From the NCBI RefSeq assembly GCF_003385845.1, contig NZ_QRDJ01000006.1:1052707-1116706 (forward strand): 64,000 bases of DNA, read 5' to 3'. Source of the stretch: Kushneria indalinina DSM 14324 (GTDB taxonomy: Bacteria > Pseudomonadota > Gammaproteobacteria > Pseudomonadales > Halomonadaceae). The notes below the pieces were generated by a model. That model was not told the origin of the DNA. It saw nothing but the letters and a program-made list of their open reading frames with translations, and did not search any database. The translations under genes and the position numbers were made by a program. Positions 1 to 64,000 of the stretch are shown here, piece by piece (within the stretch, counting starts at the first letter, position 1; each line of letters begins with the position of its first letter).

Positions 1-78
1 ATCCTGCAGCAGGCCGGTACTTCGGTTCTGGCGCAGGCCAACCAGACCACTCAGGGCGTCATGTCCCTGCTGCGTTAA
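1..78 (+). CDS. fliC: Flagellin, C-terminal end only (cut by left edge)
   Basis: The first 25 codons of the window, read from base 1, encode a typical flagellin D0 C-terminus (LQQAGTSVLAQANQ, ending SLLR) followed by TAA. In this family the segment forms the C-terminal half of the coiled-coil D0 core that packs in the filament lumen and is needed for polymerisation. The rest of the gene lies left of the window, so its length and start are unknown. A UUCG-loop terminator follows 39 bases downstream. The same 3' end reappears at 825-902, so at least two related flagellin ends exist here besides the divergent large flagellin at 1089-3216. Confidence 0.9.
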   Translation: MLQQAGTSVLAQANQTTQGVMSLLR

Positions 79-116
79 TCGCAGACCGGTTGAAAGCGTT
101 AGATTTGAACATATCA

Positions 117-141
117 GGGGCGCCTTCGGGCGCCCTTTTTT
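117..141 (+). terminator. Intrinsic terminator of the first flagellin gene
   Basis: Stem GGGCGCC (118-124), TTCG tetraloop, stem GGCGCCC (129-135), then six T. The same hairpin is duplicated at 926-950. Confidence 0.9.
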
Positions 142-188
142 GTGTTGTCACCATGGCATATTTAACAAGTAACTGTTGCGAGGCCACC

Positions 189-812
189 ATGAATTACTCT
201 CCAGCACTGCGCCAACAGGGTAAGGCGCTCTTTGGCGTTTTGGCTTTGATGGCTGCTTTCTGTTTCTTGTTGCTGGGGTTACTCACTATCGTGGTTATCA
301 GCTTTACTTGGTCTTATAAAAACCTGACTGCTGAGGATTATGTGGCGACACTATGGTTTGAACCGGCGGCTGTACACAGCAACCTAGCTTACATGGCACA
401 TCTTTCGACTGATCAGGATCACTCGGAATATAAGAGTTATGAAATTATGGGTGATCAGTGGCGACTGGATGCTCGCTTTTTAAAAATGCGCTGGATGGCA
501 ACGGCATTTGTAGGGCAGCAGTCCAGATACGCCCTTTCTCGCCTGGAAGGTCGTTACTCCAACATCAATGATGCCAATCATCTGCCACATATGGCGCACG
601 ATATCGACGGCGGTGGTGTCTTGGAGAGCTTTTCAATCTTTGGTTTTAATATCTTTGCCGATATCAACTATGGCTCTTCGGTTTATCAGGATATCCACCC
701 GAATACGCTTTACACCGTCTATAAGACTACCACCGGCCTACTGGTTAGACAGGCCGTCATGCATGAAGAAAAAACACTAAGAAACTTCTGGCAACGACTC
801 ATCGATTTTTAG
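189..812 (+). CDS. Small membrane protein of unknown function
   Basis: From the ATG at 189 (GAGG just upstream) it encodes 207 residues. One strong hydrophobic segment lies at about residues 15-40 (LALMAAFCFLLLGLLTIVV) and the remainder looks soluble. The stretch WRLDARFLKMRWMA...YALSRLEGRYSNI resembles a group of short proteobacterial proteins loosely named cation/multidrug efflux pump proteins; this is recalled similarity, not a tested match, and with one membrane segment it is not a transporter by itself. The open frame extends upstream to 90, but that part overlaps the flagellin terminator, so it is probably not translated; ATG at 153 is an alternative start. The gene sits between two copies of a flagellin 3' end and stops four bases before the second copy begins. 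Confidence 0.65.
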   Translation: MNYSPALRQQGKALFGVLALMAAFCFLLLGLLTIVVISFTWSYKNLTAEDYVATLWFEPAAVHSNLAYMAHLSTDQDHSEYKSYEIMGDQWRLDARFLKMRWMATAFVGQQSRYALSRLEGRYSNINDANHLPHMAHDIDGGGVLESFSIFGFNIFADINYGSSVYQDIHPNTLYTVYKTTTGLLVRQAVMHEEKTLRNFWQRLIDF

Positions 813-815
813 AAG

Positions 816-902
816 TCAACGAAGACCTTGCAGCAGGCCGGCACGTCCGTTCTGGCGCAGGCCAACCAGACCACTCAGGGCATCATGTCTCTGCTGCGTT
901 AA
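816..902 (+). pseudogene. Flagellin C-terminal remnant
   Basis: After the TAG of the preceding gene the same reading frame continues as STKTLQQAGTSVLAQANQ and ends SLLR plus TAA. It matches the flagellin tail at 1-78 at an offset of 824 bases, with only a few substitutions. There is no start codon, N-terminal domain or promoter, so it cannot make a flagellin. It looks like a relic of a tandem flagellin gene whose body was lost or replaced by the 189-812 gene. Confidence 0.85.
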
Positions 903-925
903 TCGCAGTTCGGTTGAAAGCATCA

Positions 926-950
926 GGGGCGCCTTCGGGCGCCCTTTTTT
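926..950 (+). terminator. Intrinsic terminator, second copy
   Basis: GGGCGCC (927-933), TTCG, GGCGCCC (938-944) and six T, the same hairpin as at 117-141. It belongs to the duplicated flagellin 3' end and would now end transcription of the 189-812 gene. Confidence 0.9.
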
Positions 951-1026
951 GTGCCCTGTTGTTGACGCCCTCCTCCGCCTCAGCCGCAGCGTCCTTGAAC
1001 ATGGCCCCACCAATTTTTTTATTTTC

Positions 1027-1053
1027 TAAACCTCAGAAAACTTTGGCCGTTAA
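1027..1053 (+). promoter_or_regulatory. Sigma-28 (FliA) promoter of the large flagellin gene
   Basis: TAAA at 1027-1030, exactly 15 bases, then GCCGTTAA at 1046-1053. The consensus for FliA is TAAA-N15-GCCGATAA, so there is one mismatch. The start codon lies 35 bases downstream, as expected for a class III flagellar gene. Confidence 0.85.
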
Positions 1054-1088
1054 AGCGGTTATCCGGCTACCCGCTCCTGAGGATCCGC

Positions 1089-3216
1089 ATGACCTCGATC
1101 TCATCCGCATCGTCTCGCCTCGCCACTAATTCACTGGACAAGACTCAGCGCTCGCTCAATCAGGCGATCGAGCGGTTATCCAGCGGGCTGCGCGTTAATT
1201 CCGCGAAGGACGATGCCGCGGGTCTGGCGATTGGCAACCGAATGGAGGCGCAGGTGCGCGGCACCGAGCAGGCGCGACGCAATACCAATGATGGCGCCTC
1301 GATGTCGCTGACCGCCGAAGGCGCGCTTTCCCAGGTCAACGATCATCTGCAACGCATTCGCGAGCTGACCGTTCAGGGGGCTCAACGGCACGCTCAAGCT
1401 GGTCGATCAGGATGCCATCCAGCAGGAAATCAATCTTAACCTGAAGGAAATTGATCGGCTCAATAGCCAGGCAGAGTTCAACGGCATCAATCTGCTCGAT
1501 GGCTCAGCGGGAACAGTCAACGTGCAGGTGGGTGCCAATGACGGGGAAACGCTGGGCGTGGATCTCAACCGCCCTGGCTTCAGCGTGGAGGAACTCGGGC
1601 TGACCGATTTCACCGTTGCCGGCATCAGCGGCGAGGTGACCGATATCAATATCGTGACGGGCCGCGCACGGGATATCGCCGTCAGGGCCGGTGATTTTGC
1701 CCTGCCCGCCGGCTACAACAACCCACAGCTGATGCAGGCCGGTGCCAACACGGCCGGCTACCCGGCCAGCTGGTATACCCGCGCTCAGGATGGCGAGGGT
1801 AACACCGTTTATTTCGCCTCCAGCGTCAACGCTACTCACGAGACCGCCACGGATGCCAGCCAGGTTCGCATCGATATCAACCAGCAGCTCTACGCGCCGG
1901 TCACCAGTCATCAGGGGTATCAGATCGCGGACGTGGACAGTGTTTTTCTTGATCGCAGCGGGGCCACCCTTGCGGGTGATAACCAGCTGGTCAAAACCGG
2001 AACGCAGCACTTCATTAAAAACGGCAGTGGCTTTGATGCCACTTACTACCGCGCCGATGTGACCACAAGCCCTGCGGCCATTGAGACCCAGGTGAACAGC
2101 AACGAGGCTACGTGGCCGCCCTCGCCGGTCACCAGTATCAATGGGATATCGTTTGAAAATACTGATGCCGAGTATTTCGATAGCAACAATCAGCCGGTAG
2201 ACCGTGCCACCCTGAGCCAGACGAATGGTAACTATTATCTGACCACCTCGGATACTGACGGCAACAGCGTCTTTTACCCGGCAGACGTTGATACTGATAA
2301 TTACGTTGTTAGAGCAAATTCTGACCAACCGGCTTCAGCGCCGGTCACCCGGCCCGTCACCGAAGTCGATGGTCAGTCAATTGATGAGGCGTCACATCGT
2401 TATCTTGATGCCAACGGCAACCCGGCGCTTTTTCAAAATGCGACGCTCACACAATCCGATGATGGTCAGTACTACCTTGAGCAGGAGGGCCGCTATTACG
2501 CCGTCGTGCCCGAAAGCGTCACCGCCAGCCGGCCGCAGGTGATTGCCACCGCCACGACAGACACGCCGATTACGTCCCCTGAAAAGGCCATTACGATCGA
2601 GCGTGACATGGTCGATGGCGCCTCCACCATCACGCTTGATCCGCGCAACGTGACGGCAAGCTATACCGACCGGGACGGCCGACGCATGGAAGATGCCCTG
2701 CGCGTGGATGGCGACGGGCAGTATTTTTTACGCGCTGCCAACGGTGGTGATGAGACGACCGGGTACCGCTCCGCGACACTGGTCAACACCCAGGAGATGG
2801 GCACCCTGCTCAAGACGCGTACCGGCAGTGGCGATCTGATCATTTATTATCGGATGAACGTGCGCGCCAATACGGATGTGCCCAGCACGCACAGCACGGT
2901 CGAGCTGACGGAAGTAAACCCCGAGATTCGTCTCAGAACCCCCGATGACCCGCTCGCTGCACTCGATCGCGCCATCGCCCGGGTCGATGGCAAGCGCAGC
3001 GCGCTGGGTGCCACCCAAAACCGCATGAGCGCGATCATCGATCAGCAGGGTCATACCATTGGCGCCCTGAGCGAAGCGCGCTCACGCATCATGGATGCCG
3101 ACTACGCGGTGGAAGTCTCCCGCATGAGCCGCGCTCAAATCACCCAGCAGGCCGGTACGGCCGTGCTGGCCCAGGCCAATCAGCGACTGGACAGCGTGCT
3201 CGCCCTGCTGCGTTGA
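1089..3216 (+). pseudogene. fliC: Large flagellin gene interrupted by a one-base frameshift
   Basis: Start ATG at 1089 has GAGG seven bases upstream. The N-terminal D0/D1 region is clear ([19 protein letters not shown], then RNTNDG and [11 protein letters not shown]). At about 1376-1383 (GTTCAGGGGGCTCAACGG) one extra base shifts the frame, and the first frame ends at 1437-1439. The normal continuation ([16 protein letters not shown]) resumes in the next frame and stays open to 3216, ending in a D0 C-terminus (ITQQAGTAVLAQANQ, ALLR). Without the extra base the product would be 708 residues, larger than common 270-500 residue flagellins. The extra length is a hypervariable centre (about 1750-2800) made of degenerate repeats. 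Since no other stop is present, the shift is recent, a sequencing error, or bypassed by +1 slippage on the G run. Confidence 0.88.
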
Positions 3217-3344
3217 GCGTGGCGAACTGCTCTTCTGCCGGATAGTTTCGACACTGGCCATCCACTTTTCCCTGCCCGCGTTTTAGTCCCCTTCTCCTGC
3301 TTGGTTACCACACGCACAGGGGCAGCCTCACTGTTACAAAATGT

Positions 3345-3371
3345 TAAAGAAACTTTGCCCCAGGCCGTTAT
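3345..3371 (+). promoter_or_regulatory. Sigma-28-type promoter upstream of the OmpW gene
   Basis: TAAA at 3345-3348, exactly 15 bases, then GCCGTTAT at 3364-3371. This has the same spacing and nearly the same -10 element as the flagellin promoter at 1027. It lies 129 bases before the ompW-like start with no other gene between. It is inferred from sequence only. Confidence 0.65.
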
Positions 3372-3500
3372 TTCAGTCATCAGGCAGTGTTTTCAGTTCG
3401 TCATACGACGCCGCTTTCAGTGCCGGCTTATCGCCCTTATGGGTGTTGAATCAGCACAGCCATAACGCCTGAACATCACGTTGGTTTATGGAGTGTTGTC

Positions 3501-4157
3501 ATGTTTCGAACCCTACGGCGTTTTCCAGCAGCTCTGATGGCCACCGCGCTAATGGTGTTGTGCATGCTGCCCGGACTGTCCCAGGCAGCATCGAGCGGCA
3601 TTCAACAAGGCGACTGGCTGCTACGCCTGAAGGTGGCCGGCCTGGTGCCCACGCATGAAACAAGCAGCACTACCCCACTGGGCGGCCATCTGGACACACC
3701 ATCGACGATATTACCCACGCTGGATGTGAGCTATTTCCTGACCGATCACTGGGCCGTCGAAATGAGCGGCGGCACTTTCTCGAGCGATTATCGACTGCGC
3801 GACAGCCTGCTGGGCGATCTGGAGGTCGGCCGCATTAAAAGCGGGAGCGTCTCGCTGGTGGCGCAGTATCACTTTCGCCCGGATACTGCTATCAGACCCT
3901 GGTTGGGCATCGGTATTAATCATACCTGGCCGATAAGCATCGATCCGGAAGAAGGTGTGCCCGATTTTGAGGCCAGCAGACTAACCAGCCCATTGATTGA
4001 TGCCGGTCTGGATTACCCGTTATGGGGGCCGTGGTTTGCCAGTGCCAGCATGCGCTATGTGATGCTGCCGACTCAGCGCTTTGAAGGGGATGGTTTCAGT
4101 GCCAGGTCACGCTTGAATGTTCTGGTCATGAGCGCCGGTCTGGGGCTTCATTTCTGA
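3501..4157 (+). CDS. ompW: OmpW-family outer membrane protein
   Basis: 218 residues with an N-terminal signal peptide (hydrophobic core about 10-27, cleavage near GLSQA). The mature part has the OmpW pattern: GDWLLRLKVAGLVPT at the start, an aromatic/Gly-rich alternating pattern suited to an eight-stranded barrel, PTLDVSYFLTDHWAVE, and a final strand ending in Phe (SAGLGLHF). Family members form small barrels for hydrophobic compounds and respond to salt or oxygen stress. GGAG precedes the ATG (TATGGAGTGTTGTC). A terminator follows the stop directly, so it is monocistronic, and a sigma-28-like promoter lies upstream, which suggests co-expression with late flagellar genes. Confidence 0.85.
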   Translation: MFRTLRRFPAALMATALMVLCMLPGLSQAASSGIQQGDWLLRLKVAGLVPTHETSSTTPLGGHLDTPSTILPTLDVSYFLTDHWAVEMSGGTFSSDYRLRDSLLGDLEVGRIKSGSVSLVAQYHFRPDTAIRPWLGIGINHTWPISIDPEEGVPDFEASRLTSPLIDAGLDYPLWGPWFASASMRYVMLPTQRFEGDGFSARSRLNVLVMSAGLGLHF

Positions 4158-4162
4158 CGATA

Positions 4163-4190
4163 GACGCCACTGCTGGCGTCTTGTCTTTCT
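4163..4190 (+). terminator. Intrinsic terminator after ompW
   Basis: GACGCCA (4163-4169), loop CTGC, TGGCGTC (4174-4180), followed by a T-rich tract. It begins five bases after the stop codon and argues against an upstream start for the next gene. Confidence 0.8.
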
Positions 4191-4282
4191 TTTCCAGATT
4201 GTCTGGTGGTGGCGCATCGCCCGCGCGGCCCAAACGACAGCTTGCCGGAAACCGGCATATTGGCAGGGGGGCATTCACCTTG

Positions 4283-5416
4283 ATGCTCGATCTTGGAACA
4301 CTTCATTTCTCGAGCGCTGTCAGCCGTGGGGCCTATCTTGCCGTTTTTCTGGTATTGGCTGTGCGCCAGCGCGAGGCGCGCTATCTGTGGCACTGGATCG
4401 GCGCGATTCTCGCCTCCCTACTGGGCGCGCTGGTGTTGTTCAATAATCCGATCGACGAGCAATTACCCGTCTGGGTAAGCATGCAGCTTTTTGCCTTTTA
4501 TATGGCAAGCCTAGTGCTGTCATGGAGCGGGTTACGGCGTTTTTATGGCCATAACCTGCATTGGCCGGCGCTGCTGATATTGATTGTATTGCCATCGCTT
4601 GTGTGTCTTCCGCGGCCATGGCTGAACCTTTCGGCACATACCACGACGCTTGTGTTTTTCATGTGCGCTGCCCTTGCCGCAGGCCTGGTGGTGGTCGAGA
4701 TTATCAGGGCCAGAAGCGAAAGGCTCTGGTCACAGCTGGTCGTGGCGCTTGCCTTTACGGGTTACTGTGCCAGTTTTTTGCTGGTCGTTTTGTTGTTGCA
4801 ATTCACATCGCTACAGGTGTCGTCAAAAACGTCCTACCTGTCGATGATTTTTGACCAGGTCACCAGCATTCTGGTGTATGTCGGCTATATCGCGATGAAC
4901 GGTGAGCGCGCCAATCTGAAGCTGAGACAACAGGCCGACACCGATCCCCTGACCGGGCTTTTCAATCGGCGCGGCATTCAGCGCATGCTCAAGGAACGAC
5001 CCTGTGAAGGGGCTGAAAGCGAGCCGATGAGCGTCGTCATTGGCGATCTTGATCACTTCAAGCGCATCAACGACACGCTGGGGCATGAGGGCGGCGATGT
5101 GGTGTTGAGAATTTTCACCGAGCGCTTGAAAAGCACGCTGCGCCGCGATGATCTGGCGGTGCGCTGGGGTGGCGAGGAATTTCTGGTGGTGCTGCCGCAT
5201 ACCGATATCGAGGCAGCCGAGGTATTTGCTGAACGCTTGAGAGAGCTGACCGAAACCCACCCCTTTCAGGTGTGCGGCAAGAGCCTTGCCATCACCATCA
5301 GCATTGGTATTGCCGAGGTCGAGCGACCGGCAGAGCACTTCAACAAGGCGATCCAGCAGGCTGACAAGGCGCTCTATCGTGCCAAGCGTGAAGGACGCAA
5401 TCGGGTCTGCCGCTAG
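4283..5416 (+). CDS. Membrane-anchored diguanylate cyclase (GGDEF)
   Basis: From ATG 4283 (AGGGGG upstream) 377 residues. The N-terminal ~200 residues carry about six hydrophobic segments with short loops and no recognised extracellular ligand domain. A GGDEF domain follows (DTDPLTGLFNRRG opening, GDLDHFKRINDTLGHEGGD, then GGEEF at the active site). The product should make cyclic di-GMP from two GTP at the inner membrane. An RxxD inhibitory site (RRDD) sits five residues before GGEEF, so feedback inhibition by product is expected. The frame stays open back to 4181, but that part overlaps the ompW terminator. Its position between flagellin genes and the fli operons suggests a link to the motile-sessile choice. 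Confidence 0.88.
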   Translation: MLDLGTLHFSSAVSRGAYLAVFLVLAVRQREARYLWHWIGAILASLLGALVLFNNPIDEQLPVWVSMQLFAFYMASLVLSWSGLRRFYGHNLHWPALLILIVLPSLVCLPRPWLNLSAHTTTLVFFMCAALAAGLVVVEIIRARSERLWSQLVVALAFTGYCASFLLVVLLLQFTSLQVSSKTSYLSMIFDQVTSILVYVGYIAMNGERANLKLRQQADTDPLTGLFNRRGIQRMLKERPCEGAESEPMSVVIGDLDHFKRINDTLGHEGGDVVLRIFTERLKSTLRRDDLAVRWGGEEFLVVLPHTDIEAAEVFAERLRELTETHPFQVCGKSLAITISIGIAEVERPAEHFNKAIQQADKALYRAKREGRNRVCR

Positions 5417-5470
5417 ATTGAACCTGCAGCACGTCGTTGACGCGATACAGGTTCATTGATCGCTGTCCAT

Positions 5471-6481
5471 TCAGTAACGATTGCCTTCCATATCTTCATA
5501 ACCAAAATCTTTTGTCATCGCCCGGTGATCAAACAGTTCCCCCCAGGCACGATCATGCGCCGCCGAGCGAAAGTTTTTCATGCCACCGGTAGGGGTAAAG
5601 GTGATTTCGCCAAAGTAAATGGCATCACGCATCAGGTAGAAATCAACACGTGCAAACCCGAAACCTTCCGACAGCTTGAGCGCCAGCTTCATGGCACGAT
5701 CCAGCTGGGCTGGCTTCTCGATCGGACAGTCGGTATTGAAACGCTCGTTAACCACTTCCACAAGATTCCAGTCCTGATCATAGTAATCGACATGAAAATC
5801 GGTGAAGCGGTCATGCGTGACTTCGATGAAAATCTTCGGTTCCTGCCCCTCGGCTCGAAAGCAGTAGAACTTGTAGTCCTTGGGGATCTTGCCGTTTTCA
5901 TCGAGCAGCAGCTTTTCACACATCAGCCGGGGCTTGATGCTGCGATAGTGCAACTCTCGGCTGTCACGATAGAAGTTACTGGCGAGCCAGTGATCGCTGA
6001 GACGACGCATCAGATCGTAGCTGTAGTCGGCCTTGTTGTGCACCACCAGGTTGTAGCCGGAGCCGTGGTTGGCCTTGAGCACGAAACTGTTGGGCAGGCG
6101 GTCGTAATCGTCCTGAGTAAAGGGCTGAGAGATGGGATACAGCGGCAGCAGGGTGTCATTGCCAATCTTCTGGCGCACATAGTCACGTACCAGAAGTTTG
6201 TCACTGAGCGGCGAGAAGATGGGCTCGGGATGCAGGCGCCGATAGCATATTTTTTCGTTAAAGGTTTCAGGATTGATCAGGTTGGGCCTGACGCCAAAGT
6301 GCTTCTGGTAGCGGTGCGCAATGTAAAGGCGATCCGGTATCCAGCGGGTAATGCTTCTTCGCATCATGCGTAGCCATTTCTGGCGCTTTTGAGGGAGAAG
6401 CTTTTTGAAATCGGTTTCGTAACCCTGCATCTCTGCTTTGGCGTGCTGACTTGCGGTTGAAAACACGTGTAATTCAGCCAT
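5471..6481 (-). CDS. TupA-like ATP-grasp family protein
   Basis: 336 residues from the ATG at 6481, chosen because AGGGG lies about six bases upstream; ATGs at 6487 and 6502 in frame are alternatives. Motifs of the TupA-like ATP-grasp group are visible: FNEKICYRRLH, FVLKANHGSGYN (a glycine-rich ATP loop), PKDYKFYCFRAEG, and the C-terminal GFARVDFYLM...IYFGEITFTPTGG with the metal-binding Asp and Glu. Family members are generally found in surface-polysaccharide loci and are thought to join carboxylates to amines or decorate sugars; the substrate here is unknown. It converges with the diguanylate cyclase gene and sits inside the flagellar region, so a role in modifying a surface structure such as flagellin is possible but unproven. 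Confidence 0.75.
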   Translation of the reverse strand: MAELHVFSTASQHAKAEMQGYETDFKKLLPQKRQKWLRMMRRSITRWIPDRLYIAHRYQKHFGVRPNLINPETFNEKICYRRLHPEPIFSPLSDKLLVRDYVRQKIGNDTLLPLYPISQPFTQDDYDRLPNSFVLKANHGSGYNLVVHNKADYSYDLMRRLSDHWLASNFYRDSRELHYRSIKPRLMCEKLLLDENGKIPKDYKFYCFRAEGQEPKIFIEVTHDRFTDFHVDYYDQDWNLVEVVNERFNTDCPIEKPAQLDRAMKLALKLSEGFGFARVDFYLMRDAIYFGEITFTPTGGMKNFRSAAHDRAWGELFDHRAMTKDFGYEDMEGNRY

Positions 6482-6502
6482 TGCCATCCCCTGCGAGGTC
6501 AT

Positions 6503-6942
6503 TGGATATTTCAGTAAGTAACGCCGACCTCACAAAAGGTAAAACGAGTAACTTGAAGAAAGTGTGCCGCAGCGTGCATGCCCCCTGGCTCTAACTGATC
6601 TCGTTGATGGCTGGCAAAGCCCGTGAGCTACAGGGTGTCATGAGTTGGCGCCAGTCCACGTGCCGCCTTCAGCCCGGCATCAAAAAAGCAGGTAACTCCC
6701 TGTTTCGAGGAACTTAAGTTTCTTCTGACGTAAGCGTTAAATTCATTCTCGCGCTCGTTTTCTCGAAGAATTCTCATCCTGATGGCTCAAAAATCGCACC
6801 AGCCCCCTCGAATTTTTCTGCTCAAATTCAGCTTTTTTTGGGATTTATTGCATCAGGTAATTTTTATATAAAAGCGTTCCAGCACAGTTTTTAGCAACCT
6901 TTAAAACGTTTTCAACAGCAACCCCGGAAAGGGAGCATCACC
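6503..6942. other. Intergenic region before flaG, no gene seen
   Basis: Divergent spacer of about 460 bases between the ATP-grasp gene and flaG. It becomes AT-rich from 6780 to 6900 (including TTTTTATATAAAAG at 6861), which probably holds the flaG promoter, but I found no convincing sigma-70 pair or sigma-28 element. AACTTAAGTT (6711-6720) is a short palindrome of unknown meaning. No convincing open frame. Confidence 0.5.
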
Positions 6943-7275
6943 ATGATCATCAACCCCATCATCCAGAGCGTTTCCAGTACCGCTGTATCCTCCAGGCCCG
7001 TTACGGCCTCTGCCCTGCCTGTCACCGCATTGCCCTTGCCTTTCGAAAAAGAAGACAACACCACAGGGCTTGAAAAGGCCGTGAGCCGGCTGAATCAGGA
7101 TTTCGCCCCTATCGGCATCGAATTTGATATTCATGACGACAGTGGCCGAATCGTGACGCGCGTGATCGATCGCGCAAGTGGCGATGTACTGCGTCAGATC
7201 CCCACCGAAGAGGTGCTTCATATTGCGCGCCTGGCGGCACGTCAGCAGGGCCGTCTCTTGCAGACAACAGCGTGA
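6943..7275 (+). CDS. flaG: FlaG family flagellar protein
   Basis: 110 residues with AAAGGGAG upstream of the ATG. The C-terminal half has the FlaG pattern: LEKAVSRLNQDF, then a D-D-SGRIVTRVID core, then SGDVLRQIPTEEVLHIARL. The N-terminal ~40 residues are low-complexity and Ser/Ala/Pro-rich, as usual. In polar-flagellate bacteria FlaG influences filament length and usually sits between flagellin and fliD; here fliD is about 43 kb away. It converges with fliE over a shared terminator. Confidence 0.88.
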   Translation: MIINPIIQSVSSTAVSSRPVTASALPVTALPLPFEKEDNTTGLEKAVSRLNQDFAPIGIEFDIHDDSGRIVTRVIDRASGDVLRQIPTEEVLHIARLAARQQGRLLQTTA

Positions 7276-7318
7276 AAGGCAGCCGATAGCTCAGGATATG
7301 AAGGCTGCAGATACAACA

Positions 7319-7338
7319 AAGCGCCCTTTCGGGCGCTT
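7319..7338. terminator. Bidirectional terminator between flaG and fliE
   Basis: AAGCGCCC (7319-7326), loop TTTC, GGGCGCTT (7331-7338). On the minus strand it runs into TTTGTTGT, so it works best for fliE; it can also stop flaG transcripts. Confidence 0.75.
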
Positions 7339-7389
7339 GATCGGAATCAGAAAAGATACTGCAGGGACGCAGTATCACTCCCTCAATAT

Positions 7390-7713
7390 TTACACCTGCA
7401 TGCTCATGATCTCGCGATAGGCGCTGAGCACACGATTGCGCACCTGTACCCCCATTTCCATGGCGACGCTGGATTTTTGCATGTCGACCATGACGTCGTT
7501 GAGCGCCACATTGCTGTCACCGCGCGAAAAGGCCAAAGCCTTGGTTTCGGCAGCCTGCTTCAGACCATCGATCCGATCGATCGCCCCCTTGAGTTCTCCA
7601 GCAAAACTGACACCTCCAACCTGCTGTGCAGCATTGTGATGACCGCCTGCCTGCTGCGCCACGCCCTGCATCTGCTGAACCAGGGCCTGAAGGCCCGCTG
7701 CTGCCACTGACAT
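7390..7713 (-). CDS. fliE: Flagellar hook-basal body protein FliE
   Basis: 107 residues from ATG 7713, preceded by GGAG nine bases upstream; an in-frame ATG at 7761 would add 16 residues that FliE homologues lack. The family core is complete: SFAGELKGAIDRID, then GDSNVALNDVMVDMQKSSVAMEMGVQVRNRVLSAYREIMSMQV at the C-terminus, nearly as in enterics. FliE is a rod-type protein linking the MS ring to the rod and is an early export substrate. It is transcribed alone, divergently from fliF, the usual enteric arrangement. Confidence 0.95.
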   Translation of the reverse strand: MSVAAAGLQALVQQMQGVAQQAGGHHNAAQQVGGVSFAGELKGAIDRIDGLKQAAETKALAFSRGDSNVALNDVMVDMQKSSVAMEMGVQVRNRVLSAYREIMSMQV

Positions 7714-7977
7714 TAGAGTAACTCCGGGAGAGTAAACGTAACTGGAAGTAAAGTTTGTCAAGGAATGTGGCGCAGCTTAAAGACAAAGTGCTCCTGTCGA
7801 TTGTTCTAAATAGTGAAAAAAACAACGGCTATTCGATCCTTCAATCTGGTTACTTACCGTAATAATGACGCCACTCCCGGTATAGGGTGCCACCGTTGCA
7901 GGCGCCCAGCGCATAAAGAGTCTGCCGATGCCCATCGAGCTGAACCCGCGTAACACCAATAACACTGAGGCGATGTG
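7714..7977. promoter_or_regulatory. Divergent fliE / fliF control region
   Basis: 264 bases between two oppositely transcribed class II genes, so it must carry promoters for both. By analogy with enterics FlhDC should bind here. I did not find a match to the known FlhDC box that I would defend, nor a sigma-28 element. Confidence 0.5.
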
Positions 7978-9717
7978 ATGAGTGCTCAAGCAACACAAGG
8001 CACCGATCAGAAGCTGTCCGGACTGATGGATCGCCTCAAGGCCAATCCGCGTCTGCCCCTCATTGTGGCCGGCGCTGCTGCCATCGCGATTCTGGTCGTG
8101 CTCTTTTTGTGGGCACGTTCTCCCGACTATCGCGTGCTGTTTTCCAATCTGAGCGACAGCGATGGCGGCGTCATCATCGCGCGCCTGGACCAGATGCAGG
8201 TGCCCTACCGCTTCTCGGAAGGCGGCCAGGCCATTCTCATCCCGGCCGAGCGTGTCGAGCAGACCCGCATGGCGCTGGCCAGCGAAGGCTTGCCCAAGGG
8301 CGGCGGTGTCGGCTTTGAGTTGATGGACGGCCAGTCCTTCGGCATCAGCCAGTTTGCCGAACACGTGAACTACCAGCGCGCGCTTGAAGGCGAGCTGGCA
8401 CGCTCCATTGAATCCATTGAGGCGGTCCAGGTCGCTCGCGTACATCTGGCGATGCCGCAGGAGTCCGTCTTTGTCAGGGATCGCCGCCAGCCGTCGGCCT
8501 CGGTCATTCTGACGCTGTATCGCAATCGGGCCGTCAGTGAAGGTCAGGTCAGCGCCATTACGCATCTGGTGTCTGCCAGCGTCTCGAACCTGCCGGTCAA
8601 TCAGGTCACCGTGGTGGATCAAAGCGGCAACCTGCTGTCACAGCCCGGCAGCGAAGGCAGCCGTAACCTCAATGATGCGCAGCTCAAGTACACCAGTCAG
8701 GTCGAAGAAAGCTATCGCAAGCGTATCGAGACCCTGCTGTCCACCATCGTGGGCCACAGCAATGTGCGCGCTCAGGTGACCGCCAACATCGACTTCTCCA
8801 TCGGTGAGCATACGCAGGAAACCTACGACCCCAATCAGGACCCCAATCAGGCCAGCGTGCGCAGCATTCAATCCAGTGAGAGCGAACAAAGCGGCAATGG
8901 CGGTATTGGCGGTGTCCCCGGGGCGTTGAGCAACCAGCCGGCACCTACCGTTCCCTCGCCGGTCGAGAACGCCGCAAACAACGGGCAACAAAACGACGAC
9001 CAGGAGGGTGATGAGGAGGAAAATGTTACGACGCAGGCACCGGCCACACCGCGATCTGCCTCGCGCAGCAGCACGACCAATTACGAGATCAACCGGCTTA
9101 TCCGCCATGTGCAGGAAGACACCGGTCAAGTACAGCGTCTGTCAGTGGCGGTCGTGGTGAACTACCGCGAGCAGACCGGTGAAGACGGCCAGACCGAAAT
9201 GGTCGCCCTGTCCGAGGAAGAAATGAATCGGATCCAGCGGCTGGTGCGGGAAGGCATGGGCTTTTCCGAGGCTCGGGGCGATTCACTGGAAGTCGTCAAT
9301 GCCGCCTTCAGCCAGCAGGCAACACCTGCGTCACCGGAACTGGCCTGGTATGAAAACCCCGAGATCATCTCGCTGGCCAAGACACTGGGACGCTACCTGC
9401 TGATCGCGATTGTCGCCTTTATCCTCTGGCGCAAGCTGCTCAAGCCGCTGGTAGAGCGCCAAAAGGCCATGCTGGTCCCGGCAGGCACCACAGCCGATGG
9501 CAGCACAAGCAATGGCAAGCTGCTGGCCACCGCCGGGGATGACGATGAGGAAGAGGAAGAAACCGAGTCCGATATCGCTGAACAGATTGCGAAAAAGCAG
9601 AAGCGCCGTCAGCGCATTGAACATGAAACCCTGTTGAACACGGTGCGCGAACAGGCTCAGAAAGACCCCAGAATGGTCGCAATGATTATCAGAGGCTGGA
9701 TCAATGGCAAAGACTGA
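7978..9717 (+). CDS. fliF: Flagellar MS-ring protein FliF
   Basis: 579 residues; ATG 7978 has GAGG seven bases upstream, better placed than the GTG at 7975. Two membrane segments bracket the periplasmic part: about residues 30-48 and 470-488. The ring-building motifs are clear ([31 protein letters not shown]...VHLAMP, ASV...[14 protein letters not shown]). An acidic, Gln/Asn-rich insert lies around 300-360, where FliF proteins vary. The C-terminal cytoplasmic tail ends in the FliG-binding segment ([17 protein letters not shown]). FliF forms the inner-membrane ring on which the export apparatus and C-ring assemble. It overlaps fliG by 14 bases. Confidence 0.97.
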
Positions 9718-10708
9718 AGGCAGTGAAGAAGGCATCGAGCGCAGTGCCATTCTCATGATGGCACTGGATGATGATACGGCCGCCGAAGTCTTCAAGCACA
9801 TGTCACAGCGGGAAGTGCAAAAGGTGGGTATGGCCATGGCCGGGCTCACCCAGCTGACCAACGAGCATCTGTTAGAAGTGCTCAGGCAGTTTGATCATGA
9901 GGTCGAAGAGCTTGGCGGCCTCAACCTGCAATCCAGCGATCATATTCGCTCGGTACTGGTCAAGGCGCTGGGCGAGGAGCGCGCCTCGAGCCTGCTGGAG
10001 GATATCTTTGAATCCGGCAACGATTCGGGCATCGATGCGCTGAATCTGATGGAGCCCAGCGTGGTGTCCGAGATGATCCGCGATGAGCATCCGCAGATCA
10101 TTGCCACCATCATGGTGCACCTGGAGCGCCACCAGGCCTCTGAAGTACTGGCACGCTTTGATGAATCACTGCGTAACGATGTGGTACTGCGTATCGCCAC
10201 CTTCAGCGGCGTACAGCCGGCCGCCCTTCAGGAACTTACTGAAGTGCTCAGCGGGCTGCTGGATGGTCAGAACCTCAAGCGCAGCAAGATGGGCGGCGTA
10301 AGAACGGCGGCCGAAATCCTCAACCTGATGAACTCCACCCAGGAAGAGAGCGTTATCGACAGCGTGCGCCATCATGACGACTCGCTGGCGCAGCAGATCC
10401 TTGATGAGATGTTCGTCTTCGACAATCTGGCCGATATCGACGATCGCAGCATCAAGCGCATCCTGCAGGATGTCGACAGCAACTCGCTGGTCATTGCGCT
10501 GAAGGGCGCACCGGAAGAGATTCGCGACCGCTTCCTCGCCAACATGTCCTCGCGTGCAGCCGAACTTCTGCGCGAAGACATGCAGATGCGCGGACCGATT
10601 CGCCTGTCGCAGGTCGAAGCCGAGCAGAAAAACATCCTGCAGCTGGTGCGCCGTCTGGCCGATGCCGGCGAAGTCACCATAGGAGGAGGCGACGACGCCT
10701 ATGTCTAG
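9704..10708 (+). CDS. fliG: Flagellar motor switch protein FliG
   Basis: 334 residues, normal length. Seen: N-terminal FliF-binding domain ([21 protein letters not shown]), the middle-domain EHPQ motif ([14 protein letters not shown]), and a C-terminal torque helix with charged residues in place (APEEIRDRF...[12 protein letters not shown]). FliG couples the MS ring to FliM/FliN and touches MotA. It overlaps both fliF (14 bases) and fliH (8 bases), indicating tight translational coupling. Confidence 0.97.
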
Positions 10709-11393
10709 GTCGAACGATCACGCCTCGTGGCAGCGCTGGGAGATGGGTCGTCTGGAACGACGCGAGGCGCGACAGCCCTCTCCCGAGGTGCTGGAGCAGC
10801 ACAATATTCCTCAGCGCCGGGAAGATGACGACGCACGTCGCGAGGCCTTCGAGAAGGCACGTCAGGAAGGCTTTGAACAGGGCCGACGAGAAGGTCATGA
10901 CGCCGGCTATGCCGCAGGACTTGAAGCCGGTCGCGAGCAGGCCCAGCAGGAGTACCAGCTCGAGCTTGAATCACGTCTGCACGAGGCGCTCGCCCCGGTG
11001 GCCGATATGGTCAACGCCTTTGATGCGGCCGCCGGTAGACTCAAGGACGATATTGCCTACACGCTGGTCGAGCTGGCGCTGGAAACCGGTCGGCAGCTGG
11101 CCGGGCGGTCGCTGGAGCTGGCCCCCGAACACATTCTCGATGATATCGAGAAGCTGATGATGGAACACCCGACCCTGGGCGGCACGCCGCGCATCTGCGT
11201 GCATCCCGATGATCTGGTCATGGTCCAGAAGCAGTTGAGCACCCTGCTGGGTGATGCCGGCTGGCAGCTCAAAAGCGATTCATCGCTGTCACGCGGTGAC
11301 TGCCGACTGGAAACCGATCAAATTGAAATCGATGCCACTCGCGATGATCGATGGGAACGGCTGCGTCACGCCGTCGGCCATGGCAAGCACTGA
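10701..11393 (+). CDS. fliH: Flagellar export ATPase regulator FliH
   Basis: 230 residues. The N-terminal third is charged and precedes a GxxxG-type repeat helix ([22 protein letters not shown], about residues 53-74), the hallmark of FliH. The C-terminal part resembles the ATP synthase delta-like domain that holds FliI ([16 protein letters not shown], then [21 protein letters not shown]). FliH dimers bind FliI and dock it to the C-ring and FlhA. The AGGAGG just before the ATG lies inside fliG. Confidence 0.95.
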
Positions 11394-11420
11394 TGCCCCC
11401 CGGGACAGGAGACAGCAACC

Positions 11421-12797
11421 ATGTCAGCAAACAGTGATGCCATGCTCAATCAGTGGAAGCGCACGCTGGAAACGGCCACCCGCCGCGTACAGAAGCTGCC
11501 GGCCAATCGTGAACGTGGCCGGCTGACACGCGCCACGGGGCTGGTACTGGAAGCGGTCGGCCTGCGTCTGCCGCTGGGCTGTAGCTGCATGGTCGAGCTG
11601 GCCGACGGTCAGGGAGAAGCCGAGGCCGAAGTGGTCGGCTTCAACGGCGACCGACTCTTTTTGATGCCGCTGGTTGAAACCAGCGGTCTGGTGCCCGGCG
11701 CGCTCGTCTGGCCCGCCAACCCTCGACCGGGCGCCAGCCAGTCCCAGAGCAAGCAGCTGCCGGTGGGCGATGCCCTGCTCGGGCGCGTGGTGGATGCCCG
11801 CGGCCGGGTACTGGATGGCCGTGGCCCGCTGGTCGAGCCGGATAATGTCTCGCTCAATGCCCCAACGCTCAACCCGTTGCAGCGAGCCCCCATCGAGGAA
11901 GTGCTCGATGTTGGTGTGCGCGCCATCAATGCCCTGCTCACGGTCGGTCGCGGCCAGCGTCTGGGCCTGTTTGCCGGTTCCGGCGTGGGCAAGAGTGTGC
12001 TGCTGGGCATGATGGCCCGCTATACCCAGGCCGACGTCATCGTGGTGGGTCTGATCGGTGAGCGTGGTCGTGAGGTCAAGGACTTCATCGAAAACATTCT
12101 GGGCGCCGAGGGTCAGCGCCGCGCCGTGGTGGTCGCCGCACCGGCTGACATGTCGCCGCTTTTGCGTCTTCAGGGCGCCGCCTATGCCACGCGCCTGGCC
12201 GAGGACTTTCGGGATCGCGGCAAGAACGTGCTTCTGATCATGGATTCTCTGACCCGCTACGCCATGGCCCAGCGTGAAATTGCGCTGGCCATCGGCGAGC
12301 CGCCGGCCACCAAGGGCTACCCGCCCTCGGTCTTTGCCAAGCTGCCGGCACTTGTTGAGCGCGCCGGCAATGACGCACCGGGCAAGGGCTCGATCACCGG
12401 CTTTTATACCGTACTGACCGAAGGCGATGACCAGCAGGACCCGATCGCCGATGCGGCGCGCGCCATTCTTGATGGCCATATCGTGTTGTCCCGAAAACTT
12501 GCCGAAGCCGGCCACTATCCGGCCATCGATATCGAAGCATCGATAAGCCGTGCAATGACAGCGCTTATCGACGAACCACATTTCGAGTGCATCAAATACT
12601 TTAAGCAGATGTTGTCACGCTATCAGCGCAACCGTGATCTGATCAGCGTGGGTGCCTACGCCGCAGGCAGTGACAGACTGCTGGATGAAGCCATCAGGCT
12701 CTATCCGGACCTGGAAGCCTTCCTGCAGCAGCGCATGAGCGAGCGCGCCGATGTTGAACACTCGGTAGAAGGGCTCAAGTCGCTTTTAAGCTCATAG
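11421..12797 (+). CDS. fliI: Flagellum-specific ATPase FliI
   Basis: 458 residues, close to the enteric length. Walker A is FAGSGVGKS, Walker B is [12 protein letters not shown], and the [22 protein letters not shown] segment is typical of the F1-like export ATPases. It delivers substrates and chaperones to the export gate from the cytoplasm. CAGGAG precedes the start; spacing from fliH is 27 bases. Most similar paralogues are F1-beta and type III secretion ATPases, but the operon leaves no doubt. Confidence 0.97.
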
Positions 12798-12857
12798 CGC
12801 CAGGCACACCGACTACCAGCGGCCATCCGGCTGAATGTCACTGATATCGAGGGGACC

Positions 12858-13304
12858 ATGTCCAATCATTCATCTCTTGAAATGTTGATCGAGCTGGCCG
12901 AAGGCGATCGTGACGCCGCAGCCAAACTGCTGGGTCAGCTACGCTCGGCACACCAGCAGAGCCATACACAGCTCGAGATGTTGAGTGATTATCGCAATGA
13001 CTACCTGCGTCGTTTCGAACAGGCCATGCAGCGCGGTCTGACCATGGCCTCCATTCAGAACTATCAGCGCTTTTTGTCATCGCTCGACCGTGCCATCGAA
13101 CATCAGCGCCAGCAGGTTGATCAGCATCAGGGCCGTATTACTCGCGGCATGACCAACTGGCAGCAGCAGCAAAAGCGGGTGAACTCCTATGACGTGTTGA
13201 TCAGTCGACGCCGTCAGGAAGCGCAGCACCGCATGAACAAGCTCGAACAGCGCCAGAGTGATGAATATGCCAGCCGGGCCACCTCCGCGCTGGGTGGGTT
13301 CTAA
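12858..13304 (+). CDS. fliJ: Flagellar export protein FliJ
   Basis: 148 residues, normal for FliJ, almost entirely predicted helical and rich in Gln, Arg and Glu, as expected for its antiparallel coiled coil. FliJ sits in the FliI hexamer pore and cycles empty chaperones. Sequence conservation is low in this family, so position between fliI and fliK is the main support, with HQSHTQLEMLSDYRNDYLRRFEQAM typical of gammaproteobacterial forms. Confidence 0.9.
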   Translation: MSNHSSLEMLIELAEGDRDAAAKLLGQLRSAHQQSHTQLEMLSDYRNDYLRRFEQAMQRGLTMASIQNYQRFLSSLDRAIEHQRQQVDQHQGRITRGMTNWQQQQKRVNSYDVLISRRRQEAQHRMNKLEQRQSDEYASRATSALGGF

Positions 13305-13334
13305 CCACGTTTTTTCTGTCAGGAAACATGACGC

Positions 13335-14789
13335 ATGCTGACGCCAGTTAATGCTCAGATCACCTCTCAAGGCTCCGCCAGCGCCAACACCAAAGGCAGT
13401 GACGGTGATAGCGGCTTCGGCGCCCTTTTGAGCGATACAAGGGCGCGCCGCCAGAACGATGCCGGAACGTCAACGGCCAACACCGAGACACGCACACCGG
13501 CGTCGTCCCGGCAACAGGCACGCACCGATGATACCGGCGCTGACCACAAAGACACTGCACTGCAGACAGACAGCGGCGACGCCCTCGCGGACGGTCGCAA
13601 GCCCGTGCAGGCCGATAACGCCCGTCAGACGCTGTCCAGTGCTCTTGAGCAGCTTCAGGGCAATCGTCTGGAAGGCCGTGGGCAACGCGAGGAGGTTGGC
13701 CAGCAGCGCAGTAATGACCGCACCCGGCCGACACTGTCCGACCAGAAAATGGTCGATGGTGCTCGCCAGGAGAAGCTCGCCACCCTGGCCGATGGCCGCC
13801 AGCCCCTTGAAGCGCTCAGCGTCGAGCGTGCCGGCAGCAAGCTGGACAAGCCATTTGCCAGCCGTGCCGACGCCAAAGCCGACACGCTTGATGACAAGGG
13901 CAAGCGTCTGACCGAGAGCGATCAGACAGAAAGCGCAGCCTCACTGTATGGATTGATCGATACCGGCTTTTTGATGCAGGCCTCATCGGCGCAGAAGGCA
14001 CCCACCGGACGTGAAGGCGCCCTGCCCGCTCGAGGCATCATGCTCGAGCAGGGGCTGCGCGGTCGTGACGCCGCAGGACTTGATGGCGCATCGGAGGCGT
14101 TGAAGGGTCGCGAGCAGGAGAGTGCCAGAAGTGACCGTCTTTTCGGCGAGATTCTGCAGCAGCGCGAAGGGCCGCTTGCCCGGTTGAATGGCGCAGGTGC
14201 TGACGCAGCGTTCAATACTCAGACAACCGCATCCACCACCAACGACAGCCCGCTGAACACCCTGTCGGCCTTGACGGGTCAAACCGGCACCAGCCCCATG
14301 GCCCCGGGCGCGGCCCAGGCCGTGGCCACCGCCACCCTGCCTGCCATGGACAGCGATCAGTGGAGCACGGCCCTTGAGCGTCATACCATCAACCTCAGCA
14401 TGCGTGGCGGCGGTGAAGCACGGCTGAACATGAATCCGCTCGAACTGGGCCCGCTGTCCATTTCGCTGAAAATGGGTGAACAGAGCGCACAGCTGCATAT
14501 TGCCTCGCATCACGCCCAGGTCCGTGCGGCCGTCGAAGCCGCCCTGCCGCAGCTTCGTGAGGCGTTCAGTGCCAGCGGCATCGAGCTGGGCCAGGCCTCG
14601 GTCAGTGATCAGGGCAGTTTCCAGCAGGGTGGTTTTCAGCAGCAGCAGGAACGCGCTCCTGGTGCCCTTGCCGGCCGTGATGGCGCCGGCGCTGTCTCCG
14701 GCATCAGTACGGAAGGTGATAGCGACGTGATATCGATTACCCCCTTGAACGGACGATCGCTCAACGGCGGTATCGACCTTTTCGCCTGA
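13335..14789 (+). CDS. fliK: Flagellar hook-length control protein FliK
   Basis: 484 residues. The N-terminal two thirds are low-complexity, rich in Ala, Asp, Gln, Arg and Ser, and would act as the exported molecular ruler. The conserved C-terminal substrate-switch domain is clear at about 350-420: LNMNPLELGPLSISLKM, then AQVRAAVEAALPQLREAF and a GIELGQASVS segment, followed by a Gln-rich tail. FliK measures the hook and signals FlhB to switch export to filament-type substrates. A strong terminator follows. A shorter FliK-like protein is present at 48126-49211. Confidence 0.95.
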   Translation: MLTPVNAQITSQGSASANTKGSDGDSGFGALLSDTRARRQNDAGTSTANTETRTPASSRQQARTDDTGADHKDTALQTDSGDALADGRKPVQADNARQTLSSALEQLQGNRLEGRGQREEVGQQRSNDRTRPTLSDQKMVDGARQEKLATLADGRQPLEALSVERAGSKLDKPFASRADAKADTLDDKGKRLTESDQTESAASLYGLIDTGFLMQASSAQKAPTGREGALPARGIMLEQGLRGRDAAGLDGASEALKGREQESARSDRLFGEILQQREGPLARLNGAGADAAFNTQTTASTTNDSPLNTLSALTGQTGTSPMAPGAAQAVATATLPAMDSDQWSTALERHTINLSMRGGGEARLNMNPLELGPLSISLKMGEQSAQLHIASHHAQVRAAVEAALPQLREAFSASGIELGQASVSDQGSFQQGGFQQQQERAPGALAGRDGAGAVSGISTEGDSDVISITPLNGRSLNGGIDLFA

Positions 14790-14826
14790 TCGTCCCTGCA
14801 GCACTGTCAACGATCTCTTTCAGAGT

Positions 14827-14860
14827 CGCGCTGGTCTCCACCAGCGCGGCTTTTTGTTTT
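14827..14860 (+). terminator. Intrinsic terminator after fliK
   Basis: CGCGCTGGT (14827-14835), loop CTCC, ACCAGCGCG (14840-14848), then GC and a T tract with one G. It ends the fliF-fliK operon and makes fliL-fliR a separate unit. Confidence 0.9.
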
Positions 14861-15043
14861 ATCGACTCGGATAGGCGCCACCCTGAATTTCAAAACGTTG
14901 AGATAACCGTATGAGAGCGCGCTATTTGATCCATCGTTTGGCGCGCCAATCCGTACCATGGCATCAACCCGAACACGCCATGACACATGATGTTACGGAT
15001 TAACGAACAAGTGTTCTCAACCCTGATGGATTGATCTGACGCC
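14861..15043 (+). promoter_or_regulatory. Presumed class II promoter region of fliLMNOPQR
   Basis: The spacer between the fliK terminator and fliL must contain the promoter of the second fli operon. It includes AT-richer stretches (AAAACGTTGAGATAACC near 14891 and GTTACGGATTAACG near 14992). No sigma-28 element is visible and I cannot place the promoter more exactly. Confidence 0.4.
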
Positions 15044-15535
15044 ATGACGACATCTACCGCAACGCCTCCGGCCAAGGCCGGCAGTAAAAAACTCCTCTGG
15101 GTCATTGTCGCGCTGCTGGTCATTCTGGTGGGCATGGGATGTGCCGCTGGCGCCTGGTATTTCCTCAAGGGAGATGCTCCCGCCGAGACAGCACACGAAA
15201 CCGAACAGAGCGCGCCCGCACCGGTTCCGGTCTTTGTCGAGCTCAAGCCCTTTACCGTGAACCTCAATGATGGCAGCGGTCGGATTCTTTATATCGGCAT
15301 CACCCTCAAGGCAGAAGGTGAAGCCGCGGCCAGCACACTCAGGGAACAGATGCCCGAGGTGCGCAATCGCATCCTGATGGTATTGACCGGTCAGCAGGGC
15401 GATCAGCTGACCACGTCGGCCGGCAAGCAGGCCCTGGCACAAGCGTTGATTGGCGCCTTTGAGCAGCCCTTCAATGGCGATACAAGCAGCGTCGCGGTAA
15501 GCGATGCCCTCTTCACCGACTTCATTGTTCAGTAG
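15044..15535 (+). CDS. fliL: Flagellar basal body-associated protein FliL
   Basis: 163 residues. One transmembrane segment at about 17-42 follows a short Lys-containing cytoplasmic tail, and the periplasmic FliL domain follows (FVELKPFTVNLNDGSGRILYIGITLKAE, ...MPEVRNRILMVLTGQ, ending with VLFTDFIVQ-like residues). FliL surrounds the stators and supports torque. The ribosome site before ATG 15044 is weak. First gene of the fliL-R operon, 6 bases before fliM. Confidence 0.95.
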   Translation: MTTSTATPPAKAGSKKLLWVIVALLVILVGMGCAAGAWYFLKGDAPAETAHETEQSAPAPVPVFVELKPFTVNLNDGSGRILYIGITLKAEGEAAASTLREQMPEVRNRILMVLTGQQGDQLTTSAGKQALAQALIGAFEQPFNGDTSSVAVSDALFTDFIVQ

Positions 15536-15541
15536 GTCCTC

Positions 15542-16549
15542 ATGGCAGATGAAATGCTGTCCCAGGAAGAGATCGACGCGCTACTCAAAGGGGTGAGTGG
15601 CGAGGAAGAAGAGACGCGTTCCGGGGACGTTGGCACCAAGCGTATTCGCCCTTTCGATCCAGCCAACCAGCAGCGCGTAGTGCGCGGCCGACTGCAGTCG
15701 CTCGATATTATTCATGAGCGCTTTGGCCGTCGCTTTCGCATGGCGCTGTTCAACCTGATCAGACGTACGGCGGACATTACGGTCGGTCCGGTCAAGATTC
15801 AGAAATACAGCGACTTCACGCGCAATCTGCCGGTACCGGCCAACATCAACATGATTGCGATCAAGCCGCTCAAGGGTAATGCGCTGATCGTGTTTCCGCC
15901 CAACCTGGTCTTTCTGGTGGTGGACAGCCTCTTCGGCGGAGACGGGCGTTTTCTGACCAAGTCAGAAGGCCGGGAATTTACCCATACCGAGCAGCGCATT
16001 ATCCAGCGTCTTTTGAATCTGACGCTGGACAGCTATGCCGAGGGCTGGCAGTCCATCTACCCGGTGGAGCTTGAGTATCAGCGCTCGGAAATGCAGGTGA
16101 AGTTCACCAACATCACCAACAGCGCCAACGAACTGGTGGTCAATACCACATTCCATGTCGAGGTCGGTGCCTTTGGCAGTGATTTTCACATCTGCATGCC
16201 CTACTCGATGATCGAACCCATTCGGGAAACACTCTCCGGACCGCTGCAGCGCAACGACCCGGAAGAGGATCGCGAAAGGATGCAGCGTCTTGCCGGCGAG
16301 GTGAAATCCTCAAGCGTGGATCTGATCGCGGACTTTACGACGATCGAGACCACACTGAGCAGGATCGCAAGGCTGTCGGTGGGTGATGTACTGCCCATCG
16401 ACCTGCCGCAGGACATCAACGTGCGCGTCGACGGTGTACCGGTCATGGCCTGCGATTACGGCAGTCTCAATGGCCAGAAGGGTCTGCGCGTCAAAAGACT
16501 GATCGACCATCGTCCCATCGATGCCAACAGGAACACGCATCATGACTGA
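15542..16549 (+). CDS. fliM: Flagellar motor switch protein FliM
   Basis: 335 residues. The N-terminal CheY-P binding peptide is present (MLSQEEIDALLKGV). The central CheC-like domain includes LVVDSLFGGDGR and the C-terminal SPOA-type domain interacts with FliN. FliM is the C-ring component that receives phosphorylated CheY and flips the rotation sense. It overlaps the likely start of fliN by 8 bases. Confidence 0.97.
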   Translation: MADEMLSQEEIDALLKGVSGEEEETRSGDVGTKRIRPFDPANQQRVVRGRLQSLDIIHERFGRRFRMALFNLIRRTADITVGPVKIQKYSDFTRNLPVPANINMIAIKPLKGNALIVFPPNLVFLVVDSLFGGDGRFLTKSEGREFTHTEQRIIQRLLNLTLDSYAEGWQSIYPVELEYQRSEMQVKFTNITNSANELVVNTTFHVEVGAFGSDFHICMPYSMIEPIRETLSGPLQRNDPEEDRERMQRLAGEVKSSSVDLIADFTTIETTLSRIARLSVGDVLPIDLPQDINVRVDGVPVMACDYGSLNGQKGLRVKRLIDHRPIDANRNTHHD

Positions 16550-17066
16550 TCCCAAAAATCCGGATTCACCCAACGACAAGAATGATGAGATGCCCGATGA
16601 CTGGGCCAGTGCCATGCAGGAGCAGGGCGTTGGCACTGATGAGGACGATATCGACTGGGGTGCCGCCTTTGCCGAGACCGGTGAAACGCCGGAGCATGAG
16701 CTCGAGGCGTCAGCCACCACAGCACCGGCCGCCACAGCACCGGCTGCCGCGGAGTCTGCCAGTGATCGTATCTTCCAGCCGCTGTCGGGCACTGACGCAC
16801 ACGGTCAGTCGCGCGAGCTGGATGTCATCATGGAAATTCCGGTCACGCTGTCGGTCGAACTTGGCCGTACCCGCATGACCATCCGTGAACTTCTGGACCT
16901 GGCCAAGGGGTCGGTCGTGGAGCTTGACGGTCTGGCCGGTGAGCCCATGAATATTCTGATCAATGGCTACCTGATTGCTCAGGGTGAGGTGGTCGTGGTG
17001 GAGGACAAATACGGTATCCGAATTACTGATATCATTACGCCTTCTGAACGCATTCATAATGCTTAA
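16542..17066 (+). CDS. fliN: Flagellar motor switch protein FliN with long acidic N-terminus
   Basis: 174 residues from ATG 16542 (CAGGA nine bases upstream); ATG 16521 in frame is an alternative. The C-terminal SPOA domain is standard (ELDVIMEIPVTLSVELGRTRMTIRELLDLAKGSVVELD...GEVVVVEDKYGIRITDII). The preceding ~85 residues are acidic and Ala/Thr/Pro-rich, longer than in Escherichia coli FliN (137 residues in all). FliN forms the lower C-ring and docks FliH. Confidence 0.95.
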   Translation: MTDPKNPDSPNDKNDEMPDDWASAMQEQGVGTDEDDIDWGAAFAETGETPEHELEASATTAPAATAPAAAESASDRIFQPLSGTDAHGQSRELDVIMEIPVTLSVELGRTRMTIRELLDLAKGSVVELDGLAGEPMNILINGYLIAQGEVVVVEDKYGIRITDIITPSERIHNA

Positions 17067-17119
17067 TCGTTGAACGCGCGCCTCGCTCGTGCTAAGTCGT
17101 CTCCTCTGAATGAAACGAT

Positions 17120-17671
17120 ATGAGTCATCCCATGACCGACAGCCGCATGCGCGAGGCAACTGCCTCCCCCCCTTCAGAAAGCGCCAGCCACTCCGCTGAC
17201 GGCCCGCTTCATGCCGAGGCGCTTCAAAGCGCCCGACATGTCGGTAGCGCTCACATTGCCGTAACGCCTGCCACCTCATCTCCCGGCATGTCTCAGGACA
17301 GTGGACTGGGGATGGCAGGGCTTGGCAAGACGGCACTGGGGCTGGCGCTGGTACTTTTGCTGATCTGGGGGCTTGGCGCGATCATCAAGCGTTTCGGACC
17401 GGGGCGACGCCTTCAGGGACAGTCACTTCGTATCGTGGCCAGCCAGAGCGTCGGCGCCCGCGAGCGCGTGGTGGTCGTTGAAGTAGACGATACCTGGCTG
17501 GTGCTGGGCGTCGCGCCCGGCAGCATTAATCGACTGCATGAGATGCCGGCCAGATCGCAGGAGCCTCTGGGCGGTGCCGGCGCCCCTGTCGATCAGACCA
17601 CTTCTTCTCGCCTTACCTTTTCCGAAAGCTTCAAGCGTGCGCTGTCACAGCGCTTTGATAGGCGTCCATGA
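17120..17671 (+). CDS. fliO: Flagellar biosynthetic protein FliO
   Basis: 183 residues. A polar ~70-residue N-terminus is followed by a membrane segment at about 72-90 ([20 protein letters not shown]) and the FliO cytoplasmic domain ([40 protein letters not shown]). FliO assists assembly of FliP into the export gate. In-frame ATGs at 17132 and 17147 would shorten it; the true start is uncertain. Its stop overlaps fliP by ATGA. Confidence 0.92.
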
Positions 17672-18450
17672 CTCATTGTGCCCTGCTCCGTCTACCTCAC
17701 TGGACCCGACACTGCCTGCCGGTGCTTTTGCCGGTGCTGGCTTTGCTGGTGTCACTGCCGAGCCACGCCTCGGCCGAATTCCCGGCCATGACCAGCCAGC
17801 CCATGGATGGCGGCGGCCAGTCCTGGAGTCTGTCCGTCGAGACTCTGGTGCTTTTGAGCTCGATGGCCTTTCTGCCGGCGGCGCTTTTAATGATGACCGG
17901 CTTTACCCGCATCATTATCGTACTGGGGCTTTTGCGCAGTGCGCTGGGCACCCAGTCCTCACCGCCCAATCAGGTGCTGGTGGGACTGGCGTTGTTTCTG
18001 ACCTTTTTTGTCATGTCACCGGTCTTTGAGCAGATCTACGAAACGGCCTGGCAGCCGCTGTCGGAAGGTAACATCGGCATGCCACAGGCTATTGAGACCG
18101 GCAGCCAGCCGCTGCGGGAGTTCATGCTGCATCAGACCCGCGAAAGCGATATCGCCATGTTCGCCGGCATTGCCAATATGCCGGCCATGGAGGGCCCCGA
18201 GGATGTACCCATGCGTCTGCTGCTGCCCTCCTTTGTCACCAGTGAGCTGAAAACCGCCTTTCAGATCGGTTTTACGATTTTCATTCCCTTTTTGATTATC
18301 GACCTGGTGGTGGCAAGCGTTTTGATGGCACTGGGGATGATGATGGTGCCGCCTGCCATCGTCTCATTGCCCTTCAAGCTGATGCTCTTTGTTCTGGTCG
18401 ATGGCTGGGGGCTTTTAATGGGGTCGCTGGCACAGAGTTTTTACATGTAG
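17668..18450 (+). CDS. fliP: Flagellar export gate protein FliP
   Basis: 260 residues. A cleavable signal-like segment occupies about 1-36, as in other FliP proteins, then four membrane segments. Family signatures are visible: [51 protein letters not shown] and [43 protein letters not shown]...[12 protein letters not shown]. FliP builds the pentameric core of the inner-membrane export pore together with FliQ and FliR. Confidence 0.97.
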
Positions 18451-18520
18451 GCATGGCAATGGCAGCTGGTCGTTTCCAGCGTCATTGTCCCGTGTTATCT
18501 CGACTTCAAGGAGTGACTCC

Positions 18521-18790
18521 ATGACACCGGAAATGGTAATGAGTCTGGCGTATCGCGGCATGATGCTGACGCTTTTGATTGCCGCGCCACTTCTGCTGGT
18601 GGCACTGACGGTCGGGCTGCTGGTCAGCCTTTTTCAGGCGGCCACCCAGATCAACGAAATGACGCTGTCCTTTATCCCCAAGATTCTGGCGGTTTTTACG
18701 ACGCTGATCATTGGTGGCTCCTGGATGCTGGGAACGCTGTCCGATTTTACCCGGGAACTTTTTAACAACATTCCCGGCATGATCGGCTAG
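18521..18790 (+). CDS. fliQ: Flagellar export gate protein FliQ
   Basis: 89 residues from ATG 18521, preceded by AAGGAG at eight bases; this equals the enteric length. Two membrane segments (about 17-40 and 53-74) and the family sequence MTPEMVMSLAYRGMMLTLLIAAPLL...VSLFQAATQINEMTLSFIPK. FliQ subunits wrap the FliP-FliR core of the export gate. Confidence 0.97.
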   Translation: MTPEMVMSLAYRGMMLTLLIAAPLLLVALTVGLLVSLFQAATQINEMTLSFIPKILAVFTTLIIGGSWMLGTLSDFTRELFNNIPGMIG

Positions 18791-18801
18791 AGGGCCCTGC
18801 C

Positions 18802-19584
18802 TTGCTGGAGATTACTTCCGCCCAGCTTGATGCCTGGCTAACGGCCTTTCTCTGGCCGTTTGTCAGAATTCTGGCCTTTATTGGCGCCGCCCCCATCTTT
18901 GGCGAAAACTCTATCCCCCGAACCGCCAAGGTCGGGCTTGCCTTCGCCCTGACCATCATCGTGGCGCCCGTGTTGCCGCCCATGCCGGAGGTTCCCCCCG
19001 CCTCCTGGGCCGGCATCATGATCATCATCCAGCAATTCATTATCGGTGTGGCCCTGGGGCTGGTCATGCGGTTGGTCTTTGCCGCCATTCAGGCCGCCGG
19101 TGACTATATCGCCCTGCAAATGGGCCTCTCCTTTGCCTCGTTCTACTCGCCTGAGGCTCAGGGTACGACCACGGTACTGGCGCGCTTTCTCAACATGATT
19201 GCCATCCTCATGTTCATGGCGCTTAACGGTCATACCCTCATGATTCGGCTTCTGATCGAGACCTTTACCCGATTGCCCATCGGCCTGACAGGACTTGAAC
19301 CGGCCGGCTTTGATGCCATCGCGCGCTGGGGCAGCTTCATCTTCTCGGCAGGTTTTCTAATGGCCCTGCCGGTACTGACGGCGCTTTTGATCATCAATAT
19401 ATCGATGGGGATTCTCAACCGCGCCTCACCGCAGTTTTCGGTCTTCTCGGTAGGCTTTCCCATCACCCTTACCACCGGGGTCATACTGCTTACCTTCATG
19501 ACGCCAGAGCTGGGAACGATCTTTCAGCGCATGTTTGAAAGCGCACTCAATCAGATGGTCAGCGTTACCGAACTGTTTTCCTGA
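18802..19584 (+). CDS. fliR: Flagellar export gate protein FliR
   Basis: 260 residues with a TTG start at 18802 and GAGGG six bases upstream; no nearby ATG fits the family N-terminus. Six hydrophobic segments and FliR signatures are visible: FLWPFVRILAFIGAAPIFGENSIPRTAKVGLAFALT, then AAIQAAGDYIALQMGLSFASFYSP and LPVLTALLIINISMGILNRASPQFSVFSVGFPITL. FliR caps the export-gate core and contacts FlhB. Last gene of the operon. Confidence 0.96.
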   Translation: MLEITSAQLDAWLTAFLWPFVRILAFIGAAPIFGENSIPRTAKVGLAFALTIIVAPVLPPMPEVPPASWAGIMIIIQQFIIGVALGLVMRLVFAAIQAAGDYIALQMGLSFASFYSPEAQGTTTVLARFLNMIAILMFMALNGHTLMIRLLIETFTRLPIGLTGLEPAGFDAIARWGSFIFSAGFLMALPVLTALLIINISMGILNRASPQFSVFSVGFPITLTTGVILLTFMTPELGTIFQRMFESALNQMVSVTELFS

Positions 19585-19660
19585 GTTGCGAGGTGTGCTC
19601 CCTCAAGTCATGGGTGTCAGGACATGCCCCGTTATCAGGGCGCTACACAACACGCATAAG

Positions 19661-19694
19661 AAAGCCCCCATGTCGGTCACGACATGGGGGCTTT
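19661..19694. terminator. Bidirectional terminator between fliR and flgL
   Basis: A perfect 15-base stem (AAAGCCCCCATGTCG, 19661-19675) with GTCA loop and complementary arm at 19680-19694, flanked by A and T runs on both sides. It serves the converging fli and flg operons. Confidence 0.92.
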
Positions 19695-19715
19695 TGTGAC
19701 GCATTGTCTGGATCG

Positions 19716-20657
19716 TTAGCGAATCAGGCTGAACAGTGAGGTCTGCTGTGTCTGCATGAACATTTTCTGCGAGGCTTCAAGCCCGATCTGACCCAGCGTA
19801 TAGCGAGAGATGGCTTCAGCGTAATCCAGATCTTCAAGATCAGAGAGCGCGATCTTGTTGCTGATGGTACGCGTATCCCCAATATCGCCAAGCACTTCCA
19901 GCTCGTTAAGCTTGCTGCCGATTGCCGAGCGCACGCTCAGAATATTGTCGCTGCCACTGTCGATCCGGCGGTTGGCCTGGTCCAGGTCGGCACGCAGTTC
20001 ATCCTGGTTCTCCGCAGTCTGTGGTGTCTTAAGCGTCTCGATGGCTTTTTCAAATACCTTGAAAAGATCGCTCTCGGCATCACCACCCTTGGTGGCGGGT
20101 ACCTTGAAGACTTCCGAACCTGCTGCGTTGACGTTCATGCTGCGCGACGCATCAACCTGCATGTTCAGCGGTTGCGTGTCTCCAGCATAGGCCTCGACCG
20201 TACCATCAGCGGACGTTTCAAAGGGTTTTACGTCTCCCTGTGACCCTGAAAACATGTATTGGCCGCTGCTGTCTCGAGTGTTGGCAAGACCCAGCATCTG
20301 GTTATAAAGCCCTTCAAGCTCTGTAGCTACCGAGGCGCGATCACTATCGGTGTAGGTACCGTTACCGCCCTTGATGATCAGCCCCTTGGCACTGGTCAGC
20401 AGATCCGACATGCTGTTCAGGGTATTTTCCTGCAGGGAGAGCGTGTTATTTGCCGTCACCCGACTGTCCTTGTACTGCTCCTGAACAGCCTGGTCCTGCT
20501 TGACGATCAACGCCTGCGACGCGGCGCGTGGGTCATCGGATGGTGAGACGATACGCTTGCCATTGGCTACCTGCTCGCCCACCTTTGACAGGTCGCTCTG
20601 GCGCCCCTGCATCGCATTCTGACTACGCTCGAACATCATTGAAGTACTGATACGCAT
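19716..20657 (-). CDS. flgL: Hook-filament junction protein FlgL (HAP3)
   Basis: 313 residues, close to the enteric length. It has a flagellin-like N-terminus (MRISTSMMFERSQNAMQGRQSDLSKVGEQVANGKRIVSPSDDP) and a matching C-terminus (LEDLDYAEAISRYTLGQIGLEASQKMFMQTQQTSLFSLIR). FlgL forms the ring between FlgK and the filament. AAGGGG precedes the ATG and 14 bases separate it from flgK, so both are probably read from the sigma-28 promoter at 22378-22404. Confidence 0.97.
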   Translation of the reverse strand: MRISTSMMFERSQNAMQGRQSDLSKVGEQVANGKRIVSPSDDPRAASQALIVKQDQAVQEQYKDSRVTANNTLSLQENTLNSMSDLLTSAKGLIIKGGNGTYTDSDRASVATELEGLYNQMLGLANTRDSSGQYMFSGSQGDVKPFETSADGTVEAYAGDTQPLNMQVDASRSMNVNAAGSEVFKVPATKGGDAESDLFKVFEKAIETLKTPQTAENQDELRADLDQANRRIDSGSDNILSVRSAIGSKLNELEVLGDIGDTRTISNKIALSDLEDLDYAEAISRYTLGQIGLEASQKMFMQTQQTSLFSLIR

Positions 20658-20671
20658 TTAATATATACCCC

Positions 20672-22333
20672 TTAACGCATGATGCCGATCAGCGCGTTGA
20701 ACATCTCCGAAGAGGCCCGGATCATCTGTGCGCTGGCAGTGTAAAGTTGCTGATACTTGAGCATATTGGCGGCTTCTTCATCGATATTGACCCCCGATAC
20801 CGACTGCTGCGCGCTCTTGAGTTCCTGGGAAATCTGGGTCTGGGAGGCGTTGCTGCTCTTGAGTGTGGCCGTCTTGTTACCCACATCACTGACCATCGAG
20901 GCATAGGCCGTATTCAGGCTGGTGCTGCCGTTGATCAGCTTTTCGTTTTGAATGTTGGCCATGGCCAGTGCGTTGCTGTTGCCACGGACGCCTTCACTCA
21001 GGCTGCCACGGGCCGCGATGCCTTCCGGTGTCATGTCGCTGCTGACACTCAGTTGACCGGCGGCGTTATCAAGCGGCTTGATCACAAAAGTATCGCCGTT
21101 GATCATTCCTTCAGGCAGCGTTATATCAAGACCGACCTCATCAGCATTAACCGCCTGCCCGTTGTCCAATCTGACCAATGAGTACTCAGTATCACTGGTC
21201 ATCGTCAGCTTGTAGTTACTGGTGGAGACTTTTGAAATCTCGGCGGTACCTTCCGGGTCAGACTCGCTTTTTGCACTTTCCCTAAAGGATACTGTTGGCA
21301 CAACATCACTGCTGTTGCTCCTGCTCGCTACAACCCCCGGGGTGCTGGTGGTAAAAAAGTTTTTGCCAGCCTTGTCATCGAGATCGTAGCCACCGGTCTG
21401 CAGGTCATTAAGACGTGTCGTCAGCGCATGGGCCATCTGATCCAGGCGCTGCTGGGTAGGCTCCAGCGACTGGTTACGAAACTGCACCAGACCACCCAGC
21501 GTACCCCCGGCCAGCCTGCTTTCATCGAGCTCGAACAGGTTACCGTCGCTGGCCTTGAGGGCGACCACCTGACGGGTCGGGTCGTCTTCCGAGGCCACCA
21601 TTTGCAGTGACTGTACCTGCTTGCCGGCCACCAGCGCCTGGCCGGTCGAGAGCGACACCATGTACTGACCATCCTGATCAACCACGGAGACGCCGGTCAG
21701 TTCGCTCATTTTGGCGACCAACAGATCGCGCTGATCCAGCATATCGTTGGGCGGCGTACCGGTCTTGGCCTGCGTCTGGGTAATCTGAACGTTGAGCGTG
21801 GCAATCTGTTTTGAGTAGCTGTTGATCTCATCGACCGCACCGCCCATCTGCGCCACGGTATTGTCCGACATGTTTTTCAGATAGCTGTCGGTGGCGCGAA
21901 ACTGTGCCGTCATGCTTTCGGCATTGCCCAGCATGGCCTGGCGTGCCGAGGTATCGGCAGGATTGTTGGCCATGGTCTGCATGCCGGCAAAAAAGGTCTG
22001 CATCTGCCTGTTGAGACCGGCATCGCCATCGCCCAGCAGATTATCAATCTGGGACATCTGCGCCAGATGCGACTGGCTGGCACCCAGCTCACTGTTGGCT
22101 TCGTTGAGCTGAGTGCTGAGATACTGCTGATACTGGCGCTGTACGCCGGTCACACTGACGCCACTACCGGCGAAAAGCCCACCGGCACTGGTGCCCTTGG
22201 ATTCGGCAAGCCCGGTAATCTGACGGTTGTAACCTTCAGTATTAACGTTGGCAATGTTGTTGCTTGTGGTATTCAGACCGATCTGGGCTGCTCGCAACCC
22301 GCTCAGCGCTGACCCCATCAATGAACCGGACAT
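20672..22333 (-). CDS. flgK: Hook-filament junction protein FlgK (HAP1)
   Basis: 553 residues from ATG 22333, preceded by GAGGAAA at about six bases; the in-frame ATG at 22348 lies upstream of this ribosome site. N-terminal signature: SALSGLRAAQIGLNTTSNNIANVNTEGYNRQ. C-terminal signature: SGVNIDEEAANMLKYQQLYTASAQMIRASSEMFNALI. FlgK is exported as a filament-type substrate with chaperone FlgN and joins the hook to FlgL. A sigma-28 promoter lies upstream. Confidence 0.97.
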   Translation of the reverse strand: MSGSLMGSALSGLRAAQIGLNTTSNNIANVNTEGYNRQITGLAESKGTSAGGLFAGSGVSVTGVQRQYQQYLSTQLNEANSELGASQSHLAQMSQIDNLLGDGDAGLNRQMQTFFAGMQTMANNPADTSARQAMLGNAESMTAQFRATDSYLKNMSDNTVAQMGGAVDEINSYSKQIATLNVQITQTQAKTGTPPNDMLDQRDLLVAKMSELTGVSVVDQDGQYMVSLSTGQALVAGKQVQSLQMVASEDDPTRQVVALKASDGNLFELDESRLAGGTLGGLVQFRNQSLEPTQQRLDQMAHALTTRLNDLQTGGYDLDDKAGKNFFTTSTPGVVASRSNSSDVVPTVSFRESAKSESDPEGTAEISKVSTSNYKLTMTSDTEYSLVRLDNGQAVNADEVGLDITLPEGMINGDTFVIKPLDNAAGQLSVSSDMTPEGIAARGSLSEGVRGNSNALAMANIQNEKLINGSTSLNTAYASMVSDVGNKTATLKSSNASQTQISQELKSAQQSVSGVNIDEEAANMLKYQQLYTASAQMIRASSEMFNALIGIMR

Positions 22334-22377
22334 GGTGTTTCCTCGCACGCGCCCTTAAGGGAGTTATCTGTCATGTA

Positions 22378-22404
22378 CTATCGGCCGCTGGCCGGGAAAT
22401 TTTA
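22378..22404 (-). promoter_or_regulatory. Sigma-28 promoter of flgKL
   Basis: On the minus strand, TAAA (22404-22401), exactly 15 bases, then GCCGATAG (22385-22378). One mismatch to TAAA-N15-GCCGATAA. It lies between flgJ and flgK, 45 bases before the flgK start. Confidence 0.85.
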
Positions 22405-22436
22405 GAAAATGTGTCCTGACCGACGGCTTCAAGGCA

Positions 22437-23567
22437 TCAGAAAATCCTGCTGGCCTCGTTCTCAACGGCGTAGGCCATGGCAGCCCGTCGCTGTGCCACC
22501 GCCGAGATATCGCTTTCCTGACCTGCTGGAGTGCGTGAGGCATACAGCGACCGGGAAACGCCGGTCTCCTCTTTCGGCATCTGTGCCATGATGGATACCA
22601 GCTTTTCGCCGTAGCGCGGGTCGGTCGCATAGCCACATTTTTGCAGGGCATGCGCTGCCGCCTCGGGCGTACGTGCATCGAGTACGGGCTGGTAGCGCGA
22701 ATTTTCGGTCAGAAGACGTGCATAGTCGGAAAACGCCGCTTCATAGGAGTCGTAGACCCTGAAAGCAGCGCGCTCCTTGCGCGCCGTACCGGCTTCAAAC
22801 TCCGTGGTCATGACGCTTGCCCGATCGCCCTGCCAGCTACCGGTGGCCTTGATATTGAAAAGGTTATGACTGGCCTTGCCATCCCCAGTGCGAATTTCCT
22901 TCGCGCCCCAGCCGGTTTCAAGCGCCGCCTGTGCCAGAATCAGCTGATGCGGTATGCCGGTGCGGTCGCTGACCGCGCGCGCCGCACTGCCCATTTTCGA
23001 GACAAACGAAGAGACATGCGGGGCAACGTCCGCCACCATTTTCTGATGATCGTCACGCCCCTGCAGAGGATTGCCCAGCGAGGCATAGCCTTCAATCAGC
23101 GGCCCGCGCTTTTGCTCGGCCGGCTTGACCACATTGCCGCCCGCCTCAAGGCTCGCGTTACGCTTCAACTGCTCGTCGCTCAGCGGCATGGCCAGCGCCG
23201 AGGGGATATTACGTGACTGCGCCTTTAGCGTTTCCAACGGATCATTGGGGGACTGGCTGTCAGACATCGCACTGTCCTTCGACAGCTGCTTGATCATCAT
23301 GTCGGACAGCCCGATGCCCTGCTCGGAGAGATTCTGCGCCCACTGCTGGTCCAGCATTTTGGTATAGGTGTCCATGCTGTCGCTTTTGAGCAGATCGCTC
23401 TTGGGCATGGCATCACGCATGCTTTTCAGCATCTTTTGCAGAAACAGCGCTTCAAACTGCTGCGTGGTTTCCTTGAGGCTCTCCTGAGGATTGTCACGCG
23501 CGCTGTACTTGAGCTTCGAGAGCCCCTGTACATCGAGTGCAAAACTTCCCCGACTGTCCATCGCCAT
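22437..23567 (-). CDS. flgJ: Rod cap and peptidoglycan hydrolase FlgJ
   Basis: 376 residues, longer than the 313 of Escherichia coli because of a wider linker. The N-terminal rod-cap domain is clear (TTQQFEALFLQKMLKSMRDAMP...YTKMLDQQWAQNLSEQGIGLSDMMIKQL). The C-terminal glucosaminidase domain (about 195-340) has HQLILAQAALETGWG with the catalytic Glu, then HNLFNIKATGSW and YDSYEAAFSDYARLL. FlgJ caps the growing rod and opens the cell wall. Its ATG overlaps the flgI stop by one base. Confidence 0.96.
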   Translation of the reverse strand: MAMDSRGSFALDVQGLSKLKYSARDNPQESLKETTQQFEALFLQKMLKSMRDAMPKSDLLKSDSMDTYTKMLDQQWAQNLSEQGIGLSDMMIKQLSKDSAMSDSQSPNDPLETLKAQSRNIPSALAMPLSDEQLKRNASLEAGGNVVKPAEQKRGPLIEGYASLGNPLQGRDDHQKMVADVAPHVSSFVSKMGSAARAVSDRTGIPHQLILAQAALETGWGAKEIRTGDGKASHNLFNIKATGSWQGDRASVMTTEFEAGTARKERAAFRVYDSYEAAFSDYARLLTENSRYQPVLDARTPEAAAHALQKCGYATDPRYGEKLVSIMAQMPKEETGVSRSLYASRTPAGQESDISAVAQRRAAMAYAVENEASRIF

Positions 23568-24697
23568 TAGATGATCTCCAGATCCGCGTTGAGCGCACCG
23601 GCCGATTTGAGCGCCTGAAGAATGGCCATCAGGTCATTGGGGGTTGCGCCCAGACGATTAAGGGCATCCACCACCTGACTCAGGTCCGCTTCACCGCTGA
23701 CGATGCTCAGCGCCCCGGACTCTTCCTGCACGCTGATATCGGCATTGGGTACCACCGCAGTTTGCCCGCCCGACAAGGCATTCGGTTGGCTGATAATCGG
23801 GTTGGAATCGATCGTAATCGACAGATTGCCATGGGCGATCGCGGCACGGTTGAGCGTGACACGGGTATTCATCGCCACCGACCCTGTACGTGCGTTCATG
23901 ATGACCTTCGGCGTGACCACGCCCGGATCAACGTCGATGTTTTGTATGCGCGCCATAAAGGAGACCTGAGAGGCGCTATCCAGCGGTGCGGCCAGCGAAA
24001 TCACCCGTGAATTCTGAGCCACCGCAATCCCCTGACCCATGGCATTGTTGATGGCATTCATGGTGCGCAGGGCCGTATTGAAGTCGGCGTCCTTGAGCTC
24101 CAGGTTGATACGCCCCTGCTCGGCCATCTGGACCGGCACCGTGCGCTCGATGGTGGCCCCTGCCGGAATACGGCCTGACGAGGTCTGATTGACCTGAACA
24201 CTGCTGCCGGCGGCATCGGCACTGATGCCGGGAATGACCATGTTGCCCTGCGCCAGGGCGTAGATCTGGCCATCGGCGCCCTTTAGAGGCGTCATGAGCA
24301 GCGTACCGCCACGCAGGCTGCGCGCATTGCCCACCGAGGCAACGGTAATATCCAGGCGCTGACCCGGGCTTGAAAAGGGCGGCAGCTCGGCCGTGACCAT
24401 GACGGCCGCGACATTCTTGAGCTGCATGTTGGTGCCGGCCGGCACCGTGACACCCAGCTCGGAGAGCATGTTGGTGACCGACTGCCCGGTGAAAGGCGCC
24501 TGCATGGTCTGGTCACCGGTGTTGTCCAGACCCACGACCAGGCCATAGCCGACCAGCGGGTTGGAGCGCACGCCCTGGAAGGTGGCAATGTCACCCAGTC
24601 GGGCCGCCTGTGCCTGACAGGCCATTCCCATCAGGGCACAACCGCTCAACAGCAGTGCTGCGCAACGTAGGGATAGGGGTTTCAACATTGCCATCAT
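23567..24697 (-). CDS. flgI: Flagellar P-ring protein FlgI
   Basis: 376 residues from ATG 24697, with GAGG at nine bases; the ATG at 24706 overlaps that ribosome site. A signal peptide (about 1-30, ending CQAQA) leads to mature ARLGDIATFQGVRSNPLVGYGLVVGLDNTGD. The C-terminus VDALNRLGATPNDLMAILQALKSAGALNADLEII is typical. FlgI monomers form the periplasmic P ring around the rod. Confidence 0.97.
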   Translation of the reverse strand: MMAMLKPLSLRCAALLLSGCALMGMACQAQAARLGDIATFQGVRSNPLVGYGLVVGLDNTGDQTMQAPFTGQSVTNMLSELGVTVPAGTNMQLKNVAAVMVTAELPPFSSPGQRLDITVASVGNARSLRGGTLLMTPLKGADGQIYALAQGNMVIPGISADAAGSSVQVNQTSSGRIPAGATIERTVPVQMAEQGRINLELKDADFNTALRTMNAINNAMGQGIAVAQNSRVISLAAPLDSASQVSFMARIQNIDVDPGVVTPKVIMNARTGSVAMNTRVTLNRAAIAHGNLSITIDSNPIISQPNALSGGQTAVVPNADISVQEESGALSIVSGEADLSQVVDALNRLGATPNDLMAILQALKSAGALNADLEII

Positions 24698-24712
24698 CGT
24701 GAACATCCTCGA

Positions 24713-25393
24713 TCAGAACGGTGAAATATTGAGGAAGAAGCGCTGCAGCCAGCCCATGGTCTGCGCCTCGTTGATATACCCATCGCCGTAATACTCAAGA
24801 CGGGCATCCGCGACCTGCGTCGAGGGTACGGTATTGAGTCCGGTAATCGTGCGCGGGTTGACGGTGCCCGAAAAACGGATGTATTCGGTGCCCTGATTGA
24901 TGCCGATGCGCTTCTCGCCGGCCACCTGGAAGTTGCCATTGGGCAGCACGTTCATGACCGTGGTCGTGATGGTACCGGTAAAGGTATTGGACGCATTCGC
25001 CCCACCCTGCCCCTGGAAGGTCGTGTTGCCGGAAAGACTGGTCGTCTGTCCATCCAGCAGACCGCCGATGACTCGTGGCGTGGCCTCAAGGCCAAGGGCG
25101 GTCGAGCCATTACGGCTGGCGTTGGCGGCCGAGCTTTTGGTGGCGCTGACGTTTTCATTGAGCACAATGGTCAGGATGTCGCCCACACCGCGCGGGCGGC
25201 GATCCTCAAACAGCGGCCGCGTGTAATTGCTCTGATAGATCGAGCCGTTGGCCACCGGCATCGGCGGAAGCTGGGGCGGTGCCGTCGTCGGCCCTTCCAC
25301 CACGTTTTGCCGCGGAATCTGGGCGCAGGCCACCATGGTCATGGCCAGACAGGCAACCAGAAGCAGCTTCCACAAACGCATGTATCGCATCAT
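24713..25393 (-). CDS. flgH: Flagellar L-ring lipoprotein FlgH
   Basis: 226 residues from ATG 25393 (GGGG five bases upstream); the frame is open to 25429 but the extra part is not family-like. A lipoprotein signal peptide ends at the lipobox VAC. Mature motifs: SIYQS...[20 protein letters not shown], then [35 protein letters not shown] and [25 protein letters not shown]. FlgH forms the L ring in the outer membrane. Confidence 0.97.
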
Positions 25394-25435
25394 TGATCCC
25401 CGGTTACCCCTGCACGAATGCATCAACATCCCCTG

Positions 25436-26218
25436 TTAGAGCTGGGTCAGACGACCGAGCATCTGGTCGACGGTCGACACGGCCTTGGAATTGATCTCGT
25501 AGGCGCGCTGCGTCTCGATCATGTTGACCATCTCCTCCACCACATTGACGTTGGAGGTTTCCACAAAACCCTGATAGATCGTGCCGGCACCGTTGTTGCC
25601 GGGAATGCTGTCATTACGCGGCCCCGAGGCATCGGTTTCGAGATAGAGGTTATCGCCAATGCTTTCCAGACCGGTCGGGTTAATAAAGGTGGTCAGCTGC
25701 AGCTGGCCGACCTGCTGGCTGGCCGCAGCGCCCGGTACAGTGACCGACACCAGACCGTCATTGGAAATCGAGACCGACAGGGCGTTGGCCGGAATCACGA
25801 TGCCCGGATCGACCGGAAACCCGTTGGCCGTGACCAGCTGACCGTCCTGATTGACCTGGAAGGCGCCGTCGCGAGTAAAGGAATTGGTGCCGTCAGGCAT
25901 CTGGATGGCAAAAAAACCATCGCCACGAATCGCGACATCCTTGGTATTACCGGTCTGCTCCAGGTTCCCCTGGGTGTGCAGGCGCTCGGTGGCCACAGCT
26001 CGTACGCCGGTACCAATCTGAAGCCCGGAAGGCAGATTGGTCTGTACCGACGACATCGACCCCGGCTGGCGCAGGTTTTGATACAGCAGATCCTCGAACA
26101 CCGCGCGCGAACGCTTGAAGCCGTTGGTCGAGACGTTGGCCAGGTTGTTGGAAATGACGTCCATGTTGGTCTGCTGGGCATCAAGACCGGTTTTGGCAAT
26201 CCAGAGAGCGTTAATCAT
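25436..26218 (-). CDS. flgG: Distal rod protein FlgG
   Basis: 260 residues from ATG 26218 (GGAG at seven bases), exactly the enteric length; the frame start at 26230 overlaps the ribosome site. Highly conserved N-terminus: [47 protein letters not shown]-terminus: [38 protein letters not shown]. FlgG makes the distal rod. Confidence 0.98.
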
Positions 26219-26290
26219 TTTTTTCTCCATTCACCGGACATGATCCAGTGACTTCATGTGCCTGATCAGGGCCGTCATGGCCCGGAACCA

Positions 26291-27037
26291 TCAATTCATT
26301 GAGAGCAGCGAGTTGGCGCGCTGATCGTTCTCATCGGCCGTCGTGAGCACTTTCATGTTCATCTCGAAGCGACGGGCCGTATCGATCATGGCGACCATCG
26401 CTTCGGTCGGGTTGACGTTGCTGCCCTCAAGCGTGCCGCTGATCACCTGCGTATTTTCATCGCGCGGCAGGGCTGCCATGGGACCACCCTGCGCATTCCA
26501 GGCACCAAACAGGCCGTCCTCACGCCGAGCCATGCGGCCATCAGGGTTGCTGGCCAGCATCAGCCGACCGACTTCAGCCTGTACCTGGGTGCCGGCCTCC
26601 CGCGCGGAGATGGTGCCGTCACCGGCAATCGAGACCTCGGCATTGAGCGGCAAAATGATAGGGCCATCCTCACCCATCACCGGCCGGCCCTGAGACATCA
26701 GCATGCCGGTCGCATCGACCTGCAGCGCACCGTTACGGGTGTAGGCCGTTTCACCGTTGTTGGCCTGTACCGCCAGCCAGCCCTCGCCATTGATGGCAAC
26801 GTCCAGGGCACGGCCCGTGGTGGTGAAGGAGCCGGGCGTAAAATCGGAGCCGGGGGTGGAATCAGAGGTAATGGCGCGCGTGGCATAGCCTGCGCCGTTG
26901 ACCGGTACCGCGCGAGCGGCACTGAGTTCGGCACGAAAGCCGCTGGTCGAGACATTGGCCATGTTGTTGGCAACGGCCGACTGCCGCTCCAGACTCTGTT
27001 TGGCGCCCGACATGGCGGTATAGATGATTCTGTCCAT
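26291..27037 (-). CDS. flgF: Proximal rod protein FlgF
   Basis: 248 residues, normal length. N-terminus MDRIIYTAMSGAKQSLERQSAVANNMANVSTSGFRAEL and C-terminus GSNVNPTEAMVAMIDTARRFEMNMKVLTTADENDQRANSLL match FlgF. First gene of flgFGHIJ, separated from flgE by a strong terminator, so it needs its own promoter in the 27038-27200 spacer. Confidence 0.97.
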   Translation of the reverse strand: MDRIIYTAMSGAKQSLERQSAVANNMANVSTSGFRAELSAARAVPVNGAGYATRAITSDSTPGSDFTPGSFTTTGRALDVAINGEGWLAVQANNGETAYTRNGALQVDATGMLMSQGRPVMGEDGPIILPLNAEVSIAGDGTISAREAGTQVQAEVGRLMLASNPDGRMARREDGLFGAWNAQGGPMAALPRDENTQVISGTLEGSNVNPTEAMVAMIDTARRFEMNMKVLTTADENDQRANSLLSMN

Positions 27038-27140
27038 GACCCGCTCCGAAAAGCTTGAGGAAGTATCGCGGCCGGCGTTTGGGTGTAACCGAAGGCCTGC
27101 TCTTTGTGACGCCTAGTAAACACGCAAAGGCATCTTCTCA

Positions 27141-27169
27141 AAGGCACAAGAAAGGCACGAGAAAGGTCG
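27141..27169. repeat. 11-base direct repeats upstream of flgF
   Basis: AAGGCACAAGA (27141-27151), AAGGCACGAGA (27152-27162) and a partial third AAGGTCG (27163-27169). The period is about one helical turn and the array lies roughly 105-130 bases before the flgF start, where a transcription factor could bind one face of the DNA. Confidence 0.6.
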
Positions 27170-27201
27170 TATTTCGTAGGCTGCAAAACGCAGGGATCAA
27201 A

Positions 27202-27230
27202 AAAACGACCGGCTCTGAGCCGGTCGTTTT
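27202..27230 (-). terminator. Intrinsic terminator after flgE
   Basis: A perfect 13-base stem (27202-27214 with 27218-27230, core CGACCGGCT), three-base loop, and a T run on the minus strand. It separates flgBCDE from flgFGHIJ, a split not seen in the Escherichia coli flgB operon. Confidence 0.92.
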
Positions 27231-27246
27231 CACTGCATATCGAGAT

Positions 27247-28443
27247 TTAGCGCAGGCTGACCATGGTCTGAAGAATCTGGTCCTGCGTCTTGATGGTCTG
27301 CGAGTTGGCCTGATAGTTGCGCTGCGCCACGATCATGGTGACAAGCTCGGCCGCCAGATCAACGTTGGAGTTCTCAAGCGTGCCCGACAGCAGTGACCCC
27401 AGCTGACCGGTACCGGCACTGCCCAGCAGCTCCTGGCCAGAGTTGGTGGTCGCCAGCCAGGCGTTGTTGCCATCCGGCTTGAGGCCCTGCTCGTTGGTGA
27501 AGCTGGCCAGCGCAACGCGACCCAGCGCGCGACTCTGGTTGTTGGAGTAGTTGCCCATAACGTTGCCGTTATCGGCAATCGATATGCCGGTCAGGCTGCC
27601 GGCGGCGTAGCCGTTCTGGGTGGCGGCCTTGACGTTAAAGTCGCCACTGTTCTGGGTCACGCCGGCCAGGTCGATATTGGCGGCAATATTGGCTGCGCCA
27701 TTGCCCGGATTGATGGCAAGCGCCAGATTGGTGTTACCGGTCAGATTGCCGTTGACATCGAATTCAAGATCCAGCGAGCCAACATCGTTGCCACCGCTGC
27801 GCGCGTTCATGGTCCACTCGTTGCTGCCGGTTTTGACAAAGTACATGCTGACCTGCTGCGCGTTGCCCTGCGAGTCATAGGTCGTCAGCGGCGCCTGCCA
27901 GTTGTAGGTTTTGGGATCGCTGGCGTCGAAGTTGGCGTTATCCTTGGCTGTGTCGTTCGACGGCAGGTTAAAGGTCATGCTGCCGGTGGTGGTGGCGCTG
28001 GCATCGATATCGCCCTGGGGCACCTGCAGCGCGACTGGCTGGGCACCGGCCAGCACCACCGGGTTGGCAGAGGTCGGATCATCGACCGGATAGCCCGTCA
28101 GCCTGCCGCCGGTGTTGTTGACCAGAAAGCCGTTGGAATCCATCTGAAACTGACCGTTGCGCGAATAGGTGGTCTGCTGACCGTCGGTCAGGCGGAAGAA
28201 ACCGCCACCGTCGATGGCCAGGTCAAGTTCACGGTCGGTCGTTTCCAGCGCGCCCTGCGAAAACCCCTGGGTAATGGCAGACACCTGCACCCCCAGACCT
28301 GCCTTGGCGCCGGCATAAAGATCGGCAAACTCGGTACGGCTTTTCTTGAAGCCGACGGTCTGCGAGTTGGCAATGTTGTGGCCGATGGTATCCAGCTGAC
28401 TGGAAGCTGCATTCAGACCACTAACGCCCTGTGTAAAAGCCAT
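27247..28443 (-). CDS. flgE: Flagellar hook protein FlgE
   Basis: 398 residues, normal length. N-terminus: FTQGVSGLNAASSQLDTIGHNIANSQTVGFKKSRTEFADLYA. C-terminus: GTLENSNVDLAAELVTMIVAQRNYQANSQTIKTQDQILQTMVSLR. The central region is Asn-, Asp- and Thr-rich surface domain. It polymerises into the hook beneath the FlgD cap. Last gene of flgBCDE. Confidence 0.97.
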   Translation of the reverse strand: MAFTQGVSGLNAASSQLDTIGHNIANSQTVGFKKSRTEFADLYAGAKAGLGVQVSAITQGFSQGALETTDRELDLAIDGGGFFRLTDGQQTTYSRNGQFQMDSNGFLVNNTGGRLTGYPVDDPTSANPVVLAGAQPVALQVPQGDIDASATTTGSMTFNLPSNDTAKDNANFDASDPKTYNWQAPLTTYDSQGNAQQVSMYFVKTGSNEWTMNARSGGNDVGSLDLEFDVNGNLTGNTNLALAINPGNGAANIAANIDLAGVTQNSGDFNVKAATQNGYAAGSLTGISIADNGNVMGNYSNNQSRALGRVALASFTNEQGLKPDGNNAWLATTNSGQELLGSAGTGQLGSLLSGTLENSNVDLAAELVTMIVAQRNYQANSQTIKTQDQILQTMVSLR

Positions 28444-28526
28444 GGTTCATCCTCTGATTAAAAGTCGTCTCACCGGCCGGGGCCGGATGGATCATCAGGA
28501 CGCGCAACACCGCGCCCGGTGGTGCG

Positions 28527-29225
28527 TTACAGAATCTGTTTGACGTCGTTGAAGGCGACGCTGCCCATGTTGGGTCCCAGATCCAGCTTCGTAGCGTTAT
28601 TCGCTGTCATCACGCCACTGACATAGCCGTACTGAAGGGCCCGTGAGGCCACTGCCCGCCCGCTGCCGTCAGTGGCCGCAATGCTGACCTGATAGGTAGT
28701 GCCATCCTCGACACGGGTATTGCTGGCGTCGGTGCCATCCCAGTTAAAGGACTGAACGCCAGCTGACATGGGCCCGCTTTTGGTCAAATCGTATTGATTG
28801 ATGATGCGCCCCGAACCATCGGTAATGGTGGCCGTGACCTTGGCGGCATCATCATCCAGTTCGATACCAAACGGCAGTACAGTGTTGTTGTCCACGTGAA
28901 TCTTGTTGCCTTCTACCAGTACGCCACGCCCCACCATCGCGCCTGCCTGCAGCTTCTGGGAGGCATCAATCTGACCGGTGATGCTGGACAGCGTGTTGTT
29001 AAGCTTGTCGATACCGCTGACCGTATTGATCTGCGCAATCTGTGAGGTGAACTCCGAGTTCTCCATCGGATTGAGCGGGTCCTGGTTTTTGAGCTGGGCG
29101 ACCAGCAGGCTCATGAATTCTTCGCCCAGATCACTGGCGCTGGTGGCGCCCATGCCGCTGCCATTTGTGCCGCCGGTGGTACTGGTGCCGTTAACACGGC
29201 TCACCAGAGAGTTATCAAATGCCAT
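28527..29225 (-). CDS. flgD: Hook cap/scaffold protein FlgD
   Basis: 232 residues. N-terminal export and capping region with the FlgD signature (FMSLLVAQLKNQDPLNPMENSEFTSQIAQINTVSGIDKLN) and a C-terminal FlgD Ig-like / tudor part (GRIINQYDLTKSGPMSAGVQSFNWDGTD). FlgD caps the growing hook and is then discarded. Confidence 0.97.
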   Translation of the reverse strand: MAFDNSLVSRVNGTSTTGGTNGSGMGATSASDLGEEFMSLLVAQLKNQDPLNPMENSEFTSQIAQINTVSGIDKLNNTLSSITGQIDASQKLQAGAMVGRGVLVEGNKIHVDNNTVLPFGIELDDDAAKVTATITDGSGRIINQYDLTKSGPMSAGVQSFNWDGTDASNTRVEDGTTYQVSIAATDGSGRAVASRALQYGYVSGVMTANNATKLDLGPNMGSVAFNDVKQIL

Positions 29226-29248
29226 GCTTCACTCCTTGATGACCCGAT

Positions 29249-29653
29249 TTACTGACCCAGCGTCAGCGTCTTGAGCATCAGTGTCTTGTTGGTGTTGAGT
29301 ACTTCGACGTTGGCCTGATAGGAGCGCGCTGCCGAAATCATGTTGACCATTTCAGAGGTGGTATCCACGTTGGGCATGCTGACGTAGCCCTGGTCATCTG
29401 CCGCCGGGTTTTTGGGATCATAAAGGCGCCGAAACTCACTCTGATCTTCACTGATACCCGCCACGCGCACGCCACCAATCTGCTGACCGGGCTCGCCGGC
29501 CATTTCGAAGGTCAGCTGCCTGGCGCGATAGGGCTGGCCATCCGGGCCCGCCACACTGTCAGCATTGGCCAGGTTGCTGGCAGTCACGTTCATGCGCTGC
29601 GACTGCGCCGACAGGGCCGAACCCGAGATGTTGAAAACGTTAAAAAGACTCAT
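29249..29653 (-). CDS. flgC: Proximal rod protein FlgC
   Basis: 134 residues, enteric length. N-terminus [33 protein letters not shown] and C-terminus [38 protein letters not shown] are classical FlgC. Confidence 0.97.
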
Positions 29654-29674
29654 TGACTATGCTCCTGTCGGTGA

Positions 29675-30097
29675 TCAGGACTCGCGCTGCATGGCGTTTT
29701 TCAGGCCCTGCAATCGACTGGTCAGAAACTGTACGTCGGCCTGGTAATGCACGGCGTTGTCTGCGAAGTTGACGCGCTCCATATCCATGTCGACCGTATT
29801 GCCATCCAGGCTTGGCTGCGTCGGGTTGCGATACAGCATGTCAATGCCGCCCACGCTGCCATTGGCCTGTGCCGGGATATGCCGGCTGGAAGTCATGCTC
29901 AGTGATAGCCCGCTCTGCCCTTCTGCCCGCCCCTGATTGACGACACGATCCAGTTCGCTTTTGAAGTCAAAGTCGCGTGCCTTGTACCCGGGCGTGTCAG
30001 CGTTGGCGATATTGGCTGACAGTACTTCCTGGCGTTCGGCACGCAGGTTAAGAGACTGCTGCATAACGTTGAGTGAGGCATTGAGCCGGTCGATCAT
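29675..30097 (-). CDS. flgB: Proximal rod protein FlgB
   Basis: 140 residues from ATG 30097, preceded by GGAGTG; the frame is open to 30175 but that part is not family-like. Motifs: NLRAERQEVLSANIANADTPGYKARDFDF, then NTVDMDMERVNFADNAVHYQADVQFLTSRLQGLKNAM. FlgB is the most proximal rod subunit. It leads the flgBCDE operon and diverges from flgA. Confidence 0.97.
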   Translation of the reverse strand: MIDRLNASLNVMQQSLNLRAERQEVLSANIANADTPGYKARDFDFKSELDRVVNQGRAEGQSGLSLSMTSSRHIPAQANGSVGGIDMLYRNPTQPSLDGNTVDMDMERVNFADNAVHYQADVQFLTSRLQGLKNAMQRES

Positions 30098-30287
30098 GGG
30101 AGTCACTCCGTTGCGCCATGAATCATTAAGACAACAAAGGTTACTTTCGCTTACCTTCTGGGATGAGCGCAGCATAGAGAGCCCGCAACCTCCACCATTG
30201 AATGAAAAGGCTACTTTTTAGGGGTCATTTCGCACCCTGTTTTTTTTGGCGCTTGTCTAGAATGCCCAGCATCCGGGTAACCGTTTG
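30098..30287. promoter_or_regulatory. Divergent flgB / flgA control region
   Basis: 190 bases between oppositely transcribed class II genes, the same arrangement as in enterics where FlhDC binds between the two. No sigma-28 element seen; I cannot place FlhDC boxes with confidence. Confidence 0.45.
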
Positions 30288-31016
30288 ATGACAACAGGCC
30301 ATTTCATGTCGCTGCCCTTCACACGCTCACTTCAAAGGCACTGCCGCCGTGGCGCTACCCTTCTGCTGGTAGCGGCAGGGCTCGCCTGTACACCGGCTCA
30401 GGCGAGTGAGCAGGTCATTTATGACGTGATCGAAGGATTTTTGCTGGAGCAGACCGCAGGCGAAAACGGGGAAGTCGTCATCGACGTGACCCCGTCACCG
30501 GCGGCGGCCATGGCCTGTCAGGCACCCTCTGCCTTTCTACCGGGGCGCGGCGGCAAGGTCTCGGGGCGCACTTCTGTTGGGGTACGCTGTCCGGGCAACT
30601 CACCGGAAACGCGCTATTTTCAGGCCTACGTGCATATCAATGGACAGTATCCGGTCGTCAATCGCAACATTATGCCGGGCGATGTCATCGAAGAGAGTGA
30701 TCTTGACTGGCAGGAAGGGGATCTGACCCGGCTTTCCAGCCGCTTGATTACCGATGCCTCACAACTGGTGGGACAGGTATCGCAGCGTCGTATTGCCGCC
30801 GGACAGCCGCTTCAGACAGGTATGGTCAAGGCGCCCGTGCTGATTCAGCGCGGTGCCAGGGTTGCCCTGCTGATAAGGGGCAATGGTTTCATGATCAGTA
30901 GCAACGGCCAGGCGTTGAATGACGCAGGCCTTGGTGAAAGTGTTCGGGTTAGAATGCCCTCTGGCAGCGTTATCAATGGTGAGGCAAGTCGCGAAGGACT
31001 GGTGGAAGTTCACTAG
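30288..31016 (+). CDS. flgA: P-ring assembly chaperone FlgA
   Basis: 242 residues from ATG 30288; TTG at 30285 or ATG at 30306 are alternatives, since no strong ribosome site decides. A signal peptide ends near PAQA at about residue 39. The C-terminal SAF-type domain is clear (VVNRNIMPGDVIEESDLDWQEGDLTRL, QRRIAAGQPLQTGMVKAPVLIQRGARVALLIRGNGFMIS). FlgA is a periplasmic chaperone for FlgI polymerisation. Confidence 0.94.
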   Translation: MTTGHFMSLPFTRSLQRHCRRGATLLLVAAGLACTPAQASEQVIYDVIEGFLLEQTAGENGEVVIDVTPSPAAAMACQAPSAFLPGRGGKVSGRTSVGVRCPGNSPETRYFQAYVHINGQYPVVNRNIMPGDVIEESDLDWQEGDLTRLSSRLITDASQLVGQVSQRRIAAGQPLQTGMVKAPVLIQRGARVALLIRGNGFMISSNGQALNDAGLGESVRVRMPSGSVINGEASREGLVEVH

Positions 31017-31078
31017 CCGACAAGGCAGCAACATTACGCACTGATATCCAATCGATACCTTTCGTTACTCAGACAGGT

Positions 31079-31105
31079 TAAAGAACCTGCCTGTGGTGTC
31101 GATAA
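31079..31105 (+). promoter_or_regulatory. Sigma-28 promoter of flgMN
   Basis: TAAA (31079-31082), exactly 15 bases, GTCGATAA (31098-31105), one mismatch to consensus. It lies 69 bases before the flgM start. In enterics flgM also has such a class III promoter, giving late resynthesis of the anti-sigma factor. Confidence 0.82.
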
Positions 31106-31174
31106 TGGATACAACAGCGCTTGCCTGCGCCCCTTTATCAGCTCACCCGAGTGAGCGCTTCGGAGAGCATGACG

Positions 31175-31447
31175 ATGAAAATTGACAGCAACAACAGTTC
31201 GATCAACCGCATTGCCAGCCCGGTATCGGTATCCCGCGTCAATACGCCTGAAACCGCCAAAACCGAGCAGAGTGCCGCAACGCGCTGGGTTCCTTCCAGT
31301 GCCCATGATGGCTCACAGGACATTGACACGGTGCGTGTCAACGAACTGCGTCAGGCCATTCGCGACGGCAGCTTTGAGGTTGATACCGGAAAAATTGCCG
31401 ACGGCCTGATCGCAAGCGCGCAGGAGCTGCTTTCGAACAAGGGCTAG
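31175..31447 (+). CDS. flgM: Anti-sigma-28 factor FlgM
   Basis: 90 residues from ATG 31175 (GGAG nine bases upstream); ATG 31169 is too close to that site. The N-terminus is disordered and polar (MKIDSNNSSINRI), as required for export. The C-terminal sigma-binding helices are visible (DTVRVNELRQAIRDGSFEVDTGKIADGLIASAQELL). FlgM holds FliA inactive until it is secreted through the finished hook. A small inverted repeat (GCTCAC-CCGA-GTGAGC, 31141-31156) lies in the leader. Confidence 0.95.
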   Translation: MKIDSNNSSINRIASPVSVSRVNTPETAKTEQSAATRWVPSSAHDGSQDIDTVRVNELRQAIRDGSFEVDTGKIADGLIASAQELLSNKG

Positions 31448-31486
31448 GGCATCCCCTCTGCTTGACCGCCTTTGGAGAACACGTGA

Positions 31487-31942
31487 ATGAACGATTACGC
31501 CAATATCCTGAATCAGATCGATGAAGCCCTCGGGCGCTTCATCGATCTACTGGATCGCGAGGCCGCACTGCTGGAAAGCCATCCGGTGGATATTGAAGCC
31601 CTGCTGCAGGTTTGTGAGCACAAGGGGTCTTCAATGGTCAGGCTGGACCAGCTCGAGCGTGCGCGCAGTGCGCTGCTCGAAAGCCGCGGTCTCAGCGCGG
31701 ATCGCGCTACAAGCGATCGCGCCGCCATCAAGCTCGAACTCAACGAGATCTGGCAGCACATCATCGAGCGCACTGAAGCCGCCGCGCAGCGTAATCGTCT
31801 CAACGGGTTCGTGATTGGCAGACGTCTGGATTTTCACAGTCGCGCGCTTAACTTCCTGCAAACCGCCGCCGGCATGACCATGTATGGCCCCAACGGCCGC
31901 CAGCACAATATCGGCCGTTCCAGTACGCACCTGGTAGGCTGA
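31487..31942 (+). CDS. flgN: FlgK/FlgL export chaperone FlgN
   Basis: 151 residues, mostly helical, with the FlgN pattern of a Leu/Glu-rich helical bundle (NQIDEALGRFIDLLDREAALLES...LLQVCEHKGSSMVRLDQLERARSALLES) and a C-terminal segment for substrate binding (IGRRLDFHSRALNFLQTAAGMTMYGPNG). It brings FlgK and FlgL to FlhA. Downstream of flgM by 39 bases and closed by a strong terminator. Confidence 0.93.
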   Translation: MNDYANILNQIDEALGRFIDLLDREAALLESHPVDIEALLQVCEHKGSSMVRLDQLERARSALLESRGLSADRATSDRAAIKLELNEIWQHIIERTEAAAQRNRLNGFVIGRRLDFHSRALNFLQTAAGMTMYGPNGRQHNIGRSSTHLVG

Positions 31943-31963
31943 CCAGACCGAGCATCCGATACC

Positions 31964-31998
31964 AAAAGGCCGCGCCATAGTCATGGCGCGGCCCTTTT
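31964..31998 (+). terminator. Intrinsic terminator after flgN
   Basis: GGCCGCGCCAT (31968-31978), loop AGTC, ATGGCGCGGCC (31983-31993), A run before and T run after. Confidence 0.92.
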
Positions 31999-32120
31999 AT
32001 TGTTGCTCTATTTTATTGTGGCTCTATGTACCGCTGTTCCTGCCGATGACACCCGAGCACTGTGTTAACACGCTTCAGGCAGGACATCAACGTCCTGCTC
32101 GACCAGCAGCTACCCTGCCA

Positions 32121-32546
32121 TTACTCCTGCGTGCGGTAATTGACAAATACCTGTGCCACACCGCCTCGCACCGGACGTTTGAGCATGCCTTCCCCCGGCA
32201 GCACAAAACGCAGCGACAGCGGCGTACTGGCCGGCAGCCCGGCCAGCGCATCGGTACTGCCGTAGGCGAGGTTCAGTGCTACGCACTCTGCCGGCGTACA
32301 GAGCCAGGCGGCGGGCGCCGGGCCGCTCGGGGCCAGTTCATAGTGCCATGAAAGCTCGGTCAACTGGCTACCGGCGGGAGCGCTGTCAGCAGGCATCAGC
32401 GCCACTCGGTACTCCCACCCCTTCTGTCTCATGTCAGGGATGTTGCCCTGAACCGGTATGGCACCGCCGGCGCTGGCCCCGGCAAACACCATTGGTGAGG
32501 CCAGCGCGGCAGTGATCATGAGCCCAGGCAGCAGACGCGTGATCAT
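32121..32546 (-). CDS. flhE: Flagellar protein FlhE
   Basis: 141 residues with a signal peptide (about 1-25). The family pattern is visible: LTELSWHYELAPSGP...LCTPAECVAL, a Cys pair that may form a disulphide, and the end SLRFVLPGEG...QVFVNYR. FlhE is a periplasmic protein of enteric-type flagella that limits proton leakage through the export gate. It overlaps the end of flhA by ATGA, as in enterics. Confidence 0.9.
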   Translation of the reverse strand: MITRLLPGLMITAALASPMVFAGASAGGAIPVQGNIPDMRQKGWEYRVALMPADSAPAGSQLTELSWHYELAPSGPAPAAWLCTPAECVALNLAYGSTDALAGLPASTPLSLRFVLPGEGMLKRPVRGGVAQVFVNYRTQE

Positions 32547-34627
32547 GCCTGCGACCCGATAATGGCGGTCACGCGAATCTGGCGCTCTTCAGGAATTTCT
32601 GCCTGGGAGAGCACCACCAGACGCGGCAGGCGCCGACGCAGAAAGCGTGACAGAAGCGCGCGCACGCCGTGCTGCACCACCAGCACGGCCGGCAGACCAC
32701 GCTCTTCCTGACGCTGAACGGCCGTTTCTGCCTGTTGAATCAGGGTGTCGGCCAGCCCCGGCTCCAGCGCCCCACCATTGTTGAGCGCCTGCATCAGCAT
32801 TTTCTCCAGATCGACGTCCAGGCTGATGACCTCGGCAGCCTCCTGTCCCGGGAAGTACTGCTGCGTGATGGCACGGCCCAGCGCCAGTCGTACGGCCGCC
32901 GTCAGCTCCATGGCGTCGGTAGTATGGTTGGCGTGATCGGCCAGCGTATCGATAATGGTGCGCATATCGCGGATCGAGACATCTTCCGACAACAGCTGCT
33001 GCAGAATGCGGGTCAGCGTCGTCAGAGAAATCAGCTTGGGCACGACCTCCTCGACCAGGCTCGGTGACTCTTTCGCCAGTCGATCCAGCAGCTTCTGGGT
33101 TTCACTGCGACCCATCATTTCACTGGCGTGTTCGCCCAGCAGATGGTTAAGGTGCGTTGCCACCACCGTACTGGCATCTACCACGGTAAAGCCCTGCATC
33201 TGTGCCTGGTCGCGTTGATTGGCATCTATCCAGGTCGCAGGCAGTCCAAATGCGGGGTCCTTTGTGACGCGGCCTTCAAGGTTGCCCATCGCCTGACCCG
33301 GGTCGATGGCCAGATACTGTCCGGGCCATGACTCCCCTTCGCCAATCAATACGCCATTGAGCGCGATGCGATACTGCTGCGGCTGTAGCGACAGGTTATC
33401 GCGGATATGGACCACCGGCGGGAGGAACCCCACCTCCTGGGCAAACTTCTTGCGCAGGCTCTTGATGCGCTTCAAGAGCTCGCCGTCCTGGTTTTGATCC
33501 ACCAGCGGAATCAGGCGATGGCCGACCTCAAGGCCAAGCGGGTCCACCAGCTGCACGTCATCCCAGCTGGCTTCGTGACTGTCGGTGGCGGCTACCTGTG
33601 CCGGCTGCGCGTCTTCGACGATGGCCGCTTCCTGCTTTTTCTTGTTCAGATACCAGCCCAGGCCGCCCAGCATGGCGGTGAACATCAAAAATACCAGGTT
33701 GGGCATGCCGGGAATGATGCCCAGTAGACCGATAACGCCCGCCGCAAGATAAAGAACCCGAGGATTGGTAAACAGCTGACCCAGCAGCTGCTGGCCGACG
33801 TCCTGCTCGGTATTGACGCGTGAGACGGTAACACCGGCCGCGGTCGAGATGATCAGGGCCGGAATCTGACCGACCAGACCATCCCCGATGGTCAAAAGCG
33901 TATAGGTATGCGCAGCATCACCCACCGACATCCCGTGCTGGGCAACGCCCACCACCAGCCCGCCCACGATGTTGATGACCATGATCAGAATACCGGCGAT
34001 GGCATCACCACGCACAAACTTGCTGGCACCATCCATGGAACCGAAAAACTCGGCTTCCTGAGCGATCTCCTTGCGCCGCTCGCGCGCAAACTTTTCATCG
34101 ATCAGACCAGCGTTAAGATCGGCATCGATGGCCATCTGCTTGCCGGGCATGGCATCCAGGGTAAAGCGGGCCCCGACTTCGGCAATACGCCCGGCACCCT
34201 TGGTGATGACCATGAAGTTGATCACCACCAGGATCACGAACACCACCAGACCCACGGCAAAGTTGCCGCCGACCAGAAACTCGGCAAACGCCTCGATAAC
34301 CTTGCCCGCGGCATCACCGCCGCTGTGTCCTTCCAGCAGAACCACGCGGGTCGAGGCGACGTTCAGCGATAATCGCAGCAGCGTCGAAAACAGCAGCACC
34401 GCCGGAAAGGCAGCAAACTCGAGCGGCTTGGTGGTGAACATGCTGACCAGCAGCACCATGATCGACAGCGCGATGTTGAAGGTAAACAGCATGTCGAGCA
34501 GAAATGGTGGCAGCGGCAGCACCATCATCGACAGGATCATGAGAATCAGAATCGGGCCGGCCAGAAACTTCAGCTGGCTGCTCTGATTCAGACCACCACG
34601 GGAAAGCAGTGCACTCAATGCATTCAT
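32543..34627 (-). CDS. flhA: Flagellar export gate protein FlhA
   Basis: 694 residues, enteric length. About eight membrane segments in the first 330 residues with the FHIPEP signature region (VITKGAGRIAEVGARFTLDAMPGKQMAIDADLNAGLID), then a large cytoplasmic domain that docks chaperone-substrate complexes and FliI/FliH. Belongs to flhBAE. Confidence 0.97.
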   Translation of the reverse strand: MNALSALLSRGGLNQSSQLKFLAGPILILMILSMMVLPLPPFLLDMLFTFNIALSIMVLLVSMFTTKPLEFAAFPAVLLFSTLLRLSLNVASTRVVLLEGHSGGDAAGKVIEAFAEFLVGGNFAVGLVVFVILVVINFMVITKGAGRIAEVGARFTLDAMPGKQMAIDADLNAGLIDEKFARERRKEIAQEAEFFGSMDGASKFVRGDAIAGILIMVINIVGGLVVGVAQHGMSVGDAAHTYTLLTIGDGLVGQIPALIISTAAGVTVSRVNTEQDVGQQLLGQLFTNPRVLYLAAGVIGLLGIIPGMPNLVFLMFTAMLGGLGWYLNKKKQEAAIVEDAQPAQVAATDSHEASWDDVQLVDPLGLEVGHRLIPLVDQNQDGELLKRIKSLRKKFAQEVGFLPPVVHIRDNLSLQPQQYRIALNGVLIGEGESWPGQYLAIDPGQAMGNLEGRVTKDPAFGLPATWIDANQRDQAQMQGFTVVDASTVVATHLNHLLGEHASEMMGRSETQKLLDRLAKESPSLVEEVVPKLISLTTLTRILQQLLSEDVSIRDMRTIIDTLADHANHTTDAMELTAAVRLALGRAITQQYFPGQEAAEVISLDVDLEKMLMQALNNGGALEPGLADTLIQQAETAVQRQEERGLPAVLVVQHGVRALLSRFLRRRLPRLVVLSQAEIPEERQIRVTAIIGSQA

Positions 34628-34695
34628 GTCAGCGATGACCTGTCACGGTAGATAGATGATTCAGGGCCTGTAATGGGCAATGCAGCGCCCGGGCA

Positions 34696-35862
34696 TCAGT
34701 GTTCATTGTTGTCACCGTTATCCGAGGGTGTCGGGGTATAGGCCATCTCTTCAGGGACCTCGATATGGCCAGGCCGCTGCGGGGACTTGCCCCCCTCGCT
34801 GCGATAGCGCCGAAGCTGATACACCCAGGCCAGCACTTCAGCGACGGCGGTATACAGTGCCGCGGGAATTTCCCGGCCCAGCTCACCATGGCGATACAGG
34901 GAGCGTGCCAGCGCCGGGGCTTCCAGAAAGGGGATACGGTTTTCCTGCCCCAGCTCGCGGATTTTGGCCGCCACGGCATCGGCGCCCTTGGCCACCACCC
35001 GGGGCGCGCCCATTTCGTCATCCTTGTAGGCCAGCGCGACGGCAAAGTGGGTCGGGTTAGTGATGATGACATCAGCCTTGGGGACTTCACTCATCATGCG
35101 TCGCCGCGCGATCGCCTGCTGCTGCTGGCGAATGCGGCCCTTGACGTGCGGATCCCCTTCGGACTCCTTGTGCTCCTGACGAATATCCTCCCGGCTCATG
35201 CGAAGCTTTTTGGTATGGCTCCACAGCTGGTAGGGCACATCAATCAGGATGACGACGATAAAGGCCAGCAGGATCAGGGCACAGCAGAAGACAACCAGCA
35301 GCAGCATGTGGCGCATGGCGGACTGAATGCTTTCGCCGGCAAGCCTTAGAAGCTCTCCCTGATGGCTATAGATAAAGCCGGCGGCCACCAGTGCAATCAG
35401 CATCGATTTGGCAATGGTCTTGGCCAGCTCCGCCAGCACCTGGCTTGAAAACATGCGCTTGAGCCCGGAGATCGGGTTGAGCTTTTTGACATCGACCTTG
35501 ATCGATTTGGTCGAAAACAGCCAGCCGCCCAACGCCATGGGCGCCATCAGCGCCACCACACCCATGATGCCCAGAATGGGCGCAAGGGCCAGCAGTGCCT
35601 GGCCACCCAGCGCAGAGACGTTGATCATCATCCGCGAAGGGTCGCGTGCCACATCGGCATCAAAGGTCAGTCCATCACTCATGACCTTTGAGAGCACCTC
35701 GCCCATCCAGCTCATGCAAAGCGACAGGCCAGCGGCCCCGACGGCCAGCATCAAAAAGGTGGTCAATTCACGTGAACGGGCAACCTGACCGTCTTCACGG
35801 GCCTTTTCAAGACGCCGCGCCGTGGGCTCTTCGGTTTTTTCTGCGTCGCTGTCGCCTGACAT
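34696..35862 (-). CDS. flhB: Flagellar export specificity switch FlhB
   Basis: 388 residues. N-terminus SDAEKTEEPTARRLEKAREDGQVARSRE is typical, followed by four membrane segments. The autocleavage site NPTH is present (ADVIITNPTHFAVALAY), then RVVAKGADAVAAKIRELGQENRIPFLEAPALARSLY. Cleavage and FliK contact switch export from rod/hook to filament substrates. A shorter FlhB-C paralogue lies at 47842-48129. Confidence 0.97.
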   Translation of the reverse strand: MSGDSDAEKTEEPTARRLEKAREDGQVARSRELTTFLMLAVGAAGLSLCMSWMGEVLSKVMSDGLTFDADVARDPSRMMINVSALGGQALLALAPILGIMGVVALMAPMALGGWLFSTKSIKVDVKKLNPISGLKRMFSSQVLAELAKTIAKSMLIALVAAGFIYSHQGELLRLAGESIQSAMRHMLLLVVFCCALILLAFIVVILIDVPYQLWSHTKKLRMSREDIRQEHKESEGDPHVKGRIRQQQQAIARRRMMSEVPKADVIITNPTHFAVALAYKDDEMGAPRVVAKGADAVAAKIRELGQENRIPFLEAPALARSLYRHGELGREIPAALYTAVAEVLAWVYQLRRYRSEGGKSPQRPGHIEVPEEMAYTPTPSDNGDNNEH

Positions 35863-35926
35863 TTCGACCCCATGGAATCCTGTAGAGCATCGTGCTCACT
35901 GGGCGACATTGTGCGAGGAAGGAGGG

Positions 35927-35969
35927 AAAAACAATCGCTCGAATAGCCCTCCCGAGGGAGAGCTATTCG
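35927..35969 (-). terminator. Intrinsic terminator after cheZ
   Basis: On the minus strand a 14-base imperfect stem (arms 35956-35969 and 35940-35953, with one G-U wobble) is followed eight bases later by a T run (35931-35927). It ends the che unit before flhB. Confidence 0.75.
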
Positions 35970-35991
35970 AAACATAAGCAGGAAATACGGT

Positions 35992-36663
35992 TTAAAACCC
36001 GAGACTGTCGAGCAGATCATCGACCTGTGACTGGTCGGTCACGACATCCGTGCGCCCTTCCGTCTTGATCTGCGGTCCATTGAGCAGGCCTTCCGACGTC
36101 GTCTTGCTGCTGCTCTCCTTGGCACGCTCACGCATGGTGTCTGATGGCATGTTGTCAATCAGCACCTGCAGAAGCTCGCGCTCGATCTCGCGGATGACCT
36201 CCATCATCTTCTTGATGACCTGGCCGGTCAGATCCTGAAAGTCCTGGGCCATCATGACTTCCATCAGCTGGCTCTGGGTCGCGCGGGTCTGTTCCGGCAC
36301 CCACTCAAGATAGGCCCGGGTGTCCCCGACCAGATCACGCGCCTCCCCTTGCTCGAGCGGCTTGTCGAACCACTGGTCCCAGCGACCGGCCAGTTCAGCC
36401 GACTGTTTTTCAATATTGTCCTGGATCGGCTGGGCAATCTCGATGGCATTGAGCGAGCGTTCGGCGGCCTGCTCGGTCATGGTCGCGATATAGCTCAGAC
36501 GATCACGGGAGTCGGGGATGGCCTGGGCGGCCTTCTCGACTTCCTTGTCCAGGCCGAGCTCTCGCATGTTGTCACGCAACGCACGCGTCAGATTACCGAT
36601 TCTGGCGATAAGATCCGCCGGGATCGCATCATCTGCGTTCTGCGGTTTGGCATTGGCTGTCAT
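35992..36663 (-). CDS. cheZ: CheY-P phosphatase CheZ
   Basis: 223 residues. The catalytic segment is intact (MMAQDFQDLTGQVIKKMMEVI, with the conserved Asp and Gln) on a long helix, and the C-terminal CheY-binding peptide is present (QVDDLLDSLGF). CheZ removes the phosphate from CheY-P at the receptor array. It follows cheY by 30 bases. Confidence 0.96.
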   Translation of the reverse strand: MTANAKPQNADDAIPADLIARIGNLTRALRDNMRELGLDKEVEKAAQAIPDSRDRLSYIATMTEQAAERSLNAIEIAQPIQDNIEKQSAELAGRWDQWFDKPLEQGEARDLVGDTRAYLEWVPEQTRATQSQLMEVMMAQDFQDLTGQVIKKMMEVIREIERELLQVLIDNMPSDTMRERAKESSSKTTSEGLLNGPQIKTEGRTDVVTDQSQVDDLLDSLGF

Positions 36664-36693
36664 GTCATAAACTCCCGATGGCTATCCGCAGAC

Positions 36694-37083
36694 CTATTTA
36701 TCGAGCTTTTCGAAGATCTTGTTCAGCTTTTCTTCGAGCGTTGCGGCGGTAAAGGGTTTGACCACGTAACCATTGGCGCCGGCCTGCGCCGCGGCAATGA
36801 TATTTTCCTTTTTGGCTTCTGCCGTCACCATCAGCACCGGAAGATGCTTGAGGGCGTCATCGGCGCGAATCTGCTTGAGCATTTCCAGACCGTCCAGGTT
36901 GGGCATGTTCCAGTCAGAAACCACAAAACCGAAGCTGTCACTGCGAAGCTTTGCCAGACCATCGACGCCGTCTTCGGCTTCATCAACGTTGTTAAAGCCA
37001 AGCTCCTTGAGGAGGTTACGCACGATACGACGCATGGTGGGAAAGTCGTCCACCACCAGGATGTGAATGTTCTTGTCAGCCAT
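36694..37083 (-). CDS. cheY: Chemotaxis response regulator CheY
   Basis: 129 residues from ATG 37083, the exact enteric length, with AAGGA about ten bases upstream; ATGs at 37092 and 37128 are less likely. Acidic pocket D12/D13, phosphorylation site D57 ([12 protein letters not shown]), switch Thr87 (VTAEAKKEN) and K109 (YVVKPF) are all present. CheY-P binds FliM. The sequence is strikingly close to the Escherichia coli protein. Confidence 0.98.
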
Positions 37084-37146
37084 GTCTGCCATTTCCTTTT
37101 CAAATAAGTGCGCTTGCGCGCGAGTCAACGATTCAGTGGTGCCGCG

Positions 37147-38208
37147 CTAGACGCGCAGCGCCTGACGATTGCTGCCACCCAGCTGTGCCAGCGCTCGTTC
37201 GCACATGCTGGTGATGGAGACGACCTCGCATGCGGCTCCCAGCGCAATGGCTTCACGCGGCATGCCAAAGACCACACAACTGGCCTCGTCCTGCGCCAGT
37301 GTCCAGGCACCGGCCTGACGCATCTTCAAAAGTCCCTGAGCGCCATCCTTGCCCATACCGGTCAACAGCACGCCGATGGCATTCTTGCCTGCGTTGGTGG
37401 CGGCTGATTCAAACAGCGCATCAACGGAAGGCCGGTGGCGGTTGATGGGGGCCTCATGGTCCAGTGAAATCACATAGTTGGCGCCGCTGCGGGCCAGACG
37501 CAGATGCGCCTCGCCACCGGGCGCCAGATAGGCATGCCCGGGCAGCACACGTTCGCCATGCACGGCTTCACGCACGCTGATGCGACAAAGGCTGTCCAGC
37601 CGCGCGGCAAAGGATTTGGTAAAGCCGGCCGGCATGTGCTGCGTAATCAGTATTGCCGGGCTGTCCGAAGGCAGCGGCATCAAAAACTCCCTGATGGCTT
37701 CGGTACCGCCCGTCGAGGCGCCGACAATCAGCAGCTTCTCGCTGGAGTACATCGGTGCGCGCAGTGCTGCCGGCGCCGGCGTCGACGAAGTCTGCGCCAC
37801 CTTGAGCTTTGCTCTGGAGGCCGCCCGGATCTTGTCGGTGATGGCATGGGCGTATTCGGCCATGCCTTCACGAATGCCAAGCTGGGGCTTGGTCACGAAA
37901 TCCACGGCCCCCAGTTCCAGCGCTCGCATGGTGATTTCCGAGCCGCGCTCTGTCAGGGAGGAGACCATGACCACCGGCATGGGGCGCAGACGCATGAGCC
38001 TTTCCAGAAAATCCAGGCCATCCATGCGCGGCATTTCGACATCCAGTGTCAGCACATCGGGATTGGTCCGCTTGATCAGATCACGAGCCACCAACGGATC
38101 GGGGGCCGTCGCGACCACCTCCATGTCCGGTTCCTGATTGATGATTTCGCTGATCAGGCTGCGAATCAGTGCCGAGTCGTCAACACACAATACCTTGATC
38201 TTGCTCAC
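37147..38208 (-). CDS. cheB: Receptor methylesterase CheB
   Basis: 353 residues with a GTG start that overlaps the cheD stop (GTGA). Receiver domain with D10/D11 and D56 ([12 protein letters not shown]), a linker, then the methylesterase domain with catalytic Ser ([10 protein letters not shown]), His ([10 protein letters not shown]) and Asp ([13 protein letters not shown]). It demethylates and deamidates receptors for adaptation. Confidence 0.97.
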
Positions 38209-38819
38209 CGTCCTGCTCCTTTCATGCCTGCCGCCGCGACCAGCGGATGGACAGCTTCTTCGACCAGCGCCTCGATCAGCGTCTTTTCGCGACTGCAGAC
38301 CGTGGCACTACCGTTGAGACGCCTGACCCGTACCTGACCGGTCCCCGGCAGATAGTGCACGCGACGCGCATGGCTACCGTTAAGGTCCTGCGCGAGCACA
38401 CGAATGTTTTCGCGATCAAGCCATGCCATGACAAACTCGGCATTGGCAAAACCAATACGCGATGCCATGCCGGCGATGACCATACCGCCCCCGAACACCT
38501 TGGCTTCCAGCCTGTCCCGCCGTCCGCCCAGTCGGCATATCTCCTCGACCAGCGTGCTCATGGCGTGCTCGCCATAGCGCAGACGCGGTCCGCTGGTATC
38601 GTGGCTGCCATCGCCGGGCAGCATGTAGTGATTCATGCCGCCCACCCCTGCGACGCTGTCGCGAATGCACGCGGACACACAGGACCCCAGCACCGTCGAC
38701 AGCACCATGGGGGATGAGGCCACGTAATACTCGCTTGGCAGCAGCTTGACCGCGTCAAGGCTGTCATCGCGATCAAAATAAAAGTGGTTGGCCAGTCCCT
38801 CCTGCTCCCGGACCTTCAT
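38205..38819 (-). CDS. cheD: Receptor glutamine deamidase CheD
   Basis: 204 residues from ATG 38819, which overlaps the cheR stop (ATGA); the frame extends upstream inside cheR without family similarity. CheD signatures: [14 protein letters not shown] with the catalytic Cys, then GGMNHYMLP with the His, [32 protein letters not shown]. CheD deamidates chemoreceptors. Unlike Escherichia coli, this organism carries both CheD and CheZ. Confidence 0.95.
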
Positions 38820-39661
38820 GAGCGCGAGCCCGGGCCGGAAGCCAGCCCATAGACGGTATGGCCCTGCAGCCGGAAGGCATCGGTCAGATAGGTAAAGTTT
38901 TCGGAATGCCCCGCAAACAGCAGCCCGTTGGGCTTGAGCAGCGGTGCAAACCGCTCCAGAATCCGCTTCTGGGTGGGCTTGTCGAAATAGATCATGATGT
39001 TGCGACAAAAGATCACATCAAACGGGCCTTCCACGTTCCACCGTGCTTCCAGCAGATTCAGCTGTCGATATTCCACCATGGCTGCCAGCGCCGGATTCAC
39101 GCGGGCGACGCCGGATTTGGCCCCTACCCCGCGCATGAAAAACCGCTTGCGCTGCTCCATCGACAGCTTCTCGATTTGAGCGATCGGGTAGATACCGGCC
39201 GCCGCCGTGGCAAGCGCCTTGGTATCAATATCGGTGGCCACGATTTTGGCGTTCTGGGCCCTGGAACCAAGCGCCTCGGTCAGCGTCATGGCCAGTGACC
39301 ACGGTTCTTCACCGGTCGATGCCGCGCAACACCACACCTTGACGCTGCCACTCTGGGCACGGACATGATCGGCCAGAATCGGAAAATGGTGCGCCTCGCG
39401 GAAAAACGACGTCAGGTTGGTCGTCAGTGCATTAACGAAGTGCTCCCACTCCGAGGAGTCGACATGTCCATCCAGCAGATCCAGATACGCCTTGAACTGA
39501 TTGAGCCCCAGCGTGCGCAGGCGACGTGCCAGACGGCTATACACCATCTCCTTTTTGTGTAATGCCAGTGCGATACCTGCACGCTCATGGATCAGGCGCC
39601 TTACACGCTCGAAATCCTCATGCGTCAGTTTTAAATCGCGGCTTTCAGCGACTTCTGTCAC
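38816..39661 (-). CDS. cheR: Receptor methyltransferase CheR
   Basis: 281 residues with a GTG start at 39661, supported by GGAG eight bases upstream. N-terminal helical domain, then the S-adenosylmethionine fold with VWCCAASTGEEPWSLAM and VIFCRNIMIYFDKPTQ. It methylates receptor glutamates. It lies 30 bases after the chemoreceptor gene, whose C-terminus carries a possible CheR-binding peptide. Confidence 0.96.
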   Translation of the reverse strand: MTEVAESRDLKLTHEDFERVRRLIHERAGIALALHKKEMVYSRLARRLRTLGLNQFKAYLDLLDGHVDSSEWEHFVNALTTNLTSFFREAHHFPILADHVRAQSGSVKVWCCAASTGEEPWSLAMTLTEALGSRAQNAKIVATDIDTKALATAAAGIYPIAQIEKLSMEQRKRFFMRGVGAKSGVARVNPALAAMVEYRQLNLLEARWNVEGPFDVIFCRNIMIYFDKPTQKRILERFAPLLKPNGLLFAGHSENFTYLTDAFRLQGHTVYGLASGPGSRS

Positions 39662-39690
39662 GTCTTTTACTCCGCATCACCTGAAGGTGA

Positions 39691-41481
39691 TTAAAAGGTT
39701 GTCCAGTCCTCATCTGCCGTTGCAGATGCTTGCTCATCACGCTGGCGAGTCACCGACGCTTGGGCAGGGACAGAGGAGCCGGTCCGGGCAGATTCGATAT
39801 GTGACGACGCTGGTGCGTGTCTGCTCGATTCCCTGTCGCTCGGCTGCTTCCTGCGCTGTGTTGCCAAAGCAGCCCCGTCTGAAGCTATTATCGGCCTCCG
39901 GGCGCTTTCCTTGATCCTGAAAAGACTGACAATTTCATTGAGGTGATCGGCGTTTTGCCGCATCGATTCAGACGCGGCCGAAGACTGCTCCACCATGGCG
40001 GCATTCTGCTGAGTCATTTCATCCATGCGATGGATCGCCTGACCGATCTGTTCGATACCGTTTTTCTGCTCATCGGTAGCCGAGGAGATCTCCTGCATCA
40101 GAGCGCTGACCCGATGTACCCCGCCGACGATATCGGTCATGGTGGACTGGGCGCGTGCGACCAGCTCACTGCCGGCACTGACTTCCACCGAAGACTCGTC
40201 GATCAGCTCTCGGATCTCGCGCGCAGCCTGCGCACTGCGACTGGCAAGGGAACGTACTTCGTTGGCGACCACGGCAAACCCCTTGCCCTGATCCCCGGCA
40301 CGCGCCGCCTCGACTGAGGCATTGAGCGCCAGAATATTGGTCTGAAAGGCAATGCTGTCGATGACGCCCACGATATCGGAGATGCGTGCCGAGGCCTGCG
40401 TGATGCCCTCCATGCGGGCCACGACATCGCCCATCTCGTTGCGGCCGCGCTCTGCCACGGTCGACGCCTCATGAGCCAGCTTCGAGGCATCCCTGGCATG
40501 CCCGGCGTTATGGCCTACCGTGGCGGTTAGCTCTTCCATGCTGCTGGCGGTCTCTTCCAGTGACGCCGCCTGCTCCTCGGTACGTCGAGAGAGATTCTGA
40601 TTACCGCTGGCAAGCTCGTTGCTGGCCGGGGCAATCACGCCAGCGCTGCTTTTGACGTCACGCACGACGCACAGCACGCACTTGCGCATGGTATCCAGCG
40701 CAATCATCAGTTGATCGCGACCATGACTGGTCGCTTCGAGATCGCCACCGGAAATCTGGCGGCAGCACGCCAGCGCCTGCTCAAGCGAGTGCTTCACACG
40801 CCGAACCAGCCAGGCACCTGCCACGGCAGAGCCTGTTGCAAGCAGGGCGGCGCCAACCGTGAGTACGCTCATGAGCGTGGGCAGGGCCTGCTGTGTCGAG
40901 AGCATCTGATAGTCCGCCATCAGAAGCCCCAGAAGCGCCATTGATGACACGGCGCTGGTCATCCCGGCCCAGCCAGCCTTGCGCGCGGGCGTCAAACGGC
41001 CAAGGCGGTTTATCCAGCCCCGCGGGCCGATCGGCGTAATGACACCCTGCACCAGGGTCCAGCTCTTGCCCCGCCCCTCATTGATTTGTCGATATACCTG
41101 TTCAGCGTGGGCAATGGCCGCATCATCAGCCTTGACCCTGACCGAGGCATACCCCTTGATCTGGCCCTGCTCGACCATGGGCATGACGGTTGCCCTGACC
41201 CAGTAATAGCCGCCATCCTTGCGACGATTCTTGACCATGCCAATCCAGGTGCCGCCATCCCGCAGGGTCTGCCACAGGTTGGCAAAGGCGATCGGCGGCA
41301 TATCCGGATGACGCACCAGATTATGCGGCGCGCCGATCAGCTCATGACGCTCAAAACCGCTGACATCGATAAACGCCGGGTTGGCATAAATAATGTTGCC
41401 GTCCAGATCGGTCTGTGAGATCAAAAACTGCTGCTCATCAAGAACATGATGTTTGTCATTGATCGGTTGGTTGTTGCGCAA
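39691..41481 (-). CDS. PAS-containing methyl-accepting chemoreceptor (Aer-like)
   Basis: 596 residues with a TTG start at 41481 (AGGAG nine bases upstream). Domains in order: PAS (about 15-115, LISQTDLDGNIIYANPAFIDVSGFERHELIG, HPDMPP, NRRKDGGYYWV), a spacer, two close membrane segments (about 172-215) without a large periplasmic loop, a HAMP-like region, and the MCP signalling domain with the hairpin tip (IDSIAFQTNILALNASVEAARAGDQGKGFAVVANEVRSLA). The layout matches Aer-type energy or redox sensors. Unlike Escherichia coli Aer, it has a long tail ending DWTTF, similar to the CheR/CheB tethering pentapeptide NWETF. The terminator after cheW implies its own promoter; no sigma-28 element was found. 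Confidence 0.93.
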   Translation of the reverse strand: MRNNQPINDKHHVLDEQQFLISQTDLDGNIIYANPAFIDVSGFERHELIGAPHNLVRHPDMPPIAFANLWQTLRDGGTWIGMVKNRRKDGGYYWVRATVMPMVEQGQIKGYASVRVKADDAAIAHAEQVYRQINEGRGKSWTLVQGVITPIGPRGWINRLGRLTPARKAGWAGMTSAVSSMALLGLLMADYQMLSTQQALPTLMSVLTVGAALLATGSAVAGAWLVRRVKHSLEQALACCRQISGGDLEATSHGRDQLMIALDTMRKCVLCVVRDVKSSAGVIAPASNELASGNQNLSRRTEEQAASLEETASSMEELTATVGHNAGHARDASKLAHEASTVAERGRNEMGDVVARMEGITQASARISDIVGVIDSIAFQTNILALNASVEAARAGDQGKGFAVVANEVRSLASRSAQAAREIRELIDESSVEVSAGSELVARAQSTMTDIVGGVHRVSALMQEISSATDEQKNGIEQIGQAIHRMDEMTQQNAAMVEQSSAASESMRQNADHLNEIVSLFRIKESARRPIIASDGAALATQRRKQPSDRESSRHAPASSHIESARTGSSVPAQASVTRQRDEQASATADEDWTTF

Positions 41482-41624
41482 GGATAGATCTCCTGCAGTA
41501 GCCTCTGTAACCGGCAGATGCCAGCGTGTCTGCGCATATCAAACTATATTTTGAATAAAACAAACCAAGGATTAGCGCGTCTTAAACTACGTTATTTATG
41601 CCGAGACATTTTTAGATCAGATAC

Positions 41625-41654
41625 AAAAAAGCGCCGGCAAATGCCGGCGCTTTT
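41625..41654 (-). terminator. Intrinsic terminator after cheW
   Basis: AAAAGCGCCGGCA (41627-41639) and its complement (41642-41654 region), tight loop, with a T run on the minus strand. It separates motAB-cheAW from the chemoreceptor and cheRDBYZ. Confidence 0.88.
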
Positions 41655-41679
41655 CGCTTTCAAAGTTACAGATTAAAAA

Positions 41680-42168
41680 TCAAGCAGCCTTGTCGATCAG
41701 GGCCATTTCTTCACTGGTCATCAGCTTTTCGATATCGACCAGGATCAGCATGCGATCATCCAGACTACCCAGTCCCATCAGGTAGTGCGTGGAAAGTGTC
41801 GAACCAAATTCCGGTGCCGGCTTGATCTGCTCGCCGGTCAGCGCCAGAACATCGGAGACACCATCCACCACCACGCCCACGACGCGATGACCAATGTTGA
41901 GCACGATCACGACGGTTTGCGCCGTGTAGTCGGCATTGCCCAGGGCAAACTTCAGACGCAGGTCAACGATGGGGACAATAACGCCACGCAGGTTGGTCAC
42001 GCCCTTGATAAAGGAAGGTGCGTTGGCAATGCGTGTCACCCCTTCATAGCCGCGAATTTCCTGCACACTCAGGATATCGATGCCGTACTCTTCCGCGCCC
42101 AGTCGAAAGACCAGAAACTCGTGACCTTCCCCTTCCAGCTGTACCTTGTCGATAGCAGAAGCTTCCAT
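41680..42168 (-). CDS. cheW: Chemotaxis coupling protein CheW
   Basis: 162 residues, single CheW domain ([58 protein letters not shown]). It links receptors to CheA in the membrane array. It lies 67 bases downstream of cheA. Confidence 0.97.
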
Positions 42169-42235
42169 TGTCTCAACTCCCAGATGCCCGACCCAGCGGG
42201 CAGAATTAAAAATGGCTGTGCGTTATGCAACTGAA

Positions 42236-44311
42236 TCAGTGCAGCGCGGCAGCACTACGATGATGACCTGCGTGACTGCCTTCACGATCCTGAGGCGCAC
42301 GTGACAGTGCCGGAATGTCCAGAATCAATGCCACGCTGCCATCGCCCAGGATGGTGGCGGCAGAGATGCCGGGGACACGGCGATAATTGGTTTCCAGGTT
42401 CTTGACCACGACCTGGTGCTGCCCGATCAGTTGATCAACCTGTAGAGCAAAACTGCGCCCTTCGCTTTGCACGATCATGACGATCCCTTTGGTGACATCC
42501 TGCTGGGCATCGGGAATATCGAACACACGATACAACTCGACCAGGGGCAGGTATTCCCCGCGAACATGCAGTACGCGGTCGCTACCGGTCACGGTACTGA
42601 TATCTTCGGGACTGACCTGCATGGATTCCTTGATGGCGCCCAGCGGCAGGATATAAACCTCTTCCCCCACGCGTACCGACATGCCATCGAGGATGGCAAG
42701 CGTCAGTGGCAGCACGATTCGCGTCGTGGTGCCCTGCCCGGGACGGGAGAGGATGTCCACGTGACCGCCCATCTGCGCGATATTACGCTTGACCACATCC
42801 ATGCCGACCCCGCGCCCTGAAAGGTCAGTGACCTGCTCGGCCGTTGAAAAGCCCGGCGCAAAGATCAGCTGCCAGACATCGTCATCGCTCATGGCATCCG
42901 ATACCGCCAGACCACTTTCGCGTGCCTTGTTCAATATACGGTCCCGGTTCAGACCAGCACCGTCATCACTGATCTCAATCAGAATGTTGCCACCCTGGTG
43001 GCTGGCGGACAGGGTCAGCCGACCCGCAGCCGGCTTGCCAGCGGCCAGGCGCCGATCGGGTGTTTCGATGCCGTGGTCCAGACTGTTGCGCACCAGGTGC
43101 GTCAGCGGGTCAACAATGCGCTCGATCAGGCCCTTGTCGAGTTCGGTGGACTTACCCACTGTCTCGAGTTCGACCTGCTTGCCAAGCTTGCCGGCCAGAT
43201 CGCGCACCAGCCGCGGAAAACGGTTAAAGACCACATCCATGGGCATCATTCGAATCGACATGACCGCTTCCTGCAGATCGCGGGCATTGCGCTGCAGCTG
43301 ATTCATGCCACTGAGCAGGCTGCCATGGGTCACCGGATCAAAATCGGCAGTTCCCTGCTCCAGCATGGACTGGGTAATCACCAGCTCACCGACCAGGTTG
43401 ATGATCTGGTCAATCTTTTCGATCGATACACGCAGGGAGGCATTTTCACTGCTGGCGGCGGCGCTTGCGGCCTTTTTGGCGGCAGGCGCAGCGGCTTTGG
43501 CCGGCTCTGCCGGCACAGCAGCGGCATCCACTGCCGGCGGCGGGGTAGCATCATCCTTTTCAGGTGCTTCCTGCTCCACCTCTTCAGCCGCCGGGGCTAC
43601 CACGGCACTTTCGGTCAGCGTTGCCGCGGCACTTTCAGACGGCGCTGACGCGGCACTTTCAAAGGTAATCTGATCGTCGTCGACCACAAAACAGAGCACG
43701 GCACGGATATCATCCTCACCCGTGGCGGTTTCAAGCTGCACGGTCAACACGTCATTGGCGTGCTGCTGATCCAGAACGGTTCCGAACAGCGCCAGCTCTT
43801 CGGCCAGGCTGGTGGCATTGTCCGCCGCCACACCGGCAATTCTGATCACCATTGCACCGCCTTTGGCGGGGCTGGCAGCGGACACCGGCGCTGCCGTATC
43901 GGCGACGCCAGCGCCCTGGCCCTTCTCTTCGGCCAGTGCCTTCAGTGTGTTGCAGATACGCTCGTAGGTGGCGCTGTCCGGCTCGGTCTGTTGACGATAG
44001 GCGTTGAGCTGATCGCTGAGCATATCCTTGGTTTCCAGAAATATGTCGATGATGGTCGGGTCAAGGGTCAGTTCATGATGACGCGCCTTGTCGAGCAGAT
44101 TCTCGAACAGGTGCGTGGTCTCCTGTAGTACGGTAAAGCCGAACGTACCCGCACCGCCCTTGATGGAATGTGCAGCTCGAAAGATGGCGTTGAGCTGTTC
44201 GCTGTCAGGATCACTGGGATCGATCTGCAACAGCTGCTGCTCCATATCGCTGAGCAGTTCCTCGGCCTCTTCGAAAAATGTCTGATAAAACTCGGTAATG
44301 TCGATGCTCAC
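42236..44311 (-). CDS. cheA: Chemotaxis histidine kinase CheA
   Basis: 691 residues from a GTG at 44311, chosen because it aligns with the known CheA N-terminus (SIDITEFYQTFFEEAEELLSDME) and has CAGGG upstream; the open frame runs to 44347 via a TTG. P1 has the phosphorylated His48 (AAHSIKGGAGTFGF). P2 and an Ala/Pro/Glu-rich linker follow, then the dimerisation helices, the ATP-binding N/G boxes (VRNSLDHGIE, ISDDGAGL, SGRGVGMDVV) and a CheW-like P5. It phosphorylates CheY and CheB. The C-terminal tail is His- and Ala-rich. Confidence 0.97.
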   Translation of the reverse strand: MSIDITEFYQTFFEEAEELLSDMEQQLLQIDPSDPDSEQLNAIFRAAHSIKGGAGTFGFTVLQETTHLFENLLDKARHHELTLDPTIIDIFLETKDMLSDQLNAYRQQTEPDSATYERICNTLKALAEEKGQGAGVADTAAPVSAASPAKGGAMVIRIAGVAADNATSLAEELALFGTVLDQQHANDVLTVQLETATGEDDIRAVLCFVVDDDQITFESAASAPSESAAATLTESAVVAPAAEEVEQEAPEKDDATPPPAVDAAAVPAEPAKAAAPAAKKAASAAASSENASLRVSIEKIDQIINLVGELVITQSMLEQGTADFDPVTHGSLLSGMNQLQRNARDLQEAVMSIRMMPMDVVFNRFPRLVRDLAGKLGKQVELETVGKSTELDKGLIERIVDPLTHLVRNSLDHGIETPDRRLAAGKPAAGRLTLSASHQGGNILIEISDDGAGLNRDRILNKARESGLAVSDAMSDDDVWQLIFAPGFSTAEQVTDLSGRGVGMDVVKRNIAQMGGHVDILSRPGQGTTTRIVLPLTLAILDGMSVRVGEEVYILPLGAIKESMQVSPEDISTVTGSDRVLHVRGEYLPLVELYRVFDIPDAQQDVTKGIVMIVQSEGRSFALQVDQLIGQHQVVVKNLETNYRRVPGISAATILGDGSVALILDIPALSRAPQDREGSHAGHHRSAAALH

Positions 44312-44399
44312 GCCTGATGCCCTGCCCTGCTTCTGGATTCGGTCCAACGCTCGACTCGAGCGTGCGCGAAACTGCTGTCAAAACCTGCTGTCATGGTGC

Positions 44400-45347
44400 T
44401 CATGACTGTGTCGTCTGCTCTGACGCCCCCGGGACTTCCGAGGCGTTTTCGCTCCGGGTCAGATCCTCGATTGAAAGCGGGCGCTTCTCACCATCAATGA
44501 CGGCCGGCGCGCCTGGTGCCATGTTTTCCTGTTCCATCATCTTCTGGGCACGGCTGTTGAGCACCAGAATGCTGATCCGACGATTGAGTGCATTGTCTTC
44601 TTCGCCGGGCATGTTCATGGTGTCCGCCATGCCAATGACCCGCAGCAGTTTCTCGGGCTCAAGCCCGCCTGCCACCAGCTCACGTCGTGATGCATTGGCC
44701 CGATCCGTTGAAAGCTCCCAGTTGCTGTATCCCCTGAGGCCGGCAGCAAACGGAAGATCGTCCGTATGCCCTGACAGGGTCAGCTTGTTGGGCAGTTCAT
44801 TAAGCAGCGGTGCAATGGCCGTTAGTATGTTGTGCATGTGAGGCGCCACCCGTGCGCTGCCTATCTCAAACATCGGTCGGCGCTGACTGTCCACGATCTG
44901 AATTCGAAGCCCTTCGGGGGTAAGATCCAGACGCATCTGCGAGCGCAGATCCCGCAGTGCCGGGTCTTCCTGCATCAGCGCTTCAAGGCGTGCCTTGAGC
45001 CTGCTGAGCGCCGACATGTCGGCTGCCATGCTACTGTTTTGCTCGATGGTGATTCGAGAGCGCTCACCCTCACTGTGCATGACATCATCGCCGCCACCAG
45101 GGATGGCACTGTTACTGGCCGAATTACGATCCCCACCGGCCAGCGCCACCTTCAAGGGCGTGCGAAAATATTCACTGATCTGTTCAAATTCGGCTTTCGA
45201 TGTTCCGGCCAGCAGCCACATGACCAGAAAGAAGGCCATCATGGCCGTCATGAAGTCGGCGTAGGCAATCTTCCAGCTGCCGTGCGAGCCGTGATGGCTG
45301 GCTGCTTTCTTGCGACGTACGACAATGGGACGGCGATGCTGGCTCAT
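44400..45347 (-). CDS. motB: Motor stator protein MotB
   Basis: 315 residues. The N-terminal cytoplasmic tail is basic, followed by the single membrane helix with the proton-carrying Asp at residue 31 (YADFMTAMMAFFLVMWLL). The C-terminal OmpA-like domain binds peptidoglycan (LTLSGHTDDLPF, NWELSTDRANASRRELV). The sequence resembles proton-type MotB rather than sodium-type PomB. Starts 3 bases after motA. Confidence 0.97.
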   Translation of the reverse strand: MSQHRRPIVVRRKKAASHHGSHGSWKIAYADFMTAMMAFFLVMWLLAGTSKAEFEQISEYFRTPLKVALAGGDRNSASNSAIPGGGDDVMHSEGERSRITIEQNSSMAADMSALSRLKARLEALMQEDPALRDLRSQMRLDLTPEGLRIQIVDSQRRPMFEIGSARVAPHMHNILTAIAPLLNELPNKLTLSGHTDDLPFAAGLRGYSNWELSTDRANASRRELVAGGLEPEKLLRVIGMADTMNMPGEEDNALNRRISILVLNSRAQKMMEQENMAPGAPAVIDGEKRPLSIEDLTRSENASEVPGASEQTTQS

Positions 45348-45350
45348 GAT

Positions 45351-46232
45351 TTATCCCTGCCCATTGCCGCTGGGCTGTGAACGCACGCTGCGCACATGCT
45401 CTTCCAGTTCGTTGAAGCTGGGACGTTCCGTTGAATAGAGTACCTTGCGGCCAAATTCGACAGCGATTGGCGGTGCATAGCCATTCAGGTTGGCCAAAAG
45501 CGTGACCTTGATGCACTGCAGCATCTTCTCGACTTCACCGATCTGGTGCCTGATGTGTGTGGCAAGCGGTGTGACAAAACCATATGCCAGCAGTATGCCC
45601 AGAAATGTCCCTACCAGTGCCGCCGCGATCAGAGGGCCCACTTCTTCCGGCGTCAGCCCTTCGGCACCCAGTGCGTGCACTACCCCCATGACCGCAGCCA
45701 CGATACCGAAGGCCGGCAAACCATCGCCCACCCCTGCAATGGCGTTGACGGGAATTTCGGCTTCATGCTGGAAGGTTTCAATTTCATGATCCATCAGCGC
45801 TTCGATTTCAAAGGCATCCATATTGCCGCTGATCATCAGGCGCAGATAATCGGTTAGAAACTCCATCAGCAATGGGTCTGCCATCAGCTTCGGGTAGCGG
45901 GTAAACAAGGGGCTTTCTGCGGGAGTTTCCACATCACGCTCGAGTGCCATCATGCCTTCCTGACGCCCCTTGGCCAGCAGCAGGTACAAAAGCGCCATGA
46001 GCTCCATGAAAAGCACCTTGTTGTACTTGACGCTTCCCTTGAGCTTGGGAACGACCCGCATCGTGGCCTTGATGGCCTTGCCGTTGTTACTGGCAATGAA
46101 GGCACCCACGGCAGCGCCACAGATAATAACGATTTCGGCTGGCTGGAATAATACTGCCAGATGCCCCCCCACCATCATGTACCCCCCGATTACCGAGGCA
46201 ATAACAGCAACGTATCCAAATAATATAAGCAC
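45351..46232 (-). CDS. motA: Motor stator protein MotA
   Basis: 293 residues with a GTG start and GAGGAAT upstream. Four membrane segments; the family core is nearly as in enterics (FGYVAVIASVIGGYMMVGGHLAVLFQPAE, NAIAGVGDGLPAFGIVAAVMGVVHALG, LNGYAPPIAVEFGRKVLYS). With MotB it forms the ion-conducting stator that drives FliG. First gene of motAB-cheAW. Confidence 0.97.
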   Translation of the reverse strand: MLILFGYVAVIASVIGGYMMVGGHLAVLFQPAEIVIICGAAVGAFIASNNGKAIKATMRVVPKLKGSVKYNKVLFMELMALLYLLLAKGRQEGMMALERDVETPAESPLFTRYPKLMADPLLMEFLTDYLRLMISGNMDAFEIEALMDHEIETFQHEAEIPVNAIAGVGDGLPAFGIVAAVMGVVHALGAEGLTPEEVGPLIAAALVGTFLGILLAYGFVTPLATHIRHQIGEVEKMLQCIKVTLLANLNGYAPPIAVEFGRKVLYSTERPSFNELEEHVRSVRSQPSGNGQG

Positions 46233-46264
46233 GGTAATTCCTCAGTATTCAGGATCTGGAGATA

Positions 46265-46291
46265 ACATCGGCCAAAAGTGGCCTGGCTTGA
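46265..46291 (-). promoter_or_regulatory. Candidate sigma-28 promoter of motAB-cheAW
   Basis: On the minus strand TCAA (46291-46288), exactly 15 bases, GCCGATGT (46272-46265): three mismatches to TAAA-N15-GCCGATAA, weaker than the others, but placed 32 bases before the motA start and after the flhC terminator. Confidence 0.55.
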
Positions 46292-46475
46292 GAGGCCATC
46301 TCATCAGATTCATCAGGGCAAAAGAGGTATGGCTTCTGCAACACTGCTGTTTCGTCCTGCAGGATAATGTCCGCAAGATTAACGCCTTTCATTGACGATC
46401 AAAGGCAGGACTAGCCTCAGAAAAAGTGGTCATTTTTCTTGTTTGAAAGCAGATGCAACAGCGTTACGCAGACAA

Positions 46476-46506
46476 TAAAAAGCCCCGGAAGCATGGGCTC
46501 CGGGGC
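46476..46506 (-). terminator. Intrinsic terminator after flhC
   Basis: Stem GCCCCGGA (46482-46489) with TCCGGGGC (46499-46506), nine-base loop, and a T run on the minus strand. It ends the flhDC master operon before motA. Confidence 0.88.
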
Positions 46507-46560
46507 AAGGGGAATTATGGCAACGATGGGGGGTTAAATCAGAACGGTATAGAGCCTTGA

Positions 46561-47139
46561 TCAGTATTGCGTACCGCTTTCCTGCGAACCGCTTTCCTTT
46601 CGGATGCGTTCCCTTTCAGCAGCGCGCCGGGTTTTGCCCGCACGTGAGGGTGGCTGGCAGATACCACAGACAAAATCCCGATCAAGGCTGTGGGCATGAT
46701 TGACAAACCTGCCGCTGCATGAGGTACATGAGGAAAGCTGCATCATGTCGCTTTCAAAAAAGCGCACCAGTGTCCATGCACGGGTCAAACCCAGCACGGC
46801 TTCACCATCTTCAAGCATGGAAATCTGCTCATAGTAAAGCCGGTAGGCCTTGATAATGGCTTCCATGCGGTCGCAGCGGCTCTGTTCGCGCAGGGACAGA
46901 TAAATATTGTAAAAAAGCGACGAATGAATGTTGGGAAGCCAGGTAATGAACCAGTCTGTCGAGAAGGGCAGCATTCCTTTCGGGGGGGAAACGCCACGCA
47001 CCTCCTTGTAAAGACGGATCAATCGTCCACGAGACAGATCCGTTTCGGTTTCAAGCACCTGAAGCCTGGCCCCCAGCTCGATCAGTTCAATCGCCAGCTG
47101 GATATCACGCACTTCATTGATGACGCTTTTATCAGCCAT
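46561..47139 (-). CDS. flhC: Flagellar master regulator subunit FlhC
   Basis: 192 residues, enteric length. The zinc-binding Cys pairs are present near the C-terminus ([14 protein letters not shown]...[10 protein letters not shown]). The body matches FlhC ([52 protein letters not shown]). With FlhD it forms the FlhD4C2 activator of class II flagellar promoters. It overlaps flhD by 8 bases. Confidence 0.97.
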
Positions 47140-47485
47140 GGTGATGCCCCTTTTTCAGCACCACCTCCTCCTCGTCATCATGCATGCTACCTGCCAGCAA
47201 AATGGCAGCATGTGTACGCTTGAGGTCATCCTCACGCTGCTGCGTGGTCAGCGAAGAAAGCTGTGAAGGATCCACCAGAGCAAAATGGCACAGCAGCTGA
47301 TTGGAGTTGGCAAGCTTTGCAAGCTGGGATATGGGTAACGATGCCAGGGTATCAGCCATCTGCTCATTCAGTTTCAGCCTGAACATCGCAGAAGAGCGGT
47401 CTTCGTTTAACAGGCGCTGTACCAAAAGCAGATAAGACAGATTGACGTTGCGAATATCGTCCAGCAGATGGCTCGTGGTCATCAT
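47132..47485 (-). CDS. flhD: Flagellar master regulator subunit FlhD
   Basis: 117 residues from ATG 47485, preceded by AAGGGA; the frame start at 47524 is not family-like. Core: [64 protein letters not shown]. The C-terminus is short, acidic then His-rich. First gene of flhDC, with a 356-base regulatory region upstream. Confidence 0.96.
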
Positions 47486-47841
47486 GTTCCCTTCCCCTCG
47501 TCTTGAAAATTTATCCCGTGTCACGACAGGTGCAGCGGCGATTGTTCACGCTCTTGACCGGTGTGTCGCAACAGGTTCATTGCCAGGCCAGGCGACATTT
47601 GGTCAGTTAAATGTAACGCCTCGTTACTTTTTGCAATATTGCCACATCATACTTTCCTATCACAACCATTTTTTTGTCTAGTACAAAAACAATGTTTCCT
47701 TATTCATTGTCTTAAGACAATAACAGAGAATTTAATCAATAAAATCAACGTTAGACGAAAAGGGCGTAAAAAGTGCCCCAATTCGTCGATTTGGGAAAGA
47801 TTTAATGTGCATTTATGTTACATGGATGTTGCGAGGAAGTG
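47486..47841 (-). promoter_or_regulatory. flhDC upstream regulatory region
   Basis: AT-rich stretch without a gene, where the class I promoter and regulator sites should lie. Two symmetrical elements stand out: a perfect 16-base palindrome centred on CTTAAG at 47706-47721 and GTAACG-N3-CGTTAC at 47613-47627. A TGTGA half-site (minus strand, near 47660) recalls CRP, which activates flhDC in enterics, but its second half is poor. Long mononucleotide runs occur at 47669-47675. Confidence 0.6.
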
Positions 47842-48129
47842 TTACAAAACGGAGGCAGCGTCCTGCTCAAGTTCATGTATCCAGCACAGGAGCTCTGCCA
47901 GTGCCAGATACAGCTCCTGGGGGATGCGATCATCAAGATCGACGTGTAACAGCAGATTGACCAGCTCTGCAGACTGGTGCACATAAACACCACTTGCCTG
48001 TGCCTTTTCCATGATGGCATCGGCCGTTGTGCCATAGCCCTTCGCCACCACGCGAGGCGCATCGTTAATATCATGCGCTATGGCGACGGCGCGCTGGCGC
48101 TTCGAGGGCTGATCGTTGGAAGGTGTCAT
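47842..48129 (-). CDS. FlhB C-terminal domain paralogue (FhlB-like)
   Basis: 95 residues. It matches only the part of FlhB that follows the NPTH cleavage site (AVAIAHDINDAPRVVAKGYGTTADAIMEKAQASGVYVHQSAELVNLLLHVDLDDRIPQELYLALAELLCWIHELE). The membrane domain and the NPTH loop itself are absent. Such free FlhB-CC-like proteins exist in several bacteria and can partly replace the cleaved FlhB tail. It overlaps the preceding FliK-like gene by ATGA, so the two are coupled. Confidence 0.88.
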   Translation of the reverse strand: MTPSNDQPSKRQRAVAIAHDINDAPRVVAKGYGTTADAIMEKAQASGVYVHQSAELVNLLLHVDLDDRIPQELYLALAELLCWIHELEQDAASVL

Positions 48130-49211
48130 ACCGTCTCCTCCCCATGATCATCCTTGTGCCGGGGCGAGAAATGCAGTGCCGTTAATTGAAGGCCTGCGTC
48201 TGACAGTCTTTCATCAAGATGTCGTCCCTGAACGGTCATCCACGCAAGATAGGTGCCTTCTACTTTGCCACTGACATTGATGGCCTTGTCCTGCAGACTG
48301 ATTTCCAGAGCAACATGACCCAGCGCAGGCAGCACCAGATTCAGCTTTGAACGCCAGACACGTGGCGTTTCCTCTGCACTCTCACCGGTGGCCGCCTCTG
48401 ACTCCTGCTCGATTTCCCATTGCACCGGTACCTGAGGCGTTAGAAGGCCTTCCCAGCGAATAAGTGGGTAAGTCATGAGCTCCAATTGGTGACGCAGAAT
48501 GCCCTGTAGATCATCCTGCGCTGATGACATACCAGTAGCGCCACCTTCCTGAGACGGGAGACCGCCTCCCGATTGCGTTGTGACACGCTCGTGCAGGGCT
48601 ACGGCTGATGCACTATAGGCCCTGCCAGTGTCAGCGGTCGTTTGACTGCCGGCCGCAGTCGGCTGAAAAAGCCTGTTTTGCGGTTCCTTGAGCAACTCCT
48701 GCTGATCATGCTGACCCACAAGCCATTGACGCAGATGCGACTCATAAAAGAGGCCGCTATGCCTGATCTGCCCGGCAAGCGTCGCCGCAAGAGCGGAAGG
48801 CTCAGGTGGGTGCGCAGCAGGTAATAGAACAGCATCGGACCTGACCACTGGCGCCGTGGCCGGGAATTTTTCCAGAATACGGGATATGGCCCTGGCTTCA
48901 GCACTAAAATGCGTCGTGGAGGATCTGGATGCTCTATCCGGGGTCCTGTCTTCGGAAGGAAGACCGTTGCCCGAAGTCGTTACTCGCGCAGTAGATGCCT
49001 TGTCGGCGGCTTTGGCCCTTGCAGCCGCATCTTCGCTGTGGCGCTCCAGAGTTTCATCCGGAGTATCGGAGGTGCCATGTCGCACTGCCGGTGTATAAGT
49101 CACGCCACCCAATGGCAGATCGGGTTGCCTTGAAGCAACCCGATCCAGATCCGCCCGACGCCCAAGAACGTTATGAAGCAAGGTATCCAGCAGTGGCGTA
49201 ATCGCACTCAT
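48126..49211 (-). CDS. FliK-like hook-length control family protein
   Basis: 361 residues. A polar, low-complexity N-terminus (rich in Ala, Asp, Arg, Ser and Thr) is followed by a C-terminal domain of FliK type: LELMTYPLIRWEGLLTPQVPVQWEIE, then SKLNLVLPALGHVALEISLQDKAINVSGKVEGTYLAWMTVQGRHLDERLSDAGLQLTALHFS. It is shorter than, and only distantly like, the operonic FliK at 13335-14789. It is translationally coupled to the FlhB-C paralogue, so the pair probably works together on export specificity. The exact role is unknown. Confidence 0.72.
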   Translation of the reverse strand: MSAITPLLDTLLHNVLGRRADLDRVASRQPDLPLGGVTYTPAVRHGTSDTPDETLERHSEDAAARAKAADKASTARVTTSGNGLPSEDRTPDRASRSSTTHFSAEARAISRILEKFPATAPVVRSDAVLLPAAHPPEPSALAATLAGQIRHSGLFYESHLRQWLVGQHDQQELLKEPQNRLFQPTAAGSQTTADTGRAYSASAVALHERVTTQSGGGLPSQEGGATGMSSAQDDLQGILRHQLELMTYPLIRWEGLLTPQVPVQWEIEQESEAATGESAEETPRVWRSKLNLVLPALGHVALEISLQDKAINVSGKVEGTYLAWMTVQGRHLDERLSDAGLQLTALHFSPRHKDDHGEETV

Positions 49212-49213
49212 GA

Positions 49214-49564
49214 CTACTCCCCCAGCGGGGCTGATGCCGCACTATAGGCACGACTGACCTGCTGTTGTACCCGCCCCTGCCCCATCAGATGACTGAGCTC
49301 GGCGAGCCTTTGCTGCAGCAGTGTATGTAGTCGCTGATCGTTTTCCAGAAGCCGCGCCAGAATTTCCTTCTTGTAGGTCTGACGAGTACTATCCAGCGTT
49401 ATCTGACCATCACGTATCCTCAGGCGATCAATCTCACACAAGTAGTCATGCTCAAGGGCGATAAGCTGTTGCCACTCGCCTGCATCGGCATACCCAAGCA
49501 TTTTCTGGCTCAGCTCAAGCGCCCGCTCGTAGCCATGAATGATCAGCGCACGTTTTTTTTCCAT
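49214..49564 (-). CDS. fliT: FliD chaperone FliT
   Basis: 116 residues from ATG 49564, one base after the fliS stop. Mostly helical with an N-terminal MEKKRALIIHGYERALELSQKMLGYADAGEWQQLIALEHDYLCEIDRLR segment that fits FliT. FliT binds FliD for export and, in enterics, FlhDC to dampen class II transcription. Sequence is weakly conserved in this family; position after fliD-fliS supports the call. Confidence 0.85.
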   Translation of the reverse strand: MEKKRALIIHGYERALELSQKMLGYADAGEWQQLIALEHDYLCEIDRLRIRDGQITLDSTRQTYKKEILARLLENDQRLHTLLQQRLAELSHLMGQGRVQQQVSRAYSAASAPLGE

Positions 49565-49565
49565 G

Positions 49566-49982
49566 TCAGACCTGAGCGGCAGCAGTGGGTTGCTGGGCAG
49601 TCGGGCCGATTTCCTTCCAGGCCCCTGCAATATCGCTCAAAAGGCTTTCTACATGCTCAAGCAATGCCTTGTCGTTCGACACATTGACCTTCAAAAGAGA
49701 ACGCGACATGTATTCATAAAGCGATGACAGACGCTCCGCCAGAGCGCCACCACGCGTCATGTCCAGACTGGCGCGCAACCCGCCATCGATGATGTCGATG
49801 GCCTTGGAAATGGCCATGCCCCTGCCGGCGATATCGTTGTGCTCCATGGCCCATTTGGCCTTGAAGATGGCCGCCATGGCACCGTCAAACAGCATGACGA
49901 TCAGCTGATGGGGCGATGCGCTCATCACGCCCGTCTCCACACCCACCGATGCGTAAGTGCTTGCCCCTCTTTGTGCATACAT
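49566..49982 (-). CDS. fliS: Flagellin chaperone FliS
   Basis: 138 residues. Family pattern: YASVGVETGVMSASPHQLIVMLFDGAMAAIFKAKWAMEHNDIAGRGMAISKAIDIIDGGLRASLDM and YEYMSRSLLKVNVSNDKALLEHVESLLSDIAGAWKEI. FliS prevents flagellin polymerising in the cytoplasm and pilots it to FlhA. Confidence 0.96.
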   Translation of the reverse strand: MYAQRGASTYASVGVETGVMSASPHQLIVMLFDGAMAAIFKAKWAMEHNDIAGRGMAISKAIDIIDGGLRASLDMTRGGALAERLSSLYEYMSRSLLKVNVSNDKALLEHVESLLSDIAGAWKEIGPTAQQPTAAAQV

Positions 49983-50008
49983 AATTGGTATCCGCCACTA
50001 TGAACCGG

Positions 50009-51373
50009 TTAGTTTTTCGAAGCGCCGTTAAGCGCATCAAACTGCTGAGTAAGGTATGACTGTGTATTGTTGAGCTTGGACATCATCACATCGAGCTGCT
50101 GAAACTGCTTCTTGTAGCGCTCTACCGTTGCATCAATGGTGTCCTGCATTCGCAGACTGCGGGCTTCAAGGCTTTTGACAGAACTTTCAAGGCCTGACTT
50201 GGCACTGGCCACTGCGCCATTGTTTGTCAGCATCTGGGTAATACTGGTATCAAGCTTGGCGGCGATACCGGTCTTGCCGTCCCCGGCAAATAGCCCTTTC
50301 ACCCCATCAAGATTGTTGGCCAGAGCGTCATCGAGCGTCTTCTCATCGCTGATCTCAAGCTTGCCGCTCTTGGTCAGATCCTTGCTAAAACTGACACCAG
50401 CCTCAAAGAGATAGTTCATGCCCTCGCCGCCCACGGCACTGCTCATGACATTGCGAAGCGTGCTCTGGACAGAACGTACGGTGCTGTTACCTGTCAGCGC
50501 AGCGCCCTTGACCTTGTCCCCCTCTGCATCGACCTTGGTCAATGACGTAATCTTGTCAGCCAGAGAGTTATAGGCTTTTACAAAATCCTGCACGGCAGTT
50601 TTAACGCTGTCGGTATCCTGACTGACCGTTAGTTTTGTAGAAGCACCTTCCGCGGTCGTCTCGACAAGATTCAGGGTGACGCCCTGAATGGCCTCTTCAA
50701 CAGTGTTGGAAGCGCTCTTGATGGCCAGGCCATTCACTGTCAGAGACGCATCTGCTGCAGCGACTGTTTCAGTAGCGCCAGAAAAAAGCGCGCTGAGATC
50801 ACTGTTGTCACTTGAAAGGGACATTTTCGACGCAGCGCCCGTTGTCTCGGAGCTCAACACCAGACGGTAAGGCGTACCGCTGCCATCATTGACAATGGAG
50901 GCGGTCACCCCGGCATCGGACTTGTTGATGGCATCGCGAATACCGGCCAGTGATCCATCGGTAATCTCGACATCAGTGGATTTGTCACCCACCTTGACGC
51001 TTAGCGTTCCTGTACCGATAGCACTGGTCGTATCAGCACGTCCGGTAGTAGCCAGAGACTGCGCCGTTGCCAGAGAATTGATCTTGATGTCATAGCTGCC
51101 TGCTGCTGCCGTACTCCCTGCAGTGGCAGTCAACGCCGAACCGCTGACCTTGGTAGCAAATCCTTCATAAAGCTTGGGACTGTTGAGCTTCTGAGCCGCC
51201 GTCTGAAAGCTTTCGAGCGACTGTGTCAATTGACCAAAGCCCGACAGTTTGGCGTTAGTGGAGGAAAGCTTGGAATTGATCGGCGCAAGCTTTTCCTGCT
51301 CTGCTGATTTCAAACCTGAAAGCAGTGACGTCAGATCAAGACTGGAACCAACACCCAGTGATTCGATAGCCAT
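50009..51373 (-). CDS. fliD: Filament cap protein FliD (HAP2)
   Basis: 454 residues. N-terminus IESLGVGSSLDLTSLLSGLKSAEQEKLAPINSKLSSTNAKLSGFGQLTQSL and C-terminus SLRMQDTIDATVERYKKQFQQLDVMMSKLNNTQSYLTQQFDAL are typical; the middle is Ser/Thr/Ala-rich. FliD forms the pentameric cap that inserts flagellin subunits. Driven by the sigma-28 promoter at 51439-51465, leading fliD-fliS-fliT. Confidence 0.97.
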   Translation of the reverse strand: MAIESLGVGSSLDLTSLLSGLKSAEQEKLAPINSKLSSTNAKLSGFGQLTQSLESFQTAAQKLNSPKLYEGFATKVSGSALTATAGSTAAAGSYDIKINSLATAQSLATTGRADTTSAIGTGTLSVKVGDKSTDVEITDGSLAGIRDAINKSDAGVTASIVNDGSGTPYRLVLSSETTGAASKMSLSSDNSDLSALFSGATETVAAADASLTVNGLAIKSASNTVEEAIQGVTLNLVETTAEGASTKLTVSQDTDSVKTAVQDFVKAYNSLADKITSLTKVDAEGDKVKGAALTGNSTVRSVQSTLRNVMSSAVGGEGMNYLFEAGVSFSKDLTKSGKLEISDEKTLDDALANNLDGVKGLFAGDGKTGIAAKLDTSITQMLTNNGAVASAKSGLESSVKSLEARSLRMQDTIDATVERYKKQFQQLDVMMSKLNNTQSYLTQQFDALNGASKN

Positions 51374-51438
51374 TTATAACACTCCGGAATGGGGGAACCC
51401 TGGCAGGCAAAGGCGGATTCATTGTTCTCTCAAGGACA

Positions 51439-51465
51439 CTATCGGCCGGGGTCATAAAATATTTA
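51439..51465 (-). promoter_or_regulatory. Sigma-28 promoter of fliDST
   Basis: On the minus strand TAAA (51465-51462), exactly 15 bases, GCCGATAG (51446-51439); one mismatch. The -35 element overlaps the cysQ stop codon, and the start codon of fliD is 65 bases downstream. Confidence 0.85.
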
Positions 51466-52302
51466 AGTCGATTCATCATTGGCGCCCTTTAAAAACGTGG
51501 GAAGGTTCCACTGCTCGGCTAGTCCCGCACCAAGGGCAATAAAATCGGGATTGATCAGTGACTGACGCTGGTTGTATTGGAGCGCCTCTTCTACCTGAAG
51601 AGTACGGGTATTCAATTGCAGGACGGCGCCACCGGCTTCTTCAAGGATGATGTGGGCAGCCCCGGTATCCCATTCACAGGTTGAGCCAGGCCTTGGGTAG
51701 CAATCAGCGGCGCCCTCCGCGATACGACAGAACTTGAGAGAACTCCCTACGCCCTGCAAATGGTATGGCGGCAGGGCTTTGAGCAAACGCTCAAACTCAT
51801 CACTGCCATGAGAGCGGCTTCCCACGACGCGCAGTACCTGATCAGGCTTCCATGCCGTGGTGGCGATGGGCTCAGCCGCCTCGCCTGCACGCTGACGCCA
51901 TGCCCCATTGTCCTTTGCCCCGTACCACATGGTGTTTAAAACGGGCGCTGCGATAACGCCCAGGATCGGCTTTCCTTCATGCACCAGCGCAATATTGACT
52001 GTAAATTCGCCGTTTCGGTTAATAAATTCCTTTGTGCCGTCCAGTGGATCAATTAACCAGAAAATCGACCACGACAATCGATTCCGTATTTCATCAGCAT
52101 CTGATTCTTCAGAAAGCGTCGGCCAGGAAGGTGCCAGGCTGGAAAGACGCTCCACTATCAACCGATGTGCCGCCAGATCAGCCTGGGTCAGGGGGCTACT
52201 GTCAGATTTGGCAGTAACCTCTATCGAGTCCTGATAGATGCTCATGATGGCGCCACAGGCGTCCCAAGCAATATTTTTCACGGACTCGAGCAGTTCTGTC
52301 AT
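51463..52302 (-). CDS. cysQ: 3'(2'),5'-bisphosphate nucleotidase CysQ
   Basis: 279 residues of the inositol monophosphatase superfamily. Metal-binding motifs: DSSPLTQADLAAHRLI, then EESD, WLIDPLDGTKEF and CEWDTGAAHIILEEAGG. The WLIDPLDGTKEF form and overall length fit CysQ, which dephosphorylates PAP to AMP and keeps sulphate assimilation running; it is often salt-relevant because lithium and sodium inhibit such enzymes. GGTAAAGGGAG precedes the start. It is probably transcribed alone after the terminator at 52440-52475. Confidence 0.93.
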   Translation of the reverse strand: MTELLESVKNIAWDACGAIMSIYQDSIEVTAKSDSSPLTQADLAAHRLIVERLSSLAPSWPTLSEESDADEIRNRLSWSIFWLIDPLDGTKEFINRNGEFTVNIALVHEGKPILGVIAAPVLNTMWYGAKDNGAWRQRAGEAAEPIATTAWKPDQVLRVVGSRSHGSDEFERLLKALPPYHLQGVGSSLKFCRIAEGAADCYPRPGSTCEWDTGAAHIILEEAGGAVLQLNTRTLQVEEALQYNQRQSLINPDFIALGAGLAEQWNLPTFLKGANDEST

Positions 52303-52439
52303 TGATTTACTCCCTTTACCTCATGGCTTGGATACTATACCGCGACTACCGATGGCAGCCGAGCCTGCCAGGTTACTTTGCATGAGTCGAGTAACGCGGG
52401 TTTTGGATCACTTATCGAGCTATCAGTGTGAAGAAAATC

Positions 52440-52475
52440 AAAAACCCCGGTACAGGCTTTTGGCCTATACCGGGG
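52440..52475 (-). terminator. Intrinsic terminator after the glycosyltransferase gene
   Basis: CCCCGGTACAGGC (52445-52457), loop, and near-complement (52463-52475). The single mismatch becomes a G-U pair in the minus-strand RNA, and a T run follows, so it stops minus-strand transcription from 52521. Confidence 0.88.
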
Positions 52476-52520
52476 CAATAATGTGTTACAAGCAAGGTTA
52501 AGCTTGAAGGAGTAGCCTTC

Positions 52521-53342
52521 TTATCCGGCCGGCTTTTTCCTCAGAATGCCCTGATATACCGCAGCCAGCAGTTTTTCCGGCATGAGACGTAACGGGGCTC
52601 TCTTGAGTATATTCATGCACATGGTGCCCGGCCCGACAAACCCCATATCGAGAAACTTTTTCTGAAGTTTCACATCCTGCTTAAAATAGCCCCATCCTCG
52701 GCGTCTTGCCAGCATGCCGTTACCAACACGTGCATTAACCAGAATATCGCTGACATTATCAATATGGCTGCCCTGACACAGCAGGCGCGCCCACAAATAA
52801 TAATCTTCGATACCCAAAAAATGCTGATAGCCGCCTGCTTTCAGAATGGCCGAGCGACGAAACATGACCGTCATGTGATTAACCGGGCAACGTGATCGTG
52901 CAAAACGTGCTACCTGTTCCTTGCCAGTGGGCAGCTCTCGAATGGCGTGAGGTTGTTGAGGATCCTCATTAAATTCGGCAATGGCACCGCCCAGCATGTC
53001 CACTTCCGGATGGGCTGCCATATAGTTGACCTGCAGCTCGAAGCGTCCCGGGCAACAGTGATCATCGGTATCCATCCTGGCAACAAGGTCATTACTGCAA
53101 TGCTCAAGGCCCGTATTGAGCGCCTCACCCAGACCCTTGTTCTGTGCCAGCCTTACGGAAACAATATTCAGTGTGGGGCGGTATTCATCAAGCGCTTCAT
53201 GCAATTGATCATTGATAGGGCCATCTTCGACGATGACAATTTCATCAGGCTGCACGCTCTGCGCCCTGATGCTTTCGAGGCATTCGCGTAGGAAGCGTGG
53301 TGATTCCTTATCATACACGGACATCAGCACTGAAAATTTCAT
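52521..53342 (-). CDS. Family 2 glycosyltransferase (AmsE/WcaA-like)
   Basis: 273 residues. GT-A fold: FSVLMSVYDKESPRFLRECLESIRAQS, PDEIVIVEDGP, LAQNKGLGEALNTGLEHC, and the metal-binding DTDD (ARMDTDDHCCPGR). The acceptor side has GIEDYYLWARLL. It resembles transferases of exopolysaccharide loci (AmsE, WcaA). Donor and acceptor sugars cannot be told. It ends the polysaccharide cluster; a 592-base gap separates it from the next gene, so it may have its own promoter. Confidence 0.88.
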   Translation of the reverse strand: MKFSVLMSVYDKESPRFLRECLESIRAQSVQPDEIVIVEDGPINDQLHEALDEYRPTLNIVSVRLAQNKGLGEALNTGLEHCSNDLVARMDTDDHCCPGRFELQVNYMAAHPEVDMLGGAIAEFNEDPQQPHAIRELPTGKEQVARFARSRCPVNHMTVMFRRSAILKAGGYQHFLGIEDYYLWARLLCQGSHIDNVSDILVNARVGNGMLARRRGWGYFKQDVKLQKKFLDMGFVGPGTMCMNILKRAPLRLMPEKLLAAVYQGILRKKPAG

Positions 53343-53934
53343 TGCAGCCTTTTCCTTGAATATTTAATAAAAACGGTGCTATCGGCCCTTCTGGCAAACA
53401 GATATCAGCTGCCTCTCAATCTTTTAATGGCTGCTCAAACATCAGATATCCGGGACTCGACATGCCTTCGAACCACACAAACTACCGTAAATTGTAACGC
53501 TGGACATTTACATCATTTGTGCAATAAAGGGTCCCAACAAACGCTCATACATACAACAGGGTTCCTGACGTACTTTATAACTTGTCATCCAAACTGGAAG
53601 GCATTGTCATGTCAGCATGTGTGATACAAACTGCACCAATGTTCACCTTTCGCCCTGCCTTATTATCAAAGTTGTTACGCCCGGACATGACATACCCAAG
53701 TGCTTGCCCTAAACGTGATGCGCATTATCAGACAGACAAAAAGGCCAGTGTCTGCTTCAGATAAAATACTAGTCATCAACATCAGAAAAGGTTGGCCTAT
53801 TCTGTTCACGCAAAACTATTGAAGCCTTGATTCAGAAACCACCTGACTCATCAGCACTTGCACATACCAGCGTCAGTTGAGAAATACCTGAGAACGATCA
53901 GGATGCTGATAACTTGTCATCAGCATAGCGTGCC
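53343..53934. other. 592-base gap without a convincing gene
   Basis: AT-richer than the flagellar region. Short plus-strand frames exist (53376-53624 and 53582-53764) but have no ribosome site or family character. It probably holds the promoter of the 52521 glycosyltransferase gene; no JUMPstart/ops element (GGCGGTAGC) was seen. Confidence 0.5.
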
Positions 53935-55002
53935 TTATAAATCGACTGCCTTTCCCTTCTTTTTCATTACTTCCCTGTACAAGGCCTGATAGTTCTGGCT
54001 CATGGCTTCGCCTGTAAATTGGGCCAAGTAACGATTACGAGCACGCTCGGATAATTGCTGCCGATGACCAAGAGCACTGGAGATAGCGCTCTTGAGTGAT
54101 GCCTGATCGCCAACAGTAAAGAAAGCAGCTTCATTCTCACGCAGAATTTCGCGGAAAACGCCGATATCACTACAAACACAGGGCAAGCCAGCTGCCATGG
54201 CCTCGAGCAGAGCCAATCCAAAACCTTCACTGACGCTGGGCATCATGTAAACATCATAATACGGCAGAAAAGCCGAAACGTTGTCCCTGTATCCCGCAAA
54301 CCAGCACCTGTCTTTTACCCCCGCTTTTTTAGCCTGCGAGACAAGATCCTGCTTGTAAGGACCATCCCCTACAACCACAAGTGCACATTCGGGCATCTGT
54401 GAAAGCACACTAACGATCTGATCAACCCCTTTCCTTTTAATAAGATGAGCGTTGGTCCCCAGGACATGGTAGTGCTTGGAAAGCTCCTCCATCCTTGACC
54501 TGTCTTCAAAGGAGAGATCATGGATGGATGCCAGCTCTCGAATGCCGTTATGTACAACGCGTAATTTTTCGACTGGCAGACTAAAACGATAATAATTGTA
54601 GGCATCCTGAGTCAGCACAGCCAGACCATCCATGTGACGCCAAACTTTCATCCACAAAGGAGTAACAAAAGTTGCCGCCTTTTGACCATAAATGTTTAAC
54701 AGCTCATCCCTGACGTAATTATGCAGGGTCGAGATAAAGACGCTTTTCCTGTTAAACAAGGAGGCATAGGCTCCCAGAAAATCCGGCCTGATACCATGAG
54801 AGTGCACAACATCAAATGGTTTAAGGAGACCGGGGTTACGGAAATCTATTTGCTTTGTCTCACAATTAACCTCCAACGTAGGAGGCCCTCGAAAATAAAA
54901 AATAGTTGATTCAACATCTGCGGGCAGATTGTCCACGATGTTTTTGACGACGTTGGCCGGCCCGCTCGGTTTAAGTTCAGTAATAATTTGAGCAATTTTC
55001 AA
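53935..55002 (-). CDS. Family 4 glycosyltransferase
   Basis: 355 residues, GT-B fold. N-terminal ITELKPSGPANVVKNIVDNLP and DVVHSHGIRPDFLGAYASLF; C-terminal nucleotide-sugar domain with GTNAHLIKRKGVDQIVSVLSQMP, VVVGDGPYKQDLV and the EX7E region (PSVSEGFGLALLEAMAAGLPCVCSDIGVFREIL). Likely adds a sugar to the polyprenol-linked repeat unit on the cytoplasmic side. Follows the polymerase gene by 14 bases. Confidence 0.9.
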   Translation of the reverse strand: MKIAQIITELKPSGPANVVKNIVDNLPADVESTIFYFRGPPTLEVNCETKQIDFRNPGLLKPFDVVHSHGIRPDFLGAYASLFNRKSVFISTLHNYVRDELLNIYGQKAATFVTPLWMKVWRHMDGLAVLTQDAYNYYRFSLPVEKLRVVHNGIRELASIHDLSFEDRSRMEELSKHYHVLGTNAHLIKRKGVDQIVSVLSQMPECALVVVGDGPYKQDLVSQAKKAGVKDRCWFAGYRDNVSAFLPYYDVYMMPSVSEGFGLALLEAMAAGLPCVCSDIGVFREILRENEAAFFTVGDQASLKSAISSALGHRQQLSERARNRYLAQFTGEAMSQNYQALYREVMKKKGKAVDL

Positions 55003-55016
55003 TGTCGACTCCGAGA

Positions 55017-56075
55017 CTAACCTGAAAGGCGCGCCGCTGTTATAAGGAAGTTATACGCTGAGCTAAACAGGAAGGTTGGTGCGATACCCGCCATGACAAA
55101 AAGCATACGCATCAGGATTTTTTCATTCTGTGATCTAAAGCTGCGATCAAGGTTTGTCGCAAAAATGGGCATGGTCACAATCAGCAGCATCATGCCAATA
55201 CGCTCAGCCTGAGCTCCTCCCAACGCGGGAATGAAGGCCATAAATGTAAATATGGAATAGACCAGAGTCGTATTGTGTTGCACGAAGCGTTTCAAATTGA
55301 AGTTTTCAAGCACAAAGGCAACAGCGGACATCGCTATGAAAACCGCAAGGTAGGCATAGGTTAATGAAATCCCGGTAGACGAAGAAGATTTTCCAAATTC
55401 ACTATCTCCCAAAGAAGAATAATAAACGCCTGCCAACATTATCAGGTAAAGAAATGCAAAAATGGTTTTATGAAAAAACCTGATCTTAGGAACTACCATA
55501 CCGTTGGTCACGGCAAAGAGATAGAGCAGCGGCATATAAACAATAGAGGCATTATGTGTAAACAATGCCAGCAAGCCAAAGAAGCCTGCTATTACAAGAT
55601 TTCTTGCCCCGAAGAAAGCAAATAGCACAAAGACACAGGCGATCAATTGACGATATACGTTTTGGTAGCCCATCAATAGCGGGAAAAACACTATCATGAA
55701 AGGAATGACATACATTGGCACTTGGCTACTTAACCGTCTATTACCCATTGCATAAAACAGCAGGGTAAGCCAGATCATATCAATGACCCAAAGCGTTACG
55801 ACGTCATCCCGTATCCAGCTATACAGGTAGCCTGATCCGAACCAATATACAAACTCTCTTATATAATACGTTGTCGCTGTCGCAAAATCGAAATCGTAAG
55901 TAAGATATCTGGCATAGCCTACCATGTCGTAGTCGAAGCCCGAAGTTCGCACGATCCACAAATAATAAGCGGCAACCACATAAGTAATTAAAATTAGCGG
56001 CGTTCTTTTATTGACGAAGCAATAAAAAAAAGCGAGGCAACATAACACCAGATACCATGTAAGCTCAGCAGTCAT
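55017..56075 (-). CDS. EpsG/Wzy-like polysaccharide polymerase
   Basis: 352 residues with about ten hydrophobic segments. EpsG-family hints: FDYDMVGYARYL near the N-terminus, YQNVYRQLIACVFVLFAFFGARN and FTHNASIVYMPLLYLF. It would polymerise flipped repeat units in the periplasm in a Wzx/Wzy pathway with Wzc controlling length. Wzy proteins are too variable for a firm symbol. Confidence 0.8.
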   Translation of the reverse strand: MTAELTWYLVLCCLAFFYCFVNKRTPLILITYVVAAYYLWIVRTSGFDYDMVGYARYLTYDFDFATATTYYIREFVYWFGSGYLYSWIRDDVVTLWVIDMIWLTLLFYAMGNRRLSSQVPMYVIPFMIVFFPLLMGYQNVYRQLIACVFVLFAFFGARNLVIAGFFGLLALFTHNASIVYMPLLYLFAVTNGMVVPKIRFFHKTIFAFLYLIMLAGVYYSSLGDSEFGKSSSSTGISLTYAYLAVFIAMSAVAFVLENFNLKRFVQHNTTLVYSIFTFMAFIPALGGAQAERIGMMLLIVTMPIFATNLDRSFRSQNEKILMRMLFVMAGIAPTFLFSSAYNFLITAARLSG

Positions 56076-56085
56076 ATATCACCCA

Positions 56086-56988
56086 TCAGGATCTTTTTAA
56101 TCTAGCAATGGCTTTATAAGTGCCAAGCAAATGAGGTAACAAAAAGAATAGACCTATTTTATCAAGTGCATCACCTGCCATCTTGATCGTTTTGAACTTT
56201 GGTTTCAAAAGCTCTGGCATGATGCGATTTGAAAAAAAGCGGTAGGCACCATGGTCCTTCAAAAGGGCTGCCAGCACAAAGTGGCGTTTGGCAAAACCAC
56301 TGATATGATTCGGATCTACAAGATATTTGTTCATGAAAACCTTGCTGGCTTCCATATTCATGGAGCCACTCATGCGTCCATCACGATCGCAATTCAATCG
56401 TACCCCTGGAACAGGATCATATCCCCATGATCTGCTGTGCTCGGCGGTATCGATCAGAAACCCCCAGTCCTGATGCTTGTTCAGGCTTTCATTGAACCGA
56501 AAGGTTTGCTTACGCTCAGCCAAAAAACTGATAGTGGACGTCCTGATGTCCTTGTCTTCGATAAAGAGGTAGTGGCGAGCATCACGAACGTCAGGCCTTT
56601 CAATAAAATCCCTTTCACCATCGAGCGAAACGTTTGTGTAGGCACCAAAACAAAAATCATGCTGTTCTCGATGCATAAAATCCAGGCGCTCGTTGATGTA
56701 GCCCGGCTTGAAATGATCATCAGAGTCAAGCAGGAAAATATGGCTGCCCGAGGCGCGCTCAATACCCATATTTCTTGAGACGGCAGCGTTGGATTTTTTT
56801 TCCTTTTCTACCAGAAAGGTATTGGGTGAATCGCTCACAATCGATAACAGCTTTTCAATGTCATCAGAACAATCGTCTACCAAAATCACTTCATAATCAT
56901 GATCACGGGCGGATTGATGAACACTTTCGAGCGTATCCTTGATAAAACTACTGCTTCGATAAGTAGGAATAACTACTGAAATTTTCAT
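56086..56988 (-). CDS. Family 2 glycosyltransferase
   Basis: 300 residues, GT-A fold: ISVVIPTYRSSSFIKDTLESVHQSARDHDYEVILVDDCSDD, NAAVSRNMGIERASGSHIFLLDSDDHFKPGYI with the DSDD metal motif, then NKHQDWGFLIDTAEHSRSWGY. Function as sugar transferase in repeat-unit assembly is inferred from context; the sugar is unknown. Confidence 0.88.
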   Translation of the reverse strand: MKISVVIPTYRSSSFIKDTLESVHQSARDHDYEVILVDDCSDDIEKLLSIVSDSPNTFLVEKEKKSNAAVSRNMGIERASGSHIFLLDSDDHFKPGYINERLDFMHREQHDFCFGAYTNVSLDGERDFIERPDVRDARHYLFIEDKDIRTSTISFLAERKQTFRFNESLNKHQDWGFLIDTAEHSRSWGYDPVPGVRLNCDRDGRMSGSMNMEASKVFMNKYLVDPNHISGFAKRHFVLAALLKDHGAYRFFSNRIMPELLKPKFKTIKMAGDALDKIGLFFLLPHLLGTYKAIARLKRS

Positions 56989-57001
56989 TATCTAAACCTG
57001 G

Positions 57002-58504
57002 TTATCCTGCAATCAACTTCATTTTTCTTAAAGGCTTTTGCAATATTCTGGCGAAAAAAATCGCGGATTCATTTTTTAGCATAACTCCCAACGCCATCGT
57101 TATAACTAATTGAGAAACGCCGAAAAGGGCCAGATCGCAAAGGCTGGAAAGCGTTTTATTCGTCATAAACCCGAACGGTGATGGCATCCAATATACGATA
57201 GAGAACATGCCAGCCAGCAAAATAGCGGAAAGCAACGCTGTTGAAGGCATCCCTTTTAAAAGAACTTCCATTCTGAAATTTTCATTTTTGACATGTAATA
57301 ACCAGAAGCATTGTATAAAGTTGAGAATACTGGCCATGGACAGCAGAAAAGCAACCAGATAAAGATTATTTAGGTAAACACCGGTGGCAATGGCCAGCAC
57401 GCTTGTAATAGAAGAAAAGACGCCACAATAAAAAAGGGATTTTGTCTGGCCAAGGGTTTGCCATATTCCACCAGTAGTGGCCAGCACAATCTGAAAAACC
57501 AGAAACGGTGTCAGACACTCCAATATTACAGCGGAACGTTCCCACCCCGGGCCATAAAGTACATATATAATCTTGTCTGCAAACAGAAAAATATAGATGG
57601 CAACAAAAAAACCCAGAAAAAAGATCTTGTTAACCAGTCCATTGTAACTTTCCGCCACTTCTTTTTGACCGAACGTGCTATATACCGGTTGAAGCGCTGC
57701 TGTTGCGATGCCTGCTATATTCTGAATAGGTAGCATCATTAGGCGATAAGCCATATCATAAAGCCCCACCGCCGCTTCACCGATAAACTTTGAAATAAGG
57801 ATCTTGTCAGAGTTTCTGGAAAAATAATTCAAAAAATTAAACATGAATTGGTAGGTAGAAAACCCCAACACCGTCTTGAATCCCGTTAGCGCTATTCTGC
57901 CTATTAAATTGCGCCATCCGGCATAAACACATACCAGAACAAACCGCATGCCTGTATGAATAATGGACTTCCACACCAGGGCATATACTCCATACCCACG
58001 GTACGCCATGACGCAGGCAATGGCGCCTGATGTCAAAGCGCTGATCAATGTAATAATGGCTACGGCGCTAAATCTTTTTTCCCGCCTCAACAGAGTTTCA
58101 GGCACAATTGAAACTACGGAAAATAAAATCATGGCCCCGATCAGAGGCATAACACCATAGTAAACGTCATTATTAAAGAAATCGACAGCGACAAATGAAC
58201 CCGCTGAAAATATAAAATACAGCGCAATCCCCAATATGAGACAAATCAGGAAGAGGCCACGTATTTCTTCAGTCGTCAGCTCTTTATGATAAATAATGGC
58301 CGGACCAAGTCCCATCTCACCTAAAAGATTAAAGAAAAAAATAATCACCATGACGGTCGCCACAACACCGAATTCACTTGGCGTTAAAAACCGTGCCAGA
58401 ACCATGGTGACAGCAAACTGTACAATCAGATTCGAGTATTTTTCTATGAAGCCAAAAACGAAACCGGATTTTAGATCTCGGTTCATTGCATCCGTATTAC
58501 TCAT
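57002..58504 (-). CDS. Wzx-type polysaccharide flippase (WzxC-like)
   Basis: 500 residues, 12-14 hydrophobic segments. N-terminal signature of the MOP/WzxC group: LKSGFVFGFIEKYSNLIVQFAVTMVLARFLTPSEFGVVATVMVIIFFFNLLGEMGLGPAIIYHKELT, and FLNYFSRNSDKILISKFIGEAAVGLYDMAYRLMMLPIQNI. It moves lipid-linked repeat units across the inner membrane. ATG 58486 in frame is an alternative start. Confidence 0.9.
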   Translation of the reverse strand: MSNTDAMNRDLKSGFVFGFIEKYSNLIVQFAVTMVLARFLTPSEFGVVATVMVIIFFFNLLGEMGLGPAIIYHKELTTEEIRGLFLICLILGIALYFIFSAGSFVAVDFFNNDVYYGVMPLIGAMILFSVVSIVPETLLRREKRFSAVAIITLISALTSGAIACVMAYRGYGVYALVWKSIIHTGMRFVLVCVYAGWRNLIGRIALTGFKTVLGFSTYQFMFNFLNYFSRNSDKILISKFIGEAAVGLYDMAYRLMMLPIQNIAGIATAALQPVYSTFGQKEVAESYNGLVNKIFFLGFFVAIYIFLFADKIIYVLYGPGWERSAVILECLTPFLVFQIVLATTGGIWQTLGQTKSLFYCGVFSSITSVLAIATGVYLNNLYLVAFLLSMASILNFIQCFWLLHVKNENFRMEVLLKGMPSTALLSAILLAGMFSIVYWMPSPFGFMTNKTLSSLCDLALFGVSQLVITMALGVMLKNESAIFFARILQKPLRKMKLIAG

Positions 58505-58513
58505 TTGACTTCC

Positions 58514-59674
58514 TTATGCACCGCGATATAGCTCAAGTATTTTCCCACGATTGCTATCAGTACTAAAATGCGATAATAGATCGTCTACCTGCTCTTTTTT
58601 AAGCGGCGGGTGTTCACTTTCAATAATATCTACTACAGCCTGACAAATGCCTTGACTGCTTTTGGCATCGATAATCTGTGTCATCGGTTGATAGGGCGCG
58701 GCACAGATGGTGTCAGGCAGACCACCACTATCAGTCACCACTACCGGAAGGCCTACTGATATGGCTTCAAGGACAGCAATTCCGAAACTTTCTTCCTGCC
58801 CCGTTTCCTCGTCCTGTACCGAGGACTGAATATAAATATCGCTGGAAGATAACTCTTCAAATATTTTTTCGCGTGGCAAGTCAATTTTGAAATCCACTGC
58901 CCCTTCCAGACCGAGGTCAACGGCCTGTTGCCGCAATGCGCTTTCCAGTGGACCAAAACCGATTAATTTAAGCCTGACCTGTTTATACCCGTTTTCATGA
59001 AGTCTGGATAATGCATCAATCAGGTAGGCTTGCCCCTTGAACCCTACAAACCGACCAACATTGACTATATAAATATTTTCAGCAGGATCAATTTCTTTTT
59101 CTTTAAAGTCCGCCATTGAAATATTTACACAATTGGGCAAGACAATAATTTTTTCACCGGCGATGCCAAATATTTCCTGCAACTTTCTTTTCAGATAATT
59201 TGATGGCGCTGTAAAGTAGATATTATCATGCTGCTGACACTTATAAACCTTTTCTACATATTGTGGCTGCCCATACAACTTGTTATTCACCACATCGATA
59301 CCGTGTGTAGAAATAATGACACGCCCGCGGAATCCACTTTTAATTATATCGTGTATATTTTCAAAAAAGTAATTGAAATGACTATGCACCACATCTGGTT
59401 GGATATCATTCACTACCTGCTGCAGCTTTTTTTGCTCGAAAACATGATAATCATTGAGTAACTTTCTACGCCCTCTTTTCAAGATTTTTTCAAAGATATT
59501 TCTATGATCAATATCAAAGCTAATCACTTTACTGAAAGGACGTTCAACCTTGTTGATATGCCGATTGGTCACAACATGGTTATCTATCCCTAACTCCTCC
59601 ATGTCTACGACAAGATCATAGATAAATGTCTCGGATGAGTTAGAGAAATCAGAAACAAGATGAAGCACTTTCAT
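58514..59674 (-). CDS. Family 4 glycosyltransferase
   Basis: 386 residues, GT-B fold. LHLVSDFSNSSETFIYDLVVDMEE, PDVVHSHFNYFFENIHDII, YIVNVGRFVGFKGQAYLIDALSRLHENG, then the donor-site region SSDIYIQSSVQDEETGQEESFGIAVLEAISVGLPVVVTDSGGLPD. The first codons overlap the stop of the upstream gene by one base. Clearly more AT-rich than the flagellar genes. Confidence 0.9.
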   Translation of the reverse strand: MKVLHLVSDFSNSSETFIYDLVVDMEELGIDNHVVTNRHINKVERPFSKVISFDIDHRNIFEKILKRGRRKLLNDYHVFEQKKLQQVVNDIQPDVVHSHFNYFFENIHDIIKSGFRGRVIISTHGIDVVNNKLYGQPQYVEKVYKCQQHDNIYFTAPSNYLKRKLQEIFGIAGEKIIVLPNCVNISMADFKEKEIDPAENIYIVNVGRFVGFKGQAYLIDALSRLHENGYKQVRLKLIGFGPLESALRQQAVDLGLEGAVDFKIDLPREKIFEELSSSDIYIQSSVQDEETGQEESFGIAVLEAISVGLPVVVTDSGGLPDTICAAPYQPMTQIIDAKSSQGICQAVVDIIESEHPPLKKEQVDDLLSHFSTDSNRGKILELYRGA

Positions 59675-60492
59675 TAAGAGACGTCCTTGTTAACAGTTTC
59701 TCTATATCTTTGAAGCTCTTCATCGTCCCCGTGCTGAAAGTAACCGTACCTATCATTGAAGTTGACCGGTTTTACACGCCCGAACCCGAAAGGAAAGACA
59801 TCATAGCCTTTACCATATTTGAACAACCAGTATTGCAACTTATTAATTAGCTTATTTTTAAAGGTGCTATAATCTCGCTGATAAAAGAGCCTCTCCGGCA
59901 ACCATTGGGCTACCTTCGTCGAAGCGATAGCAAATTTCATTTCAGGTGTAATGACTTCATCAGTCGCTTTTATTCGGGCATAAGCATTCAAAAAAGCCGG
60001 TATTGCAGATTTTTTGATAATCATCATTGATTGTTGCAGTGGCTGAGGCGTATTTCCTCTATCGCCAAACATGAAGTCAGAGGTCATGTTGTCGATCGCA
60101 TATTCCACAATGCCCTTTCCGAAAAGCAGCGCATCCTGCTCGACGTACACCCAGTACTCTGCATCGCTTGCATAGGTATACGCCAATCCCACGAAAAAAC
60201 ATCTCGTGCAACCGGCATATTTTCCCAAATGGCTTGTAGAATGGCCGCCATTGACATCCATACTAACGAATTCCATACGCTCATCATCAGGCAGCTCAGG
60301 AACAGTGGGTGAAGCTGAGTCAACCACAATAATTTTTGTTGGTGATGTGTGTCGGTTTACCGATTCATACCATTCGCGAAAAAAAGCGACGCCTCTTATC
60401 TCATTTGAGCCATATTCAACTCTTTTATCGTTCTCGGGTGTCCTTTCACCACACCACCATCCAGAGTTGAGTATATAACTATATTTAGACAT
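59674..60492 (-). CDS. Putative glycosyltransferase of unrecognised family
   Basis: 272 residues from ATG 60492 (GGGATA about six bases upstream); the frame continues to 60525 through a palindrome, so the longer start is less likely. Begins SKYSYILNSGWWCGERTPENDKRVEYGSNEIRGVAFFREWYESVNRHTSPTKIIVVDSASP, a layout like GT-A proteins, and has YVYVEQDALLFG-type text (YWVYVEQDALLFGKGIVEY) that may be a metal/donor site in place of DxD. I do not recognise the family firmly. First gene of the glycosyltransferase block, so it is co-expressed with the polysaccharide genes. Confidence 0.6.
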   Translation of the reverse strand: MSKYSYILNSGWWCGERTPENDKRVEYGSNEIRGVAFFREWYESVNRHTSPTKIIVVDSASPTVPELPDDERMEFVSMDVNGGHSTSHLGKYAGCTRCFFVGLAYTYASDAEYWVYVEQDALLFGKGIVEYAIDNMTSDFMFGDRGNTPQPLQQSMMIIKKSAIPAFLNAYARIKATDEVITPEMKFAIASTKVAQWLPERLFYQRDYSTFKNKLINKLQYWLFKYGKGYDVFPFGFGRVKPVNFNDRYGYFQHGDDEELQRYRETVNKDVS

Positions 60493-60522
60493 GCTTATCC
60501 CACACGGTACGAATCGTTTTGC

Positions 60523-60547
60523 CATACGATAATGCTTATATCGTATG
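60523..60547. repeat. Perfect inverted repeat at the head of the glycosyltransferase operon
   Basis: CATACGATA (60523-60531), seven-base spacer, TATCGTATG (60539-60547). It lies 31 bases before the likely first start codon of the operon and has no T tract, so it is more likely an operator or leader hairpin than a terminator. Confidence 0.65.
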
Positions 60548-60590
60548 ACACGTTATGAATCATTGTTCGAGTCAGGCAAGTCACCTGCCC

Positions 60591-60634
60591 TAAAATAAAA
60601 TTCTGAGCATTGGCGATATAACCAATGCTCAGAA
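60591..60634 (-). terminator. Intrinsic terminator after the sugar-phosphate transferase gene
   Basis: TTCTGAGCATTGG (60601-60613), eight-base loop, CCAATGCTCAGAA (60622-60634); on the minus strand it runs into TTTTATTTTA. It ends the wzc-transferase unit and shows that the glycosyltransferase block starts a new transcript, or is reached by read-through. Confidence 0.82.
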
Positions 60635-60653
60635 TGATGACTGCGAACAAATC

Positions 60654-61940
60654 TTATCTGGCGCCGAAGCCCGTCAGCATTGTTTTTATCGTGCGAATAA
60701 CGATAAGAACGTCCAACCAGAATGAAAAATTCTTGATGTAGTAGAAGTCATGCTCAAGCTTTTTGGTCATGCCTTCTACCTCAGCAGCATAGCCAAGCTC
60801 AACCTGAGCCCAACCGGAAATTCCGGGACGTACTACGTGACGATAGTTAAAAAACGGGACATCACGCTCGTACCACTCTGCCAGGTTGCATGATTCCGGC
60901 CTTGGGCCAATCAGACTCATGTCTCCCTTGAGCACATTGAAAAGCTGGGGCAATTCGTCGATGCGGTATTTCCTGATGACCTTGCCCACTCGTGTAATGC
61001 GCGGGTCCTCACCTTCAGACGTAAAGCCAAGCCCCTCATGATTCATATACATGCTACGAAACTTGAACAACTTGAATGGGCGGCAATGGAAGCCCATGCG
61101 TTGCTGATTAAAGAAGGCCGGGCCCGGATCATCTCTTTTGATGATAATGATGGTTGCCAGCATGATTGGCAACACTACCGGCAACACCAGCAAAACACCA
61201 AAAATATCGATCAGGCGCTTGGCAAACTCATAATTCTCGCTGGGCGTCAGGCTGCCATACTTGTTTTCGTACAGATGATCCAGGTGTACCCGACCGGTAA
61301 TGGATTCATGTATCTGTCGCGCATTGAACACCGGAATACGATGGATCGTGCAGTCGGCAAGAAATTTTTGCCAATTGTCATCCAGATCAGCACGCAGGTC
61401 TGCAACAACGCCATCAACGCGCAGCGTTTCAAGATCAGGTTTTTCCAGCCAGCGCCAGTCAACACTTTTGTCATGACAAAATTCGTGTACCCGCCCAAAA
61501 GGCACTACAGCCAGCTTACGCGTCCTGTAGCGGGTACTAAGCTGATATCCCAGAGAGCAGTACAGCACTGCAATCACATAAGAAAGAACAATCTGCGTTG
61601 TGGCAATATCAAGTTGCAGACTCAGCAAAATCGCTGTCATCACAATGTAAGACATTGTGATAAAAGGAATAATGTATAAAAAAGCCTTGGTTCTAGGGAA
61701 GTTAATAAGACGGTGTACGGCTATGATCGCTACCAGGTAAGCCAGAGCCGTACCCAGAAGTGTAATACAACGCTCAGCCTGCCACTCCGCTATTAGACTC
61801 CAGTTCCACTGAAACATCGCCGGCAGCAGCACAGCGATAATCAGCCCCAGCGCCTGGTTAAAGCGATAGCTGAGCAGGAGCTTTTCATACCACCGTGAAT
61901 GACGACGATTCTGTTCCATGAAATTTGTGAACGTTTCCAT
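60654..61940 (-). CDS. Undecaprenyl-phosphate sugar-1-phosphate transferase (WbaP/WcaJ family)
   Basis: 428 residues. Four to five N-terminal membrane segments, a cytoplasmic middle, then the C-terminal transferase domain: FAKRLIDIFGVLLVLPVVLPIM, KRDDPGPAFFNQQRMG, FKLFKFRSMY, RKYRIDELPQLFNVLKGDMSLIGPRPE and PGISGWAQVELGY. It starts repeat-unit synthesis by moving a hexose-1-phosphate, probably glucose or galactose, onto undecaprenyl phosphate. Lies 70 bases after wzc with a hairpin between. Confidence 0.93.
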   Translation of the reverse strand: METFTNFMEQNRRHSRWYEKLLLSYRFNQALGLIIAVLLPAMFQWNWSLIAEWQAERCITLLGTALAYLVAIIAVHRLINFPRTKAFLYIIPFITMSYIVMTAILLSLQLDIATTQIVLSYVIAVLYCSLGYQLSTRYRTRKLAVVPFGRVHEFCHDKSVDWRWLEKPDLETLRVDGVVADLRADLDDNWQKFLADCTIHRIPVFNARQIHESITGRVHLDHLYENKYGSLTPSENYEFAKRLIDIFGVLLVLPVVLPIMLATIIIIKRDDPGPAFFNQQRMGFHCRPFKLFKFRSMYMNHEGLGFTSEGEDPRITRVGKVIRKYRIDELPQLFNVLKGDMSLIGPRPESCNLAEWYERDVPFFNYRHVVRPGISGWAQVELGYAAEVEGMTKKLEHDFYYIKNFSFWLDVLIVIRTIKTMLTGFGAR

Positions 61941-61963
61941 GTTGCTTTTCTCACTTCCGATAC

Positions 61964-61990
61964 GGCCACTCTGCCTTAAGCAGAGTGGCC
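61964..61990. other. Hairpin between wzc and the transferase gene
   Basis: GGCCACTCTGC (61964-61974), loop CTTAA, GCAGAGTGGCC (61980-61990): a perfect 11-base stem without a T tract on either strand. It could stabilise or process the mRNA rather than terminate. Confidence 0.65.
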
Positions 61991-62010
61991 ACGGGGCGTT
62001 CTCTTAATCT

Positions 62011-64000
62011 TTACGATTTTTTGCCATAGCTGTAATGGTAATTGCCGTAGTTACCACCATAGCGATGAGAAGCCGTTTGCTCTATACCGTTGAGAACGGC
62101 CCCCTTGATTTCAACACCACTATGCTCGAATCGACGCCGTGCCTGCTCAATTTCGGCCGGAGGATTCACACCATATCGTGCGAGCAACATATTGGTGCCA
62201 GCCTGCTTGCCGATAATTGCAGCATCCGTTACTGCCAGAATGGGCGGTGTATCGATTATAATCAGATCGTAATGCTGATCTGCCCATGCAAGCAGCTCAC
62301 TAAACCCTGCACTCATCAGCAGCTCAGCCGGGTTCGGCGGCGCAGCACCTCGAGAGATGAAGTCCAGTCCGTCAACACCACCGGAACGCACTACCGCGGA
62401 AGCTGTCGTCCTGCGTGCCAGAACATCACTCAAACCGTTCTCAGAGCGTCCCTTGAAGACATGGTGCAGATGACCCATACGCATATCGGCATCGATCACC
62501 AGTACTCGCTGGCCCGCCTGAGCGCAGACTACGCCCAGATTGGACACCACGAAACTCTTGCCGGCACCTGGACTGGCACTGCTGATCATGAGACGCGCGT
62601 TGGGGGCTTCCATCATGGCAAAGTGCAGGCTGGTTCGCAGACTACGGACAGCCTCAACAGCCTGATCATCCGAATTGCGCAGTGCCAGCACGCCAGTATC
62701 TACCGTATTTCTGGCACCTTGTTTATTCCCGATACGCAGGCCGCGATTGTTTCGTACCCTTTTCACCAGGCCACTTTGACTGCTGCTTAGCGGCACAGAG
62801 GCATAAACAGGCATACCGATTTGCTCAAGCTGTTCGGGACTTTCAATGCCGCGATTCATGATACGACGTATCAGGACCACGATAATGGCAATCACCAGTC
62901 CCAGTACAAAAGCGATGACGGTTACAAGAACCTTGCGCGGGGCTACCGGACTATTCTGCAGCGTTGAATCATCGATGATACGCACGTTGCCTACGGCACC
63001 AGCTTTTGCGATGTTCATTTCCTGCATGCGGTTAAGCATCTGAACGTACATTTCCTGATTAACGTTCACATCACGCTGAAGGCGCAGTACTTCCTGCTGT
63101 GTTTCAGGCAGGCTGTCGACACGCTTTTGCAGTCTTTCCTTTTCTGCATTGAGCTCCTCACGCTTTTCCAGAAGAGCCTGATACTGAGGATGACTTCTGT
63201 TAAAGCGACGAGAAAGGTCTGACTCGTCGAATCTCAGCTGATTAAGCTGATTATCGATGTTAACGATCTGGTTCAATACTGAAGAGGTTTCTTGATCCAG
63301 ATCCACGGAATCCTGATTGACGCGATAGCTGTTAAGCTTGTTTTCTGCTTCAACAAGGCTTTCACGAACACGTGGCGCCTGCTCATTCAGGAAGTCAAGA
63401 CTCTTTTGTGCTTCAGCAGACTGTCTTTCGATGTTTTGTGTGATGTAGATATCGGTAATGGCCTTGAGGCTGTCACGGATCTGGTTTCGATCAGTGCCCT
63501 GGAGGGTCAGTCTCAGGATACCCGTACCGGAACGGCCGACCTCTTCAACTTCAAAACCACCACGAAGACTATTGATAGCTGACAGACGCGAGCGCTTCAC
63601 GACAGTAAACTCCGCTCCCTGCCCTGCCGTCATGTCCATGATACGCATTTCGACATTGCCATCACGTGACTGCGCCAGCTGGCCTACCTCACCTTCCAGG
63701 ATCAGTTCGCCATCAGCGCGCAGCTCATAGCGATCGTTGCCCTGCGACCTGATGGTAAGCGGTCGGTTGATCCAGCCATCCGGAACGACAAATCGTGTGA
63801 CATTGATGCCTTCACCGGCCCATACCGACGACCAGCCCTGAGCAAAGGAAGGACGCTCGATGCCGCGGCGCGCCAGCGTATCACCCAGAACAGGCAGGCC
63901 TTCCGGCTTGATGCTCAGTTGAAGATTGAGACGGTCAGCAGCCTGCCCGAGCACCATCCGCGACGTGAGAATCTGCATCTCGGCCGTCGAACGGGGTGTA
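62011..64000 (-). CDS. wzc: Wzc-type bacterial tyrosine kinase, polysaccharide co-polymerase (cut by right edge)
   Basis: At least 663 residues are in the window; the frame runs past the first ATG (63978) to the edge with in-frame text TPRSTAE, so the N-terminal Wzz part and first membrane helix are missing. A long coiled-coil periplasmic region (about 200-320 of the visible frame) is followed by the second membrane helix. The kinase domain has Walker A (SASPGAGKS), Walker A' (VLVIDADMR) and Walker B (LIIIDTPP). The C-terminal Tyr cluster is present (RYGGNYGNYHYSYGKK, five Tyr), the autophosphorylation tail that sets chain length. Wza and Wzb would be expected right of the window. Confidence 0.94.
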   Translation of the reverse strand, partial: TPRSTAEMQILTSRMVLGQAADRLNLQLSIKPEGLPVLGDTLARRGIERPSFAQGWSSVWAGEGINVTRFVVPDGWINRPLTIRSQGNDRYELRADGELILEGEVGQLAQSRDGNVEMRIMDMTAGQGAEFTVVKRSRLSAINSLRGGFEVEEVGRSGTGILRLTLQGTDRNQIRDSLKAITDIYITQNIERQSAEAQKSLDFLNEQAPRVRESLVEAENKLNSYRVNQDSVDLDQETSSVLNQIVNIDNQLNQLRFDESDLSRRFNRSHPQYQALLEKREELNAEKERLQKRVDSLPETQQEVLRLQRDVNVNQEMYVQMLNRMQEMNIAKAGAVGNVRIIDDSTLQNSPVAPRKVLVTVIAFVLGLVIAIIVVLIRRIMNRGIESPEQLEQIGMPVYASVPLSSSQSGLVKRVRNNRGLRIGNKQGARNTVDTGVLALRNSDDQAVEAVRSLRTSLHFAMMEAPNARLMISSASPGAGKSFVVSNLGVVCAQAGQRVLVIDADMRMGHLHHVFKGRSENGLSDVLARRTTASAVVRSGGVDGLDFISRGAAPPNPAELLMSAGFSELLAWADQHYDLIIIDTPPILAVTDAAIIGKQAGTNMLLARYGVNPPAEIEQARRRFEHSGVEIKGAVLNGIEQTASHRYGGNYGNYHYSYGKKS

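Follow-up and report, generated by a model that had tools for sequence, protein, structure and literature searches.

The region analysed here (the window) is a stretch of 64,000 nucleotides from Kushneria indalinina DSM 14324 (contig NZ_QRDJ01000006.1, 1052707-1116706), near the start of which lies a large flagellin gene. The features of this gene are as follows.

1027..1053, + strand: putative sigma-28 (FliA) type promoter element, TAAA-N15-GCCGTTAA, one mismatch to the pattern
1089-3216, + strand: flagellin gene, large FliC type, in two reading frames
1089..1439, + strand: N-terminal flagellin reading frame (D0/D1), with the Flagellin_N match; departs from the flagellin frame near 1380
1384..3216, + strand: remaining flagellin sequence in another frame; 610 codons counted from 1384, ending with a stop at 3214-3216; Flagellin_C match
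1771..1827, + strand: hairpin-like segment, the first copy of the original prediction; not supported as a module by decoy counts
1885..2121, + strand: module 1, 79 residues, from unit profiles; modelled with AlphaFold2
2122..2349, + strand: module 2, 76 residues, from unit profiles; the fastest changing, missing in K. sinocarnis
2350..2598, + strand: module 3, 83 residues, from unit profiles
2599..2832, + strand: module 4, 78 residues, from unit profiles; divergent, the last module family-wide
2932..3213, + strand: C-terminal flagellin core (D1/D0), Flagellin_C

The product of 1089-3216 is a bacterial flagellin (FliC), both terminal domains being found, one in each reading frame: Flagellin_N matches the N-terminal frame with 88.7 bits (cut-off 26.6) and Flagellin_C the second frame with 75.2 bits (cut-off 23). 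The window copy is not one open frame. It is broken near 1380, and the second frame, already open before 1384 and through 3213, shows no further stop within its 610 codons downstream of the break. Matches to the surface region were found in five of the ten Kushneria genomes, the window's own counted, and all four congeners carry an uninterrupted frame (718, 718, 724, and 641 codons), so that the question of the repeats is unaffected by the break. In the best segment, the flagellin of K. pakistanensis matches that of the window at 80% and that of K. sinocarnis at 55%. The element at 1027-1053 resembles the pattern TAAA-N15-GCCGATAA, which we take to be that of a sigma-28 type promoter, and so would fit a late flagellar gene; elements of this type also lie 5′ of the flagellin gene in L007/L012 and L008, and L009 has only a candidate with two mismatches.

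The two reading frames, together with the presence of a second, small flagellin gene just upstream, could be taken to mean that the window gene is a dying pseudogene whose surface region has no present role. We regard this as rather unlikely, because the 610 codons past the break contain no other stop, the sigma-28 type element is retained, and the break is explained equally well by a mutation that arose recently or by a mistake in sequencing or assembly. Moreover, dN/dS values against three congeners are 0.04-0.19 across all parts of the gene and 0.09-0.18 in the four modules, all of which are under purifying selection.

The surroundings contain further traces of flagellin genes. A stray flagellin 3′ end (829-902, and 1-78, of the window), with about 23 codons to the stop and a terminator-like stem behind it, separates the large flagellin gene from a membrane-type ORF at 90-812, and K. 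pakistanensis (L133) has the same remnant and the same ORF (88% identical). Directly upstream of the window, at 10070-10707 of L005 in the same genome, a run of N lies inside a small 277-codon flagellin gene, ending at the window start. Congeners often carry two or three near-identical genes at this site (L135 has three identical ones, and those of L021 agree at 279 of 281 positions), for which reason the N run is possibly a collapsed tandem array of small flagellin genes. On the 3′ side of the large gene, a probable outer-membrane protein (3501-4157) and a GGDEF-type protein (4181-5416) are encoded, both labelled by eye. The GGDEF-type gene also lies 3′ of the large flagellin gene in G003, G004, and G005, accompanied in the latter two by the gene for the probable outer-membrane protein; the stretch from G008 showed neither of them.

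The ends of a flagellin build the D0/D1 core, and the part between them faces outward. For this part of the window protein, the original prediction described five repeats of about 79 residues, and the five peptide starts and their spacings of 237, 225, 237, and 252 bases are located as it gave them. Repetition is indeed far above chance. A significant internal alignment was obtained: when residues 61-475 of P0001 are aligned to themselves, the highest score, found with a lag of 73-84 residues, is 145, compared to a mean of 39.9 (sd 6.6) and a maximum of 65 among 200 shuffles. The number of copies, however, is four rather than five. With unit boundaries placed at the PVT segment and not at the aromatic pair, unit profiles U1-U4, each combining the window sequence with those of three or four congeners, were compared by hhalign alongside 60 column-shuffled decoys. 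Modules 1-3 align among themselves over 71-75 columns (probability 92.4 for U1-U2, 92.2 for U1-U3, and 95.9 for U2-U3), and U4 aligns with U1, U2, and U3 over 27-34 columns (39.4, 33.7, and 80.7, respectively); in all six comparisons, the observed score was reached by none of the 60 decoys. Pooled in larger sets, 18 non-terminal units of six proteins match 16 terminal modules, chosen from 22 and comprising those of the window, three congeners, and twelve others, with a probability of 88.2 over 48 columns (0 of 100 decoys). A comparison of profiles A2 and A5 (probability 98.9) was set aside, as A2 contains two last modules and the two are therefore not independent.

The segment at 1771 behaves differently from the modules in these comparisons, since against U1, U2, U3, and U4, respectively, 20, 49, 1, and 7 of the 60 decoys scored at least as high. 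Its alignment with pooled modules 1-3 covers 14 columns only (probability 27.5; 1 of 100 decoys, a count that retains one decoy with an odd score of 133), and three of 100 decoys were equally good against module 4. It is consequently not supported as a repeat unit and is at most a stray, doubtful hairpin. The surface region accordingly holds four modules, of which three are clear copies and one is divergent. Pairwise identity between the window modules is 12-27%, and the DNA itself retains a single repeated 14-base word (1895, 2123, and 2339; two occurrences are exact and the third is at 86%), so that the duplications are old.

Module profile A4 was found in 32 of 275 Halomonadaceae genomes, distributed over nine of 24 genera. 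In a sample of 369 Gammaproteobacteria genomes it was found in two, G000 (the window's genome) and one congener; the restriction of the module to Halomonadaceae is provisional, because the listing of this sample shows just three genomes of that family. Among 74 non-redundant flagellin frames of at least 150 codons, which come from loci found by flagellin searches and do not form a random sample, 31 contain the module domain at E ≤ 0.01, including six proteins from which the profile was seeded (window, L007 as twin of L012, L010 as twin of L013, L014, L015, and L016). The number of domains per frame is four in 14, five in seven, three in one, two in two, and one in seven, counts which are rough because some fifth domains are weak matches (8-12 bits) near the 1771 region and some frames end at the edge of a locus.

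As the comparison of relatives suggested by the original prediction revealed, species differ by whole modules. Four modules are present in the window flagellin and in L007, L008, and L009, as in most Kushneria with a flagellin of this type. The K. sinocarnis flagellin has three, with exactly module 2 missing and the rest still alignable, and five are found in V. aquamarina L014 and in L049 of the same genus. Among the small Kushneria flagellins, one module was found at 16 bits in a G003 copy of 381 codons and at 26 bits in a copy of 206 codons cut by the contig end; the profile search detected none in copies of 281, 297, 300, and 304 codons or in the second, 367-codon copy of G003. The flagellins of L128, L131, and L132 (392-436 codons) have one module each. 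Five of the six single modules were aligned, and their profile matches pooled non-terminal modules with a probability of 91.2 and last modules with 66.9, each with 0 of 100 decoys.

Many flagellins above 450 codons among the loci examined have other surface regions and no module. The large flagellins of Kushneria and Larsenimonas in L017 (755-2245), L018 (3846-5342), L021 (4975-6885), L022, and L023 have a surface region of an altogether different kind, free of module matches, apparently at the same place beside small flagellin genes, and the surface region of large flagellins seems to be swapped as a block. Two adjacent flagellin frames of 827 and 907 codons in L025 (LSUCC0096) likewise have no module matches.

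The history of the array could be followed in a FastTree tree of 92 units (out of 105; at least 50 letters each) over 76 columns, in which supports were read at chosen nodes. The 24 named terminal modules form one clade (support 0.997), and Kushneria modules 1, 2, and 3 cluster by position (0.773, 0.979, and 0.985, respectively). The extra modules of L014 and L049 and the neighbouring module of L014-L016 and L049 are not a clade by themselves, but become one when a single L051 unit is included (0.974). It could be deduced from this grouping that the array predates the compared Kushneria species and that whole-unit changes followed. Unit homology, copy-number differences between species, and the unit tree all support the prediction that the surface region grew through internal duplication. 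Module 2 shows the highest dN against each of the three congeners (0.315, 0.320, and 0.325), at saturated dS (1.8-2.8). It is thus both the fastest changing module and the one missing from K. sinocarnis, as would be expected of a free outer tip.

A single module folds with confidence. The AlphaFold2 model of module 1, computed from 24 aligned units taken from the window and L012-L016 and in the only phase chosen here, has a pLDDT of 90.5 and a pTM of 0.79, and consists entirely of beta structure, its longer strands lying at residues 18-22, 33-38, 41-46, 53-61, and 65-76 of 79. The 610-residue protein, modelled from six sequences, reaches a mean pLDDT of only 47.7 and a pTM of 0.29, although a similar strand pattern is repeated across modules 1-3. 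The beads that had been envisaged on the filament would therefore be an extrapolation from the module taken singly; a single globular fold free of repeats did not emerge, which is a partial test given the poor model of the whole. In Foldseek, the best matches of the 610-residue model are flagellins (3a5x, E 3.9e-6), with a TM of 0.08 that is uninformative on the surface region, and the single module yielded neither a chain at E ≤ 0.001 nor, among the 50 matches listed, a flagellin. When the 569 chains ranked highest by Foldseek were compared by VIA-align 2, Salmonella flagellin (9gnz_A) came first, with Z 4.5 and an rmsd of 3.9 over 69 aligned residues within chain residues 181-370, followed by 3wof_B (Z 3.7). 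The resemblance of the module to D2/D3 of Salmonella flagellin is suggestive only, and a D2-like fold is to be treated as a lead, since Z values of this size can reflect a common arrangement.

Sequence searches gave weaker indications. Sub-threshold matches to PF08884 (Flagellin_D3) were obtained for three of ten units (best 0.0051), with 14.1 bits for window module 2 and 19.0 bits for the K. sinocarnis region against a cut-off of 24.2. None of the 275 Halomonadaceae genomes has a PF08884 match above the cut-off, and the 369 Gammaproteobacteria genomes gave one match, under the cut-off, which makes the family useless as a census. Against the PDB, unit profile A2 found weak autolysin matches only. 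Profile A4 matched a large adhesion protein (E 1.7e-6 over its full length and 0.4 for its best single stretch), other unrelated chains, and Salmonella-type flagellins at E 0.34-0.63. Profile A5, of last modules, found no flagellin at E ≤ 1 (best ColH, 0.0015), and A6, of single modules, found no flagellin. From these four profile searches, sequence homology to FliC D2 is not demonstrated. A phmmer search with the whole protein paired module 4 with flagellin chain residues ~313-350, with a score that may include the helical core. The choline-binding repeat is about 20 residues long; it was rejected as an identity for the ~79-residue repeat, matching one of ten units at E 0.012 and falling short of the Pfam cut-off.

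Taken together, it is probable that the gene encodes a large flagellin whose conserved core halves enclose a tandem array of four self-folding beta modules, each about 79 residues long. These modules would have arisen by old duplication of one surface domain, of a type that is still single in flagellins of 381-436 codons in the family, and whole modules would later have been gained or lost, namely module 2 in K. sinocarnis and one extra module in two flagellins of the Vreelandella group. The string would leave D1 and return to it, pointing outward, with module 4 at the base and the middle modules outermost, and may in this way thicken and decorate the filament.

A different arrangement of the same repeats, in which the chain runs out and back so that repeats pair across the array and each structural domain consists of two sequence-distant units, seems improbable to us. 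It corresponds to the topology of the known inner domains (D0, D1, and D2 of Salmonella flagellin) and, in the available part of the paper, is one of two options for tandem repeats considered in PMC6248924. Module 4 is unlike modules 1-3, and the best structural match is itself discontinuous (chain residues 181-370 for 69 aligned residues), as such pairing would have it. However, a single module folds confidently alone, K. sinocarnis lacks one entire middle module with the remainder alignable, and odd numbers of modules (three and five) are tolerated; the first two of these observations lead us to favour continuous modules over cross-paired ones. Convergence, by which Tyr/Asp/Gly-rich beta hairpins would look alike without common descent, is very improbable despite the low identity between modules and the weak matches of short Y-D-x-x-G stretches to choline-binding autolysins as well (E 0.011 or worse), as it must explain the long, decoy-free alignments of modules 1-3, the succession of same-length units, and the 14-base word at three module starts, and it is less well refuted for module 4, whose aligned stretch is shorter (27-34 or 48 columns).

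On the reading of continuous, self-folding modules, Halomonadaceae flagellins may form a graded series of self-contained modules (none, one, three, four, and five), in which the number of beads sets the thickness of the filament or the reach of its surface, a proposal that we put forward tentatively as a possibility somewhat short of an even one. If true, the choice between continuous and out-and-back folding of tandem repeats would be answered for one family. How a flagellin accommodates tandem surface repeats is left open in the available part of PMC6248924, and the effect of surface bulk on the filament is still argued. Because close relatives among environmental bacteria differ by whole modules, they would allow the diameter and stiffness of the filament, and swimming in viscous media, to be related to each module in turn.

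Such growth had been called rarely described, which is fair wording, but it is not undescribed. The giant flagellins of Oceanospirillales (Bermanella and Oleibacter) carry a tandem DE surface region that was duplicated internally and inherited vertically, according to the available part of PMC6248924, where DE regions are described as not homologous to D2/D3 and a thickening of the filament is proposed. In the open-licence literature, no paper was found on modules of Kushneria or Halomonas flagellins, and none of its papers names Kushneria together with flagellin; the available part of PMC7018530 contains nothing on internal repeats under the terms repeat, duplication, and Halomonas. Like the DE flagellins, which are those of marine relatives, the flagellin described here has an internally duplicated surface region between the D1 halves. 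The DE proteins have at most two tandem DE regions and an insert, and are large or giant (>800 and >1000 residues; PMC6248924), whereas the Kushneria-type flagellins, of ~640-860 codons, have three to five modules, each about 79 residues long.

With D2/D3 of Salmonella FliC (D3 = PF08884; PDB 9gnz), the module array shares its position between the D1 halves, and this chain is the top structural match of the single module. Unlike FliC, which has one D2 and one D3, the Kushneria flagellin has an array, with no PF08884 match above the cut-off and unit profiles that match at the E values given above or not at all. Screw-like and ridged filaments, in the portions of the reports available, have multiple outer domains per flagellin that are important for motility in viscous media (PMC8931119, PMC10256154). 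The Kushneria flagellin likewise carries multiple outer domains per chain; the key in those filaments is the contact of outer domains between neighbouring subunits. Also comparable are the one-module flagellins of Halomonadaceae (L067, L128, L131, and L132), whose surface domain matches both pooled modules 1-3 and last modules, with one copy compared to four in the window flagellin. Duplication of a flagellin surface region is thus already published, and the present case differs in the size of the module, its copy number, and the change of copy number within a genus.
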